Shown: piece after piece, positions 1-64,000 of the stretch
How positions within the stretch are numbered: the first letter of the stretch is position 1
Layout: each line of letters opens with the position of its first letter
NCBI GenBank assembly: GCA_902515745.1
Contig: CABXWB010000001.1
Span: forward strand, 186,001 to 250,000
Length of the DNA stretch: 64,000 bases
Direction: 5' to 3'
From: an uncultured Alphaproteobacteria bacterium
GTDB taxonomy: Bacteria; Pseudomonadota; Alphaproteobacteria; HIMB59; GCA-002718135
Notes under the pieces: generated by a model
Databases searched by the model: none
The model's input: only the letters and a program-made list of their open reading frames with translations
What the model was told of the DNA's origin: nothing
Translations under genes and position numbers: made by a program

Positions 1-444
1 ATATCATCAGCATTAATTGCAGAATATTTTTTTAATCTTCAGCCATGTGAATTGTGTTTAAAGCAAAGACATCCATATTATTTAATTTTAATATGTTTGA
101 TTTTGATATTTTTATTCAAAAATTTAAATAAAATTTGGCTTTATTTAGTAATACAGTTTGCATCAATTTACGGGCTTTTTTATTCTATGTGGCACGTGGG
201 AGTTGAAAATAAAATTCTTAATGGACCAGCAGGTTGTTCAGCAATGCTAACAAACAGTGAAAATACTACAGACCTTAAAGCGCAGATATTATCAAAGCAG
301 GTAATTAGTTGTGATGAAGTTATTTGGAGTTTTTTTGGAATTTCTGCTGCTTCAATTAATACGCTTGTTTTACTAGTTATTTTTATTTTAAATGCTATTT
401 ATTTATTTAGATACTATGGTATTAAAAAAGAAAAAAGCGTCTAA
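1..444 (+). CDS. dsbB: Disulfide bond formation protein B (DsbB family), 5' end missing
   Basis: Inner-membrane quinone-linked thiol oxidase that reoxidises periplasmic disulfide carriers. The frame is open from base 1, so the start lies outside the window. The fragment opens with the first redox pair in PCELCLKQRHPYY, the family's CxxC followed by a basic residue. Two hydrophobic helices follow, then a periplasmic stretch with two more cysteines (AGCSAML and VISCDEV), and a last membrane helix before a lysine-rich cytoplasmic end. This is the four-helix, four-cysteine plan of DsbB. The 3' end overlaps the start of coq7, so the two are probably cotranscribed. A TTG at base 52 is only an internal codon, because homology continues upstream of it. 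Confidence 0.88.
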   Translation: MSSALIAEYFFNLQPCELCLKQRHPYYLILICLILIFLFKNLNKIWLYLVIQFASIYGLFYSMWHVGVENKILNGPAGCSAMLTNSENTTDLKAQILSKQVISCDEVIWSFFGISAASINTLVLLVIFILNAIYLFRYYGIKKEKSV

Positions 445-985
445 AAAAAATTCCTCGTCAAATAGAACTACTCATAGGGAGATTTTAGAAGAAATCATAA
501 GAGTCGATCATGCTGGTGAATATGGTGCAACTAAAATATATGATGGGCAAATAGCAGTTTTTGGGAAGAACTCAAAACTTGGAAAAACAATTCAACATAT
601 GGCTGACCAAGAACAAGAGCATATTGATAAATTCAATGAATTAATATTAGAACATAGAGTTAGACCAACTGCTCTGCTTCCTTTATGGAATGTTGCAGGT
701 TATGCTCTTGGCGCATCCACCGCCTTAATGGGTGAAAAAGCTGCCATGGCGTGTACTGTTGCTGTTGAAAAAGTAATCGGTGAACATTACCAAGAACAAT
801 TGGAGCTCTTAGGAGATGACCATAAAGATTTAAAAAAAACAATTTCAAAATTTAGAGATGATGAACTTGAACATCACGATATTGGAATAGAACATGATGC
901 AGAAAACGCACCAGGATATAAAATTATGTCAAAGGTAATAGAGCTTGGATGTAAAACGGCGATTGCAATTTCAAAAAAAATTTAA
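416..985 (+). CDS. coq7: Demethoxyubiquinone hydroxylase Coq7
   Basis: Di-iron monooxygenase for the late ring hydroxylation of ubiquinone, acting at the inner membrane. The diiron ligands of the ferritin-like four-helix bundle are visible in order: RVDHAGEYGA, ADQEQEHIDKF, VEKVIGEHYQEQ and DDELEHHDIG. I place the start at the ATG at 416 (MVLKKKK). The reading frame can be extended to 392, but the extra residues lie inside dsbB and look unlike the family. The resulting 189 residues fit bacterial Coq7. It overlaps the end of dsbB by 29 bases, and its stop is shared tail to tail with the HNH gene (TTAA at 982-985). Its presence implies aerobic ubiquinone synthesis, consistent with the succinate dehydrogenase in this window. 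Confidence 0.93.
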   Translation: MVLKKKKASKKNSSSNRTTHREILEEIIRVDHAGEYGATKIYDGQIAVFGKNSKLGKTIQHMADQEQEHIDKFNELILEHRVRPTALLPLWNVAGYALGASTALMGEKAAMACTVAVEKVIGEHYQEQLELLGDDHKDLKKTISKFRDDELEHHDIGIEHDAENAPGYKIMSKVIELGCKTAIAISKKI

Positions 986-1536
986 TTTTCTAATTCTGTA
1001 TCCCAATACAAATAATCTCTCCAGGTTTCATGTAAAAAATTAGGAGGAAAATTTCTTCCATTATTTTGTAGTTGAATTGACGATGGTCGAAGAGGTTTTT
1101 TAAAAAGTTTCATATCGGTATTCTGGATAAGTTTTCTTCCCTTTTTTAAATTACAAGATGTGCATGCAGAAACTACGTTCTCCCAAGTAGTTTTTCCATG
1201 CAGACATTTTGGCACTAAATGATCAAAAGTTAATTCGTTTGCTGGAAAACGATTAGTGCAATACTGACAAGTAAAGTTATCTCTTAAAAATACATTGAAA
1301 CGAGTGAAGGCAGGTCTTCGCTGTGGAGTTACATAATCTTTAAGTGCAATTACACTTGGTAACTTAAAAGTAAGATTTGGAGAATGAACTTCATGCTCAT
1401 AATTTTCAATTACAGATACTCTTTCAAGAAAAACAGCTTTTATGGCATCTTGCCAAGAACACAAGGAAAGTGGGTAATAAGATAGTGGCCGAAAATCAGC
1501 ATTAAGAACTAAAGCTGGATTTTCTGTGGTACTCAT
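982..1536 (-). CDS. HNH endonuclease family protein
   Basis: A 184-residue protein with a C-terminal HNH zinc-finger nuclease module. CxxC at about residues 90-93 (FTCQYC), the DH pair at 105-106 (TFDHLVPK), an Asn near 120 (WENVV) and a second CxxC at 125-128 (CTSC) give the full zinc and metal-binding set. The first 80 residues (LNADFRPLSYYPLSL) match the N-terminal region of the solitary HNH proteins common in alphaproteobacteria. No partner methylase, toxin or phage gene lies nearby, so a housekeeping DNA-repair or nuclease role is more likely than restriction, but the biological role is not known to me. It is convergent with coq7, and the two stop codons overlap. Confidence 0.82.
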   Translation of the reverse strand: MSTTENPALVLNADFRPLSYYPLSLCSWQDAIKAVFLERVSVIENYEHEVHSPNLTFKLPSVIALKDYVTPQRRPAFTRFNVFLRDNFTCQYCTNRFPANELTFDHLVPKCLHGKTTWENVVSACTSCNLKKGRKLIQNTDMKLFKKPLRPSSIQLQNNGRNFPPNFLHETWRDYLYWDTELEN

Positions 1537-1600
1537 TTTAGTTTCTACTCACCCATGTCATGTTATTCAAATAGTAATATAATATTAAGATTCGATTACT

Positions 1601-2275
1601 TTAAATATTTTTTTTTATAAAATTTTGGAATAAAGTTATTGTTTCTTGCGACATTGTGTGCTCATCTTTTTCAATTAGGTAATTCTCATAATTGTAGTTA
1701 TAATTTTTTAAAACTTCAATTGACTCGTTGTAGTTGGAAATAGGTAAAACAGCATCTTGAGCACCATGAGAAATAAAAATTGGTGTTTTTAAAAATGCAT
1801 TATTAGGCTTATGTTCTTTTGATATAATTCTTGAAGATATAATTGCTAAGCCTGCCAACTTATTTTGAAGTATTTGCCCAAGTTCAAAAGCCATCATACC
1901 TCCTTGAGAAAAACCCATAACAAAACAATCGGTCGTTTTTAAATTTAAATTTTCTAACAAAAGAGAAATAGAGTTATAAATTTTTTCAACATTCTCAGAT
2001 ATTTTCTTTTTAGCCACATCATATTCTTTTGCACCAGCATTAGAAATATGATTGCCATTGAGATATAATTGAAACCATTCATGCCCTATAGGATAATCTT
2101 GAATTGTATCTGGTGCATTTAATGCAACATATTTCATCCCCCAGTCATCTTGATCAATTAAATTTGCAATTTGAATAAAATTAGTAGCGTTATCTCCATA
2201 TCCATGAAGCATGATCATCAATTTTTTTGGATTTTGGTGTTTAGTAATTGACGGACCTTTTAAAATATCAACCAT
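1601..2275 (-). CDS. Phospholipase/carboxylesterase family serine hydrolase
   Basis: A 224-residue alpha/beta hydrolase of the carboxylesterase/thioesterase group (YpfH, lysophospholipase-like). The oxyanion region LMIMLHGYGDNATNF sits at the N-terminus. The nucleophile elbow is GFSQGGMMAFEL, and a late ISHGAQDAVLP plus EKDEHTM supply the acid and histidine of the triad. No signal peptide is visible, so it should be cytoplasmic. The frame extends two codons upstream to a TTG at 2281; I prefer the ATG at 2275. The substrate cannot be told from sequence; small acyl esters or acylated proteins are typical for the family. Confidence 0.82.
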   Translation of the reverse strand: MVDILKGPSITKHQNPKKLMIMLHGYGDNATNFIQIANLIDQDDWGMKYVALNAPDTIQDYPIGHEWFQLYLNGNHISNAGAKEYDVAKKKISENVEKIYNSISLLLENLNLKTTDCFVMGFSQGGMMAFELGQILQNKLAGLAIISSRIISKEHKPNNAFLKTPIFISHGAQDAVLPISNYNESIEVLKNYNYNYENYLIEKDEHTMSQETITLFQNFIKKNI

Positions 2276-2337
2276 AAACAAACACTTTGTTTAAGTTATC
2301 TTGTTTCATATAATAAAAGTTTTATATAGATATTATT

Positions 2338-2532
2338 ATGAGTACAATGCAAATAATACTTGTCTTGTTCATGGTAGCAACTCTAGCGGTAGTTGTCGTT
2401 GGTGTTATTGCTATGGCAGTAAATGGAAAGCTTAACAAAAATCACAGTAATAAACTAATGCGGTTAAGAGTATTATTTCAAGCAATTGCTATATTTGTCT
2501 TTGTTGTAATTGTTTGGTTAGCTAGAAATTAG
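2338..2532 (+). CDS. HIG1-domain twin-transmembrane protein
   Basis: A 64-residue protein made of two hydrophobic helices (about residues 5-28 and 43-62) joined by a basic loop. The loop and second helix read NKLMRLRVLFQ. This matches the RxRxxxQ core of the HIG1 motif, although the usual first Q/I is Asn. Mitochondrial relatives (Rcf1/Higd1) bind and stabilise cytochrome c oxidase. Alphaproteobacterial versions are annotated as twin-transmembrane or hypoxia-induced domain proteins, and a role in terminal oxidase assembly is an inference here. The gene stands between an esterase facing away and a small charged ORF on the same strand. Confidence 0.8.
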   Translation: MSTMQIILVLFMVATLAVVVVGVIAMAVNGKLNKNHSNKLMRLRVLFQAIAIFVFVVIVWLARN

Positions 2533-2587
2533 CAAATTAGAGTCTAGAAAAATTTCATAATATTTAGTATATAGTTGTAAGGTTCAT

Positions 2588-2770
2588 ATGGGCATTCACT
2601 TTAATCACAAATCTAAAGCGGGAGACCGCAAAATGCAGAAAGAGCTTAAGCTAAAAATGAAAGCTGAGGAGCGCAAAAAGAAACGTGAAGAGCAAGAAAA
2701 GCTTAAAATGGAAGAAGAAATGCGTAAACTCGAAGAACTTACAAGACCTGATAAAGAAGAAAATAAGTAG
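2588..2770 (+). CDS. Small highly charged protein of unknown function
   Basis: Sixty residues, extremely rich in Lys and Glu, with a likely long single helix from about residue 15 to 50 (KMQKELKLKMKAEERKKKREEQ). There is no cysteine, membrane segment or recognisable domain. An AAGG sequence lies about 7 bases upstream of the ATG, which supports translation. The heptad-poor, alternating-charge pattern suggests a single alpha-helix or nucleic-acid-associated peptide rather than a coiled coil. It lies on the same strand as the HIG1 gene 55 bases upstream. I do not recognise a family. The ATG at residue 16 is an alternative start. Confidence 0.55.
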   Translation: MGIHFNHKSKAGDRKMQKELKLKMKAEERKKKREEQEKLKMEEEMRKLEELTRPDKEENK

Positions 2771-2795
2771 TCTTTGATTTAATCTTTAAAATTAT

Positions 2796-3611
2796 CTAAC
2801 TGGGTAAAGGATAGTGTTCAGCTATGAATTTCTTTAGAATTTCTAATGTTTGATCTGCTTCTTCTAAGAGCATCATATGACCACAATCTTCAATAATCTT
2901 TACTTCTGAGCCTTTAATATAATCAGCAAGAATTTTTCCATCTTTTAAACGGCACATTCTGTCTTGTGCGCCTAATATAGAAAGAGTAGGTAAATCCAAT
3001 TTCTTAGCAACCTCAGGTCCATTTTTATAATTATCACATGCTCTAAAATCAACACCTAGAGTATCTTTGATTTCTTTATTTTGAACAATCATGGAACCAA
3101 CATTTAGGTGATATAATCCTGGAACAGGATGACCTCCAAAATGTCCTGCTGGACCGTGTGCAAAATCCATCATAAGATCAACAGCCTTAGGATTGCTCTC
3201 TTCAGCAAGCTTTAATAATTCTGGGTTCATCGGAATAGCAGACGCACCGCCCATAAGAGTTAAAGTTTTAATTTTTTCTGGGTGTTGTGCAACACATTCC
3301 ATTGTTACAAGACATCCTTGAGAATGTCCAACTAGTGAAGCTTCTTTACATCCAACTGCACCAATAACATCACCAACCCAGTTTCCCATTTCTTCAATAG
3401 TTTTTAAACTTTCACCAGAAGATAATCCGTGACCTGGTAAATCAACTGCTAAAACACTGTATCCACGGAATGCAAAGTAACGTGTTTGTAAAACCCAAAC
3501 CATGTGACTTAGTCCACTACCGTGAACAAAAATAATAAGAGGTTTATTTTTATCAAAAGGTCTGCCTCCAGTGGAGGCAAACGTATCGATACCTCGAACT
3601 TTAAATTTCAT
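2796..3611 (-). CDS. Alpha/beta-fold hydrolase
   Basis: A 271-residue soluble alpha/beta hydrolase. HGSGLSHMVW forms the oxyanion-hole strand, GHSQGC carries the nucleophile serine, and LGAQDRMC and DCGHMMLLEEADQ supply the acid and the histidine. DLPGHGLSSGE is the usual strand after the oxyanion turn. The gene starts immediately after the sulfhydrylase stop (no gap), so the two are translationally linked within a run that also holds an acyl-CoA ligase. The genomic company suggests hydrolysis of an ester or thioester made or used by that run. The substrate is not deducible. Confidence 0.82.
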   Translation of the reverse strand: MKFKVRGIDTFASTGGRPFDKNKPLIIFVHGSGLSHMVWVLQTRYFAFRGYSVLAVDLPGHGLSSGESLKTIEEMGNWVGDVIGAVGCKEASLVGHSQGCLVTMECVAQHPEKIKTLTLMGGASAIPMNPELLKLAEESNPKAVDLMMDFAHGPAGHFGGHPVPGLYHLNVGSMIVQNKEIKDTLGVDFRACDNYKNGPEVAKKLDLPTLSILGAQDRMCRLKDGKILADYIKGSEVKIIEDCGHMMLLEEADQTLEILKKFIAEHYPLPS

Positions 3612-4922
3612 TTATTTGTTTGCAACTAAACGAGGTTTTTTTGCAGCTCTAAATCCATCTTCGAAATCGTTTACGATATCTTCAAAGTCTTCTAGGCCAA
3701 CAGACAATCTAATCATATCATGAGATAACCCAGCAAATTTTAAAGTTGCCTCATCCATTTGTGAGTGAGTTGCTGATGCCGGATGAATAACTAATGTTCT
3801 TGCATCACCTACATTTGCTAAGTGAGATGCAAGCTTAACATTATTAATAAACGCAGCACCTGCTTCTTTTCCACCTTTAATTCCAAAGGCAATCATTGAT
3901 CCAGTTCCCTTAGGAAGAATTTTTTCTGCAAGTTCCTTATCTGGATGACCAGGTGCACTTGCATGAGATACCCAAGCAACACTTTCATGATTTGATAAAT
4001 ACTCAACCATCTTTAAAGCATTAGAACAATGTTTTTCCATACGAAGAGAAAGAGTTTCAAGTCCGTGTAAAATATTCCAAGCATTTTGAGGAGCTAAGCA
4101 AGGTCCCATATCTCTCATTCCCTCAGCTCTTGCCATCATTGTAAATGCTGTTGGACCAAATTCTTCTGCAAATGATAATCCATGATAACCTTCGTAAGGC
4201 TCAGTCATAGTTGGAAACTTATCATTTTGCATCCAATCAAATGTTCCACCTTCAACTAAAATTCCTGCCATAGATGATCCATTACCACTCATCCATTTAG
4301 TTAGTGAGTGAACGACAAGATCTGCACCGTGTTCAAAAGGTCTACATAAATATGGAGTTTGATACGTACTATCAATAATAAGTGGGATACCTGCTTCTTT
4401 AGCAATGTTTGATACTTCAGGCATGTTCATCAATTCATTACCCGGATTACCAACAAGCTCACCAAAAATACCTTTAGTATTTGGTTGAATAGCTTTTTTA
4501 AAACCTTCTGTATCTCTTGGTTTTACAAAAGTTGTTTTAATGCCAAACTTAGGAAGTGTTAATCTAAATAAGTTTACTGTTCCTCCGTAAAGCTGAGAAG
4601 AAACAACCATATGATCACCAGCATTACAAAGAGTCATGATGGTTAAAAATATTGCACTCATTCCAGATGCGGTAGCAAGAGCAGCTGTTCCACCTTCTAA
4701 TGCACAAACTCTCTCTTCTAAAACTTGTACCGTTGGGTTGGACATACGACTATAAATATGACCACCTCTTTCTAGATTAAAAAGTGCCGCCGCATGGTCA
4801 ACATCATCAAACATATATGAAGTTGTTTGATAGATAGGTACTTGTCTTGAACCAGCGTTTTTGCTAGGCTGATAACCTGCGTGAAGACTGAGTGTGTCAA
4901 ATTTATAAGTTTTTGGGTCCAT
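3612..4922 (-). CDS. metY: O-acetylhomoserine sulfhydrylase (MetY type), PLP enzyme
   Basis: Cys/Met metabolism PLP enzyme of 436 residues. The family signature is complete: LSLHAGYQPSKNAGSRQVPIYQTTSY at the N-terminus, YSRMSNPTV, the phosphate-binding region ALATASGMSA, and the PLP lysine at about residue 209 in VVHSLTKWMSGNG. The N-terminal sequence and length fit O-acetylhomoserine aminocarboxypropyltransferase better than cystathionine gamma-synthase (about 380-400 residues). It normally makes homocysteine from O-acetylhomoserine and sulfide, and some members accept methanethiol to give methionine directly. The O-acetylhomoserine donor would come from MetX at 15.4 kb. It abuts an acyl-CoA ligase upstream and a hydrolase downstream. 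I see no SAM riboswitch in front of it. Confidence 0.88.
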   Translation of the reverse strand: MDPKTYKFDTLSLHAGYQPSKNAGSRQVPIYQTTSYMFDDVDHAAALFNLERGGHIYSRMSNPTVQVLEERVCALEGGTAALATASGMSAIFLTIMTLCNAGDHMVVSSQLYGGTVNLFRLTLPKFGIKTTFVKPRDTEGFKKAIQPNTKGIFGELVGNPGNELMNMPEVSNIAKEAGIPLIIDSTYQTPYLCRPFEHGADLVVHSLTKWMSGNGSSMAGILVEGGTFDWMQNDKFPTMTEPYEGYHGLSFAEEFGPTAFTMMARAEGMRDMGPCLAPQNAWNILHGLETLSLRMEKHCSNALKMVEYLSNHESVAWVSHASAPGHPDKELAEKILPKGTGSMIAFGIKGGKEAGAAFINNVKLASHLANVGDARTLVIHPASATHSQMDEATLKFAGLSHDMIRLSVGLEDFEDIVNDFEDGFRAAKKPRLVANK

Positions 4923-6554
4923 TTATAACTCCTTTGCTTTTGTTCTTAATTCAAACTTTTGTATCTTCCCTGTTGAAGTTTTTGGTAATTCACCAAAGAT
5001 TACATGCTTTGGTCTCTTAAATCCAGCCATATTTTCTTTACAAAACTGTATAATTTCCTCTTCTGTGGCGTTTTTTCCAGGTGCTAATTCAACAAATGCA
5101 CAAGGAGTTTCACCCCACTTTTCATCTGGTTTCGCTACAACGGCAACTAGAGAAACAGAATCATGTTTTGCTACAACATTTTCTACCTCGACTGATGAAA
5201 TATTTTCTCCACCTGAAATAATAATATCTTTTGAGCGATCCTTAATTTGAATGTAACCATCAGGATAAACAACAGCTAAATCTCCAGAATGAAACCAGCC
5301 ATTCTTCATAGATGTTTCAGTTGCTTCTTTATTTTTATAATATCCTTTCATTACAACATTACCTCTAATAAGTATTTCTCCCATTGTCTTACCATCCATT
5401 GGAACGCGTTTATGACTTTCTGGATCAGCAACAATAACTTCTTCTGTATTAGGATAACGAACACCTTGCCTAGAATTAATATCTGCTTTTTCTGTTTTAG
5501 GAAGTTCATTCCATTCTTCATTCCATGCACATTGTAATATGTGTCCATATGTTTCTGTTAATCCGTAAACATGCATTACCTCGAAACCAAGGTTATCCAT
5601 CTTCTCAAGGATGGCACTTGTAGGTGGAGCACCAGCAGTTAGAACAAATACCTTATGATTGATGATTTTTTTATCTTTTTCATCTGCATTAGCGATTAAA
5701 CTTAATACTATTGGAGCACCTCCAAAATGAGTAACCTTATGTTGATCAATCAAATTGTAAATATCTTTAGCAATAATATATCGGCAACAAACAACCTTGG
5801 CGTGAATTAATGCAGCAGTCCATGGATAACCCCATCCATTGCAATGAAACATTGGCACTGTATATAAAAAAGTTAATTTATTAGTCATATTCCATGCCGT
5901 TACACTACCTGTTGACATTAGATAAGAACCCCTATGATGATAGACAACACCTTTGGGTTTTCCTGTTGTTCCTGAGGTATAGCTTAAAGAGATAGCCTGC
6001 CACTCATCATCAGGTAAAGACCATTCAAAATTATCATCTCCAGTTAAAAGAAAATCTTCATAAGTCCATTTACCAATTCTCTCACCCTCACCTTCTTTGA
6101 ATATTGCTTGTTCATCATGAATATCAATAATAGGAATATTTTTTCCGTAAAGGCTTAAGGCTTTTTTCATAGTAGGTGAAAATTGTGTATCTGTGATTAA
6201 TAATTTTGCATCGCTATGATCTAGAATATATGCAATTGTTTCTGCATCAAGTCTTGTGTTAATTGTATTAATTACCGCACCAATCATTGGAATAGAATAA
6301 TGAGCTTCAAATATTTCAGGTGTATTAGCTGCAATTATGGAAACAGTATCTCCTTTACCAATACCTTGTTTTGTTAAAGCACTAGCAAATTTCGTACAAC
6401 GGTTATAGGTTTCTATCCAGGTATAACTTCTATTACCATAGACAAGTGACTCATAATTTGGATAAATATCTTTAGCACGAGAAATAAAACTTAAGGGAGA
6501 TAAAGGAACAAAATTAGCAGTATTTTTATCAAGATTTGTATCGAAATTATTCAT
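4923..6554 (-). CDS. AMP-dependent acyl-CoA ligase (DmdB/medium-chain type)
   Basis: ANL-superfamily acyl-CoA synthetase of 543 residues. Motifs run in order: P-loop-like SYTSGTTGKPKGV, adenine-binding YGLTETYG, WFHSGDLAVVYPDGY, hinge DRSKDIIISGGENIS, and the catalytic lysine in PKTSTGKIQK. The opening LSPLSFISRAKDIYPNYES and NTPEIFEAHYSIPMIGAVINTINTRL resemble the clade that includes 3-methylmercaptopropionate-CoA ligase (DmdB) and short/medium-chain ligases; sequence alone does not separate these. I place the start at the ATG at 6554 because a perfect GGAGG lies five bases before it; an in-frame TTG at 6566 would start inside that site. It directly precedes the MetY-type gene. Confidence 0.85.
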   Translation of the reverse strand: MNNFDTNLDKNTANFVPLSPLSFISRAKDIYPNYESLVYGNRSYTWIETYNRCTKFASALTKQGIGKGDTVSIIAANTPEIFEAHYSIPMIGAVINTINTRLDAETIAYILDHSDAKLLITDTQFSPTMKKALSLYGKNIPIIDIHDEQAIFKEGEGERIGKWTYEDFLLTGDDNFEWSLPDDEWQAISLSYTSGTTGKPKGVVYHHRGSYLMSTGSVTAWNMTNKLTFLYTVPMFHCNGWGYPWTAALIHAKVVCCRYIIAKDIYNLIDQHKVTHFGGAPIVLSLIANADEKDKKIINHKVFVLTAGAPPTSAILEKMDNLGFEVMHVYGLTETYGHILQCAWNEEWNELPKTEKADINSRQGVRYPNTEEVIVADPESHKRVPMDGKTMGEILIRGNVVMKGYYKNKEATETSMKNGWFHSGDLAVVYPDGYIQIKDRSKDIIISGGENISSVEVENVVAKHDSVSLVAVVAKPDEKWGETPCAFVELAPGKNATEEEIIQFCKENMAGFKRPKHVIFGELPKTSTGKIQKFELRTKAKEL

Positions 6555-6594
6555 CCATTCCTCCAAATTTTAATCGATACTACAAGAAATCAAA

Positions 6595-8829
6595 TTAATT
6601 TACTAATGGTTTTCCTGTTTCTAATGTGTGTTTTATTCTTTCCTGTGTTTTAGACATCTGGATAAGTCGCATGAATGCTTCAAGCTCTAAATTGTATAGA
6701 TCATCTTCAGTTAGATCAGAATTCATATTTGTATCACCACCGCTTAAAACAAAAGCAATTTGTTTTCCAACTTCTAAGCCATGATCCATTATTTTCTTTT
6801 CACTGTAAAGTTTTTCTAATTTTTCAAACATTTTATCTTTTACAGAACTTCCACCAAGTCTGAATGTAGGTTCGCTGGGTTTGATATAACTGCTTTCAAT
6901 ATTATTAAGTAATTCAATAGCTGTTGTAAGTTGTCTATCCCTATTAATTACAACCTTATCTTTACTAAGAAAAAATTGATTAGGTTTTGCTTCGTTTGGT
7001 GAACTTGAAGTAATAGCATAGCCAATAAGATCAAAGACTTTCATAGAAGCATATTCTGAATTTTCTTTTCCTTCAGGTGTTTGTAGCCAACGCCACAACA
7101 TTTCCTTACACCCACCACCTGCAGGAATTAGGCCCACTAGAGATTCAACAAGACCTAAAACAACATTTGTATGTGAGACAGAGTAATCACAGTGAAGCAC
7201 TACTTCAAATCCTCCTCCAATTGCTAAACCAGAAGGTGCTGCAATAAAAGGTTTATCCGCATATTTGATTGCTTTACAGGTTTGTTGAAAATCTAAGATA
7301 AATTTTTCAATTTTTGACCACTCATTATTTTTAGCAAAATCCATTACATAATTTAAATTTACACCTGCTGAGAATTGCATTGCTTCATTTATTATAATTG
7401 TGCTTTTATTATTTTGTGCAGCTTCTTTTAAAGCAAGCATAGAGTCTGTGCTAAGGGCGTTAGCTTTAGTGGTGAATTCTACAATTTGAAAAGATGAAGA
7501 ATTTTGTACGTTTGCAGAATCGTTATGAAATGTTTTTTCTAATTTAAGAGATCTAAGATTATCAATATTAGGATCCAAATAGCCTGGTCTTTTTTCAAAT
7601 TTAAAATTATTTTGAATTGTTTCAAAATAATTGATGTCAGTATTTTCCTGAATAAAGGAATTTGTCTCTATATTTGATAACATCTCAAATGGGCCAATAG
7701 TCCAATTAAAGCCTAATCTTAGAGCATCATCAATATCTATATATTTAGATGAAACATCAGGAATTAGAAAAGCAGCATACCTAATTACTTTTGTTAGTAT
7801 CGATTTTGCATACTTGCCATATTTATCATCTCTTTCGATTAATTTTTTTATATCTATTTTATCACCCAATCCTAAATTTATTTTTTTACTAGGAGAATAT
7901 TCTCCAGTTTCTAGGTTAATTGCTTCAAGAATTTTTTTACCATCTGACTTAATCATTCTGTAAAAACCACCCTTGCCTTTTCTTCCAGTATAACCTGTAT
8001 CAATTAGTTTTTTTACTAACGGAATTTCTTGAGCAACTTCGTGAAAGGGATCTTCAATTGGTAATTCTTTAATGAAACTTTTTAAGACATCTGCCATCAA
8101 ATCTATACCGATCAAATCATACAAACCAAAAATACCTGTTTTAGGAATACCCATTGGTCTTCCAAATACTGCATCTGCTTCTTCAATTGATATATTCATT
8201 TTAAATGCTTCAGTCATAGCAACTTGCATTGCATAAACACCAATCCTATTTCCAATAAATCCTGGGGTGTCATTACAAATGATTACACCTTTTCCAAGTT
8301 GTTCATCACAAAAAGATTTTAAGAAATTAATCTTTTCAGTATCATTAATTGGCTCAGTAACAATTTCTAAAAGAGCCATATAACGAACTGGATTAAAAAA
8401 ATGTGTGATGCAAAAATTTTTCTTCATATCCTCGGACATATTTGCAGATAAAACTTTCAAAGGAATAGTTGAGGTATTAGATGAAATTACAGAAGAAGGT
8501 TTACGTGCATCTTGTATTTTGGAATATATAGCATGTTTAATATCAATTCTTTCTACTACAGCTTCAACAACCCAATCAGCTTCTGAGACAGCAGAAAAAT
8601 CGTCTTCTATATTTCCAGTTTCAATATTTTCTGCCTTAGTTTTTTCTACAAGTAGTGGAGGTCTTGATTTTATAATTCTTTCTTTAGCTTTTTCTGTTAT
8701 TTGATTTCTTGATCCTTCATTTGAAGGTAGATCAAGGAGAGTTACAGAAATTCCTGCATTAGCAACCTGGGCTGCAATCCCACTACCCATAGTACCAGAT
8801 CCTATAACTACTACTTTTTTAATATTCAT
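6595..8829 (-). CDS. Bifunctional 3-hydroxyacyl-CoA dehydrogenase / enoyl-CoA hydratase
   Basis: A 744-residue beta-oxidation enzyme with the dehydrogenase first and the hydratase last. This order is the reverse of E. coli FadB and like the FadN-type proteins. The NAD fold starts at once (VVVIGSGTMGSGIAAQVANAG). The dehydrogenase core shows SSNTSTIPL, THFFNPVRYM, GFIGNRIG and GRKGKGGFY. The crotonase part (about 440-640) has AGVNLNYVMDF and GLAIGGGFEVVLHCDY with ESLVGLIPAGGG. It would carry out the hydration and NAD-dependent oxidation steps. It lies 40 bases upstream of the acyl-CoA ligase, so the two probably share a transcript for acyl-chain catabolism. Confidence 0.88.
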   Translation of the reverse strand: MNIKKVVVIGSGTMGSGIAAQVANAGISVTLLDLPSNEGSRNQITEKAKERIIKSRPPLLVEKTKAENIETGNIEDDFSAVSEADWVVEAVVERIDIKHAIYSKIQDARKPSSVISSNTSTIPLKVLSANMSEDMKKNFCITHFFNPVRYMALLEIVTEPINDTEKINFLKSFCDEQLGKGVIICNDTPGFIGNRIGVYAMQVAMTEAFKMNISIEEADAVFGRPMGIPKTGIFGLYDLIGIDLMADVLKSFIKELPIEDPFHEVAQEIPLVKKLIDTGYTGRKGKGGFYRMIKSDGKKILEAINLETGEYSPSKKINLGLGDKIDIKKLIERDDKYGKYAKSILTKVIRYAAFLIPDVSSKYIDIDDALRLGFNWTIGPFEMLSNIETNSFIQENTDINYFETIQNNFKFEKRPGYLDPNIDNLRSLKLEKTFHNDSANVQNSSSFQIVEFTTKANALSTDSMLALKEAAQNNKSTIIINEAMQFSAGVNLNYVMDFAKNNEWSKIEKFILDFQQTCKAIKYADKPFIAAPSGLAIGGGFEVVLHCDYSVSHTNVVLGLVESLVGLIPAGGGCKEMLWRWLQTPEGKENSEYASMKVFDLIGYAITSSSPNEAKPNQFFLSKDKVVINRDRQLTTAIELLNNIESSYIKPSEPTFRLGGSSVKDKMFEKLEKLYSEKKIMDHGLEVGKQIAFVLSGGDTNMNSDLTEDDLYNLELEAFMRLIQMSKTQERIKHTLETGKPLVN

Positions 8830-8933
8830 GTGAGTTCTATAAAGCTGAGCTTATATAAGAAAAATTTGCCGTATGAAAATAATTTAAGCATAAGGGTGGA
8901 AATTAATATAAATATCTCTTATAGGCGCGCAAA

Positions 8934-10316
8934 ATGAAAAAAAATCCTTCAAGAAATGTCCATTTTTCAAAAGGACCAAGTGAGATTTTAGATGCAATTA
9001 ATACGTCTATAGATATCGATCAACGTCTGTATAAAGAAGATATAACTGGGTCAATAGCGCATGCTAGAATGCTCGGTAAACAAAAAATAATAAATAAAAA
9101 AGAACAAAGTGCAATAGTCTCTGGACTTAAAGCAATTGAAAGAGATATTGAAAAAAACAAGGTCGTATTTTCAAAAAAACTTGAAGATATTCATATGAAC
9201 ATTGAAAGTTTATTATTTAAGAAAATTGGAAAAATTGCAGGAAAGCTTCATACTGCAAGATCTAGAAATGATCAGGTAGTAACTGATTTAAAATTATGGG
9301 TTAAAAAAGAATCTAAAATTTTAGATAGTGAACTAAAAAAATTTCAGAGAACTTTAATTAATATTGCAACAAAAAATACTGAAACAATTATGCCGGGTTA
9401 CACTCATTTACAAATTGCTCAACCGATAACATTGGCTCATCATGTTTTAGCTTACGTTGAAATGATTGGTAGAGACAGAACAAGACTTGAAGATTGTTTA
9501 TATCGTCTTAATGAAAACCCATTAGGTGCTGCTGCACTTGCAGGGACTTCTTTTCCTATTGATAGAAAATATACAACTAAAGAGTTGGGATTTAGAGAGC
9601 CAACAAAAAATGCCATGGATACGGTCTCAGATAGAGACTTTGTAATAGAATTTTTATTTGTTCTATCACTAATTGCTGTTCATTTATCAAAAATAGCAGA
9701 GGAAATAGTACTTTGGTCAAATCAACAATTTAATTTTATCAATTTACCAGATGATCTTTCAACTGGCAGTTCAATTATGCCTCAGAAAAAAAATCCAGAT
9801 GGTGCAGAGCTTGTTAGAGGAAAAACAAGTATTATCATTAGTAATTTAAGTTCAATGCTTAATATTATTAAAGGGATACCACTTTCTTATAGTAAAGACT
9901 TACAAGACGATAAACAAATAACATTTAATTCATACGACAATGTTTCTTTGTGTATAAAAGTTATGAATGAAATTTTATCAAAATCTACATTCAATAAAAC
10001 TAGAATGAAAGAATTGATTGATAATTCAAATGCAACCGCTACCGATTTGGCTAATTGGTTGGTTCAAAATCTTAGATATTCATTTAGAGATGCTTATGTT
10101 GTTACAGGAAAGATTGTTTCTTATTGTTCAAAACAAGATAGAAACATAGATTCATTATCTCTTGGAGAATTAAAAAAATTTGACAAAAATATAACAGCTG
10201 ACGCAAAAAAAGTGCTATCAACTACTAACAGTGTTAAATCAAAATCAAGTTTTGGGGGTACAGCCCCTGAAATTACTAAAAAAATAATAAAACTTGTTAT
10301 AAAAAAATACTTATAA
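8934..10316 (+). CDS. argH: Argininosuccinate lyase
   Basis: Last step of arginine synthesis: argininosuccinate to arginine plus fumarate. It is 460 residues long, as expected. The fumarate-lyase superfamily signature GSSIMPQKKNPD is intact near residue 280. LHTARSRNDQV near residue 105 and MPGYTHLQIAQPIT near 155 are the substrate-binding segments. The 104-base space upstream, divergent from the beta-oxidation gene, should carry both promoters. The stop overlaps the next start as TAATG, giving an argH-lptM-lysA operon. Confidence 0.96.
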   Translation: MKKNPSRNVHFSKGPSEILDAINTSIDIDQRLYKEDITGSIAHARMLGKQKIINKKEQSAIVSGLKAIERDIEKNKVVFSKKLEDIHMNIESLLFKKIGKIAGKLHTARSRNDQVVTDLKLWVKKESKILDSELKKFQRTLINIATKNTETIMPGYTHLQIAQPITLAHHVLAYVEMIGRDRTRLEDCLYRLNENPLGAAALAGTSFPIDRKYTTKELGFREPTKNAMDTVSDRDFVIEFLFVLSLIAVHLSKIAEEIVLWSNQQFNFINLPDDLSTGSSIMPQKKNPDGAELVRGKTSIIISNLSSMLNIIKGIPLSYSKDLQDDKQITFNSYDNVSLCIKVMNEILSKSTFNKTRMKELIDNSNATATDLANWLVQNLRYSFRDAYVVTGKIVSYCSKQDRNIDSLSLGELKKFDKNITADAKKVLSTTNSVKSKSSFGGTAPEITKKIIKLVIKKYL

Positions 10317-10501
10317 TGATCAGATTAATATTATTATCATTTTTGTTGTTTACTTTTAGCTGTGGTAAAGTTGGTCCTTTAAGTTTACCAGAAGATCAAG
10401 TAGACAAATCCGTAATTACATATCCATGTGATGAAGCATGTTTAGAGAAATTAGAAGAAGAAAAAAAACGTCAACAATCCGTTATTATAAACACTGAATA
10501 A
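10316..10501 (+). CDS. lptM: LptM/YifL-type small lipoprotein
   Basis: A 61-residue lipoprotein precursor. A short hydrophobic signal (LILLSFLLFTF) ends in the lipobox region FSC, and the mature protein begins CGKVGPLSLPED, matching the CGxKGPL(x)LP opening of the LptM (YifL) family. In enterobacteria LptM promotes disulfide maturation of the LPS translocon LptDE at the outer membrane. Here I infer the same class from the N-terminus alone. Two more cysteines lie in YPCDEACLEKL. It starts within the argH stop codon and ends directly before the lysA ATG, the argH-lptM-lysA order known from alphaproteobacteria. Confidence 0.8.
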   Translation: MIRLILLSFLLFTFSCGKVGPLSLPEDQVDKSVITYPCDEACLEKLEEEKKRQQSVIINTE

Positions 10502-11743
10502 ATGCTCACTTATAAAAATAATGACCCATATATTGAGGGCACTTCTCTATATGACTTAGTGAAAGTCTGTGAAACACCTTTTTACGTGTATTCACAAGAA
10601 AAAATTATTAACCAAGTTAATAAAACTAAAGAAATTTTAGGTAACAATATTTTTTATTCAATTAAGTCTAATTCAAATCAAGCTATTTTGAAATTAATGA
10701 ACTCGTTAGATATTGGAGCAGATGTAGTGTCAGTTGGTGAATTAAAAAGAGCTTTGGAAGCTGGTTTCGATCCAAATAAAATAATTTTTGAAGGTGTTGG
10801 AAAATCTGAACAAGACTTACTCTATGCTATGCATAAAAATATACGTTTAATTAATACTGAATCTTTAGAAGAAATAAAACTTCTCGATAATTTAGCAAAT
10901 GAAAAAAATAAAATCGTTGATATTGGTGTTAGACTTAATCCAGATGTTGATGGTAAAACTTTAAGTAAAATTTCAACAGGAAAAAAAACTGATAAGTTTG
11001 GTATTGAATTTGAAAATTTAGATAAAATTATCAAATTAGTTAAAAGTTGTAAAAATTTAAATTTAATTGGTATTAGTTGTCATATTGGAAGTCAAATTAG
11101 TAAAATTGAGGCATATAAAAATATGTTTTCTCAAATGAAAATGGCTGCAGATAAATTTATTGAAACAGGTATTAATATCAAGCATGTAGATTTGGGTGGG
11201 GGTTTTCATGTAAAATATCAAGATTCTGATCCTGACTTTAATATCAAAAAGGTAAAAGAAGAGCTTGATAATTGTTTTACGCAAACAAACTATGAATTAT
11301 CGTTTGAGCCTGGTCGGTATTTAATTGCTGAGGCTGGAGTTACAGTTACTTCTATTGTTACAATTAAAAATAATGGAGGTATAAATTATTTAATTGTTGA
11401 TGCTGGTATGAATACATTAATACGTCCAGCGATGTACGGTGCTCATCATGAAATATCAGCGATAAATGTAAACTCAGAGGAATTTATGGATTATGCTATT
11501 GCTGGTCCAATTTGTGAAAGTTCAGATGTTTTTTTGAAAAATATTAAGTTGGCTAAACAAAAAATTGGTAATCTACTGGTTATAAAAAATACAGGAGCTT
11601 ATGGAAAAGTAATGTCTTCAAATTATAACTCTAGGCCACTGCCCTCTGAAATTTTAGTAAACAATGATAATTATGCAATTATTTATTCTCCAGAAAAAAT
11701 TGAGAAAATAATTGAAGCTGATATTATTCCTAGCTGGTTGTAA
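10502..11743 (+). CDS. lysA: Diaminopimelate decarboxylase
   Basis: PLP enzyme making lysine from meso-diaminopimelate. Of 413 residues, the PLP lysine lies in NIFYSIKSNSN. GISCHIGSQI, HVDLGGGFHV and the substrate segment EPGRYLIAEAG follow in the alanine-racemase-like barrel. The beta domain carries GPICESSDVF with the dimer-interface cysteine, and GAYGKVMSSNYNSRPLP near the end. It pairs with dapF and asd elsewhere in the window as part of the DAP pathway. The stop is directly back to back with that of the next gene on the opposite strand, with no spacer. Confidence 0.96.
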   Translation: MLTYKNNDPYIEGTSLYDLVKVCETPFYVYSQEKIINQVNKTKEILGNNIFYSIKSNSNQAILKLMNSLDIGADVVSVGELKRALEAGFDPNKIIFEGVGKSEQDLLYAMHKNIRLINTESLEEIKLLDNLANEKNKIVDIGVRLNPDVDGKTLSKISTGKKTDKFGIEFENLDKIIKLVKSCKNLNLIGISCHIGSQISKIEAYKNMFSQMKMAADKFIETGINIKHVDLGGGFHVKYQDSDPDFNIKKVKEELDNCFTQTNYELSFEPGRYLIAEAGVTVTSIVTIKNNGGINYLIVDAGMNTLIRPAMYGAHHEISAINVNSEEFMDYAIAGPICESSDVFLKNIKLAKQKIGNLLVIKNTGAYGKVMSSNYNSRPLPSEILVNNDNYAIIYSPEKIEKIIEADIIPSWL

Positions 11744-12187
11744 CTAATTTAAAGTATTGTGTATAATTTTAGCTAAGTCTGAAATTATCAAATTTAAATT
11801 AAAGAAAAATTCCCTAATATAGAAATCAATAATAATAAAAGTATTTACACCGTAAGATCGATAAATCCATATTGCTAAAATTACAACTATAGCTAGAGCA
11901 ATTACTATGCTTGAATTAATAACACTTGGTTTTTCTTGTCTTACAACTGTACTTGGTAAATTTCTAACTGGACCTTTTTCTAATTTTTCTTTTTGTTTAT
12001 TATTTTTTAAATTTTGATCTAATTCTTCTTTTTTTGTAGATGGGACTGATGTTGTAATGTCAGTATCATCTAATTCTTGAAACCATTGATGATTACAATT
12101 TGCACATTCAACCATTCTACCATTTGGTTTAAGATCTGCAGAATTTACTAAATACTTGAATTCACAATTAGAGCAAACAATGAACAT
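11744..12187 (-). CDS. MJ0042-type zinc-ribbon membrane protein
   Basis: A 147-residue protein. The N-terminal zinc ribbon has two CxxC pairs (IVCSNCEFKY and VECANCNHQWF), matching the MJ0042 finger common in alphaproteobacteria. A polar Lys-rich linker follows to about residue 90, then one transmembrane helix (SSIVIALAIVVILAIWIY) and an aromatic-rich tail. This layout puts the zinc ribbon in the cytoplasm tethered to the inner membrane. The function is not known. It is convergent with lysA and lies divergently 50 bases from plsC. Confidence 0.78.
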   Translation of the reverse strand: MFIVCSNCEFKYLVNSADLKPNGRMVECANCNHQWFQELDDTDITTSVPSTKKEELDQNLKNNKQKEKLEKGPVRNLPSTVVRQEKPSVINSSIVIALAIVVILAIWIYRSYGVNTFIIIDFYIREFFFNLNLIISDLAKIIHNTLN

Positions 12188-12237
12188 AAATTATATATAG
12201 ATCAGTCATGCTAGTATATAAAACAAAATTATAAAGT

Positions 12238-12945
12238 ATGTTAATTTTAAAAAGTATAATATTTTATATTTCCTTGGTTATATGGACTGTGTTGATGGGT
12301 ATTGTGTGTTTACCTTTCCTCTTTTTACCAAGCTATTTACTTAAATATCCAACCAAACTTTGGATACGTGTTATTTTTGTTTTTCTTAATCTTATATGTA
12401 ACATTAAACATAAAATTGAGGGTTTAGAAAATATTCCAAATGAAAGTGTCTTAATTGCGTCTAAACATCAGTCCGCATTTGAGACACTCGCACTCTATTA
12501 CTATTTAAAAGATTGTTTCTTTGTCCATAAAAGAGAGCTTTTCTTTATACCAATTTTTGGCCAATATTTATTCAAGTCTAATATGGTTGCGATTAATAGA
12601 GATGGTGGAACAAAAGCTATGAGAGATATGTTACAAAAAGTTCAATCAAAATTATCTTTTGGATCTTCAATTATTATTTTCCCCGAAGGAACAAGAAGGC
12701 TACCTGGTAGTAAACCTGATTATAAGACAGGTTTTATTGGAATTTATAATCATACAAAAAGAAAAATCCTTCCTGTAGCTTTAAATTCAGGTTTATGTTG
12801 GCCAAAACAATCATGGGTATTAGAAAAAGGATTAATTACTATAAAATTTTTACCGACAATTGATGAAGGTTTAGATAAAAAAATTTTATTAAATGAAGTT
12901 CAAAATAGAATAGAAACTGCTTCAAATTTATTATTGGATAACTAA
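12238..12945 (+). CDS. plsC: 1-acyl-sn-glycerol-3-phosphate acyltransferase
   Basis: Membrane acyltransferase making phosphatidic acid from lysophosphatidic acid. Two N-terminal hydrophobic segments (residues 5-40) anchor it. Its histidine box is KHQSAFET, which has Gln where the usual motif is HxxxxD-like (HQSxxE variant of alphaproteobacteria). Acceptor binding is IIIFPEGTRRLPG, preceded by MVAINRDGG. At 235 residues it has the normal length. The 3' end overlaps the tyrA-type gene tail to tail in the four bases CTAA. The HQS form is a recognised PlsC variant, so I expect an active enzyme. Confidence 0.88.
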   Translation: MLILKSIIFYISLVIWTVLMGIVCLPFLFLPSYLLKYPTKLWIRVIFVFLNLICNIKHKIEGLENIPNESVLIASKHQSAFETLALYYYLKDCFFVHKRELFFIPIFGQYLFKSNMVAINRDGGTKAMRDMLQKVQSKLSFGSSIIIFPEGTRRLPGSKPDYKTGFIGIYNHTKRKILPVALNSGLCWPKQSWVLEKGLITIKFLPTIDEGLDKKILLNEVQNRIETASNLLLDN

Positions 12946-13853
12946 TTCTTTTCTGTGGGATCAAAAGTTCCTGCTTGACCAATCTCTTCAATAATTTTTC
13001 TAATTTCTTTTGATTTTATAAATTTTTCTTCCAAATATTTTAAATCATTATTTCTTATTGCTTTTTGATAAGTAAGTAGATCTTCACTGAAACGACCAAG
13101 CATTTCTAAAACGGCTTCTTTATTTTTTTCATAAACATCACGCCACATTACTGGATCACTACCTGCCAATCTTGTGAAGTCTCTAAAACCTGCAGCTGAA
13201 TACTTAATTACTTCATCTTTCATTTGAGATTCAAGCTCTGTTGCAGTTCCCACGACAGAATATGCAATGAGTTGTGGAATATGAGATGTCATAGCTAGTA
13301 CTCTGTCATGACGTTTAGGTTCCATGATTTCTATATTCATTCCAAATGACTCCCAAATATCTGAAATTGATCTTGTTATCTCACTCTGAGTTTCTATTGG
13401 GGTCAAAATACAATACCTATTCTCAAACAGCTTTGCGAAACCAAATTCTGGTCCACTTTTCTCTAATCCAGCTATAGGGTGGGCAGGAACAAATAAAATT
13501 TTTTTATTATTAATTGATTCTTTAAAATCATCTATAACACTTACTTTTGTTGAACCAACATCTGTTACTAGTGTTGTTTCATTGACATAGCTATTCAATT
13601 GCTTAAATATATCCCTATATGAACTCAAAGGCGTACAAATAAAAATAATATCAAATTGTTGATTATATTTATTTAAATCACTCTCTATTGCATCCACAAG
13701 ATTTAATTTTTTTGAAATATTTATTACCTCACTATCTCTATCAATTGCAAAAATTTTTTTTGATAATTGTTTTTCCTTGAGCACCCTCGCTATGGATGAT
13801 CCAATTAATCCCATACCAATGACCAGAGCTGAATCATAAGTTATCTTAGACAT
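12942..13853 (-). CDS. tyrA: Prephenate/arogenate dehydrogenase
   Basis: NAD(P)-dependent TyrA-family enzyme of 303 residues. The Rossmann motif GMGLIGSSIARVLKE opens the protein. VTDVGSTK and PAHPIAGLEKSGPEF are the family's active-site segments, and TSHIPQLIAYSVV follows in the helical domain. It lacks fused chorismate mutase or ACT domains. The upstream gene, an AroQ-aminotransferase fusion, overlaps it by eight bases. That pairing suggests an arogenate route (chorismate to prephenate to arogenate to tyrosine), in which case this would be an arogenate or cyclohexadienyl dehydrogenase. That substrate choice is inference. Confidence 0.9.
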   Translation of the reverse strand: MSKITYDSALVIGMGLIGSSIARVLKEKQLSKKIFAIDRDSEVINISKKLNLVDAIESDLNKYNQQFDIIFICTPLSSYRDIFKQLNSYVNETTLVTDVGSTKVSVIDDFKESINNKKILFVPAHPIAGLEKSGPEFGFAKLFENRYCILTPIETQSEITRSISDIWESFGMNIEIMEPKRHDRVLAMTSHIPQLIAYSVVGTATELESQMKDEVIKYSAAGFRDFTRLAGSDPVMWRDVYEKNKEAVLEMLGRFSEDLLTYQKAIRNNDLKYLEEKFIKSKEIRKIIEEIGQAGTFDPTEKN

Positions 13854-15195
13854 TAAATTTCTTCAAACTTTCAACTGTTAAATCCATTTCTTCTTTCGTA
13901 CCAATACTAATTCTTAGAAAATTAGGCAGTTTATAGCTATTTAAACGCCTTATAATAATGCCATCATTCATAAGGTGATTACTAATTTTCTCAGCTTCTT
14001 CTTCTGAAGTTTCAATTAAAGTAAAATTACCTTCAGTTTGTCTGGTTTTAATATTTAGAAGTTTGAGCTCTTTTTCAAACCAATCTTTAATTTCAGAGTT
14101 TAATTTAACAGAGTTTTCAATATGTTCTTTATCCTCCAAAGCTTTAATTGCAAGAGACTGTGAAATAGTTGTCGTATTAAAAGGAGGTTTTATTTTATTA
14201 ATTATATCAGCTATTTTTTGACTGGTATAACACCAGCCTACTCTTAAAGCTGCGAGTCCATATGTTTTTGAAAATGTTCTTGTTAAAATAATATTCTCAT
14301 ATTCATCAGTTAAACTAAATCCTTTATCATAATCGTCTTTTTGGACATATTCGACATATGCCCCGTCTATAACAACTATAATATTTTTAGAAATACTATT
14401 CATTAATTTAACAAGTTGATCTCTAGACAAATAAGTTCCAGTTGGATTATTAGGTGATGCAATATAAATTACTTTAGTAGCGTCATTTGTTTGATCTATG
14501 AGATTTTCAATATTTAAATTGAAATTTACATCTTCCTTAATTTTTTTTGGAACAGCACCAACTACTTTACTCACAATTGAATACATCTCAAAGCCATGGT
14601 TTGCGTGAAGAATTTCATCGCCATCTTGACAAAATGCCAAAGCTGCAAATAATAAAACTTCATCTGAGCCAGAGCCAAGAATAATTCTATTACTATCAAT
14701 AGAAAATTTTTTAGCTATTGCTTCTCTTAATGATGATCCATCAATTTCTGGGTATCTGTGTAAATCATGATTAATATTTTTTGTTTCTAACAATTCAATT
14801 GCTTTTGGTGAAGCACCATAGGGATTTTCATTTGAAGAAAGTTTGATAACTCTTTTATTGTTATTTAACTTTGCCTTACCGCCTTTATAAACATTAATAT
14901 TTTCTATAGATCTTTTTGATTGAATATTTTCTTTAGTTAACTTTTGAAGTTTTTCAGAAGATTGAAAAATTTCTCTCCAAAGTCTAACAATAGTATCTTT
15001 CGGATAAGATCCTGTAAATTTAGAGCTTAATCTGTCGAGAATTTTTTGTTCTCTATCTAGATCAACAACTGAATTATCTTTTTTGTGTTTTCCTATTTCT
15101 AAAACAATTTTAGATCGATTAGATAATAAAGATAAAATTTCATCATCAATTTTATTAATTTTGCTTCTTAAATTGTCTAATTCTTTATTTTTCAT
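13846..15195 (-). CDS. Chorismate mutase (AroQ)-histidinol-phosphate/aromatic aminotransferase fusion
   Basis: A 449-residue two-domain protein. Residues 1-85 are an all-helical AroQ chorismate mutase: LRSKINKIDDEILSLLSNRS, then KILDRL and VRLWREIF. After a short basic linker, a class-II (HisC-like) aminotransferase begins with RVIKLSSNENPYGASP. It continues with SGSDEVLL, ASPNNPTGTY, the acidic IDGAYVEY, and the PLP lysine in RTFSKTYGLAALRVGW. I chose the ATG at 15195, since the frame's earlier start is a TTG with no family match. Fused to the mutase and coupled to tyrA, the transaminase probably acts on prephenate or aromatic keto acids, though histidinol-phosphate activity cannot be excluded. 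Relatives usually encode the two parts separately. Confidence 0.88.
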   Translation of the reverse strand: MKNKELDNLRSKINKIDDEILSLLSNRSKIVLEIGKHKKDNSVVDLDREQKILDRLSSKFTGSYPKDTIVRLWREIFQSSEKLQKLTKENIQSKRSIENINVYKGGKAKLNNNKRVIKLSSNENPYGASPKAIELLETKNINHDLHRYPEIDGSSLREAIAKKFSIDSNRIILGSGSDEVLLFAALAFCQDGDEILHANHGFEMYSIVSKVVGAVPKKIKEDVNFNLNIENLIDQTNDATKVIYIASPNNPTGTYLSRDQLVKLMNSISKNIIVVIDGAYVEYVQKDDYDKGFSLTDEYENIILTRTFSKTYGLAALRVGWCYTSQKIADIINKIKPPFNTTTISQSLAIKALEDKEHIENSVKLNSEIKDWFEKELKLLNIKTRQTEGNFTLIETSEEEAEKISNHLMNDGIIIRRLNSYKLPNFLRISIGTKEEMDLTVESLKKFNV

Positions 15196-15308
15196 AATTT
15201 TGAACGTTTCTTTACAAACTATCTTACGATAAATCAAAATAAAGTAGTATTTAATTTAAAAAATGACGATTTATTGACTTAGAAAGATATATAAATATAA
15301 GACCGATT

Positions 15309-15358
15309 ATCACCGATTTGAGACAGCTTGCGGGTGGAGCAATAATCAGCTAAAGCGT
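15309..15358 (+). promoter_or_regulatory. SAM-II riboswitch upstream of metX
   Basis: The sequence matches the SAM-II aptamer plan. P1 is CACC at 15311-15314 paired with GGTG at 15333-15336. The conserved loop opens with GATTTGA, continues with GCTTGC, and a 3' strand contains the invariant GCTAAA (15349-15354). GCTT at 15326-15329 can pair with AAGC at 15353-15356 to form the pseudoknot. The position, about 47 bases before the metX start, is the classical place for SAM-II in alphaproteobacteria. SAM binding would lower metX-metW expression. No clear terminator follows, so control at translation is more likely. Confidence 0.9.
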
Positions 15359-15404
15359 TTACACTCCTCCTTCATTCTTTCAAATAGTGTTAGACTAAAA
15401 AGAT

Positions 15405-16553
15405 ATGAAAACAAAATTTACTACTGACACAAAACTTGAAAGCGAAATAGCCTATTTCGAGAATATTAATTTAAAACTAGAATCAGGGGATATAATAGAT
15501 AGTTTTAAACTAGCATACAAAACATATGGCAAATTAAATACTGATAAAACAAATGCTATTCTTGTTTGCCATGCTTTAACTGGAGATCAATATGTTGCTG
15601 GGAATAATCCCATTACTGGGAGAGAAGGTTGGTGGTCTAGAATGGTTGGACCTAATAAACCAATTGATACAAACAAATTTTTTGTAATTTGTTCAAATGT
15701 ACTTGGCGGTTGTGCTGGCTCAACTGGTCCTAAAGAGTTACAAAATGGAAGTGATGTTGCATATGGTGGTAATTTTCCTTCTGTAACAATAAAAGATATG
15801 GTGAAGGCTCAATCTTTATTGATTGAAAGTTTAAATATAGAGAAGTTATTTTCTGTCATTGGTGGTTCGATGGGAGCAATGCAAGCACTTCAATGGGCAA
15901 TCGATTTTCCAGATAAAATCTTAAATATAATACATATTGCTGGCGCTTTAAAACATTCGGCTCAAAATATTGCATTTCATGAAGTTGGGCGACAGGCAAT
16001 AATGAGTGATCCTATTTGGAAAAATGGAAAGTATTTTGAAAATAATGAAGTTCCAGAAAGAGGTCTATCAGTAGCAAGAATGATTGCACATATCACATAT
16101 TTATCCGAAAATGCGATGCATAGAAAATTTGGAAGAAAACTTCAATCAAGAGATATTATTTCTTTTGGATTTGATGCTGATTTTCAAGTTGAGAGTTATC
16201 TGAGATATCAAGGTAAATCATTTGTTGAAAGATTTGATGCAAATTCATATCTTTATTTAACAAGGGCAATGGATTATTTTGATCATGATGAAACATTTAG
16301 AAAAAATATTGAGTTTAGTCATAATCCAAATAACCATTTAAAATATTTAATTGTCTCATTTACCTCGGATTGGTTATTCCCTACAATAGAAAGTAAAATG
16401 ATTGTAAATCAATTAAATTCTCTTTCAAGAGAAGTAAGCTTTCTAGAAATTGATACTGATAAAGGACATGATAGTTTTTTATTAGAGGAACCACAGTTAG
16501 ATGATGTAATTAAAGGTTTCCTAACAAATAATTTTGCGAAGATAGATGAATAA
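15405..16553 (+). CDS. metX: Homoserine O-acetyltransferase
   Basis: Acetylates (in some members succinylates) homoserine as the first committed step to methionine. A 382-residue alpha/beta hydrolase fold. Key segments are VCHALTGDQYVAG, the long conserved CSNVLGGCAGSTGP, and the nucleophile elbow VIGGSMGAMQALQWA. The acid and base are in FTSDWLFPT and DTDKGHDSFLLEE. It follows a SAM-II riboswitch and overlaps metW by eight bases, the canonical metX-metW arrangement. It supplies the acyl-homoserine that the MetY-type enzyme at 3.6-4.9 kb would use. Confidence 0.95.
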   Translation: MKTKFTTDTKLESEIAYFENINLKLESGDIIDSFKLAYKTYGKLNTDKTNAILVCHALTGDQYVAGNNPITGREGWWSRMVGPNKPIDTNKFFVICSNVLGGCAGSTGPKELQNGSDVAYGGNFPSVTIKDMVKAQSLLIESLNIEKLFSVIGGSMGAMQALQWAIDFPDKILNIIHIAGALKHSAQNIAFHEVGRQAIMSDPIWKNGKYFENNEVPERGLSVARMIAHITYLSENAMHRKFGRKLQSRDIISFGFDADFQVESYLRYQGKSFVERFDANSYLYLTRAMDYFDHDETFRKNIEFSHNPNNHLKYLIVSFTSDWLFPTIESKMIVNQLNSLSREVSFLEIDTDKGHDSFLLEEPQLDDVIKGFLTNNFAKIDE

Positions 16554-17229
16554 AATTAATAGCATAAGAAAAGATTGGTCTCTTATTGAAACACTTATCG
16601 CAGAAGATAGAAAAATCCTAGATATTGGATGTGGTGATGGCGGTCTTATGGAACAATTAGAAAATAATCGTAATGCGATAACTCATGGCATTGAATTAAA
16701 TAGAGATCTAGCTGCAAATGCTATCGCAAGAGGTTTCAATGTTGTACATGGAAATGCCGAATTAGATTTGTCCCAATATTCAAATAATAGTTTTGATTAT
16801 GTAATTTTAAGTCAAACTTTACAAGCAATGATGAAACCTAAAGATATTCTTTCTGAATTATTAAGAATAGGATCAAAAGCAATAGTTTCTTTTCCTAACT
16901 TTGGACATTGGAAAATAAGATTACAGCTTTTAATATCTGGAAAAATGCCAGTAACAGAAAGTTTGCCTTATACATGGTATGATACTCCTAACATTCATTT
17001 TTTTACAATTAAGGATTTTTTGAATTTGTGTAATGAAATGAATATTGTTATTGAAAAAAGTATTGGATTAACATCAAAAGGTAAGCAATTTGATATAAGT
17101 GAATCAGTTACTGGAGTTAATTTTTTCACTCACGAAGCTATCTTTTTATTAAGTTATAAAAATTTTGAACCAATAAAAATTAAATCATCAAAAAAAGTTT
17201 TTACAAAAAATTCTGTTATTGCAAATTAG
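16546..17229 (+). CDS. metW: Methionine biosynthesis protein MetW
   Basis: Methyltransferase-fold partner of MetX, needed for full MetX activity in proteobacteria. The 227-residue protein shows the class I SAM-binding motif ILDIGCGDGGLMEQL and the MetW hallmarks HGIELNRD, VVHGNAELDL, VILSQTLQAM and VSFPNFGHWKIRL. LPYTWYDTPNIHFFTIKDF is the family's conserved C-terminal block. An unusual 20-residue lysine-rich end follows the family domain. Its start lies within the end of metX, so the SAM-II riboswitch should control both. Confidence 0.94.
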   Translation: MNKINSIRKDWSLIETLIAEDRKILDIGCGDGGLMEQLENNRNAITHGIELNRDLAANAIARGFNVVHGNAELDLSQYSNNSFDYVILSQTLQAMMKPKDILSELLRIGSKAIVSFPNFGHWKIRLQLLISGKMPVTESLPYTWYDTPNIHFFTIKDFLNLCNEMNIVIEKSIGLTSKGKQFDISESVTGVNFFTHEAIFLLSYKNFEPIKIKSSKKVFTKNSVIAN

Positions 17230-17236
17230 TTATTAG

Positions 17237-17989
17237 ATGAAAGTTGAAATTATAAATCAATTAAAAGATAACTACTCTTTTGTTTTATATAATGACAAGC
17301 TTAAGAGCTGCGTAATAGATCCTGCTGATAGTAATCCTATATTAAATTTTGCTCTTGAAAACAATTTAACCATAGAAGATATATTTATTACACATCATCA
17401 TAAAGATCACACATCAGGTGTAAAAGGAATACTTAATGCTTTTCCAGAAGTTAATATACACTCTCCAAGTGCTCAGATTGAAAATACAAGATTCGTTTTA
17501 CGTGATGGAGATGAAGTCAACTCCTGCTTAAATACATTTAGAATAATAAAAACACCCGGGCATACATTAGATCATATAATTTACTATGATGAAAACAATG
17601 GTGTTTTATTTTGTGGTGATACACTGTTCAGACTTGGTTGTGGTCGTGTATTTGAGGGAACATTAAATGAAATGTTTAAGAGTTTACAAAAAATTAATGA
17701 ATTAGATAAAAATACAATTATTTATTGTGGTCATGAATATACAATAAGCAATTTAAATTTTCTTGAGAAAACACTCAGAAAAGAAAGTGCTTATTTGACA
17801 GTTAGAAACAAAATTAATGATGATTTAAATAATAAAGAAAAATCCGTACCTTTTTTATTAGAAGATGAAAAACACTATAACTTATTCCTGAATCAAAATT
17901 CAAAATTAGGTACTATAATTAAGAAAGAGCTAGGTTTTACAGACTTTGAATTGTTTGCTTATTTGCGAAAAGAAAAGGATAGCTTTTAA
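17237..17989 (+). CDS. gloB: Hydroxyacylglutathione hydrolase (glyoxalase II)
   Basis: Metallo-beta-lactamase-fold thioesterase that hydrolyses S-lactoylglutathione, completing methylglyoxal detoxification. The metal site is THHHKDHTSG, followed by TPGHTLDHIIYY and GDTLFRLGCGRVFEGT, with YCGHEYTISNLNF carrying the last histidine. The C-terminal substrate domain is present. It lies eight bases after metW and ends before the rplU promoter region, so it may be the last gene of the metX transcript. Length is 250 residues, as expected. Confidence 0.92.
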   Translation: MKVEIINQLKDNYSFVLYNDKLKSCVIDPADSNPILNFALENNLTIEDIFITHHHKDHTSGVKGILNAFPEVNIHSPSAQIENTRFVLRDGDEVNSCLNTFRIIKTPGHTLDHIIYYDENNGVLFCGDTLFRLGCGRVFEGTLNEMFKSLQKINELDKNTIIYCGHEYTISNLNFLEKTLRKESAYLTVRNKINDDLNNKEKSVPFLLEDEKHYNLFLNQNSKLGTIIKKELGFTDFELFAYLRKEKDSF

Positions 17990-18025
17990 GGTCTTTATTT
18001 CCAGTATTTACGCCATATTTTTAAT

Positions 18026-18052
18026 TTGACTAATAGCATAGTTCACTATAAA
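18026..18052 (+). promoter_or_regulatory. Candidate promoter for rplU-rpmA
   Basis: TTGACT at 18026-18031 and TATAAA at 18047-18052 resemble -35 and -10 boxes, with a 15-base spacer (slightly short). Transcription would begin near 18060, just before the rplU ATG at 18071. It lies in the only gap between gloB and rplU. Pattern match only. Confidence 0.38.
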
Positions 18053-18070
18053 CCCCGCCATCAAAAAGAT

Positions 18071-18592
18071 ATGTTAGCAATTTTCAAAACTGGTGGAAAG
18101 CAATACTCAGCAAGAGCTGGTCAGATACTTAAAGTAGAAAAACTTGAGGGATCCAAAGGTGATAAAGTGTCTATTACTGATGTGTTAGCGATAAGTGATC
18201 AAAGCACAAATAGCTTAGGCGAACCATTACTAAAAGATGCTTCAATTGAAGCAAAAATTGTTGATCAAATCAGAGATAAAAAAATAATAGTTTTTAAAAA
18301 AAGAAAAAGACAAAATTACAGACTAACACAAGGTCATAGACAATATCTAACTGTATTAAGAATAGAATCAATTTCTTTTGGTGGAAAAAAGTCCACTGCT
18401 GAACCTGAAACAAAAAAAGTTAAAAAAACTGAAACTAAAGTTACTAAAGAAAAAATTGAATCCAAAGATGTAAAAGTTGCAAAAAAGAAGACAGTGACAA
18501 AAAAAGCAGTAAAAAAAGCTTCATCTACTAAGAAAAAATCAGTAAAGAAAACTGTTAAAAAAACTGATAAAACTAAAAAAGAAGATAAATAA
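18071..18592 (+). CDS. rplU: Ribosomal protein bL21 with long basic C-terminal tail
   Basis: Large-subunit protein that contacts 23S rRNA. The conserved core (about residues 1-105) starts [18 protein letters not shown], and ends with [24 protein letters not shown] tail of about 65 residues composed almost only of Lys, Thr, Ala, Val, Ser and Glu follows, resembling histone H1-like or Lys/Ala repeats. The total of 173 residues compares with about 103 in E. coli. The frame can be extended to a TTG at 18026, but that codon is part of the probable -35 box, so I use the ATG at 18071. Stop and rpmA start overlap as TAATG. Confidence 0.94.
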
Positions 18593-18849
18593 TGGCAACG
18601 AAAAAAGCAGGTGGTAGTTCTAGAAATGGAAGAGACTCGGCGGGTCGAAGACTTGGAGTTAAGAAATTTGGCGGTGAAAACGTAATAGCAGGAAATATTA
18701 TTATTAGGCAACGAGGCACAAAGTTTCATCCAGGTGATAATGTTGGCATAGGTAAAGATCACACAATATTTGCTACAATCAATGGAAGAGTAGCTTTTAA
18801 AAAAACAAGAGTGAGAACTTTTGTATCAGTTGTTCCCACAGAACAATAA
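18592..18849 (+). CDS. rpmA: Ribosomal protein bL27
   Basis: Large-subunit protein whose N-terminus reaches the peptidyl-transferase centre. At 85 residues it has the normal length, and the start [20 protein letters not shown] is the near-invariant family N-terminus. [27 protein letters not shown] follows. Its ATG overlaps the rplU stop by one base, so it is coupled to bL21, as in most bacteria. No N-terminal cleavage extension of the Firmicutes type is present. Confidence 0.97.
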
Positions 18850-18863
18850 TCCCAATTAATTAA

Positions 18864-20957
<2,094 letters not shown>

Positions 20958-20961
<4 letters not shown>

Positions 20962-22211
20962 GTATTGAAAATAATATTATTGAATTAGGCAAAAAAGCAA
21001 AATCTGCCTCTCTAAATATGAAAGTCTGTGGCAGTGATCAAAAAAATCTTGCTTTAACAAAACTTACTAAAAATTTAGATAAAAATAGAAATAAAATTCT
21101 TGAAGCTAATAAAATAGATTTAGAAAATGGTGAAAAAAAATCTTTAGCTAAACCTTTAATAAATAGACTTACATTAACTCAAAAATCTATTGATGGATTG
21201 ATTACATCAATTGAAGATATAATCGAAATACCAGATCCAATTGGCATTACATTAGAAGAATGGGAAAGACCTAATGGTTTACAGTTTCGTAAAATTTCAA
21301 CACCACTTGGTGTATTAGGTGTGATTTATGAATCCAGACCGAACGTCACTGTTGATGCGTCTTGTCTTTCCATAAAATCTGGCAATTGTATAATTTTAAG
21401 AGGTGGTAGTGATAGTTTTCATTCCTCTAAGGAGTTGGTAAATAATATTACTGATGCTTTCACGAAAGCTGGCCTCCCAGAACATTGTGTCCAAATGATT
21501 AATACACCTGAAAGAGAAGCGGTTGATCATTTACTAAGCATGAGAGATTATGTTGACGTAATTATCCCTAGAGGCGGCAAAGGTTTGATTGAAAAAATTA
21601 ATTCAGCAAGCAAAATACCCGTTATCAAACATTTAGACGGTATATGTCATGTGTATGTTGATAAAGATGCTGATTTAAGCATTGCAGAAAAAGTAGTTTT
21701 TAATAGTAAAATGAGGCGTCCTGAAATTTGTGGTGCTGCAGAAACACTTTTAATTGATGAAAAAATTAAAGACGAAGCAATGAAAATATTAAAACCTCTA
21801 AAAGAAGTAAATTGTGAAATTCGAGGCGATGAATATATTCAGTCTTTAGATAGTGATTTTAAAACTGCAAGTGAAGAAGATTGGTCATTAGAATATTTAG
21901 ATAAAATTTTATCAGTAAAAATTGTTTCAGGAGTTGATGAAGCAGTTAAGCATATAAATAATTATTCTTCTGGTCATACAGAAAGTATAATTACAGAAAG
22001 TGAAAAAACCTTTGAAAAATTTTATAATAAAATTGATAGCGCAATAATACTTAAAAATGCATCTACACAATTTGCAGATGGCGGTGAATTTGGTTTTGGT
22101 GCTGAGATAGGAATCTCAACAGACAAAATACATGTAAGAGGACCAGTTGGAACAAAACATCTAACTACATTTAAATATGTAGTTAATGGTAATGGTCAGG
22201 AAAGACCTTAA
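20958..22211 (+). CDS. proA: Gamma-glutamyl phosphate reductase
   Basis: NADPH-dependent reduction of glutamyl-5-phosphate to the semialdehyde, second step of proline synthesis. The 417 residues show the family markers ISTPLGVLGVIYESRPNVT, LRGGSDSFHSS, IPRGGKGLIEKI, and KMRRPEICGAAETLL with the catalytic cysteine. FADGGEFGFGAEIGIST and HVRGPVGTKHLTTFKYVV close the protein. It overlaps proB by four bases and is followed immediately by nadD. Confidence 0.96.
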
Positions 22212-22790
22212 TTGAAAAAGATTGGACTTCTGGGAGGTTCTTTTGATCCGCCACATCGAGGGCATCTATTTATTTCAAATGAAGCTAAAAAAGTATTACA
22301 TCTAGATGAAATTTGGTGGCTAGTTACACCTCAAAACCCTTTGAAGATTTCAAAACCTGCAACATACGAAGAAAGATTACAAAATTGTAAACAAATTACA
22401 AAAAATTTTCCTATAAAAATATTAGAGGTAGAAAAAAAAATTAAATCTCAATATTCTTATCAAACAATTAAATTTCTTATTCAATATTATAAAAATATTA
22501 AATTTTTTTGGTTAATGGGTGCAGACAATTTAGTTAATTTTCATGAATGGGAAAAATGGCAATCAATTTTTCATATTATCTCTATTGTTATTTTTAGAAG
22601 ACATGGATATAATACAAATGCTTTGAAAAGTGTTGCAGCAAAAAAATTTATTCATCATAAATATATAGTGCAAGACATAGAACATGTTTCAAAAAAAACT
22701 CCTGCATGGACTTTGATACAAAATAAAGAAATTAAAATTTCATCATCTGAAATTAGAAATCAAAGAAATAAATTAAGAGGCAAATATTAA
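22212..22790 (+). CDS. nadD: Nicotinate-nucleotide adenylyltransferase
   Basis: Adenylates nicotinate mononucleotide in NAD synthesis. The nucleotidyltransferase signature GLLGGSFDPPHRGHLFISNEA is at the N-terminus. WWLVTPQNPLK, FFWLMGADNLVNFHEWEKW and the C-terminal ISSSEIRNQ (the ISSTxIR motif) complete the fold. The start codon appears to be a TTG at 22212, placed directly after the proA stop. No ATG occurs before the GGSFDP motif, which supports the TTG. Length is 192 residues, as expected. Confidence 0.93.
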   Translation: MKKIGLLGGSFDPPHRGHLFISNEAKKVLHLDEIWWLVTPQNPLKISKPATYEERLQNCKQITKNFPIKILEVEKKIKSQYSYQTIKFLIQYYKNIKFFWLMGADNLVNFHEWEKWQSIFHIISIVIFRRHGYNTNALKSVAAKKFIHHKYIVQDIEHVSKKTPAWTLIQNKEIKISSSEIRNQRNKLRGKY

Positions 22791-22803
22791 TAAAATTACT
22801 TCA

Positions 22804-23139
22804 TTGACAGAAAATATTGTATCAATACTAAATGATGCAAAAGCTGAAGATATAAAAGTTATTGATTTATCAAACAAATCATCCGTTGCTGATGCCTTTG
22901 TGATTGCTACCTGTAGATCAACTAGACATTCAGATGCTACAGCAGACGAAATGGTAAAAAAATTAAAAAAAACAGGGATAAAATGTCCGAATCCTGAAGG
23001 GAGACCTCAATGTGACTGGATAATTGTTGATGCAGGTGAGATCATTGTTCATTTGTTTCGACAAGAAATTAGAGAATTATACGCTTTAGAAAAATTATGG
23101 GAAGTGAGCTTTGATTCTTCACAAACTAAACTAGCTTAA
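22804..23139 (+). CDS. rsfS: Ribosomal silencing factor RsfS
   Basis: Binds uL14 on the 50S subunit and blocks subunit joining when nutrients are low. A 111-residue protein with the family segments DIKVIDLSNKSSVADAFVIATCRSTRH, PEGRPQCDWIIVDAGEIIVHLF and YALEKLWE. The start is probably a TTG at 22804, because no ATG precedes the conserved region. It follows nadD by 13 bases, a conserved pairing. The rlmH gene that often comes next is absent; ctpA follows after five bases. Confidence 0.93.
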   Translation: MTENIVSILNDAKAEDIKVIDLSNKSSVADAFVIATCRSTRHSDATADEMVKKLKKTGIKCPNPEGRPQCDWIIVDAGEIIVHLFRQEIRELYALEKLWEVSFDSSQTKLA

Positions 23140-23144
23140 AATAT

Positions 23145-24440
23145 ATGATAATTTCAAAAAATGTATTTTTAAAAGTAATACTACTGCTCACCCTCATTAT
23201 ACTTCTTGCACCTAAAACATATGGATCTTCTTCAGATGAAGAAAAATATAAATATTTAGATCTATTTGGGCAGGTATTTGACAGGGTAAGATCATCCTAT
23301 GTAGAAGAGGTTACGGATCAAGAGTTAATTGAAAAAGCGATTGATGGAATGTTGTCAGGTTTAGATCCTCATTCTGGTTTTATGAATGAAGAAGTATTTC
23401 AAGAAATGCAAATGGATACAGAGGGTAAATTTGGGGGATTAGGTATTGAAATTACCATGGAAGAAGGTTTTGTAAAAGTCATTGCTCCAATTGAAGACAC
23501 ACCAGCATATGAAGCTGGAGTTCTTGCAGGTGATTACATTATTCAAATAGATGAAACACCTGTTTTTGGTCTAACTCTAAATGAAGCCGTTGAATTAATG
23601 AGAGGTAAAAAAGGTGAGCTTATAGTAATTACTATTTCGAGAGCAAATACTGAACCCTTTGAGATTGAAATTATTAGAGATTATATAAAAATTAGATCAG
23701 TAAAAAGTGAAGTACTTAATAATATTGGATATTTAAGAATAACATCTTTTAACGAACAAACAGAAAGTGGCCTTCTTGATGCAATAAAAAAAATTGAAAA
23801 AGAAAACCAAATAAAAGGTTATGTTTTAGATGTACGGTCTAACCCAGGCGGTCTTCTTACTCAAGCAGTTAAGGTAACAGATATATTCTTGGAAAGAGGA
23901 GAAATTGTTTCAACAAGAGGTAGAGATAAAAAAGATATTAGAAGATATCGTGCAAAGAAGTCTGACAGAACTAATGGTAAACCACTTGTTGTTATTATTG
24001 ATGGAGGTTCTGCATCTGCATCTGAAATTGTTGCAGGAGCACTGCAGGATCATAAAAGAGCAATCATTATAGGCACACAATCTTTTGGTAAAGGATCAGT
24101 ACAAACAATAATTCCCTTTCAAGTTTCAAATAGCGATAATCTCACTGGTATAAGATTAACGACGGCTAGATATTATACTCCCTCAGGTGAGTCAATCCAG
24201 GGTAAGGGTATTTTTCCAGATATAGTTATTGAGCAAGGTGAATTTGAATCTTTTGATTATAGAAGATTTTCTGAGTCGGATTTAAAAGATTCCCTTGATA
24301 AAAATAACGAAGAAGAATTAGAAGATAATGAAGATAATGAATTAAGTGAATTTGAAAAACGTTTAGAGCTTGATTATCAACTCCGTAGAGCCTTTGATCT
24401 TGTGCAAGGTGTAAGTCTCTTCAATGAAATTCAAGAATAA
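23145..24440 (+). CDS. ctpA: S41 C-terminal processing peptidase
   Basis: Exported serine protease with a PDZ domain. The signal peptide is hydrophobic residues 7-27 (VFLKVILLLTLIILLAP). YVEEVTDQELIEKAIDGMLSGLDPHS begins the mature protein. The PDZ region runs about 95-170 (GGLGIEITMEEG, APIEDTPAYEAGVLAGD). The catalytic part has the serine in GGSASASEIVAGALQDH and the lysine in GTQSFGKGSVQ. An acidic stretch (KNNEEELEDNEDNE) precedes the C-terminus. It acts in the periplasm on C-termini of envelope proteins. Confidence 0.94.
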   Translation: MIISKNVFLKVILLLTLIILLAPKTYGSSSDEEKYKYLDLFGQVFDRVRSSYVEEVTDQELIEKAIDGMLSGLDPHSGFMNEEVFQEMQMDTEGKFGGLGIEITMEEGFVKVIAPIEDTPAYEAGVLAGDYIIQIDETPVFGLTLNEAVELMRGKKGELIVITISRANTEPFEIEIIRDYIKIRSVKSEVLNNIGYLRITSFNEQTESGLLDAIKKIEKENQIKGYVLDVRSNPGGLLTQAVKVTDIFLERGEIVSTRGRDKKDIRRYRAKKSDRTNGKPLVVIIDGGSASASEIVAGALQDHKRAIIIGTQSFGKGSVQTIIPFQVSNSDNLTGIRLTTARYYTPSGESIQGKGIFPDIVIEQGEFESFDYRRFSESDLKDSLDKNNEEELEDNEDNELSEFEKRLELDYQLRRAFDLVQGVSLFNEIQE

Positions 24441-24442
24441 TA

Positions 24443-24913
24443 ATGCAAAAAAAATATAGAAAATGTGTGGGAATGATGATTCTCAACACAAAAAACCAGA
24501 TTTTAGTTGGCAAAAGACTAGATAATCCTAGCGGGTATTGGCAAATGCCACAAGGTGGTATTGATGAAAATGAAAATCCTGAAGAAGCAGTTTGGAGAGA
24601 AATGATGGAAGAAATTGGTACTAATAAAGCTTCCCTAATTGCTTCATCTAAAGAATGGATATCCTATGACATACCAAGTGAAATTTTAAGCACTTTACCC
24701 TGGGGAAATGAGTATATGGGTCAAATTCAAAAATGGTTTTTATTTAACTATAATGGTGATGATGAAGATATAAATGTAGGAACAGAAAATCCTGAATTTA
24801 GTGACTGGAAATGGATAAATTACGACGAAATTACTCACAATGCAGTACCATTTAAAAAAAATGTTTATCATAAAATTCAAACTGAATTTAAAAATGTTCT
24901 AAAAGATGTTTAA
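24443..24913 (+). CDS. rppH: RNA pyrophosphohydrolase (Nudix)
   Basis: Converts 5'-triphosphate RNA to monophosphate, which triggers RNase E-dependent decay. The 156 residues contain a complete Nudix box starting GGIDENENPEEAVWREMMEE with the catalytic REMMEEIG helix. YRKCVGMMILN at the N-terminus, WQMPQGG and GQIQKWFLFNY are typical of RppH/IalA. It lies two bases after ctpA, the usual order in alphaproteobacteria, and overlaps the following amidohydrolase by eight bases. Confidence 0.94.
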   Translation: MQKKYRKCVGMMILNTKNQILVGKRLDNPSGYWQMPQGGIDENENPEEAVWREMMEEIGTNKASLIASSKEWISYDIPSEILSTLPWGNEYMGQIQKWFLFNYNGDDEDINVGTENPEFSDWKWINYDEITHNAVPFKKNVYHKIQTEFKNVLKDV

Positions 24914-25940
24914 TAAAAATCCTGAATTAATAATCACAAGCTTAGATAAACAAATATGGGATGAAGAGTTAGAAAACTTTGTTCCTAAAAATATTTTTGA
25001 TGTTCATACCCATATTTATAAATGGAGTTTTAATAAGGATCCTAAAAAAGATATTGGTGAAAGAAATTTTCAAGGAAAATATTTTAGTGAGGTATCTATG
25101 AGATTTGCAGATCAAGTAGATCAATTACTTATGCCTAATAGAGTTGTAAATAGGTTAAGTTTTCCTTTTCCATTCAAATATCCATGTAACTTTGAAGGTT
25201 CAAATGAATACGTTTTAGAACAAACTAAAACACATACTGAAAATAAGTGCTTAATTTTAATTAACCCAAATATGGATAAAAATTATATTGAAGAGCTTTC
25301 ATTTAAAAATAACATTAAAGGTTTTAAACCATATAGATTTTATTCAAAAACAGACGATACAATTAATTGCAAAATTTTAGATTTTATAACTGAGGAGCAA
25401 ATAGAAATTGCAGATAAATTTGGACTTATCATTATGATGCATTTAGCAAAAAAGGATGCAATTGCTGATGATGATAATATTAATGACCTAATTTATTTGA
25501 GTGATAAATATCCTAACGTTAAATGGATACTTGCTCACTGTGCTAGAAGTTATTCTGCTTGGGCGTTAGAAAAAGGAATTAAGAAAATTAGAGATTTAAA
25601 AAATATTTGGTATGATTGTTCTACAGTATGTGAATCTGATTCAATTGACGCTCTGTATCAAGGAGTTGGTCTTGAAAAAATAATGTATGGATCTGATGAT
25701 ATGATAGGGAGAATGAGAGGGAAATATATTACTTTTGGGAAAGCTTGGTCTGCAATAAATTCTGATAATCATAATTTAGCTCTAAGCCATTGTGATGATC
25801 GAATGACATTTATTAGATACGAACAATTAAGAGCAATGAAAAGAGGAATTCGAAATAGCAAAATAACGGAAAGTGAAAAGCAGAATCTTTTTTATAATAA
25901 TGCAAAAAATTTAATAGATTCTGTTAATTCTAGAAATTAA
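24906..25940 (+). CDS. Amidohydrolase-related (PF04909-like) protein
   Basis: A 344-residue TIM-barrel metal-dependent hydrolase. NIFDVHTHIYKW carries the HxH metal motif. IMMHLAKKDA, WILAHCARSYSAWAL and the late MYGSDDMIGR (acidic metal ligand) complete the amidohydrolase-2 pattern, with the last Asp present. Related enzymes are decarboxylases or lactonases such as 2-pyrone-4,6-dicarbaxylate hydrolase; the substrate is unknown here. It starts inside rppH, and its stop is shared tail to tail with atpC (TTAA at 25937-25940). Confidence 0.78.
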   Translation: MFNKNPELIITSLDKQIWDEELENFVPKNIFDVHTHIYKWSFNKDPKKDIGERNFQGKYFSEVSMRFADQVDQLLMPNRVVNRLSFPFPFKYPCNFEGSNEYVLEQTKTHTENKCLILINPNMDKNYIEELSFKNNIKGFKPYRFYSKTDDTINCKILDFITEEQIEIADKFGLIIMMHLAKKDAIADDDNINDLIYLSDKYPNVKWILAHCARSYSAWALEKGIKKIRDLKNIWYDCSTVCESDSIDALYQGVGLEKIMYGSDDMIGRMRGKYITFGKAWSAINSDNHNLALSHCDDRMTFIRYEQLRAMKRGIRNSKITESEKQNLFYNNAKNLIDSVNSRN

Positions 25941-26334
25941 ATCTTATCATAAAAACTTACAGTTACAGCTTCTAATTTAGCTTTTGCTATCGACAGTTGC
26001 TCTTCTGATTCTTTACTTTCATTACTACCTAATTCTTCAATTTCTTTTTCAATTGAAGACTTGTCTAAAGAATTTAGTTCAACTACACTTTCTGCAAGAA
26101 CGATACATTTCTCTGGATTAATTTCAGTAAAACCTCCTGATACAAAAAATGATTTAACTAAATTTTTATCCTCACTATAAACCATCACTCTGCCGGGTCT
26201 TAATGAGGACATTACTTGACTGTGTCCAGGTAAGACACCCAGATCACCATCTTTACCTGGAACAATAATGGTTCCAACATCATCGTTAAAGATGAGGTTT
26301 TCTGGAGAAACTAAATCAAAAGAAATTGTTGTCA

Positions 26335-26335
<1 letters not shown>
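25937..26335 (-). CDS. atpC: ATP synthase F1 subunit epsilon
   Basis: Central-stalk regulatory subunit of 132 residues. The N-terminal beta sandwich is clear (FDLVSPENLIFNDDVGTIIVPGKDGDLGVLPGHSQVM, ending VSGGFTEINPEKCIVLAE), followed by the helical C-terminal hairpin of charged residues. It couples rotation to F1 catalysis and can inhibit ATP hydrolysis. It is the last gene of atpHAGDC. Its ATG overlaps the atpD stop as TAATG. Confidence 0.95.
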
Positions 26336-28660
<2,325 letters not shown>

Positions 28661-28663
28661 AGA

Positions 28664-30199
28664 TTAGTTAGTTGTAAACTTTCCAACCAAATCATCTAAG
28701 ATTGATTTTAATTTATCATCATTTTCTTTAGATAATTCTTTTTCATTGGCAATTGCATCTAATAAATCACTATGCTTAGTTCTAATTTCATTTAAAACTT
28801 CTGTTTCAAACTTGACTACATCACCTACTGCAACTTTATCAAGATATCCGCGAACACCTGCATAAATAGATACAACTTGCTCTGAAACCGTTAGTGGTGA
28901 ATATTGACCTTGTTTTAAGATTTCAACTAGTCTTGCACCACGATCAAGTAATTGTTTCGTTGAAGCATCTAAATCTGATGCAAACTGGGCAAAAGCAGCC
29001 ATCTCACGATATTGAGCTAATTCTAGTTTTACAGGACCAGCAATTTTTTTCATTGCTTTTGTTTGAGCTGCAGAACCAACACGGCTTACAGAAAGACCAA
29101 CGTTAATCGCAGGACGAATACCAGCAAAAAATAAGTTTGTTTCTAAAAATATTTGTCCATCCGTAATGGAAATAACATTTGTTGGAATATAAGCAGATAA
29201 GTCTCCTGCTTGCGTTTCAATAATTGGAAGAGCGGTCAAACTTCCACCACCATGTTCATCACTCATTTTGGCAGCTCTTTCTAAAAGACGACTATGAATA
29301 TAAAATACATCTCCGGGGTATGCTTCACGTCCAGGAGGTCTTCTTAATAAAAGAGACATCTGTCTGTAGGCAACAGCTTGCTTTGATAAATCATCATAAA
29401 CAATTAATGCATGCATCCCATTATCTCTAAAATACTCACCCATTGTACAACCAGTATAAGCAGATAAAAATTGTAACGGTGCAGGCTCGGATGCAGTTGC
29501 AGATACAACAATTGTATATTCCATTGCACCATTATCTTCTAGTGTTTTTACAATTTGAGCAACTGTTGATCTTTTCTGACCAATTGCGACATAGATACAA
29601 TATAACTTTTCTTTTTCATTATCTGATTGATTTACAGATTTTTGATTTAAGATTGTATCAATAGCAACAGCAGTTTTACCTGTTTGTCTGTCACCAATGA
29701 TTAATTCACGTTGTCCTCTTCCAACTGGAACAAGAGCATCAAGTGCTTTAATACCTGTCTGCATAGGTTCAGATACACTTTGACGAGGAATAATACCTGG
29801 GGCTTTTAATTCAATTCTTCTCTTTTCAGAAGATTGAATAGGACCTTTGCCATCAATAGGATTGCCTAAACCATCAACAACACGTCCTAACAATTCTTTT
29901 CCAACAGGAACGTCAACAATTTCTCCTGTACGTTTAACTGTATCACCTTCTTTAATTCCAGTATCATCACCGAAGATTGAAACACCAACGTTATCCATTT
30001 CAAGGTTGAGGGCCATACCTTTAATGCCGCCTGGGAATTCTACCATCTCTCCAGCTTGTACTTGATCAAGACCATACACACGTGCAATTCCGTCTCCCAC
30101 ACTTAGTACTGTTCCAACCTCAGCAACATCCGCTTTAGTTTCAAAATTAGCTATTTGGTCTTTAATTACAGAAGATATTTCTGCAGCTTTAATTTCCAT
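28664..30199 (-). CDS. atpA: ATP synthase F1 subunit alpha
   Basis: Non-catalytic nucleotide-binding subunit, 511 residues. It shows [23 protein letters not shown] (Walker A), [59 protein letters not shown] and [33 protein letters not shown]. Each half of the hexamer contact is intact. It starts in the TAATG shared with the atpH stop. Confidence 0.98.
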
Positions 30200-30756
30200 T
30201 ATGCCCCCTTCATTGCAATTTTAAGTTTATTAATTTTATTCGCTATAGATGTATCAATCATTTTGGAACCAACCTTAACAATTAAACCACCAATAATGTC
30301 TTCATCAACATCAAAATTTAAAGATAATTTTTCACCTAAAGATTTTTTAAGTTGATTTGTAATATTATTTTTTTCATCATCAGATAATATATTTGCTGAT
30401 GTTATGTCAGCAGTAATATCACCTCTTTTTTCAGAGTTTATTTTTTTAAATTGTAAAATAATAGAACCGATATTTGAAATTCTTTTATTGTTATCAAGAA
30501 CTTTTAAAAAAGTTGTCGTAATATTATGTAAATTTGCTTTAGAAAATAATTTTAACAAAATACTAAGCTTCTCATCTGAATTTACTAATGGACTTTTAAT
30601 TACTTTTCTCAATTCTAAACTTTCTTTCAATGCTTTTTGCACTAATTCAAAGTCATTTAGAATATCATCAATACATTTTTTTTCAGAAGCAAGATCATAG
30701 AGAGCTGCTCCGTACCTTTCAGATATTAGGTCTCCAGACAATGTATTAGATGCCAT
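30199..30756 (-). CDS. atpH: ATP synthase F1 subunit delta
   Basis: Peripheral-stalk protein linking F1 to subunit b. Of 185 residues, the N-terminal helical domain reads [21 protein letters not shown], and the C-terminal domain holds [33 protein letters not shown], the family's conserved close. It leads the F1 operon. The Fo genes (atpB, E, F) are not in this window, as is usual in alphaproteobacteria where F1 and Fo operons are apart. Confidence 0.94.
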
Positions 30757-30806
30757 AAATTAAGTTCATAAGAAGTTTAGAGATAGGCTATTAACACATC
30801 AGAAAA

Positions 30807-30835
30807 AGTAGGTAAACTGTCAGTTTGTGCGTCAA
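30807..30835 (-). promoter_or_regulatory. Candidate promoter of atpHAGDC with palindromic spacer
   Basis: On the minus strand TTGACG (30835-30830) is followed after 17 bases by CCTACT (30812-30807). This is a fair -35 and weak -10 pair about 50 bases upstream of the atpH start. The spacer contains a perfect inverted repeat, AAACTG-A-CAGTTT on the minus strand (30826-30814). The dyad could be a regulator site or chance. Pattern match only. Confidence 0.3.
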
Positions 30836-30874
30836 ATGAGTTAAATTGAAGATATTTTTAAAATTGTGGGTAAA

Positions 30875-32830
30875 TTACATAAATGAATAGGGATCGACAT
30901 CAATAATTAACTTTACAGAAGAAGGTAATTTAGTCTTTTCGACAATTGTTTTTGTGAATTTGTTCAGATTTTTTCTACTATTACTCTTCAATAATATTCT
31001 GTATCTATATTGTCCTCTAAGAAGAAAAATTGGAGCTTCGACTGGACCGAGAATTTTAATATTTTTACTATTTTGATCTTGTTGAGCCAGTCTTGAAGCA
31101 TGTTTAAGAACTAAAGCTTTTGTATGACTAGAAAGAATTATTGAAGTCATAAAACCAAAAGGAGGAATATTAAAATTCTTTCTTTCTTCTAAAGCTCTTT
31201 CAATAAAAGCTTCTCTTTCTCGAAGTTGAATCGACTTAATTATTTCTTGATCTGGAAAATATGTTTGAAGAAAAACTTTACCAATTTTTTTTCCTCTACC
31301 AGCTCTTCCTCCAACTTGCTGAAGTAGGTTAAAAGTTTTTTCTATAGCTCTAGGATCACCGCCAAATAAACCTGCGTCCGCATCAACGATTCCTACTAAT
31401 GACAAATTTGGAAAATCATATCCTTTTGCCATAATTTGTGTAGCTACAATTATATCTATATCTTTGTTGTTTATATCAATAATAAATTTTTTAATTTTGT
31501 TTGGTGTGTTAACGTTATCGCTAGACATGATGGAAATATTTTTCCCAGGAAAGAATTCTTTTAACTCCTCTGCAACTCTCTCAACACCAGGACCAACAAA
31601 TTTTATACTATCGTTTTCATTGCATTGAGGACAATCTAAATTTAATTTTTTTATAGTTCCACATTGATGACATAAAAAAACTTTTTTGTGTTGATGCATA
31701 ACCATCCATGATGAGCATTGATCACATTCATATCTGAATCCACAACTATTACACAAGGTTAGTGGTGAGTATCCTCTACGATTTAAAAAAATAAGAGTTT
31801 GTTCCTTATTTTCTAAACACTGAGAAATAGAATCTATAATTGATTGTGATATCCATTTATCTTTATCAAGTTTATTTTTATTTAAATCAATTATAGAAAT
31901 TTCAGGTAATGGAGTTCCAGAAAATTGTTTTGATAAATAGACTTGATCATATTTTTTAATTTTAACATTATTTATTGTTTCTAAAGACGGTGTTGCCGAA
32001 GCTAATAATATAAAATTTTTTTCAATTTTAGCTCTTACAACTGCAAGATCTCTTGCTTGGTAACGTATATTATCCTCTTGTTTATAACTAGAATCATGTT
32101 CTTCATCGACAACGATTAATCCTAAGTTTGTAAAAGGAAGAAACAAACTTGAACGAGCACCAATAACAATGACTGGATCTCCTACAAAACATTTATGCCA
32201 AATTTTTTGCCTATTTTTTTTTGTAATTTTAGAATGCCACAAACACACTTCCATTCCAAAACGCTTCTTTACTCTTGTCTCTAATTGCGGTGTTAAACTA
32301 ATCTCTGGAACCATTATTAATATTTGTTTTTTTTCTTTTAAAAATTTATCAATTATTTCAAAATATACTTCAGTTTTACCAGAGCCTGTTACACCTTCTA
32401 ATAAAACAGGTTTGTTTGATTTATTAAATGATTGGGTGATTTCTTTAAATGAATTTGCTTGCTCTTCACTCAAGGTTACTAAAGAAGGTTCGGTGTTATT
32501 GAAACTATCTAATTTTTCTTTATCAAATTCAACTATATCATTGTTAATAAGAAATAATTTTAACACTGCTCCTAGTGGAGCTAAAGTATAACTTGCGATC
32601 CAATTTATAAAATCAATTGAAGAATTCTGAAGGATAAGATCATTACAAATTTTTGTAACCTCTTTAATTTCATATCCAGGATTTTTAATATTCTTATTCC
32701 AAATAATTCCAGCTTCTATTTTTTTTCCAAATGGAACTAAGACTACTTGACCAATTTCAAGTTGCTCATTTTTTGAAGAATAAGTAAAAACTTTATCGAA
32801 AGGTCTTGTTACTACTACATCGTACAACAT
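30875..32830 (-). CDS. priA: Primosomal protein N' (replication restart helicase PriA)
   Basis: Superfamily-2 helicase that reloads the replisome at stalled forks. Walker A is LLEGVTGSGKTEVYFE, Walker B VVDEEHDSSYK, then LASATPSLE, TLIFLNRRGYSP. A zinc-binding region has CNSCGFRYECDQCS, CHQCG and CPQCNEND. It continues with QIMAKGYDFPNLSLVGI and QVGGRAGRG. I use the ATG at 32830 (MLYDVVVTRPFDKVFTY, the typical N-terminus), giving 651 residues. The frame extends upstream to 32890 with a non-matching stretch. It lies 118 bases upstream of atpH on the same strand. Confidence 0.95.
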   Translation of the reverse strand: MLYDVVVTRPFDKVFTYSSKNEQLEIGQVVLVPFGKKIEAGIIWNKNIKNPGYEIKEVTKICNDLILQNSSIDFINWIASYTLAPLGAVLKLFLINNDIVEFDKEKLDSFNNTEPSLVTLSEEQANSFKEITQSFNKSNKPVLLEGVTGSGKTEVYFEIIDKFLKEKKQILIMVPEISLTPQLETRVKKRFGMEVCLWHSKITKKNRQKIWHKCFVGDPVIVIGARSSLFLPFTNLGLIVVDEEHDSSYKQEDNIRYQARDLAVVRAKIEKNFILLASATPSLETINNVKIKKYDQVYLSKQFSGTPLPEISIIDLNKNKLDKDKWISQSIIDSISQCLENKEQTLIFLNRRGYSPLTLCNSCGFRYECDQCSSWMVMHQHKKVFLCHQCGTIKKLNLDCPQCNENDSIKFVGPGVERVAEELKEFFPGKNISIMSSDNVNTPNKIKKFIIDINNKDIDIIVATQIMAKGYDFPNLSLVGIVDADAGLFGGDPRAIEKTFNLLQQVGGRAGRGKKIGKVFLQTYFPDQEIIKSIQLREREAFIERALEERKNFNIPPFGFMTSIILSSHTKALVLKHASRLAQQDQNSKNIKILGPVEAPIFLLRGQYRYRILLKSNSRKNLNKFTKTIVEKTKLPSSVKLIIDVDPYSFM

Positions 32831-32893
32831 TATATTTATGTATTTTTTATATGTTAACTTTCTAAATAACTTGTATATGGTATACAACAAACA

Positions 32894-33553
32894 ATGAAAT
32901 TTTTTATAGACACCGCCGATATACCTCAGATTGAAGAGTTAATGCCTAGTGGATTAATAGACGGTGTTACGACAAACCCATCTCTAATTGCAAAAAGTAG
33001 TAAGGATATGGGAGAGACCATTAAAACAATTTGTTCCATAGTAACTGGTCCAGTAAGCGCTGAAGTGACAGCAACGGAATATAACAAAATGCTTGAAGAA
33101 GGTGAGTACTTAGCATCACTAGCTAAGAATGTTGCTGTAAAAGTTCCTCTTACACCTGCTGGTCTTCAAACTTGCAAAGCTCTCAGAGAAAAAGATATCA
33201 TGGTAAATGTAACATTGTGTTTTAGTGCTGCTCAAGCATTACTAGCCGCTAAGGTTGGTGCAACATTTATTTCTCCATTTGTGGGAAGATTAGATGACAT
33301 TGGTGAGAAAGGAATGGATCTGATTTCAGATATAGTAATAATGTATAAAAATTATGGATTTGATACGGAAGTATTAGTTGCTTCGGTAAGAAACACTCAA
33401 CATCTTATTGATGCAGCTGTGATTGGCGCCCATGTTTCAACTCTACCACCTAAAGTTATTCACGAATTATATAAACATCCTCTAACAGATAAAGGGCTTA
33501 AAGCATTTCTCGATGATTGGGCAAAAACAGGACAGCAAATCTTGCCAAAATAA
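32894..33553 (+). CDS. Small transaldolase / fructose-6-phosphate aldolase family
   Basis: A 219-residue TIM-barrel class I aldolase of the TalC/FSA type. [16 protein letters not shown] and [13 protein letters not shown] form the N-terminal signature. The Schiff-base lysine lies in [45 protein letters not shown] is the second signature. Members of this length act as transaldolases in the pentose phosphate pathway or as fructose-6-phosphate aldolases, and the sequence does not let me choose. It is divergent from priA with a gap of about 60 bases, a pairing seen in other alphaproteobacteria. Confidence 0.9.
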
Positions 33554-33558
33554 TAGTC

Positions 33559-34221
33559 ATGGCGCATGAAGATGAAATTATTGAAAAACAAATAATAAAT
33601 TTTTTAAAAAAAAATAAAAATTTTTTTATTAAAAATTCAGAATTAGTTAATGAACTAAATTTTCCGTCTGTAGATAATAGTTCAGATAAGGTTGTTGATT
33701 TAGAGGCGTATAGATATAAAAAAATATCGCAACAAAATATAGATCTACAAAATCAAATGACAAAAGTACTACTTGCAGGAAAAAGTCATTTAAATGCTCA
33801 AAAAAGAATTCTAAAATCTACAATTAGAATTCTAAATGTAAAAAGTTTACAAAAATTAATTAGCTTAATTAAAAATGATCTTAAAACAATTTTAGGTTGT
33901 GATGAAATGAATTGTTTTGTTACAAATGAAAATATTAGAGCAGAAAGCTTATCACAACTAGATATTAAAATTGCAAATAGTTATTTTAAAAACAAAATAG
34001 TTACAAATTTAAATCAAAATCCTAAAGGTTTACTTTTATTTTTTCCTAATAAATCAGCAACGATAAAATCATATATTTTATTAAAAGTTAAATTTCGTGA
34101 AGATATTATAATATTGGCTATGGGATCAAAAGATAAAAATAAATTTACAGTTGATATGCAAACTGATCTTGTTGAATACTTAATTAAAATTATAGAAGTA
34201 AATTTGTTAAGTATCAAATGA
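33559..34221 (+). CDS. DUF484 family protein
   Basis: A 220-residue protein with the DUF484 layout. An N-terminal helix reads IINFLKKNKNFFIKNSELVNELNFP, followed by VVDLEAYRYKKISQQN (the conserved VxLxxxQxxxLR-like linker), and a C-terminal GAF-like half. The family is often encoded beside xerC and dapF; its role is unknown. The frame starts earlier at 33517 inside the aldolase gene. I use the ATG at 33559 six bases after that gene's stop. Codon content is very AT-rich. Confidence 0.78.
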   Translation: MAHEDEIIEKQIINFLKKNKNFFIKNSELVNELNFPSVDNSSDKVVDLEAYRYKKISQQNIDLQNQMTKVLLAGKSHLNAQKRILKSTIRILNVKSLQKLISLIKNDLKTILGCDEMNCFVTNENIRAESLSQLDIKIANSYFKNKIVTNLNQNPKGLLLFFPNKSATIKSYILLKVKFREDIIILAMGSKDKNKFTVDMQTDLVEYLIKIIEVNLLSIK

Positions 34222-34233
34222 AAAGGAGATAAA

Positions 34234-34437
34234 ATGAAAGGTTATAGATTTATCACAGATGATGACACTGTAGATTTTTGTCAAAGAGTAACAGAGGCTC
34301 TCTCTAATGGATGGAAATTACATGGTGAACCAAAAATGACTTTTGATCATAAGAGAAAAGTTATGAGGTGCGGTCAAGCAGTTGTAAAACAGTCATCAAA
34401 AAAATATAAAAAAGGAATGAATCTAGCTAAAATTTAA
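34234..34437 (+). CDS. DUF1737-like small protein
   Basis: A 67-residue soluble protein reading KGYRFITDDDTVDFCQRVTEALSNGWKLHGEPKMTF. This fits the DUF1737 pattern of a short strand, an amphipathic helix and the GW(x)LxG turn. A basic C-terminus follows (QSSKKYKKGMN). An AGGAG ribosome-binding site lies six bases before the ATG, unusually strong for this window. It follows DUF484 by 12 bases. Its stop is shared tail to tail with lpd (TTAA at 34434-34437). Function unknown. Confidence 0.72.
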   Translation: MKGYRFITDDDTVDFCQRVTEALSNGWKLHGEPKMTFDHKRKVMRCGQAVVKQSSKKYKKGMNLAKI

Positions 34438-35831
34438 ATATGTATGGCTCTGCCATCAACACTTAGAGCTGCTTCTTTTACCGCTTCACTAGTTGTTGGA
34501 TGAGCATGACATACTCTAGCAATATCTTCTGCACTTCCACCAAATTCGATTGTCGTAACAATTTCTGCAATCAGTTGTCCAGCATCATGACCGATTATAT
34601 GAGCACCTAAAATTTCATCTGTTTTTTTATCAACCAAAATTTTAACAAATCCCTCTGATGCAGAAGTGGTTAGGGCACGACCATTTGCCATAAAAGGAAA
34701 TTTTCCAACCTTGAATTCTTTCTTTTCTTGCTTGAGCTGTTCTTCTGTTTTACCTACAGATGCAATCTCTGGATTGGTATAAACAATCGCTGGTATAGCG
34801 TCATAGTTTATATGAGGTTTTTGACCGTTTATAAATTCAACACAAGCTACTCCTTCTTCTTCAGCTTTGTGTGCTAGCATTGGACCTGGTGCTACATCAC
34901 CAATGGCGTAGATTCCCTCAACAGAAGTTTTAAAGTTATCTTTAATTTCAATAGATTTTTTATCCGTTAATTTAATTCCAATTTTTTCGAGACCCAGTCC
35001 CTCAGTGTTTGGTTTTCTTCCTACTGACATTAAAACTATTTCGTAGTTTTCTTTTATTTTCTTTTTATCTGATGTTTCCATTTCAACATCTACACCAGAC
35101 TTGCTAGATTTTGCAGAACTCACCTTATGTGATAGTTTGAATTCTAATCCTTGTTTAGTTAACATTTTCATAAACTCTTTTGCTATTTCACCATCCATAG
35201 TTGGAACAATTCTGTCCAGAGCTTCAACAACTGTTACTTTTGAACCTAATCTACTCCATACTGAACCCATCTCTAATCCAATGTATCCACCACCAATAAC
35301 TAAGAGTGATTTTGGTATTTTAGATAGAGATAGAGCACCTGTTGAAGATACTATTTGTTTTTCATCGACAGGGATATTTGGTATCTCGATCGAAGATGAT
35401 CCCGTTGCGATAATAAAATTTTTAGCACTAGCAGTTATTTCATTTTTTCCATTTATAATAGAAATAGTATTTTTATCTACAAATGAAGCCATGCCAGGAA
35501 TATGCGTGATTTTATTTTTCTTAAATAAAAAACCAATCCCTGTTGTAAGTTTTTTTACAATCTTAGTTTTGCGATCCATCAAAACATTTAGGTCTAAATC
35601 TATCTTTGATGTTTTTATGCCATGCTCTGCAGCATGATTTGAAATTTCAACAAATTTTTCAGATGAATTTAATAATGCTTTAGAAGGTATGCATCCGATG
35701 TTCAAACAAGTTCCACCAAGTGATGGCTCTTTTTCTATACAAGCAACCTTCATTCCAAGTTGAGCTGCTCTGATTGCAGCTACATATCCACCAGGTCCCG
35801 CACCAATTACTATTAAATCAAAATCTTCCAT
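34434..35831 (-). CDS. lpd: Dihydrolipoyl dehydrogenase (E3)
   Basis: FAD enzyme reoxidising lipoyl groups of the 2-oxoglutarate dehydrogenase complex. Of 465 residues: FAD-binding VIGAGPGGYVAAIRAAQLG, the redox disulfide GGTCLNIGCIPSKALL, NAD-binding VIGGGYIGLEMGSVW, second FAD contact YAIGDVAPGPMLAHKA, and the C-terminal acid-base pair HAHPTTSEAVKEA. It ends the sucA-sucB-lpd set, so it probably serves that complex. It is convergent with DUF1737. Confidence 0.97.
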   Translation of the reverse strand: MEDFDLIVIGAGPGGYVAAIRAAQLGMKVACIEKEPSLGGTCLNIGCIPSKALLNSSEKFVEISNHAAEHGIKTSKIDLDLNVLMDRKTKIVKKLTTGIGFLFKKNKITHIPGMASFVDKNTISIINGKNEITASAKNFIIATGSSSIEIPNIPVDEKQIVSSTGALSLSKIPKSLLVIGGGYIGLEMGSVWSRLGSKVTVVEALDRIVPTMDGEIAKEFMKMLTKQGLEFKLSHKVSSAKSSKSGVDVEMETSDKKKIKENYEIVLMSVGRKPNTEGLGLEKIGIKLTDKKSIEIKDNFKTSVEGIYAIGDVAPGPMLAHKAEEEGVACVEFINGQKPHINYDAIPAIVYTNPEIASVGKTEEQLKQEKKEFKVGKFPFMANGRALTTSASEGFVKILVDKKTDEILGAHIIGHDAGQLIAEIVTTIEFGGSAEDIARVCHAHPTTSEAVKEAALSVDGRAIHI

Positions 35832-35832
35832 T

Positions 35833-37014
35833 TTATATTCCTAATACTAATTCAGATGGATCTTCTAGAAATTCTTTCACTTTCACTAAAAATCCAACAC
35901 TTTCTTTTCCATCAATAATTCTATGATCATAACTTAATGCAACATACATCATTGGCCTAATTACTATTTCATCATTTACAACTACTGCTCTTTTTTGAAT
36001 ATTATGCATCCCTAAAATTCCAGATTGAGGTCTATTAATAATAGGTGTGCTGAGCATTGATCCGTAAACGCCACCATTTGAAATTGTAAAGGTGCCGCCA
36101 ATCAAATCGTCCATGGTCAGCGTTCCATCTTTGGCTTTTGTACTAAGATCGATAATTTTAGTTTCTATTTCTCCAAAACTCAATTGATTGGCATCTTTAA
36201 GTATTGGTACGACCAATCCTTTTTCAGTTCCAACAGCTATACCTATATCAAAATGATTTTTATAAATTATATTTTCATCTTTAATTTCAGCATTCACAGC
36301 TGGATACTCTTGCAAACTTTTTACTACAGCTTTTACAAAAAATGACATGAAACCTAATTTGACTTCATACCGACTTTGAAATTCTTGGTTTTTTAATTTT
36401 CTAATTTCCATCACTTTGGACATATCAATTTCATTGAAAGTTGTAAGTATGGCTGCTGTATTTTGAGCCTCCTTTAAGCGTTTAGATATTGTCTGTCTAA
36501 TTTTAGACATTTTGATTACTTCTTCTCTTTCACCTTTGTTAGTGCTTGTTTTATTTGAAGAAGAAAGATGAGAAACTACATCTTCTTTATTAATTCTTCC
36601 GTCAGAACGTGATGAGGTGATATCGTCGAGTTTAATATTATTTTCCTCAGCAATTTTTCTTGCAGATGGAGAAGATTTGGCAGGTGAAGATTTTATTTCA
36701 ACCTTAACTTCTTTTACTTCTTCTTTTACTTTTTCTTCTTTAATTTCAGTTTTTTTAGGAGTTGGTTTTTTACCTTTTGATTCATCTAAGATTCCTAAAA
36801 TACCACCAATTTCAACATCAGTTCCTTCAGAAACTTTTATTTCTTTTAGAGATCCAGCATGAGGCGCTGGTACTTCAACTGTAATTTTGTCAGTTTCAAT
36901 TTCAACTAAAGCTTCATCTGCCTCAAAATTATCGCCTATGTTCTTAAGCCATTTTGAAACGGTTGCTTCCGTAATTGACTCACCAAGTGTTGGAACTATT
37001 AATTCAGTACTCAT
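35833..37014 (-). CDS. sucB: Dihydrolipoyl succinyltransferase (2-oxoglutarate dehydrogenase E2)
   Basis: Core of the 2-oxoglutarate dehydrogenase complex, 393 residues. The lipoyl domain has its lysine in [16 protein letters not shown] Lys/Glu/Pro-rich linker and the E3-binding domain ([18 protein letters not shown]) follow at about residues 115-150. The catalytic domain ends with the active-site [26 protein letters not shown]. It starts 31 bases after the sucA stop, and its stop is adjacent to the lpd start. Confidence 0.96.
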
Positions 37015-37045
37015 TAATTAAATGCTTAATAACATTTACTCCAAT

Positions 37046-39949
37046 TTATTCAATTGGCAGATTGGTCTTTAATTTTGTTGAAATACCTGCCCAAGATTTG
37101 ATAATTTTGCCAATTGAATCTTCAGTTGCCATTTTTAGAATAGTTTCTTGGTTGTTTAAGTGTCTTTCTAAAGAACCAGCGGCAGGAGAAGCGGCAGGAC
37201 TTCTACCAACGTAGTATATTTTTTCTTGTTTAACTTTAGCTTCCTGCATAACACTTTCTAATCTACCTTTGGCAAAACCCCAGGCACCCATATTTTTTGG
37301 TTCCTCTTGTACCCAGATAATTTCAGCATCCGTGTAATGTTTTAGTTCATCTCTGAAGTTTTCATAAGGAAATGGGTAAATCTGCTCCAATCTAATTATG
37401 GAGAGAGTATTTATTTTATTTTTAGTAATATGATCTGCTAACTCAAAATATATTTTGCCAGAACAAATTATTAATCTTTTCTTTTTCTTTTTTTCTTTTA
37501 CTAATATTTTATCAGTTAGAATTCTATGAAAAGTTGATCCATTAATATAATCTTCAATATTTGAGACGTTAGATTTGTGTCTAAGTGTAGATTTTGGGGT
37601 AAATATAATTAGAGGTTTCCTAAAATTTCTATGTAGCTGTCTTCTCAGGACATGAAAATAATTTGCAGGACTAGTGCAATTAACAATTTGCATATTATCT
37701 TCTGCACACATCTGTAAAAATCTTTCTAATCTCCCACTTGTATGCTCAGGGCCTTGACCTTCATGACCATGAGGAAGAAGCATTGTTAAACCAGACATTC
37801 TCAACCATTTTCTTTCACCAGAACTAATGAATTGATCAATCATAATTTGTGCACCATTTACAAAATCACCAAACTGCGCTTCCCATATAACAAGTGTCTT
37901 AGGATCAACTTGTGAATATCCATATTCAAAACCAAGAACACCAAACTCAGATAAAAAACTATCTACAATTTCAAAGTAACCTTGCTTGTTTTGAAAGTGT
38001 CTTAATGGAACAAAACGATTTTCGTTTTCCTGATCATATAGAACACCGTGTCTATGACTAAATGTTCCTCTTCCAACATCTTGTCCGGATATTCTAACAC
38101 CATATCCCTCATCTAGAAGTGTTGCTAGAGCTAAACTTTCAGAAGTAGCCCAATCGATACCTTTTCCGTTGATGACACTTGTTAATCGATCCCCATAAAT
38201 TTTTTTTATTCTTCTATGAGCATTGAAATCTGATGGTATTGCATGAATTTTTTTAGCAACGTTAATTAATGTTTTCTCTTTTACAGAAGTTTTTCCCTTT
38301 CTCGCATCAAATGTTGCAGTAGATAAACCTGTCCAAGTTCCCTCTAACCAATCTACTTTATTTGGCTTATAATTTTTAGTTGATTCAAATTCTTTATCTA
38401 AAAAATTTTTGAAAGAATCTACAATTTCTATAGATTCTTCTTCTGAAAAAGTATTATTCTCAATTAATTTTTTTTCATATTTTTTTCTTGTTGTGATTTG
38501 TTTTTTGATAGCCTTATACATAAGTGGCTGAGTAAAAGAAGGTTCATCAGCTTCGTTATGGCCAGATCTTCTGTAACAAAACATATCTACAACAACATCG
38601 ACTTTAAATTTATTTCTAAATTCTGTTGCAAGTCTACAAACATGGACTACAGCTTCTGGATCGTCACCATTAACATGAAATATTGGAGCCTGAACCATTT
38701 TAGCAATTTCAGTACAATAAGGTGCTGATCTTCCATATTGAGGCATCGTTGTAAAACCTATCTGATTGTTTATTACAAAATGAATTGTACCACCTGTTTT
38801 AAAACCTCTTAATTGTGACATAGCAAATGTTTCTGCTACTACTCCTTGTCCAGCTATTGCTGCATCTCCATGGATTAATAAACCAATAACTTTATCTGTT
38901 GTTTTATCTTTGGATAAAGTTTGTTTAGCTCTTACTTTTCCTGCCACAACAGGGTTAACTGCTTCTAAATGAGAGGGGTTAGAGGTGAGCGATAAATGAA
39001 TTTTCTTTTTTTCAAATTCACGATCAGCAGAAACCCCTAAATGATATTTTACATCACCCGAACCAAGTACCTCATTTGGGTCATTTAAAGTCCCTTGAAA
39101 TTTTGCTAAAATTTTTTTGTAAGGCATCTCTAAAACACTTGATAAAAGTGTTAGTCTTCCTCTATGAGCCGTTCCAATAATTATATCTTCTATTCCAGAC
39201 AAGCATGCCTGTTTAACAATTTGCTCTATCCCTGGTATCATTGCTTCACCACCTTCGATACCATATCTCTTTGTGCCTAAAAACTTTTTATCTAAAAACT
39301 GTTCGAACAGTTCTGATTCAACTAATCTTTTATAGATTGCTTTTTTTCCTTCATTTGTAAAATTTGTTTTATTTCTTACTTCTTCAATTCTTTCCTGCAC
39401 CCATTGTTTTTGATCAGCTTGTTGTATATGTAAAAATTCGACACCAATAGAAGCAGAGTATGTTTCTTTTAGTATTTTTATAATAGTTTTTAATTTACCT
39501 TTTTCTAAACCCAAACTTCCATCAATAAATATTTCTTTTTCTAAATCTGATTCATTAAAGCCATAACTTTTATAATCTAATTCTTGAGGATATTCTCTTT
39601 CAGATATTCCTAAAGGGTCGAGATCTGCAATTAAATGTCCATTAATTCTAAAAGCTCTAATTAATCTTAATGCTCTAATTGAATCTAAGGTTAATATTCT
39701 AAACTCTTCAGAATTGTAATTCGCATTTGATTTTATAACCTTAGTTATGTAATTTTTATCTATTATATTTGATGAACGTTCTTTCCATTTAGGTCCTCCA
39801 AAATCTTTAAGAACGGAGTATTCATCTTCATTTAAATTATTAAAAAAATCTTTCCAAGAAGTGTCCACACTTTCAGGATCATTTCTAAATTTAGAATACA
39901 ATTCAGCAACATATGGCGCATTAGCACTATTTAAGAAAGTATCATTCAT
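37046..39949 (-). CDS. sucA: 2-oxoglutarate dehydrogenase E1 component
   Basis: ThDP-dependent decarboxylase of the TCA cycle. At 967 residues it is of typical length. It starts with the E2-binding region (NSANAPYVAELYSKFRNDPESVDTSWKDFF). DIIIGTAHRGRLTLLSSVLEMP, the ThDP-Mg motif VHVNGDDPEAV-like FHVNGDDPEAVVHVCRLATEFRNKF, RRSGHNEADEPSFTQP and SGQDVGRGTFSHRHGVLYDQ follow. Histidines of the active site are present. It lies 51 bases after sucD in the same run. Confidence 0.97.
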   Translation of the reverse strand: MNDTFLNSANAPYVAELYSKFRNDPESVDTSWKDFFNNLNEDEYSVLKDFGGPKWKERSSNIIDKNYITKVIKSNANYNSEEFRILTLDSIRALRLIRAFRINGHLIADLDPLGISEREYPQELDYKSYGFNESDLEKEIFIDGSLGLEKGKLKTIIKILKETYSASIGVEFLHIQQADQKQWVQERIEEVRNKTNFTNEGKKAIYKRLVESELFEQFLDKKFLGTKRYGIEGGEAMIPGIEQIVKQACLSGIEDIIIGTAHRGRLTLLSSVLEMPYKKILAKFQGTLNDPNEVLGSGDVKYHLGVSADREFEKKKIHLSLTSNPSHLEAVNPVVAGKVRAKQTLSKDKTTDKVIGLLIHGDAAIAGQGVVAETFAMSQLRGFKTGGTIHFVINNQIGFTTMPQYGRSAPYCTEIAKMVQAPIFHVNGDDPEAVVHVCRLATEFRNKFKVDVVVDMFCYRRSGHNEADEPSFTQPLMYKAIKKQITTRKKYEKKLIENNTFSEEESIEIVDSFKNFLDKEFESTKNYKPNKVDWLEGTWTGLSTATFDARKGKTSVKEKTLINVAKKIHAIPSDFNAHRRIKKIYGDRLTSVINGKGIDWATSESLALATLLDEGYGVRISGQDVGRGTFSHRHGVLYDQENENRFVPLRHFQNKQGYFEIVDSFLSEFGVLGFEYGYSQVDPKTLVIWEAQFGDFVNGAQIMIDQFISSGERKWLRMSGLTMLLPHGHEGQGPEHTSGRLERFLQMCAEDNMQIVNCTSPANYFHVLRRQLHRNFRKPLIIFTPKSTLRHKSNVSNIEDYINGSTFHRILTDKILVKEKKKKKRLIICSGKIYFELADHITKNKINTLSIIRLEQIYPFPYENFRDELKHYTDAEIIWVQEEPKNMGAWGFAKGRLESVMQEAKVKQEKIYYVGRSPAASPAAGSLERHLNNQETILKMATEDSIGKIIKSWAGISTKLKTNLPIE

Positions 39950-40000
39950 AGATTTCTATTAAACTAAAACCATTTCGCATAACAATCATACTTATAGAAA

Positions 40001-40885
40001 CTAATTATTACCATTTTGCATTGCTAATTTCATTGTTTTTCCCAATGAGGCTGGTGATTTTGATACCAAAACTCCAGCATTTTCTAAAGATTCAATCTTG
40101 GAATGTGCAGTTCCTTTTGAGCCTGAAACAATAGCGCCTGCATGACCCATACGCTTGCCTTTAGGTGCCGATTGTCCAGCTATAAATGCTGAAACAGGTT
40201 TTTTTAATTTTGAATTTGAAATAAATTCTGCTGCGTTTTCTTCTTCTTCACCACCAATTTCACCAATCATTAAAATGCCTTCGGTCTCATCATCTTCTAA
40301 AAATAACTTTATACAATCTACAAAATCCATTCCGTGTATTGGATCTCCACCAATACCGATACACGTTGATTGACCTAATCCTACCTCTGTGGTTTGTGCA
40401 ACAGCTTCATAGGTTAATGTTCCTGATCTACTCACTATACCTATCTTACCTTTTTTATGGATGAAGCCAGGCATAATTCCAATTTTGCATTCAGAAGGAG
40501 TAATTAGTCCTGGACAGTTAGGTCCAATTAAATATGTTTTATTGTTAATAATTCTTTTTTTTATATCAATCATATCTAAGACTGGAATACCTTCTGTAAT
40601 ACAAACAATTAATTCAATATTTGCATCTAAAGCCTCATGGATTGCTTTGGCAGCAAACTTTGCAGGTACATAAATAACTGTTGCGTTTGCTTCAGTTTGT
40701 TTAACTGCATCAGCAACAGTGTTAAACACCGGTAAGTTTAAATGAGTATATCCTCCTTTTCCAGGTGTGACACCACCAACAAGGTTTGTACCATATGCTA
40801 TAGCTTGTTCAGAATGATATGTTCCTTGTGAACCGGTAAAGCCTTGGCAAATAAGTCTTGTATTTTTATTAACTAAAATTGACAC
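40001..40885 (-). CDS. sucD: Succinyl-CoA synthetase alpha subunit
   Basis: Catalytic subunit binding CoA and carrying the phosphohistidine. Of 294 residues: the CoA-binding N-terminus [73 protein letters not shown], and [18 protein letters not shown] holding the phosphorylated histidine. Its first codon overlaps the sucC stop, which couples the two subunits. Confidence 0.97.
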
Positions 40886-42069
40886 TATTCTGATAACTCC
40901 ACAGCTTTCTGAGCTGCATTTGAAAAATCATCAATTGAAATTAATCCTAATGATGAATTATTTATAATGTCTCTTCCCTCTTTAGAATTTGTTCCTTGAA
41001 AACGTACAACAACAGGAAGTTTAAAATCTAATTCTTTAATTGCATCAATGATACCATTAGCAATCATATCACAATGGATGATTCCTCCAAAAATATTTAT
41101 GAAGACAGATTTCACATTTTTATCTGATTGAATAATCTTGAAAGCTTTAATAGCTCTTTCTTTATTTGCTGTACCACCTAAATCTAGAAAATTGGCTGGC
41201 TCCATTCCAAATTGTTTAATAATATCCATAGTTGCCATAGCCAGTCCAGCTCCGTTAACCATACAGCCTATTTTTCCATCTAGTTTAATGTAAACCATAT
41301 CGTTTTCAGAAGCTTCAAGTTCTAAATTATTTTCTTCTGAAGTATCTTTTAATTTTTCAATGTCAGCCTGTCTATACAGAGCATTATCATCAATATTAAT
41401 TTTAGCATCTAAAAGAATTAGTTTTTCATCTTTTGTAACAACAAGAGGATTAATTTCAATTAAAGAAGCATCTATTTCAACATAGGCCTTACATAAATTT
41501 GAAACAATTTCTTTAAATTGGTTAAATTCATTAATAGAAAAATTTAATTTATTTTGAAGACTATCACTAATTGTAAAATCTTCTAAGTTATCAAAATAAG
41601 CATATTGAATTCTTTCTGGTGTTTTCTCAGCTACATCTTCTATGTCTATACCACCAGCATCAGATACCATCATCATTAATTTTGATTGATTCCTATCAAG
41701 AAGAATACTTAAATAATACTCCCTATCAATTTCACATCCAGCTTCTAAATAAATTCTATTTACTAACTTTCCCTCATTACCTGTTTGTTTTGTAATCAAT
41801 ATGTTACCCATCATTCCTTTTGCAATTTTTTGTGCATCATCAATTGATTCTGTTATTTGTACTCCACCTTTTGTATTAAATGGTTTTAAAAATTTCCCTG
41901 CTCCTCTTCCTCCAGCATGTATCTGTGATTTGATAACCCAAGGTGGTCCTTTTATATTTTGTAAATCTTTTTCTAAATCATCAACATTTTCAACGTAACT
42001 TTTGCCTTCAAGTATAGGTAGATTGTACTTTCTTAGTAGATCTTTAGCTTGGTATTCATGCAAATTCAT
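40885..42069 (-). CDS. sucC: Succinyl-CoA synthetase beta subunit
   Basis: ATP-grasp subunit, 394 residues. The start [19 protein letters not shown] is the family hallmark, with [16 protein letters not shown] (nucleotide-binding loop), [30 protein letters not shown], and [19 protein letters not shown]. It makes ATP or GTP from succinyl-CoA; nucleotide preference cannot be told. Transcription runs sucC to sucD, 40 bases after mdh. Confidence 0.97.
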
Positions 42070-42109
42070 TTTGATAAAAAGGTAATAGTTAGATTAGATG
42101 AAAATACAA

Positions 42110-43072
<963 letters not shown>

Positions 43073-43090
43073 TTAAGTTTTATACTTTAA

Positions 43091-43879
43091 TTACAATTCT
43101 GTAACAATAGCCTTTTTAAGTCCAGCAATTTCTTTCGCTGGATTTAGACCTTTAGGGCAAGACCTAGTACAATTCATTATTGAATGACATCTATAAAGTT
43201 TTAATGAATCATTTATTGCTTTTAATCTCTCTTTTCTTTCTGAGTCTCTAGAGTCACTTACCCATCTTGCTGCTTGTAAAAGGACTGCAGGTCCTAAATA
43301 TTCATCTCCATTCCACCAATAACTTGGACAAGAAGTAGTGCAGCAAAAACATAATACACACTCCCATTTACCATCTAGTTTTTCTCTATCTTTTGGTGAT
43401 TGTTTTTTTTCGTCTCCTGAGTTTTTTTCTTCATTTGTTTTTTCACGTTGCAACCAAGGTTTAATGAAAGCCAGTTGCTCATAAGCCTTACTAAGATCTG
43501 GAACTAGATCTTTTACTACACGCATATGTGGAAGAGGGTAAATTTTTATTTCATTCTTAACATCAGACATACTTTTCAAACATGCTAATGTGTTAACACC
43601 ATCAATATTCATAGCACAGGAACCACAAACTCCTTCTCTGCAAGATCTTCTAAATGTTAAGGTTGGATCAATTTCATTTTTTATTTTCATAAGTGCGTCT
43701 AATACCATTGGGCCACACTTTTCTTGATCTATCTCATAATTATCTATCCTAGGATTTTTATCATCTTCGGGATCCCATCTGTAGATTGCAAGTTTCTTTG
43801 GATCGTTTGCACGTTCTTTTAGTTGGTGAGTTTTCCCTTTAGTTATTTTTGAATTTGCAGGAAGTGTAAATTGAGCCAT
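43091..43879 (-). CDS. sdhB: Succinate dehydrogenase iron-sulfur subunit
   Basis: Electron-transfer subunit with three clusters, 262 residues. The 2Fe-2S cluster is [15 protein letters not shown] with a distal Cys. The 4Fe-4S and 3Fe-4S ligands are [16 protein letters not shown] and [22 protein letters not shown] charged insertion ([15 protein letters not shown]) lies before the second cluster set. It overlaps sdhA by one base. The enzyme couples succinate oxidation to ubiquinone, which coq7 here helps make. Confidence 0.97.
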
Positions 43880-45672
43880 TAGTAAACTCTTCTTTTAGGA
43901 GGTATTGGTTGAACATGATTAGTTAGAGTATTCATATGAACACCTCTGGAACCCATACTCACATCTCCCTTATCGTTTAACCAGGCTAAAGAGTGAACTA
44001 ACCAATTATTATCATCTCTTTCTTTATAATCTTCTCTTGCATGTGCGCCTCTACTTTCAGTTCGATTTAACGCAGAATGAAGAGTTACTTTTGATTGTGC
44101 CATTAAATTGTGTAACTCTAAAGCTTCGACCAAATCCGTATTAAAGATTAATGATTTGTCTTTAATATCTATGTCATCCATTGAGCTCTCAACTTTTGAA
44201 TATTCTTCAATACCTTTTGATATGAGATCATGTGTTCTAAATACTGCGCATTTTTGCTGCATTATATGTTGCATGGAAGTACGAAGTTCTCCAGTTGTAG
44301 AGTTTCCTTTGCTGTTTCTAATCTTATCAAATCGCTCAATAATATTATCTGTTTTTGATTTACTAATTTCAATTTTTTTAGAATTTGGTTTTACTTTTTC
44401 TTTACATGTTAGACTAGCTGCTTTGCCAAAAACAACAAGATCGATTAATGAATTTGTTCCTAATCTATTAGCACCGTGTACAGAAACACATGCAGCCTCA
44501 CCAACTGCCATTAAACCTTCACATACATTATCTGGATTTTCATTTGTTGGCCTTAGAACTTCTGTTCTATAATTTGTCGGTATACCACCCATATTATAAT
44601 GAACCGTTGGAAGAACTGGTATTGGATCTTTAGTCAGATCAACTCCAGCAAATATTTTTGCAGTTTCTGAAATACCAGGCAATCTTTTATGTAATGTATC
44701 AGCATCAATGTGCTCAAGATGAAGTAGCACATGATCGGCATTGTCTCCACAACCTCTATTTTCACTAATTTCAATAGTCATTGCTCGGCTTACTACATCC
44801 CTTGATGCTAGATCTTTTGCATTTGGAGCATATCTTTCCATAAATCTTTCACCATCACTATTAGTTAAATATCCACCTTCTCCTCTTGCTCCCTCAGTGA
44901 TTAACACTCCTGCACCGTAAACTCCTGTTGGATGAAACTGAATAAATTCCATATCAGAAAGAGGTAGGTTTTGTCTTAAAGCCATTGCACTACCGTCACC
45001 AGTACAAATGTGAGCACTCGTGGATGAGAAGTAAGCTCTTCCATATCCACCAGTAGCTAGAATTGTTTGATGAGATAAAAATCGATGGATTGATCCATCC
45101 TCTAAGCACCATGTTACCACACCAATGCAATTACCTTGATCATCAGAAATTAAATCTAAAACAAAATATTCAATATAAAATTCTACATTATTTTTAAGTG
45201 ATTGCTGATAAAGTGTATGGAGTAAAGCATGTCCCGTTCTATCAGCTGCTGCACAAGCTCTCATAGCAGGAGCTCCCTCGCCATTATTGGTTAAGTGTCC
45301 GCCAAAAGGTCTTTGATAGATCTTGCCATCATCTGTTCTACTAAAAGGCATGCCATATTCTTCAAGTTCAATTACTGCTTCAGGGGCTTTAGAACATAAG
45401 TATTCAATTGCATCTTGATCACCAAGCCAGTCGGAACCCTTAACTGTATCATACATGTGCCACTTCCAATTATCTTCACCCATATTACCTAAAGCTGCTC
45501 CAATTCCACCTTGTGCTGCAACAGTATGACTTCTTGTCGGAAACACTTTTGATATACAGGCTGTTTTTAATCCAGCTTCAGCACATCCAAGCGTAGCTCT
45601 CAGTCCTGATCCTCCAGCTCCAACAACTACAACGTCATAATGGTGATCAATAATTTTGTATGAATTAGTCAT
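43879..45672 (-). CDS. sdhA: Succinate dehydrogenase flavoprotein subunit
   Basis: Catalytic flavoprotein of complex II, 597 residues. FAD-binding [20 protein letters not shown] and the histidine-linked flavin region [15 protein letters not shown] are intact. [75 protein letters not shown] and [15 protein letters not shown] follow. It abuts sdhD. The reading frame is uninterrupted and full length. Confidence 0.98.
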
Positions 45673-46002
45673 CTAAAAAACCATTCTCACTAAGTTAACA
45701 GTAATTAAAATCATGATAAAATATATAAGATAATTTATTGATACTTTAATGAATTTGGCTGTCTTTTTCGATGTGACATAATCTTCAATAATTGTTTGCA
45801 GTCCTAATTTTGAATGCAGAAGCATAGATTGCATCATCACAAAAAATAAGAATGCATTAAAATAGGATTGAAAAAAAATTTCTATTTCAGAATAAGTCAT
45901 CTTTGATAATGATATTGCAGAGTATATAAACCAAAACGTCAATGGTATTAAAATTGAAGCAGTAATTCTTTGGGTTAACCATTTAAAAGCATAATTTTTC
46001 AT
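45673..46002 (-). CDS. sdhD: Succinate dehydrogenase membrane anchor subunit SdhD
   Basis: A 109-residue anchor with three predicted membrane helices (about residues 15-32, 45-62, 83-107). WLTQRITASILIPLTFWFIY starts the first helix. SMLLHSKLGLQTIIEDYV contains the heme-ligand histidine and the conserved D-Y pair. It overlaps sdhC by four bases (ATGA). Sequence is diverged but position and pattern leave little doubt. Confidence 0.93.
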   Translation of the reverse strand: MKNYAFKWLTQRITASILIPLTFWFIYSAISLSKMTYSEIEIFFQSYFNAFLFFVMMQSMLLHSKLGLQTIIEDYVTSKKTAKFIKVSINYLIYFIMILITVNLVRMVF

Positions 46003-46379
46003 GCGAAGTACCAGACAACTAAACTAGAAATTAAAGTTAAACATATAACAACATAACCAGATTTATATACTTGAGATAATTCCATTCCAATACCGAATGA
46101 CCAATATAATTTTCTACATCCATTAAATAAATGGTAAAAAATACCGACAGTCCAAATCATTAGAACTAGTTTGAACAAAATACTCTTAGAAAAAATTTCA
46201 AAATAAATATAAAAATCGGGACCAAAACTAATTAAGAAAAACCAGATTGAAATTAATAGTGCACCCACACTTAATCCTATTCCAGATATCCTATGAAAAA
46301 TTGAAAATACTGCTGTAAGTACTCTTTTGTGAATAGATAGGTGAGGTGATAATGGTCTATTATCAGTCATTTTTTTCAT
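45999..46379 (-). CDS. sdhC: Succinate dehydrogenase cytochrome b556 subunit SdhC
   Basis: A 126-residue anchor with three membrane helices. RPLSPHLSIHKR and FSIFHRISGIGLSVGALL are the family signature. HLFNGCRKLYWSFG carries the late histidine region with the heme ligand His. Two ATGs exist, at 46379 and three codons later at 46370. The second (MTDNRPLSPHL) resembles the family start more closely. It is the first gene of the ten-gene TCA run ending with lpd. Confidence 0.92.
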   Translation of the reverse strand: MKKMTDNRPLSPHLSIHKRVLTAVFSIFHRISGIGLSVGALLISIWFFLISFGPDFYIYFEIFSKSILFKLVLMIWTVGIFYHLFNGCRKLYWSFGIGMELSQVYKSGYVVICLTLISSLVVWYFA

Positions 46380-46463
46380 TTTTTTTATGTTTCATAAGTA
46401 AGTATTTTTCTTCAAATTTCAAAATATTAATGGTTTAGTTATTTTTTCTTACTATCACGGAAG

Positions 46464-46491
46464 TTTATAAAATGTTGATAAAAAGTGCCAA
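46464..46491 (-). promoter_or_regulatory. Candidate promoter of the sdhCDAB-mdh-sucCDAB-lpd run
   Basis: On the minus strand TTGGCA (46491-46486) and TATAAA (46469-46464) lie 16 bases apart, a good sigma-70-type pair. The predicted start is near 46457, giving an untranslated leader of about 80 bases before sdhC. The -35 box is half of a direct repeat described separately. Pattern match only. Confidence 0.45.
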
Positions 46492-46527
46492 ATTTTATGA
46501 AAATCATTCAAATTTAATGCCAAATTT
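46486..46527. repeat. Direct repeat TGCCAAATTT x2 upstream of sdhC
   Basis: Two exact copies of TGCCAAATTT (46486-46495 and 46518-46527) start 32 bases apart, about three helical turns, so they face the same side of the DNA. The proximal copy contains the likely sdh -35 box on the minus strand. They could be paired regulator sites or a duplicated promoter element. Confidence 0.4.
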
Positions 46528-46573
46528 AACTAAAAATCTTGAATTTTAAATAGATAGATATTACTCTTAATAA

Positions 46574-46709
46574 GCCGGATAATACTCGTTTCTTAGCTTC
46601 GGAGGAACGCCAAGAATTTTTAATTATCTTACCCGCCGTTTGATAATTAGTTGAGTTTCTTATTCTAGAGAGGTGTCTGCCAAGGTACAAACTAGTTTTA
46701 GAGTCCGGC
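46574..46709 (+). ncRNA. Candidate structured non-coding RNA, possibly 6S-like
   Basis: Locally GC-rich island of about 136 bases in an otherwise AT-rich 330-base gap. The ends pair: GCCGGA (46574-46579) with TCCGGC (46704-46709). CTC (46585-46587) pairs with GAG (46701-46703) after a five-base bulge. Inside, GTTTCTT/GAGGAAC closes a hairpin with two G-U pairs, and TAATTATC/GATAATTA closes another around the loop TTACCCGCCGTT. The G-U pairs are stable only if the plus strand is transcribed. The size and single closed domain fit 6S RNA, but I do not recognise a consensus. It is not tmRNA, SRP RNA or RNase P RNA, since their signature motifs are missing. The 3' end reaches the stop of the convergent hydrolase gene. 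Confidence 0.5.
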
Positions 46710-47696
46710 CTACTTTAAATTTTTATTAAAAAATTCTTCCATCTTTTTAGAGTATACTTCGGGATATTTAAACATAGCATCTACATGATAAGAGTTTTCA
46801 ACTAACCAAAACTCAGCATTAATTTTATTTTGATTTGTATATTCTTTAAAATAATTAAAGTGTCTTGTTAAGATTCTTGTATCAGAGTCGCCATGAATAA
46901 AAAAATAATATTGGTTCTTTGATAATTTTTTAGCTGGAGATAATTCTCTTGGATCAGTTCCAGTTAAGATTCTTCCAGCTAAACTTACTACAGGCCCAAA
47001 TTCTATAGCAAGACCATATCTTGCTATTTCATCTTTTAAGATCATATTAAATTCAGCAAGTGAACTATCTGCCCACACTGCACGTATTTCTGGTTCTGCG
47101 TTTGCTGCAAAAATAGAGGTGCTTGCACCAAGAGATATTCCATGTAATCCAATGCTATTAGACTTGAAACCAATTTTTTTTAAAAAATCAAATGCACCAA
47201 GAATATCATTATATGACTTTAAGCCCAAATCATCATAACTACTTACAGTATCACTTTGGCCGTAGTTTCTTAAATCTATCGTAAGAACATTAAATTTTTT
47301 ATTAACTAAAAAACTTGCAATAAGATTGGCTTCAGACTTACATTTACCATTTGGGCTTATACCGTGTGTTACAATTATAATTGGTCTATTTGGAAAATAA
47401 TTAAACAGCCATCCATTAATCTTAATGTCAGAGTCACGAGATTGAAAGTATACATCTTGCCATTCATCTAAATAATAATCTTTAAAGTTAAAATTTTCTC
47501 TTACTTTTTTTCGTGCAAGAATTGAGTATTCATGTGAATCAACTGTTGTACTCCATGAATTAGGAAGAGATCCTTCGTGTAACCCACAAGTTGGATCTAT
47601 TTTTAAAATTTGATAAGCAACATAAAAACCTGCAGTAAAATAAACTACTACTAATAAAACTACTGTACTGACTAAAAATCTAATTATGTATTTCAT
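46710..47696 (-). CDS. Membrane-anchored alpha/beta hydrolase
   Basis: A 328-residue protein. One N-terminal membrane helix (IIRFLVSTVVLLVVVYFTAGFY) is followed by a long region of about 85 residues. The hydrolase fold then starts: IIIVTHGISPNGK, DLRNYGQSDT, the nucleophile elbow GLHGISLGASTS, then FIHGDSDTRI and ENSYHVDAMFKYP for acid and histidine. The catalytic domain probably lies in the periplasm. Related proteins are lipoprotein-type or BAAT-like esterases of unknown substrate. I use the ATG at 47696, which overlaps the zapE stop by one base (TGATG), rather than the TTG at 47699. Confidence 0.8.
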   Translation of the reverse strand: MKYIIRFLVSTVVLLVVVYFTAGFYVAYQILKIDPTCGLHEGSLPNSWSTTVDSHEYSILARKKVRENFNFKDYYLDEWQDVYFQSRDSDIKINGWLFNYFPNRPIIIVTHGISPNGKCKSEANLIASFLVNKKFNVLTIDLRNYGQSDTVSSYDDLGLKSYNDILGAFDFLKKIGFKSNSIGLHGISLGASTSIFAANAEPEIRAVWADSSLAEFNMILKDEIARYGLAIEFGPVVSLAGRILTGTDPRELSPAKKLSKNQYYFFIHGDSDTRILTRHFNYFKEYTNQNKINAEFWLVENSYHVDAMFKYPEVYSKKMEEFFNKNLK

Positions 47697-48730
47697 CAAT
47701 CTGGTTTTACTATAGTCATCTCATATAATCTGCTAGCAGTTCTTTTAAATTCTTCAGCTAGAGTATTTATATTATTTAATGAATTTATAGGTTTTGATGC
47801 TAAAATTACAATAGAACAATTATTTTCATATAACATATCAATTAATCCAATAAATCTTCTGCACGCATCTTTTTTCTGATTATCAAATTCAGGAACATTT
47901 TTTAAAAATACTAACTTAAATTTATCTGCAATATTTTTGTAATCTTCATTACCAAAATTTACTTCACAAAGATTTTCAAAATCTATCATCATTAGATTTG
48001 ATGTGCATTTATCAAACTCTAGTTCACGACTTTTAGATTGTATTTTTACAGTTGTTAAATGGAAGGGGTCAACAAAGCGATTAAATAATTTTTCAAATTC
48101 ATTTGTTGTGTCAGTTGTTATAGGTGTGAAATATGTCTTTGATTGATTTAAGGTTTGTCGACGAAAATCAGTTTTTATACTAATATCATGGAGAAAAAAA
48201 TTTTTTTTAATCAAATCAATAAATGGTAGAAAATCATTTCTCTGTAAACCATCTTTATATAAATTATCTGGATGAAAATTTGACGACAATAATATAAATA
48301 TTTTATATTTAGAAAAATAATTAAATATTTTTTTTATTATTAATGCGTCAACAATATTAAAAATATGTAATTCATCAATGAATATTATTTTGTAATCTCT
48401 ACTTAAATTCTTTACATAGTTTTCAATAGCAAGTTCTTTATTTTCTGATTTTTTAACTTGTTCATGTATTTCATTCATTAAGTTATTAAAATGAATTTTT
48501 TTTCCAATCTTGGTATTTTGATAAAATAAATTTAATAAAAATGTTTTTCCTGTTCCAACTTGACCATAAAGATAAATTCCTTCAAAAATTTTATCTTTAA
48601 AAAATAACTTTGTTTTACTAAAAGATGACCATACATTACCTGCTTGTTTTAAGAATTCAATTTGATCTTTATTTTTTTTAATAAAATTATTTTCAACAAA
48701 ACTATTGTATTGATCAATTACATTAAACAT
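47696..48730 (-). CDS. zapE: AFG1-family ATPase ZapE
   Basis: P-loop ATPase of 344 residues related to mitochondrial AFG1/LACE1. Walker A is YLYGQVGTGKTFLLNLFY, Walker B is IIFIDELHIFNIVDALIIKKIF, with LLSSNFHPDNLYKDGLQR and the DFRRQT segment. Bacterial ZapE acts at the constricting Z ring, and eukaryotic AFG1 handles respiratory-chain subunits. Being one step from sdh is common in alphaproteobacteria. Both ends overlap neighbours, so it is translationally coupled with the 46-residue ORF before it and the hydrolase after it. Confidence 0.9.
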   Translation of the reverse strand: MFNVIDQYNSFVENNFIKKNKDQIEFLKQAGNVWSSFSKTKLFFKDKIFEGIYLYGQVGTGKTFLLNLFYQNTKIGKKIHFNNLMNEIHEQVKKSENKELAIENYVKNLSRDYKIIFIDELHIFNIVDALIIKKIFNYFSKYKIFILLSSNFHPDNLYKDGLQRNDFLPFIDLIKKNFFLHDISIKTDFRRQTLNQSKTYFTPITTDTTNEFEKLFNRFVDPFHLTTVKIQSKSRELEFDKCTSNLMMIDFENLCEVNFGNEDYKNIADKFKLVFLKNVPEFDNQKKDACRRFIGLIDMLYENNCSIVILASKPINSLNNINTLAEEFKRTASRLYEMTIVKPD

Positions 48731-48870
48731 TATTTTTTACCTAAGTACTGTTCAAGTTGTTTTAAAGTTTCTAGTTCACCACTGCTGATGCTATTATCTT
48801 CTTTTTTCTTTATTAATCTTTTATATTCCTTGATTAGAAAATTAAGACTCTCCATTATTTGTTTATTCAT
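48730..48870 (-). CDS. 46-residue ORF coupled to zapE, unknown function
   Basis: A short frame, MNKQIMESLNFLIKEYKRLI to a C-terminal QYLGKK. Its ATG overlaps the upstream MFS stop as ATGA (48870-48867), and its TAA overlaps the zapE ATG as TAATG (48732-48728). Both junctions are the exact coupling types used elsewhere in this window, which is hard to explain if the ORF were not translated. The predicted product is two amphipathic, Lys/Glu-rich helices without cysteines or membrane segment. No family is recognised. Confidence 0.68.
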   Translation of the reverse strand: MNKQIMESLNFLIKEYKRLIKKKEDNSISSGELETLKQLEQYLGKK

Positions 48871-50057
48871 GTTTTATAAATTATAGGTAAAATTGATGAT
48901 ACAACAATCATTGTGGAACTGATTAAAAATATAACTGATATTCCATAACCCCAATCAATAATATAACCAAAAACAACAGGAGATAAGGCGCTTGAAAAAA
49001 CTCCAACTGCGTGCAGTAAAGCTTTGGCAGTTCCAATACTTTTCACTCCATATATTTCCGCCCAAAGTGATCCCATAAACGGTGCTGATAAACCTAAGTT
49101 AAATCCAAATAAAGACATGTAAAGCACAAATGACCAATGATTATTAAAGAAAAAAAGAATGGTGATACATACTAACAAAGGTAACAGCACAAAAGGTATT
49201 GCTTTCTTTGTATTTATCTTATCTATTAAGGGTCCTCCTATTAATAATCCTAAAATAGAGAATAATCCAAAATATATATAACCATTCCCTAGCATTTCCA
49301 TTGTCCACCCTTTAGCATCAAAAATATAAATCTGATGAAACATTAACCCTGTACCAATAAATGGAAAGGATGCAGCTAATGGAAAATAGATAAAAAAAAC
49401 TCGGTCTTTTAAAATTTCAGTAATGGTCCAACTTTTATGTGTTTTCTCATTATCAATATTTTTTTGAAGTGCAGCATCCCTGCTTTTTTGATTATGAAGA
49501 ATAAAGTATATTATTGGAATTAAGATCAAAAGAGTCAAAGTTGTTAAAAACCAAAGAGTCTTAAAATTAAAGTATGAGTCCAAATTAACGATAATCTTTG
49601 GTAAAAACATTATGCCTAACATTCCTCCAAGTGTTGCAACTGATATTGCTTTACCTCTATCAATTAAAAAATATCTCGCCATTGAGGTTGAGCCGGCATG
49701 TGTCATAGCTCCCTGTCCAAAAAAACGTAATAAAAATAAAATAAGGAAAAGATGAAAAATATTATCGAAAATAAAATAAAAACCAATGCAAGCAAAAGCT
49801 AAACCAAGAATAATACCTATGGAGTATAATCTTAAATCAATTTTATCTATTAATTTTGCAAAGTTTATAAATAAAAATGAACTTACAAGCGTTGCTATGG
49901 CATAAACTAATCCAAACTCACCATCTGTTATTTTATATAGATTTCGAATATCATCATTAAATAATGCAATATAAAAAGTCTGTCCAAAACTTGCGAAGAA
50001 GACCATAGCAAATCCGTATAATAAGAGATTAGGATCACTTAAAAAAAATTTTTTCAT
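48867..50057 (-). CDS. Major facilitator superfamily transporter
   Basis: A 396-residue protein with about twelve hydrophobic segments in two halves, and a central charged loop at about residues 190-205 (QKSRDAALQKNIDNEK). FGLVYAIATLVSSF and LLRFFGQGAMTHAGSTSMARYF in the first half, and GGPLIDKIN plus GSLWAEIYGVKSIGTAK in the second, resemble oxalate-formate/monocarboxylate-type MFS carriers. The substrate is unknown. It lies between a uracil-DNA glycosylase and a small ORF, and both neighbours are tightly packed. Confidence 0.85.
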   Translation of the reverse strand: MKKFFLSDPNLLLYGFAMVFFASFGQTFYIALFNDDIRNLYKITDGEFGLVYAIATLVSSFLFINFAKLIDKIDLRLYSIGIILGLAFACIGFYFIFDNIFHLFLILFLLRFFGQGAMTHAGSTSMARYFLIDRGKAISVATLGGMLGIMFLPKIIVNLDSYFNFKTLWFLTTLTLLILIPIIYFILHNQKSRDAALQKNIDNEKTHKSWTITEILKDRVFFIYFPLAASFPFIGTGLMFHQIYIFDAKGWTMEMLGNGYIYFGLFSILGLLIGGPLIDKINTKKAIPFVLLPLLVCITILFFFNNHWSFVLYMSLFGFNLGLSAPFMGSLWAEIYGVKSIGTAKALLHAVGVFSSALSPVVFGYIIDWGYGISVIFLISSTMIVVSSILPIIYKT

Positions 50058-50063
50058 TATTGT

Positions 50064-50735
50064 TTAAAGCAATTTTTTAATACTATTTAAAAGTTTTACC
50101 ATTTTACTTTTATCTATTCTTCCTGTGTTAACATTTCGTGGGCTTGGATGATAACTACCAACTAAAATTTTCTTATCGGGTAAAATATTCATAGATCCGT
50201 GAGAAAAAATAAAATCTTTATTTCGTATTTCATATTGTTGCTTATAATAATTTACACAGGCGTCATGACCAATTTTACCAAGGGCAACAATGACTTTTAT
50301 TTTTTTTAAAAAAGCAATTTCTTGATTGAAAAAATTAAAACATGTTTTCAATTCTTGTGAAGTAGGTTTATCTTCTGGGGGTACACATTTAAGAGCAGTA
50401 GTTAAGTACATATTTTGAAGTTCTAAACCGTCACCCCTATCTACTGAATCTGGTTGGTTTGCAAATCCAGTTTTATATAGACAGGAAAATAAAAAATCTG
50501 CAGATTTATCCCCTGTAAAAACTCGACCTGTTCTATTTCCTCCATGCGCTGCTGGTGCAAGACCTACCATTAATAATTTAGCTTTTTCATCTCCATAGCC
50601 AGTAATGGGCTTACCCCAATAACTTTGATGAATATATTGTTTTCTTTTTTCTTTAGCAATTTTTTCACGGAAGTTAACTAAGCGTTCACACTTTCTGCAA
50701 TGAATAATGGATTTGTTTAAATTACTTAATGTCAT
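50064..50735 (-). CDS. Type 5 (UDGb-like) uracil-DNA glycosylase
   Basis: Base-excision glycosylase of 223 residues. Iron-sulfur ligands start with CRKCERLV and continue with CVPPEDKPT and CFNFFNQE. The active-site motif GLAPAAHGGNRTGRVFTGDKSADFLF lacks the catalytic Asp of family 1 and matches family 5 enzymes. VGSYHPSPRNVNTGRI gives the closing motif. It would remove uracil and some oxidised or deaminated bases. It leads a run of MFS, small ORF, zapE and hydrolase, all leftward. Confidence 0.85.
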   Translation of the reverse strand: MTLSNLNKSIIHCRKCERLVNFREKIAKEKRKQYIHQSYWGKPITGYGDEKAKLLMVGLAPAAHGGNRTGRVFTGDKSADFLFSCLYKTGFANQPDSVDRGDGLELQNMYLTTALKCVPPEDKPTSQELKTCFNFFNQEIAFLKKIKVIVALGKIGHDACVNYYKQQYEIRNKDFIFSHGSMNILPDKKILVGSYHPSPRNVNTGRIDKSKMVKLLNSIKKLL

Positions 50736-50765
50736 TTGGAAAATATATATTTATATTACAGCTCT

Positions 50766-51329
50766 GTGATTAATGAAAGAGCTAAAGCTATTTTAGAATT
50801 TTGTTTCATCAAAACTCCGCTTGAACAGTGGTTTAAAAAAGATGATGAATTTGATAAAATTTTGAAAAGTACTTTTATGGATGATTACATTAACGCTATT
50901 AATAATGAGTATAATAGTTGGAGAAATGATGCTGAAGAATGTGTAGCTTTGATTATATTACTTGATCAACTATCAAGAAATTTTTTTAGAAATAATTCAA
51001 GAGCTTATGATCAGGATACTAAGTGTGTTTTAATTGTTAAAGAAGCAATAAATAAAAGATATTTAGATAGTCTAGATATTGATAAAATACATTTTTTATT
51101 ACTGCCATTAATCCATAGTGAGGATATTATGGATCATGAACTTGGTCATAAATTAGTCGATCAATATCTAAATAATCATCCAGAATATACTAATATTAAA
51201 AAAGCTTGGAATGATCATAGCGTGGCAATTAAAAAATTTGGAAGATATCCGCATAGAAATAAAATACTAAATAGAAAATCAACAAATGAAGAAGAGGTAT
51301 TTTTAACACAACCGAATAGTTCTTGGTAA
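50766..51329 (+). CDS. DUF924 family protein
   Basis: A 187-residue all-helical protein. AKAILEFCFIKTPLEQWFKKDDEFDKIL and WRNDAEECVALIILLDQLSRNFFRNNSRAYDQD fit the DUF924 core, and YLNNHPEYTNIKKAWNDHSVAIKKFGRYPHRN closes it. The fold is TPR-like and the function unknown. The frame begins at a TTG at 50736 that touches the divergent UDG start, leaving no room for a promoter. I therefore prefer the GTG at 50766, directly before the conserved core. A nucleoside hydrolase follows after nine bases. Confidence 0.8.
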   Translation: MINERAKAILEFCFIKTPLEQWFKKDDEFDKILKSTFMDDYINAINNEYNSWRNDAEECVALIILLDQLSRNFFRNNSRAYDQDTKCVLIVKEAINKRYLDSLDIDKIHFLLLPLIHSEDIMDHELGHKLVDQYLNNHPEYTNIKKAWNDHSVAIKKFGRYPHRNKILNRKSTNEEEVFLTQPNSSW

Positions 51330-51338
51330 AAAAAAGAT

Positions 51339-52271
51339 ATGCTTTTAGAGAGAGATTTTTCAGATATTTTAAAACAACTTCAGTTTAAAAAAGGAAAAAT
51401 TAAAGCAATTCTTGATACAGACACCTACAATGAAATTGATGATCAATTTGCTTTAGTGCAAATGTTGTTTTCAAAAGAAAAAATAGAAGTGCAAAGTATA
51501 AATGCCGCTCCTTTTTCTATGAATAATCGTTCAGATAGTCCAAAGAAGGGAATGGAGCTTAGTTATGATGAAATCTATCGATTGTTAGAAAAAATAAATT
51601 TTAAAAAAAATAATTTTGTTTTTAAAGGCTCAACAAGATATGTAGGTTTTGAAAAAAAACCAATTAATTCGCCTGCAGCGGATAATATCATTGAAAGTGC
51701 TTTAAAATGTTCTGAGGAAGATCCTCTATACGTATTAGCTATCGGCGCTATTTCAAATGTTGCCTCTTCTTTATTAAAAGAGCCAGAAATTATAAAAAAA
51801 ATTGTTGTAGTTTGGTTGGGTGGTAACGCGCTTTATTGGCCACAAAATATGGAATTTAATCTAAAGCAAGATATTGGAGGTGCTCAAGTTTTATTTGATA
51901 GCGGCGTTTCTCTGGTTATGGTTCCTTGTAAGGGAGTAACTTCACATCTTATTTCAACAGTTCCAGAAATAGAAAAATACATAGAACCTCATGGTGAAAT
52001 TGGTAAATTTCTTGCAATGCGATTTAAAGAGTACAATAGTATCCATAAAGGTTGGTCAAAAGAAATTTGGGATATGGCAGCTGTTGGTTATATCTTAAAC
52101 GAAGAGTGGACACCAACTAACACAATTCCATCTCCAATTCTTTTAAATGATATGAAATGGGCTTCAGATAAAAATAGGCACCCAATTAAAATTGTCTATG
52201 AAATAAAAAGAGATCCTATCTTAAAAGATTTTATTAAAAAATTAGAAAATTTTGTCAGTTCTTCCCATTAA
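51339..52271 (+). CDS. Nucleoside hydrolase (inosine-uridine preferring type)
   Basis: A 310-residue N-ribosyl hydrolase. The calcium-binding cluster is ILDTDTYNEIDDQFALVQ near residue 25 and resembles the DxDxxxDD signature. YVLAIGAISNVASSLL and IVVVWLGGNALYWPQNMEFNLKQDIGGAQVLF match the later conserved blocks, with EIWDMAAVGYIL near the end. It would salvage purine or pyrimidine bases from nucleosides. It shares its direction with the DUF924 gene. Its last 30 bases overlap the end of the YdcF-type gene on the other strand. Confidence 0.88.
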   Translation: MLLERDFSDILKQLQFKKGKIKAILDTDTYNEIDDQFALVQMLFSKEKIEVQSINAAPFSMNNRSDSPKKGMELSYDEIYRLLEKINFKKNNFVFKGSTRYVGFEKKPINSPAADNIIESALKCSEEDPLYVLAIGAISNVASSLLKEPEIIKKIVVVWLGGNALYWPQNMEFNLKQDIGGAQVLFDSGVSLVMVPCKGVTSHLISTVPEIEKYIEPHGEIGKFLAMRFKEYNSIHKGWSKEIWDMAAVGYILNEEWTPTNTIPSPILLNDMKWASDKNRHPIKIVYEIKRDPILKDFIKKLENFVSSSH

Positions 52272-53024
52272 ATAATAAGAAACTAAACCTAACCATTCGT
52301 GAGATCCTTGCTGGAATGAATTTAAATTTGTTAATAAATTAAGATTAGGAATTAATTTAAAGTCTTTAATGTTTTTAAAATCTACTGCATATGGGATTAG
52401 TTTCCAATTATTTTTATCTGCAATAAGTAATGCTCTTTTCATGTGAGAGGCAGTAGTTATTAATAGCCAATTTTCATTTATTTTTGGATTAGCAATTTTT
52501 TTTGAATATATTATATTCTCATAGGTATTTCTTGAGTTATCTTCAAAAATAATTTTATTTGTTTCTATGCCTATTTTTTTGTAAAAAAATTTTGCTACTT
52601 GTGCATGGTCAAGGCTGGGTCTATTCAACAAACCTGATCCACCACTAAAAATTACTTTAGCCTTATCGAATTTTTTAATAATAAAAATAGACTCAACTAA
52701 TCTTTCTGCAGAACCATTTAAACTGATTTGATCATATTCAATGTAAAGTTGAGGAATGGTTGCACCTCCCAAAATAAGAATACCATCTACTTTCTCTGGG
52801 GGTTTTATGTTTGAGTGATATTCTTTCTCAATAGTATAAATAAGATAACTTCCGATAGGAAAAAAAGAGATGAATGAAATAAATACAAAATTAATAAAAA
52901 AAATAATTAAACTTAATCTGCTCAATTTAATAAAATATAAGAATATGGAGAGCAAAGTAATAAAAATAAAAATATTAAAAGGGTTTAATATTAACCAAAG
53001 AATTTTTGAGAGATAAAATGACAT
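52242..53024 (-). CDS. YdcF/ElyC-type DUF218 membrane protein
   Basis: A 260-residue protein. Two N-terminal membrane helices (residues 5-27 and 35-60) precede a DUF218 domain: VDGILILGGATIPQLYIEYDQIS, AERLVESIFIIKKFDKAKVIFSGGSG, EDNSRNTYENIIYSKKI and LLITTASHMKRALLIADKNNWKLIPYAVD. ElyC relatives affect lipid-carrier recycling and envelope integrity in E. coli; here I infer only the family. The C-terminus overlaps the convergent nucleoside hydrolase. Confidence 0.85.
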   Translation of the reverse strand: MSFYLSKILWLILNPFNIFIFITLLSIFLYFIKLSRLSLIIFFINFVFISFISFFPIGSYLIYTIEKEYHSNIKPPEKVDGILILGGATIPQLYIEYDQISLNGSAERLVESIFIIKKFDKAKVIFSGGSGLLNRPSLDHAQVAKFFYKKIGIETNKIIFEDNSRNTYENIIYSKKIANPKINENWLLITTASHMKRALLIADKNNWKLIPYAVDFKNIKDFKLIPNLNLLTNLNSFQQGSHEWLGLVSYYLMGRTDKIF

Positions 53025-53072
53025 AATATTTTAAATCCTTAACTTATACTGTATATCATTTGATAAATAAAA

Positions 53073-53147
53073 GGTCTCGTGGTGAAATGGATATCACACG
53101 TGTCTTCGGAACATGGATTTGGGGTTCGAGTCCCTACGAGACCGCCA
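53073..53147 (+). tRNA. tRNA-Arg (anticodon UCG), CCA encoded
   Basis: Acceptor GGTCTCG pairs with CGAGACC. The D stem is GTGA/TCAC. The anticodon stem CGTGT/ACATG encloses the loop CTTCGGA, in which bases 34-36 read TCG. The T stem is TGGGG/CCCTA with loop TTCGAGT. The discriminator is G, followed by encoded CCA at 53145-53147. The D loop is short (eight bases) and the variable loop has four. It is the only tRNA in the window and ends one base before the convergent asd stop. Confidence 0.92.
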
Positions 53148-53148
53148 A

Positions 53149-54192
53149 TTAAATAGTTATTTTTTCTGGGTACTTTGAAATTACCAACTCAGCAATTTGA
53201 ACAGCATTAAGCGCTGCTCCTTTGCGCAAATTATCTGAAACTACCCATAAATTCAAACCATTATCTATTGATTGATCATTTCTTATTCTGCTAATATAAA
53301 CTTTGTCCTCTCCTGCAATTTCAACAGGAGTCACATAACCTTCATCTTTTCGATGATCAATTACTGAAATACCTTCAGAGTTAGATAATAGTTCATTAGC
53401 TTCTTTTTCATCTAAGGGTGAATCAAACTCTATATTTACAGCTTCTGAATGACCGATAAATACAGATGTTCTAACACAAGTTGCTGAAACATTAATTCCC
53501 TCGTCTAGAATTTTTTTAGTTTCATCAATCATTTTTTGCTCTTCTTCTGTATTACCATTTTCTAAAAAAGCTCCAATGTGAGGGATGGCATTAAAAGCAA
53601 TTTGTTTTGTAAACTTTTCTTTTTTTAATTCTTGGTTTGCATAAACATTTTGAGTCTGATTAAATAATTCATCCATACCTTTTTTGCCTGCTCCAGAAAC
53701 AGCTTGGTATGTTGATACAACAACTCTGTTTATAATTGCTTTTTCATGAAGTGGTTTTAATGCAACAACCATTTGTATAGTTGAGCAGTTAGGATTTGAA
53801 ATAATATTAGTTCTGTTTTCATCATCAAAAAATTCATCAAGTGCATTTGCGTTTACTTCAGGCACGATTAAAGGAATATTTTGTTGCATTCGAAAATGAG
53901 AGGTGTTGTCTATAACAATACATCCTGTTTTAGCTGCTTTTGGTGCATATTCTGCAGAAATTTTACCGCCAGGTGAAAATAAACCAATGTGAGCTTTTGA
54001 AAAATCAAATTCTGATAAGTCTTCTACAACAATTTCTTTATCTTTAAACTCTACTTTTTTACCTTTTGATTTTGATGATGCAAGTAAATATAAATTGTCT
54101 ATAGGAAAATCCCTTTGCTCTAATATTTGAACTATTTCTGTTCCTACCGCACCTGTTGCTCCTGCTACTGCTATGTTGTATTTTTGAGTCAT
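53149..54192 (-). CDS. asd: Aspartate-semialdehyde dehydrogenase
   Basis: NADPH-dependent reduction of aspartyl phosphate, the branch point to lysine/DAP, threonine and methionine. Of 347 residues: NADP-binding VAGATGAVGTEIVQILEQR, the catalytic cysteine in NPNCSTIQMVVALKPLH, YQAVSGAGKKGMDELFNQT and CVRTSVFIGHSEAVNIEF. The final gene of the leu run, directly after leuB. It supplies homoserine for metX and DAP for dapF and lysA. Confidence 0.96.
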   Translation of the reverse strand: MTQKYNIAVAGATGAVGTEIVQILEQRDFPIDNLYLLASSKSKGKKVEFKDKEIVVEDLSEFDFSKAHIGLFSPGGKISAEYAPKAAKTGCIVIDNTSHFRMQQNIPLIVPEVNANALDEFFDDENRTNIISNPNCSTIQMVVALKPLHEKAIINRVVVSTYQAVSGAGKKGMDELFNQTQNVYANQELKKEKFTKQIAFNAIPHIGAFLENGNTEEEQKMIDETKKILDEGINVSATCVRTSVFIGHSEAVNIEFDSPLDEKEANELLSNSEGISVIDHRKDEGYVTPVEIAGEDKVYISRIRNDQSIDNGLNLWVVSDNLRKGAALNAVQIAELVISKYPEKITI

Positions 54193-55305
54193 TTAATTTC
54201 CAGATAGAATTTTTAATTCTTCAATAACAGCATTGCCCATTTCTTGAGTTGAGATAATTTTTTCTGCTCCATCTTTTATATCAGCTGTTCTTAAACCTTT
54301 TAGTAATACATTCTGTACAGCTTTCTCAATCATTTGACTATCTTCTTGCATATCAAAACTATATTTCAACATCATAGCAAAGCTCATGATCATTGCTAAA
54401 GGATTTGCTTTAGATTGCCCAGCTATATCTGGTGCACTACCATGAACGGGCTCATACATTGCTGCTCTAGTTCCATTTTCTTTAACTGGTCCAAGAGCTG
54501 CTGAAGGAAGCATTCCTAAAGATCCTGTTAGCATAGCTGCAGTATCACTTAAAAGATCACCAAATAAGTTATCTGTAAGTATGACATCAAATTGTTTTGG
54601 ATAACGAACTAACTGCATTGCACAATTATCTGCAAGCATGTGTTCTAAATTAACATCAGAATATTCTTTTTTATGTAAATCTGTTACGGTTTGTTTCCAA
54701 AATAAACCTGTTTCCATTACATTTGATTTTTCTACTGATGTAACTTTATTGTTACGCAACTTTGCTAAATCAAATGCCACTCGTGAAACTCTATTAACTT
54801 CTGACGTGGTATACAGTTGAGTATCAACTGCCTTGCTTTCAGTCTCGTTAATTTTTGATATACCTCTTGGTTGTCCAAAATATACACCACTTGTTAACTC
54901 TCTTATTATCAAAATATCTAATCCTTTAACAAGATCAGTTTTTAAAGATGATGAATTTGAAAGAGCATCTAAAACAACCGCTGGTCTTAGATTAGCAAAG
55001 AGATCTAGATCTTTTCTTAATCTTAATAAGGCTGCTTCAGGTCTTTTATCTCTTTCTACGTTATCCCATTTAGCGCCTCCTACCGCACCAAATAATACTG
55101 CATCACAATCCATAGCTACTTGCATTGTTTCATCACTTATAGAATTACCTTCTTTATCGTATGCCGTACCCCCAACTAATCTTTCAGAAATATCAAAAGA
55201 TAAAGATTTAGTTTTTTCCATCCAATCAATGATTTTTAATACCTCAGCCATTACTTCATTGCCAATTCCGTCACCAGGTAAAATTAAAATTTTTTTATTA
55301 CTCAT
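54193..55305 (-). CDS. leuB: 3-isopropylmalate dehydrogenase
   Basis: NAD-dependent oxidative decarboxylation in leucine synthesis, 370 residues. [20 protein letters not shown] opens the protein. [37 protein letters not shown]-like [12 protein letters not shown], and the metal-binding [24 protein letters not shown] followed by [20 protein letters not shown] are intact. It lies six bases after leuD and directly before asd. Confidence 0.97.
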
Positions 55306-55311
55306 TTTTGA

Positions 55312-55914
55312 CTACACTATCCAAGGTTGGATACTGTGTATTTTTTCTTCGTGAACATCAATTTTTTTATTTTTTTGGAGTGTCAAACCAATATCATCCA
55401 AACCCTCAAGCAAACATTTTTTTCGAAATGCATCAATTTCAAATTCTATTGCTTTATCATTTTGATAAATGATTTTTTGATTTTCTAAATCAACTGAAAC
55501 ATCATTTTTATTTTCTGCTTCGTTCATTAATATATCTACTTTTTGTTGATCTAACTTAATTGGCAGTATTCCATTTTTAAAACAATTATTATAGAAAATA
55601 TCTGCGAAGCTTGGCGCAATTATTGACTTAAAACCAAAATCTAAAAGTGACCATGGTGCATGCTCTCTACTTGATCCACAACCAAAATTTGCCCCAGTAA
55701 TTAAAATTGTTGAAGTTTTATAAGGGTCCCAGTTTAGAACAAAATCATTCTTTATGTTACCTTGAATATCGTATCTTAATTCATGAAATAAGTTTTTACC
55801 TAAACCAGATCTCTTTATTGTTTTCAAGAATTGTTTTGGAATAATCATATCGGTATCGACATTAATCATTGGTAGTGGAGCAGGGATACCAATTATTGTT
55901 TTAAATGATTCCAT
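55312..55914 (-). CDS. leuD: 3-isopropylmalate dehydratase small subunit
   Basis: Swivel domain of the isomerase heterodimer. Of 200 residues: PMINVDTDMIIPKQFLKTIKRSGLG, and the conserved GANFGCGSSREHAPWSLLDFGFKSIIAPSFADIFYNNCFKNGILPI. It adds a 20-residue lysine-rich C-terminus (QKNKKIDVHEEK). It starts directly after the leuC stop, as expected for a two-subunit enzyme. Confidence 0.96.
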   Translation of the reverse strand: MESFKTIIGIPAPLPMINVDTDMIIPKQFLKTIKRSGLGKNLFHELRYDIQGNIKNDFVLNWDPYKTSTILITGANFGCGSSREHAPWSLLDFGFKSIIAPSFADIFYNNCFKNGILPIKLDQQKVDILMNEAENKNDVSVDLENQKIIYQNDKAIEFEIDAFRKKCLLEGLDDIGLTLQKNKKIDVHEEKIHSIQPWIV

Positions 55915-57318
55915 TTATAAATCCTCTGCTGTTGCAAAAGAACCTTTGATTGCAGAGGCAGCAGCTATTGCAGGACTGACAAGATGTGTTCTACCTTCTC
56001 TACCTTGTCTGCCTTCAAAATTTCTATTTGATGTTGATGCACATCTTTCTTGCGGTTTTAATTGATCTGGATTCATAGCTAAACACATGGAGCAACCTGG
56101 CTCTCTCCAATCAAATCCTGCTTCAATAAAAATTTTATCTAAACCTTCTTCTTCAGCTTGTTTTTTAACTAGACCTGAACCAGGAACAATCATTGAGTCT
56201 ACAGAAACTTTTTTGCCTTCTACAACTTTAGCAACTTCTCTTAAATCCTCAATTCTTCCATTAGTGCAAGAGCCAATAAACACTTTATCAATTTTAATTT
56301 TTTGTATTTCTTGTTTAGGTTCTAAACCCATATATTCAAGAGAACGCTCCATAGCCTTCTTTCTATTTGGATTACTCTCTTCTTGAGGATTTGGTACTAT
56401 ACCATTTATAGCAACAACGTCTTGTGGGCTTGTGCCCCAAGTTATTTGTGGTGAAATATCTTCAGCATTAATTAAAATTTCTTCATCATATTTTGCGCCC
56501 TCATCAGATGGAAGAGATTTCCAAAATTCTATCGCTTTGTCCCAATTATCTCCTGATGGAGCATACGGTCTACCTTTAATATATTCAAAAGTTTTTTCGT
56601 CAGGAGCGATTAAACCAGCTCTAGCACCTGCTTCAATACTCATATTACAGATTGTCATTCTTCCTTCCATAGAAAGAGAGGAAATTGCATTACCACCATA
56701 TTCAATAACATAGCCAGTTCCACCAGCTGTTCCTATCTTTCCTATGATATGAAGGATAATATCTTTTGCTGTAACACCTAAGTTTAATTTACCTTCAACA
56801 GAAATTCGCATATTCTTTGCAGGTTTTTGAATCAAGGTCTGAGTAGCTAATACATGCTCAACTTCACTTGTGCCGATACCAAAAGCTAAGGCACCAAATG
56901 CTCCGTGTGTTGCTGTATGACTATCACCACAAACTATTGTCATACCTGGCTGAGTAATACCTTGTTCTGGTCCAACTATATGAACTATACCTTGTCTGCT
57001 ATCTAATAATGGAAAAAGTGTAACATCAAAATCCTTGCAATTTTTTTCTAGTGTTTCAACCTGAATTCTACTTTCTTTATTTTCTATACCTTTAGATCTA
57101 TCTGAAGTTGGGACATTATGATCAGCTACAGCAAAAGTACTTTGAGGCCTTCTAACTCTACGGTTATTATTTCTCAAACCTTCAAATGCTTGAGGGCTTG
57201 TAACTTCATGAACAAGGTGTCTATCAATATAAATAAGACAAGTTCCATCTTCTTGTCTATCGACAAGATGATGTTCCCAAATTTTATCAAAAAGAGTTTT
57301 AGGATTATTTATTGTCAT
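55915..57318 (-). CDS. leuC: 3-isopropylmalate dehydratase large subunit
   Basis: Aconitase-family enzyme with a 4Fe-4S cluster, 467 residues. The ligands lie in [13 protein letters not shown] and the pair [62 protein letters not shown] and [11 protein letters not shown] are typical. The start overlaps the last 14 bases of rplS, an alphaproteobacterial fusion of ribosomal and leucine runs. Confidence 0.97.
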
Positions 57319-57910
57319 CCGATTTATTTTCGGCTGCTTTTTCCTCTTCTATACTAGATTCATCTGCAGCTTCTGCTTTAGATTCTTCTGCTGGTTTGGC
57401 TTCTGCTTCTTCTGCTTTTGTCTCTGCTTGTTTTGCTTCTACCTCTTCAGCTTTTAGTTCCTCTGCAGCATTTGTATCTATATCTGCAGTTTTTGTTTCT
57501 TCTACTGGAGGAGCCTCCACTATATATTCATATTGATCAGCTTCATCGCCCCTATCTTTATCTGCGATCCTTGCTTTCTTTCCAGATAATTCTCTTAGAT
57601 AATATAGCTTAGCTCTTCTTACATCACCTTTTCTAACAACTTCAATTTTTTCTACTAATGGACTGAATAAAGGGAATACTCTTTCAACACCCTCTCCATG
57701 AGATATTTTTCTCACAGTAAAGTTAGAGTTTACTGAATTATTTTTTCTTGCAATACAAATACCTTCAAATGCTTGAAGTCTGGACTTACTTCCCTCTGTA
57801 ATTCTTACAGTAACTTTTAGAGTATCACCTGGACGAAAAGCAGGAACTCTTTTTTTTGAAGTTAACTTTTCAATCTGTTGTTTTTCAAATGTCTCTAATA
57901 AATTACTCAT
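57305..57910 (-). CDS. rplS: Ribosomal protein bL19 with acidic C-terminal tail
   Basis: Large-subunit protein at the 30S-50S interface. The core (residues 1-115) carries [52 protein letters not shown], and [18 protein letters not shown]. The remaining 85 or so residues are almost only Glu, Ala, Lys, Asp and Ser, highly acidic and likely disordered. The total of 201 residues compares with about 115 in E. coli. The tail shares the segment [10 protein letters not shown] with the bS16 tail, 1.8 kb away in the same run. Confidence 0.95.
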
Positions 57911-57911
57911 T

Positions 57912-58610
57912 TTATATTTCCTTTTTATAAAGATCTGGTCTTAATTCTTTAGTTTTTTCAACCGATTTTTCTTTTCTCCATTTATCAATTTTTTCATGAT
58001 GACCTGATGTTAAAACATCTGGAACTTCATGTTTATTTCCCTGAATATCTTCCCAGGTTTGTGGTCTGGTATAATGAGGATATTCAAGCAGATTATTAGA
58101 AAAAGATTCTTCTAATAAACTTTGTGGCTGCCCTAATACTCCAGGAATGAGACGAATACAACCTTCAACTAACACCTGGGCAGCAATCTCACCACCAGAA
58201 AGGACGTAATCACCTATACTTATTTCCTGAAAATCAAGAATTTCTATAGCTCTTTGGTCAACCCCTTCAAATCTACCGCATAAAATAAGCATTTCATCAT
58301 GTTTTGATAGATTATTAAGTTTGACTTGAGATAATTTCTGACCTGACGGTGTTAGAAAAATTTTGCAGTAATTATCGGTTTTGAAAGTGATTGAATTTAA
58401 TGCTTTTTCTATCACATCTGGACGAATAACCATTCCAGGGCCTCCACCAAAAGGTTCATCGTCAACACTTCCTCTTTTGTCAATTCCAAAATTATGTAGA
58501 TTGACTATCTCGAGAGAAAATTTTTTATTGTTTAATGCATTTCCTATTACAGAATATCCTAGTGAACCAGGGAACATCTCAGGATAACAGGTTAAAATTA
58601 CTACTCTCAT
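57912..58610 (-). CDS. trmD: tRNA (guanine37-N1)-methyltransferase
   Basis: SPOUT methyltransferase that methylates G37 next to the anticodon, preventing +1 slippage. Of 232 residues: [90 protein letters not shown] and [15 protein letters not shown] use the ATG at 58610; the frame begins at a TTG at 58619 inside rimM. The two genes are thus nearly adjacent. Confidence 0.96.
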
Positions 58611-58611
58611 T

Positions 58612-59118
58612 TTAATCAAGAATACCAGGTATTGGATCCGCTATAATTTCTTTTTTATTAATATTAACTGATAAAATATTTGTTTTATCAAAAGGTATAA
58701 GAGTAAGTTTGGTATTATATTTGACTTCTAATAAATCACCTGCCCCAAAATTTTGAACACTTAAAACTTTTCCAATACTAGTATTGTCTTTCAAGAAAAT
58801 CATGCATTCGATTAGATCGCTTATGTAAAACTCATTATCTTTTGTTTTTGGAAAAAATTTCTTATTTGAAAAAATTTTTTGACCTTTAAGCTCTAAAACA
58901 TCTTCTCTAGAAAAGTATTTTTCAACTTGTACAACACACTTATTATTTTTGAATAAAATATTTTTAAAATTCCAAGCAACTGAACCATCAAAATTATAAT
59001 ATTTTTTTAAATTTTTAAAAACTTCAAACGAGGTAGTCATCATATTAACTTTTATTTCACCTTTTAATCCTAAAGGAGATCCAAACTGACCAACAAGAAT
59101 AATATCTTTATTACTCAA
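58612..59118 (-). CDS. rimM: 16S rRNA processing protein RimM
   Basis: Assembly factor for the 30S head. Of 168 residues: ILVGQFGSPLGLKGEIKVNMMTTSFEVF (N-terminal beta barrel), YFSREDVLELKGQKIF, FYISDLIECMIFL, GKVLSVQNFGAGDLLEV and LIPFDKTNILSVNINKKEI (PRC barrel). The start seems to be a TTG at 59118, since no ATG precedes the conserved core. It is the partner of rpsP and trmD in the usual order. Confidence 0.92.
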   Translation of the reverse strand: MSNKDIILVGQFGSPLGLKGEIKVNMMTTSFEVFKNLKKYYNFDGSVAWNFKNILFKNNKCVVQVEKYFSREDVLELKGQKIFSNKKFFPKTKDNEFYISDLIECMIFLKDNTSIGKVLSVQNFGAGDLLEVKYNTKLTLIPFDKTNILSVNINKKEIIADPIPGILD

Positions 59119-59132
59119 AGCAAAAATTGATT

Positions 59133-59645
59133 TTATTCTTTTTTAGCTTCTGCTTCTTCTGCTTTTGGTTCTTCAGCAGGTTGTGCATCTTCAGCTGGCT
59201 TAGCTTCTGCTTCTTCTGCTTTTGGTTCTTCAGCAGGTTGTGCATCTTCAGCTGGCTTAGCTTCTGCTTCTTCTGCTTTTGGTTCTTCTGCTGCAGCTTT
59301 CGCAGCTTCTTCTTTTTCTTTAGCAGCAGCTAAACGTTCCTGTGCTTTTTTCTTAGGTAGATGTTTTTTTGTTTTTTCAGTAATAACTGGTTTTTCCATC
59401 ACACCAAGATTGCTAAGAAAAATAGAAATTCTATCTGATGGTTTTGCTCCTTTTGCAATCCATTGCTTAGCTTTGTCTAAATCCATTTTAACTCTGTCAG
59501 CACTATCCTTTGGAAGCATTGGGTTATAAGTTCCAATTTGATCTATAAATTTTCCATCTCTAGCTCTTCTAGAATCAGCAACTACTATTCTATAAAATGG
59601 TCTTTTCTTTGCACCACCTCTTGATAATCTTATTCTTACTGGCAT
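59133..59645 (-). CDS. rpsP: Ribosomal protein bS16 with repeated acidic tail
   Basis: Small-subunit protein, core of about 80 residues: [20 protein letters not shown] and [19 protein letters not shown], with [15 protein letters not shown]. About 90 further residues are Ala/Glu/Lys/Pro-rich and include almost three copies of a 19-residue unit ([19 protein letters not shown]). The total is 170 residues. An AGGAAA ribosome-binding site precedes the ATG. The tail repeats are nearly identical at DNA level (57 bp), suggesting copy-number variation between strains. Confidence 0.95.
59146..59288. repeat. 57-bp in-frame tandem repeat in rpsP, about 2.5 copies
   Basis: Copies at 59146-59202 and 59203-59259 and a partial one at 59260-59288 are identical in sequence. 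The unit length is a multiple of three, so it adds 19 residues per copy without shifting the frame. Absence of synonymous differences points to recent duplication or slippage. Confidence 0.9.
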
Positions 59646-59657
59646 TTTATTTCCTTT

Positions 59658-61022
59658 CTAATTTATGTTTGGAGGAAGATTTCCTTGTAATTTTTGCATT
59701 AAATCACTAGGAATTCCTCCTTTGCCCATTGATTTCATTCTCTTCATCATTTTTTGTGATTGGAGAAACTGTTTTAATAACCTGTTAACGTCCTGAACTT
59801 TTGTTCCAGATCCTTTTGAAATCCTAATTTTACGTGAAGCCTTTATAATATCTGGATCAGCCCTTTCTTTTTTTGTCATTGAACTAATTATAGCTATTTG
59901 TTTATCAATCATTGAATTAGAAATTTTATTTTCTGCCATTAACTTCTGTGCCTTTGAAACACCTGGCATCATAGAAAGTAAACCGGAGACTCCACCCATT
60001 TTACCCATTTGCTTTAATTGATTGGCAAAATCTTCAAGATCAAATTTTCCTTTAGCGATCTTTTTTGCCATATCTTCCATTTCTTCTTTATCAATATTTT
60101 CAGCAGCCTTTTCGACAAGGGATACAATATCTCCCATACCTAATATTCTTTGTGCAATTCTTTCAGGATGGAAAGGTTCAAAATTTTCTACTTTTTCACC
60201 TAGTCCTATAAATTTTATAGGAGAGTTTGTTATCGATTTAATTGATAGTGCTGCACCACCTCTGCTATCACCATCTATTCGAGTTAAAATTGATCCAGTA
60301 ATATTTATTGCATCACTAAAACTTTTAGCTACATTTGCAGCATCTTGTCCTGTTAGAGCATCTGCTACTAATAATGTTTCGTCAGGTTTAAACTTATTTT
60401 CAATTTCTATTAATTCACTCATTAACTTTTTATCTACAACTTGTCGTCCAGCAGTATCTAAAATAAGAATATCAAATAAATTTTTTTGAGCATAGTCTAT
60501 GGAATCATCAACAATCTTACTGGCTGATGATAGATTGTGATTGAAGAAATCTGAGCCAGTTTCTTCAGCTAATACTTTTAATTGTTCTTGTGCTGCTGGT
60601 CGATAAATGTCTGCTGATGCTAGTAAAATTTTTTTCTTTGAAGACTTCTTTAACAAATAGGAAAGTTTGGCAATTGATGTTGTTTTCCCAGATCCCTGTA
60701 ATCCACAAAACAATATTTTAGTTAATTGAGAAGAAGATAAATTTAGAGATTTATTTTCTGATCCAAGAATTTTTACAAGCTCATCTTGCACAAGCTTTAT
60801 GATCATTTGATCTGGCTTAACAGATTTGAGAATTTCTTTTCCTAAAATGTTTGACTTGATGGAATTTATAAATTCTTTTACTACAACTAAGGAAACATCT
60901 GCCTCTAACAGAGCAATTCTAATTTCACGTAATGTAACTTCAAGATCTGTTTCAGATATAACAGCCTTACCCCGAATACTTTGAACAATTTTTTCAAATT
61001 TTGTGTTCAGTGTATCAAACAT
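59658..61022 (-). CDS. ffh: Signal recognition particle protein Ffh
   Basis: SRP54-type GTPase that targets membrane proteins cotranslationally. The N domain reads FDTLNTKFEKIVQSIRGKAVISETDLEVTLREIRIALLEADVSL. The G domain has FCGLQGSGKTTSIAKLSYLL, ADIYRPAAQEQLKVLAEE, LILDTAGRQ and SRGGAALSI. The methionine-rich M domain ends with KMMKRMKSMGKGGIPSDLMQKLQGNLPP. Of the frame's possible starts I use the ATG at 61022, which follows GGAG and matches the family. The extension to 61082 passes through a strong RNA hairpin. The 4.5S RNA gene is not in this window. Confidence 0.96.
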   Translation of the reverse strand: MFDTLNTKFEKIVQSIRGKAVISETDLEVTLREIRIALLEADVSLVVVKEFINSIKSNILGKEILKSVKPDQMIIKLVQDELVKILGSENKSLNLSSSQLTKILFCGLQGSGKTTSIAKLSYLLKKSSKKKILLASADIYRPAAQEQLKVLAEETGSDFFNHNLSSASKIVDDSIDYAQKNLFDILILDTAGRQVVDKKLMSELIEIENKFKPDETLLVADALTGQDAANVAKSFSDAINITGSILTRIDGDSRGGAALSIKSITNSPIKFIGLGEKVENFEPFHPERIAQRILGMGDIVSLVEKAAENIDKEEMEDMAKKIAKGKFDLEDFANQLKQMGKMGGVSGLLSMMPGVSKAQKLMAENKISNSMIDKQIAIISSMTKKERADPDIIKASRKIRISKGSGTKVQDVNRLLKQFLQSQKMMKRMKSMGKGGIPSDLMQKLQGNLPPNIN

Positions 61023-61042
61023 AAATCTCCAATAGCCTTTTA

Positions 61043-61073
61043 ACTCCAGGGCACGAAACTCGTGGGCTAGAGT
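61043..61073 (-). promoter_or_regulatory. Hairpin in the ffh 5' leader
   Basis: Reading the minus strand, ACTCTAG pairs with CTGGAGT (one G-U). A symmetric CC/CC internal loop follows, then CACGA pairs with TCGTG around a three-base loop. It lies about 20 bases upstream of the ffh ATG and is much more GC-rich than its surroundings. No T-run follows on either strand, so it is not an ordinary terminator. A translational control element is possible. Confidence 0.5.
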
Positions 61074-61178
61074 ACCTATCACAATTGTAACAAGCTCAAT
61101 TCGTTTACAAATATAGGATTTGTTGGTGAACCTCTATTAGCTGAATAATTGAAAGTCAAGTATTCTTAAATTTCCCAT

Positions 61179-61202
61179 ATTTACTGAGATTATTCGGTAA
61201 AT
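61179..61202 (+). promoter_or_regulatory. Inverted repeat / hairpin upstream of dapF
   Basis: ATTTACTGA (61179-61187) pairs with TCGGTAAAT (61194-61202), one pair being G-U on the plus strand, around a six-base loop. It lies 17 bases before the dapF ATG. It could be an operator dyad or a leader hairpin, and the evidence is structural only. Confidence 0.35.
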
Positions 61203-61219
61203 TAGGTTATAAAACAAAT

Positions 61220-62038
61220 ATGCAAAAAATAGACTTTATAAAGATGCATGGACTTGGGAACGATTTTGTTATCATAGATAAAAGGTCTAACAATATCGCA
61301 ATTACTGAAGATATTATTAAAAGACTCAGTGACAGAAGAACTGGGGCAGGGTGTGATCAATTAATCACAATTAATAATACAAGTAATAAAAGTGCTGATG
61401 CTGAAATTGAAATTTTTAATCCTGGTGGTGATAGAGCCGAAGCTTGTGGTAATGGAACGCGCTGCGTGGCAAAAATACTATTTGATGAAGATTCAAATAA
61501 AGAAATTTTAAAAATTCAATCTGATGCAGGCATATTAGAATCAAAAAAAATAGAAAACAATATAAGTGTCAACATGGGTTCAATAAAAAATACTTGGGAT
61601 AAAATTCCTTTAAGTAAAGAAGTTAATACAATGAATATACCAATTTCAATTGATGGATATAGTAATGGAGTTGCTGTTAATGTAGGTAATCCACATGTAG
61701 TTTTTTTTGGGAAATCAATCAAAGATACAGATCTTGAAAGTATAGGTCCTAGAATAGAAAATCATGAGCTCTTTCCAAAAAAAACTAATGTTGAAATAGT
61801 TGAAGTTATTAATTCGAATTTAATTGAAATGAGAGTTTGGGAACGTGGAGTTGGAATCACGTTAGCTTGTGGTAGTGGTGCCTGTGCGGCTGTATATGCG
61901 GCGTGGAAAAAAGGATTGATTAAAAATAACGCTGAAGTGAAACTTGAAAAAGGATCACTGCACATAAATATAATTAATAATGAATCTATTATGACAGGAC
62001 CTGCAGAAATAAGTTATCGAGGTAGTTTAGAAATATAA
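61220..62038 (+). CDS. dapF: Diaminopimelate epimerase
   Basis: Cofactor-free conversion of LL- to meso-diaminopimelate for lysine and peptidoglycan. Of 272 residues: KMHGLGNDFVIID at the N-terminus, the first catalytic cysteine in EACGNGTRCVAKILF, GNPHVVFF, and the second in TLACGSGACAAVYAA. Two active-site cysteines are thus intact. It begins a rightward run dapF-mtaB-ftsY, three bases between dapF and mtaB. Confidence 0.96.
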   Translation: MQKIDFIKMHGLGNDFVIIDKRSNNIAITEDIIKRLSDRRTGAGCDQLITINNTSNKSADAEIEIFNPGGDRAEACGNGTRCVAKILFDEDSNKEILKIQSDAGILESKKIENNISVNMGSIKNTWDKIPLSKEVNTMNIPISIDGYSNGVAVNVGNPHVVFFGKSIKDTDLESIGPRIENHELFPKKTNVEIVEVINSNLIEMRVWERGVGITLACGSGACAAVYAAWKKGLIKNNAEVKLEKGSLHINIINNESIMTGPAEISYRGSLEI

Positions 62039-62041
62039 TTT

Positions 62042-63301
62042 ATGAAAAATAAAAACTACGTAGTCAATCTAGGTTGTAGATTGAATATTTATGAAGGTGA
62101 AATTATTAAAAACCATCTTAAAACAAATAATTTAAATAATGTTACAGTCATAAACTCATGTGCAGTAACTGAAGAAGCTGAGAAAAAAGTTTCTTATGAA
62201 ATTAGAAAGGCAAAAAAAAATTTTCCTAATAATAAAATAGTAGTTACAGGATGTGCGGCTCAAATCAATCCATTAAAATATAAAGATTTAAAAGAAGTAG
62301 ACTCTGTAATTGGGAACACAGAAAAATTAGAAACTTTAACATGGAAAAATATCGATCAGTCTAAAAATCTTAAAGTAGGAAATATATTAGAAGAAAGTAA
62401 AACAGTACCTAATTCAATTGAAAAATTTGAAGGAAAATCAAGAGCTTATATTGAAATACAACAAGGTTGTAACCATCGCTGTACTTTTTGTGTCATTCCA
62501 TTTGGCAGAGGTAATAATAGAAGTGTACCTGCTGGAGAAATAGTAAATAAAATAAAAAAAATTGTTAGCAATGGATATAATGAAGTAGTCTTAACAGGAG
62601 TAGATATAACTGATTATGGAAAAGATCTTCCTGCAAAACCTACTTTTTCTAACTTAATTAAAAGAATTCTAAAATTAGTACCAGAATTAAAACAACTGCG
62701 TTTGTCTTCAATTGACTGCGCTGAAATAGATAAAGATTTTTGGGATGTTTTAAGGGACAAAAGATTGATGCCTCATTTTCATATAAGTTTGCAGGCTGGA
62801 AACAATTTAATTTTAAAAAGAATGAAAAGAAGGCATTCAAGGGAAATGGCAGTTAATTTTTGTAAAAAAATTTTATCCATTAGGAAAGATGCAACATTTG
62901 GTGCTGATATAATTGCCGGTTTTCCAACAGAGACAGAAACAATGTTTCAAGATTCAATTAAGCTAGTTGATGAGTGTAATTTAACTCATCTTCATATTTT
63001 TCCATATTCACCAAGAGAAAACACCCCTGCATCTAGAATGCCTCAAGTTCAAAAAAATATTATAAAAGATAGAGCTAGAAGACTTAGAGAAAGAGGCATG
63101 GAAAAATTAAAACATCATTTAAAAAAAAATATTGGAAAGAAGGAACAAATTTTAATTGAAAGTAGAAAAGAAAATTTTTCACTTGGAAAAGATCAGCATT
63201 TTTTAAAAGTAAAACTTGAAGAAGAGTTTAAAGAGGGGAATATAATTTCCTGTATATACACCGGCGTAGAAAATGATACATTATTAGCAAGAATAGCATG
63301 A
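62042..63301 (+). CDS. mtaB: tRNA t6A37 methylthiotransferase MtaB
   Basis: Radical-SAM enzyme that makes ms2t6A37 in tRNAs reading ANN codons. Of 419 residues: the N-terminal methylthiotransferase domain with cysteines in VVNLGCRLNIYEGE, VINSCAVTEEAEKKV and VVTGCAAQ, the radical-SAM triad in QQGCNHRCTFCVIPFGRG, and LTGVDITDYGKD. The C-terminal TRAM region begins RRLRERGMEKLKHH. It ends in an ATGA overlap with ftsY. Confidence 0.92.
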   Translation: MKNKNYVVNLGCRLNIYEGEIIKNHLKTNNLNNVTVINSCAVTEEAEKKVSYEIRKAKKNFPNNKIVVTGCAAQINPLKYKDLKEVDSVIGNTEKLETLTWKNIDQSKNLKVGNILEESKTVPNSIEKFEGKSRAYIEIQQGCNHRCTFCVIPFGRGNNRSVPAGEIVNKIKKIVSNGYNEVVLTGVDITDYGKDLPAKPTFSNLIKRILKLVPELKQLRLSSIDCAEIDKDFWDVLRDKRLMPHFHISLQAGNNLILKRMKRRHSREMAVNFCKKILSIRKDATFGADIIAGFPTETETMFQDSIKLVDECNLTHLHIFPYSPRENTPASRMPQVQKNIIKDRARRLRERGMEKLKHHLKKNIGKKEQILIESRKENFSLGKDQHFLKVKLEEEFKEGNIISCIYTGVENDTLLARIA

Positions 63302-64000
63302 GTTTGTTCTCAATATTTAAAGATAAGTTAAGTAAAACTTCAGATATACTTTCTTTTAATATTTTAGAGATTTTAAAAAACAAAAAAATAGACGATTTAA
63401 CTTTAGAAGAATTAGAAAATATTCTTATTTCATCTGATATTAGTTTGGATGTTGTAAATCAGCTAATAGATTCTATAAAAAAATTAAAAATTTCAAATGA
63501 TGATGGAATAAAAAATGTATTAGAAATCTTAGCTCAAAATATAGAAAGTATTTTACTTCCAAGAGAACATGTTCTGATAAATGAAAAAAACCATGAAAAA
63601 AAAATATTAATATTTGTTGGAGTAAACGGAAGTGGAAAGACAACCACTATTGGTAAAATTGCAAATAAAATTTTATCAAATAAAAAAATTCTGATTGCAG
63701 CTTGTGATACATTTAGGGCAGCAGCTGTTGAGCAATTGGAAAATTGGGCGAAAAAAAATAATAATGGTTTTATCGCTGGAAAAAGTTATCAAGATCCAGC
63801 AAGCGTAGCGTATCAGGCAACTGAAGAATTCGAAAAAGAAAATTATGATTTTTTACTTATAGATACTGCTGGAAGATTATCAAATAATACTAACCTCATT
63901 AATCAGCTAATTAAATTGAAGAATGTTATCTCAAAAATTAATTCCTCTTTGAATATTGAAACTGTGTTAGTTTTAGATGGAACGAATGGTTCGAACATGA
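63298..64000 (+). CDS. ftsY: Signal recognition particle receptor FtsY, 3' end missing
   Basis: SRP-receptor GTPase at the inner membrane, partner of Ffh. The frame stays open to the end of the window, 234 codons seen. MSLFSIFKDKLSKTSDIL starts the N domain. LIFVGVNGSGKTTTIGKIANKIL is the P-loop, followed by CDTFRAAAVEQLENWA, LLIDTAGRLSNN and VLVLDGTNGSNM. The N-terminal acidic A domain of E. coli FtsY is lacking, giving the short NG-only form. The start overlaps mtaB by four bases. Confidence 0.93.
   Translation, partial: MSLFSIFKDKLSKTSDILSFNILEILKNKKIDDLTLEELENILISSDISLDVVNQLIDSIKKLKISNDDGIKNVLEILAQNIESILLPREHVLINEKNHEKKILIFVGVNGSGKTTTIGKIANKILSNKKILIAACDTFRAAAVEQLENWAKKNNNGFIAGKSYQDPASVAYQATEEFEKENYDFLLIDTAGRLSNNTNLINQLIKLKNVISKINSSLNIETVLVLDGTNGSNM

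Follow-up and report, generated by a model that had tools for sequence, protein, structure and literature searches.

Genomic context of the RNA gene

In the window, by which we mean the whole 64,000-nucleotide stretch of DNA analyzed here, sdhC (45999–46379, minus strand; Pfam Sdh_cyt, E = 2.7e-24) is followed by an alpha/beta hydrolase gene (46710–47699, minus strand; Pfam Peptidase_S9 and Abhydrolase_1). Exactly 330 bases separate the start of sdhC at 46379 from the stop of the hydrolase gene at 46710. Within this gap, at positions 46574 to 46709 of the plus strand, lies the gene of a 136-nt noncoding RNA, which is directly abutted by the hydrolase stop codon at its 3′ end. The RNA gene is convergent with the hydrolase gene and divergent from sdhC, the orientation given in an initial annotation that had been made from the sequence alone. 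We delimited it from the first to the last base of its terminal stem, P1, on the basis of covariance-model and blastn matches with the same ends in relatives, a consensus structure, and covariation. The gene forms an island of 34 to 38% GC in surroundings of mostly 20 to 30%. The paired ends proposed in the initial annotation, GCCGGA at 46574 and TCCGGC ending at 46709, were confirmed, and the inner pairing of CTC (46585–46587) with GAG (46653–46655) was likewise found in the sequence.

The 330-base gap had been described as the only one of its kind, and it is indeed the largest protein-free gap, since a larger gap of 514 bases (2282–2795) contains two small ORFs. These lie on the plus strand at 2338–2532 and 2588–2770 and encode 64 and 60 aa; the product of the former is short and has two stretches that probably lie in the membrane, and that of the latter is highly charged.

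The ocean group AEGEAN-169, also known as SAR11 subclade V, is abundant and for the most part uncultured, and its streamlined genomes contain little noncoding DNA. The source genome of the window (1.62 Mb, 42 contigs) groups with ocean single-cell genomes, including AG-337-I02, and we infer that it belongs to AEGEAN-169 in the HIMB59 order (PMC10308909) and, within it, to subclade II.

Consensus fold and covariation

For all covariation claims made here, we used 35 diverse sequences that MAFFT had aligned in a structure-blind manner, and the comparative counts on the RNA cover 35 to 46 sequences. We preferred this alignment to a model-fitted one because part of the two-sided changes in the latter came from a shifted P2 in a single genus (g5). 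In the consensus structure, P1 encloses three hairpins; the internal hairpins of the initial annotation are thus real, but there are three of them rather than two. The 5′ strand of P1, GCCGGAU (46574–46580), is 100% paired with its partner GUCCGGC (46703–46709), and two-sided changes are seen at 4 of the 7 pairs. GCCGGA/UCCGGC is replaced by GUCGGA/UCCGAC in one clade and by GCUGAG/CUCAGC in the most distant genus.

Hairpin 1 (46590–46616) is built from UUCUU and GCUUC, a GGAG loop, and GAACGC and AAGAA on the 3′ side, with pair probabilities of 0.81 to 0.99. One of its pairs shows a two-sided change, and the segment GGAGGAAC (46601–46608), which comprises the loop and the start of the 3′ strand, is invariant in all 35 sequences from six genera. 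In hairpin 2 (46624–46646), UUAUC/GAUAA changes to UCAUC/GAUGA, other compensations occur, and in other genera A-U, U-A, or C-G pairs take the place of the apical U-U mismatches; its apical loop, CCGCC (46633–46637), is again the same in 35 of 35 sequences. Hairpin 3 (46665–46695) consists of CUAG, AGAR, and GUGUCU, a GCCA loop, and AGGUAC, NNN, and CUAG, and includes a tandem G-U/U-G. Its pair probabilities are high (0.87–0.98), but it is almost invariant across the 35 sequences and therefore says little by covariation. The segment UGUCUGCCAAGG is near-invariant as well, with a single deletion in one of the 35 sequences. We regard P2, formed by ACUC (46584–46587) and GAGU (46653–46656), as tentative because its pair probability in the consensus ensemble is 0.29, compared with 0.77 to 1.0 for the main helices; CUC and GAG can pair in all sequences, and the variants seen are G-U variants only.

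Taken over P1, P2, and the three hairpins, 93.9% of the cells are paired, as opposed to at most 41.7% after shifting of the partners by one to three columns. Two-sided changes were counted at 10 pairs and in 39 cells, compared with 4.5 and 10.8 in shuffles, none of 500 of which reached as high, although the changes are distributed by clade and the independent events are fewer than the cells counted. Covariation in related genomes had been proposed as a check on the initial annotation, and the stems of the RNA do change by compensation.

Plus-strand orientation and putative promoter

The paired columns contain 145 G-U cells and only 2 A-C cells, and the plus strand is therefore the RNA. The RNAalifold consensus energy was −26.1 kcal/mol (z = −5.1) for the plus strand versus −14.5 kcal/mol (z = −3.1) for the minus strand. 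For the plus strand folded as a single sequence, the advantage over shuffles was small (z = −1.9, with 9 of 200 as good), and the minus strand gave z = −2.5. The initial annotation had favored the plus strand because of two G-U pairs in one hairpin, a call that the consensus energies and the G-U count bear out; the two pairs in question form the tandem G-U/U-G in hairpin 3 (GUGUCU/AGGUAC), which is invariant in every one of the 35 aligned sequences.

Upstream of P1 on the plus strand, we found a −35-like element, TTGAAT (46539–46544), and, after a spacer of 14 nt, a −10-like element, TATTAC (46559–46564), located 9 nt before P1. Of 46 homologs, 45 have TTGA at 35 to 37 nt upstream of P1, against a chance expectation of about 0.04 per sequence, and a TA-rich hexamer (TATTAN, TGTAAT, or TATAGT) occupies the place of the −10-like element in homologs. 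A promoter consensus scan, in which a spacer of 16 to 18 nt was required, does not list TATTAC. Further RNA genes of the same genome, such as those of tRNA-Gln and RNase P, likewise carry TTGA-type upstream boxes. As TTGA lies at a fixed distance before P1, transcription probably starts at the first base of P1, from a sigma-70-type promoter belonging to the RNA gene itself. A free-standing gene with its own promoter is what is expected of a trans-encoded sRNA, the promoter here being a match at the level of sequence only.

At the other end, the 3′ strand of P1 is probably the site of either trimming or termination of the RNA. P1 is followed by a T-rich tail, which is pronounced in many distant homologs and less so in the lineage of the window, and a scan for intrinsic terminators found no classical terminator on either strand.

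Occurrence in the HIMB59 order

Using a covariance model, we found the RNA in 80 of 162 genomes of the HIMB59 order, with one copy in each. These genomes represent all six genera of one GTDB-style family, and no genome of the sister family among the 162 gave a match. All 32 family genomes that are listed as at least 84% complete carry the RNA, and blastn located the island in about two thirds of the genomes of the same genus. At every locus checked in the six genera, the hydrolase gene, the RNA, and sdhC have the same arrangement and orientation. Between the window and other lineages, the RNA is 66 to 84% identical and the end of the hydrolase gene 56 to 75%, while identity in the remainder of the gap is equal or close to that obtained with shuffled sequences. 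Its presence in every near-complete genome of the family, its fixed place beside sdh, and a conservation generally above that of the adjoining coding-gene end make it likely that the RNA is important.

A class-wide model search, a weak first look in which 8 candidates were scored per genome, returned no homolog in 385 genomes, and neither did a phylum-wide exact-pattern search of 399 genomes. A pattern match in a viral contig (L185) was dismissed as chance, the covariance model giving no score at that place and strand. In one locus of genus g3 (L131 of genome G101, about 3216–3240, minus strand), an insert of ~22 nt is located between P1 and the P2 region, and P1 (GCCGGA/TCCGGC) is kept.

Relation to known RNA classes

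The RNA corresponds to no family of Rfam 15. At the gathering cut-offs, nothing matches at 46574–46709, and at E ≤ 10 no convincing match was obtained in the gap, the best being a nematode snoRNA with 17.1 bits against a cut-off of 52. This agrees with the initial annotation, in which no family consensus had been recognized and an Rfam search had been recommended. We also discarded tmRNA, SRP RNA, and RNase P RNA as identities, given that copies of these are located elsewhere in the genome (contigs C8, C4, and C8, respectively). A riboswitch or cis-acting leader was rejected since the RNA is followed on the plus side by a convergent gene in all genera checked, and a coding reading since the six frames contain two to three stops on average and the homologs range from 134 to 144 nt in length without a triplet rule. 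Elsewhere in the window, at 23988–24111 on the minus strand, Rfam reports a match to Rp_sR47 (Rickettsia sRNA47; 68.5 bits). It lies antisense within an ORF resembling a carboxy-terminal processing protease and may be due to conservation of the coding sequence, not to an sRNA.

On strong comparative sequence support, the RNA is a real and previously undescribed RNA gene. We estimate the probability at about 85% that positions 46574–46709 of the plus strand encode a free-standing, stable, structured noncoding RNA that is specific to one family of the HIMB59 order, adopts a three-hairpin fold closed by P1, and probably has its own promoter.

The initial annotation had raised 6S RNA as a candidate. 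A strongly diverged 6S RNA, which would bind RNA polymerase and template product RNAs, is in keeping with the similar size range, the terminal stem that closes the 5′ and 3′ ends, the promoter, and the single copy per genome. It would also account for a 6S RNA that is otherwise missing, as RF00013 was matched neither in the window at the gathering cut-off, nor in the gap at E ≤ 10, nor in the genome, and gave no match in 53 genomes of the order. However, the same model does detect the 6S RNA of Caulobacter. Moreover, 6S RNA is a long rod with a central bubble, whereas covariation here backs a closing stem with three hairpins, that is, a branched fold, and conservation sits in the hairpin loops rather than in a bubble. 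We therefore consider this identity very unlikely. The 6S RNA of the 53 genomes has been either lost or diverged.

Even less probable, to the point of being nearly negligible, is that the region belongs to the minus-strand hydrolase mRNA, as its terminator or 3′ untranslated region, or that it is a DNA operator of the sdh promoter. Its location between two genes, right at the hydrolase stop codon, would suit such roles, and some folding is also seen for the minus strand. Against this, the 145 to 2 ratio of G-U to A-C favors the plus strand, the scan revealed a terminator-like site on neither strand, and an operator would leave the compensatory changes over 136 bases unexplained.

Possible mode of action

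The family-specific RNA described above combines invariant loops with covarying stems, a pattern suggestive of action in trans through presentation of these loops. We view this as its most likely mode of action, at roughly even odds. By closing the three hairpins, P1 would present the nearly invariant segments GGAGGAAC, CCGCC, and UGUCUGCCAAGG to a partner, either a protein or another RNA engaged through loop-loop pairing. Kissing of the GGAGG and CCGCC loops, both of which are invariant, is possible from the sequence and would involve four G-C pairs around an A-G mismatch.

Within trans action, we judged protein binding to be ahead of simple antisense pairing because a search of 437 translation-start regions, covering about 28% of the genome, yielded no GGCGGG, the complement of the CCGCC loop. 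TGGCAGA, the complement of the hairpin 3 loop, was found in 4 start regions compared with 0.4 expected for shuffled motifs, and was one of nine motifs tried. In alphaproteobacteria, trans-encoded sRNAs with C-rich (CU-rich) loops pair with ribosome-binding sites, using the anti-Shine-Dalgarno sequence CCUCC. The RNA resembles them in its free-standing gene and its C-rich hairpin loop but differs in having CCGCC instead of CCUCC, three conserved hairpins, no Rfam match, and no GGCGGG in the 437 start regions.

That the RNA is itself an antisense sRNA, with its C-rich loop pairing with the ribosome-binding sites of, possibly, sdh or TCA mRNAs, appears unlikely, yet it is the most tenable of the alternatives considered. 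It is consistent with the invariance of CCGCC and with the RNA of the sister family at the same locus (see below), which likewise presents a C-rich loop, CACCCCGCAUG; furthermore, targeting of sdh by an sRNA is known from other bacteria (NrrF, PMC5586341). Apart from the lack of GGCGGG, what speaks against it is that inspection by eye revealed no stretch complementary to the sdhC leader and that all three hairpins, not one loop alone, are conserved.

The initial annotation had spoken of a small RNA of the TCA locus, which holds as to the position beside sdh. Physical linkage to the sdh operon is also a feature of the small RNA SdhX/RybD of enteric bacteria, which is released by cleavage from the 3′ end of the sdh-suc mRNA (PMC6393394). 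The RNA studied here differs in that it is preceded by a promoter-like sequence of its own and oriented divergently to sdhC. The RNA gene and the divergent sdhCDA genes have an intergenic region of 190 bases in common, and through this shared region they may be co-regulated. With the covariance model built here, the RNA can be searched for in ocean metatranscriptomes, and it could enter Rfam as a new family.

A second structured RNA upstream of sdhC in the sister family

In the sister family (HIMB59-type), we found another, likewise undescribed structured RNA element upstream of sdhC, about 85 to 98 nt long and present in 42 genomes. Examples on the plus strand (L156, 4117–4200; L155, 4130–4224; L220, 527–624) have a closing stem, a covarying inner stem, and the invariant hairpin CUCACCCCGCAUGAG. 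The fold scored z = −4.1 on the plus strand versus −3.0 on the minus strand. Two-sided changes affect 6 of its pairs, and no match to Rfam was obtained in three loci. This element shares with the RNA of the window its locus, its plus-strand orientation relative to sdh, and a closing stem, and its hairpin loop contains CCCGC; it differs in length, sequence, and branch order. Run in both directions, the covariance models gave no sign of homology between the two, each failing to detect the other RNA.

It is conceivable, but improbable in our estimation, that the sdhC-divergent region is a dedicated site for lineage-specific structured RNAs in AEGEAN-169, with the RNAs of the two sister families either having diverged from a shared ancestor to the point where it can no longer be recognized or having replaced one another, and that these form a new housekeeping-like class that may replace 6S RNA in a streamlined ocean lineage and tie respiration to gene expression. 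The sister-family element precedes a same-strand gene that by eye resembles a TRAP transporter subunit, and it could be either a free RNA or the leader of this TRAP-like plus-strand gene.
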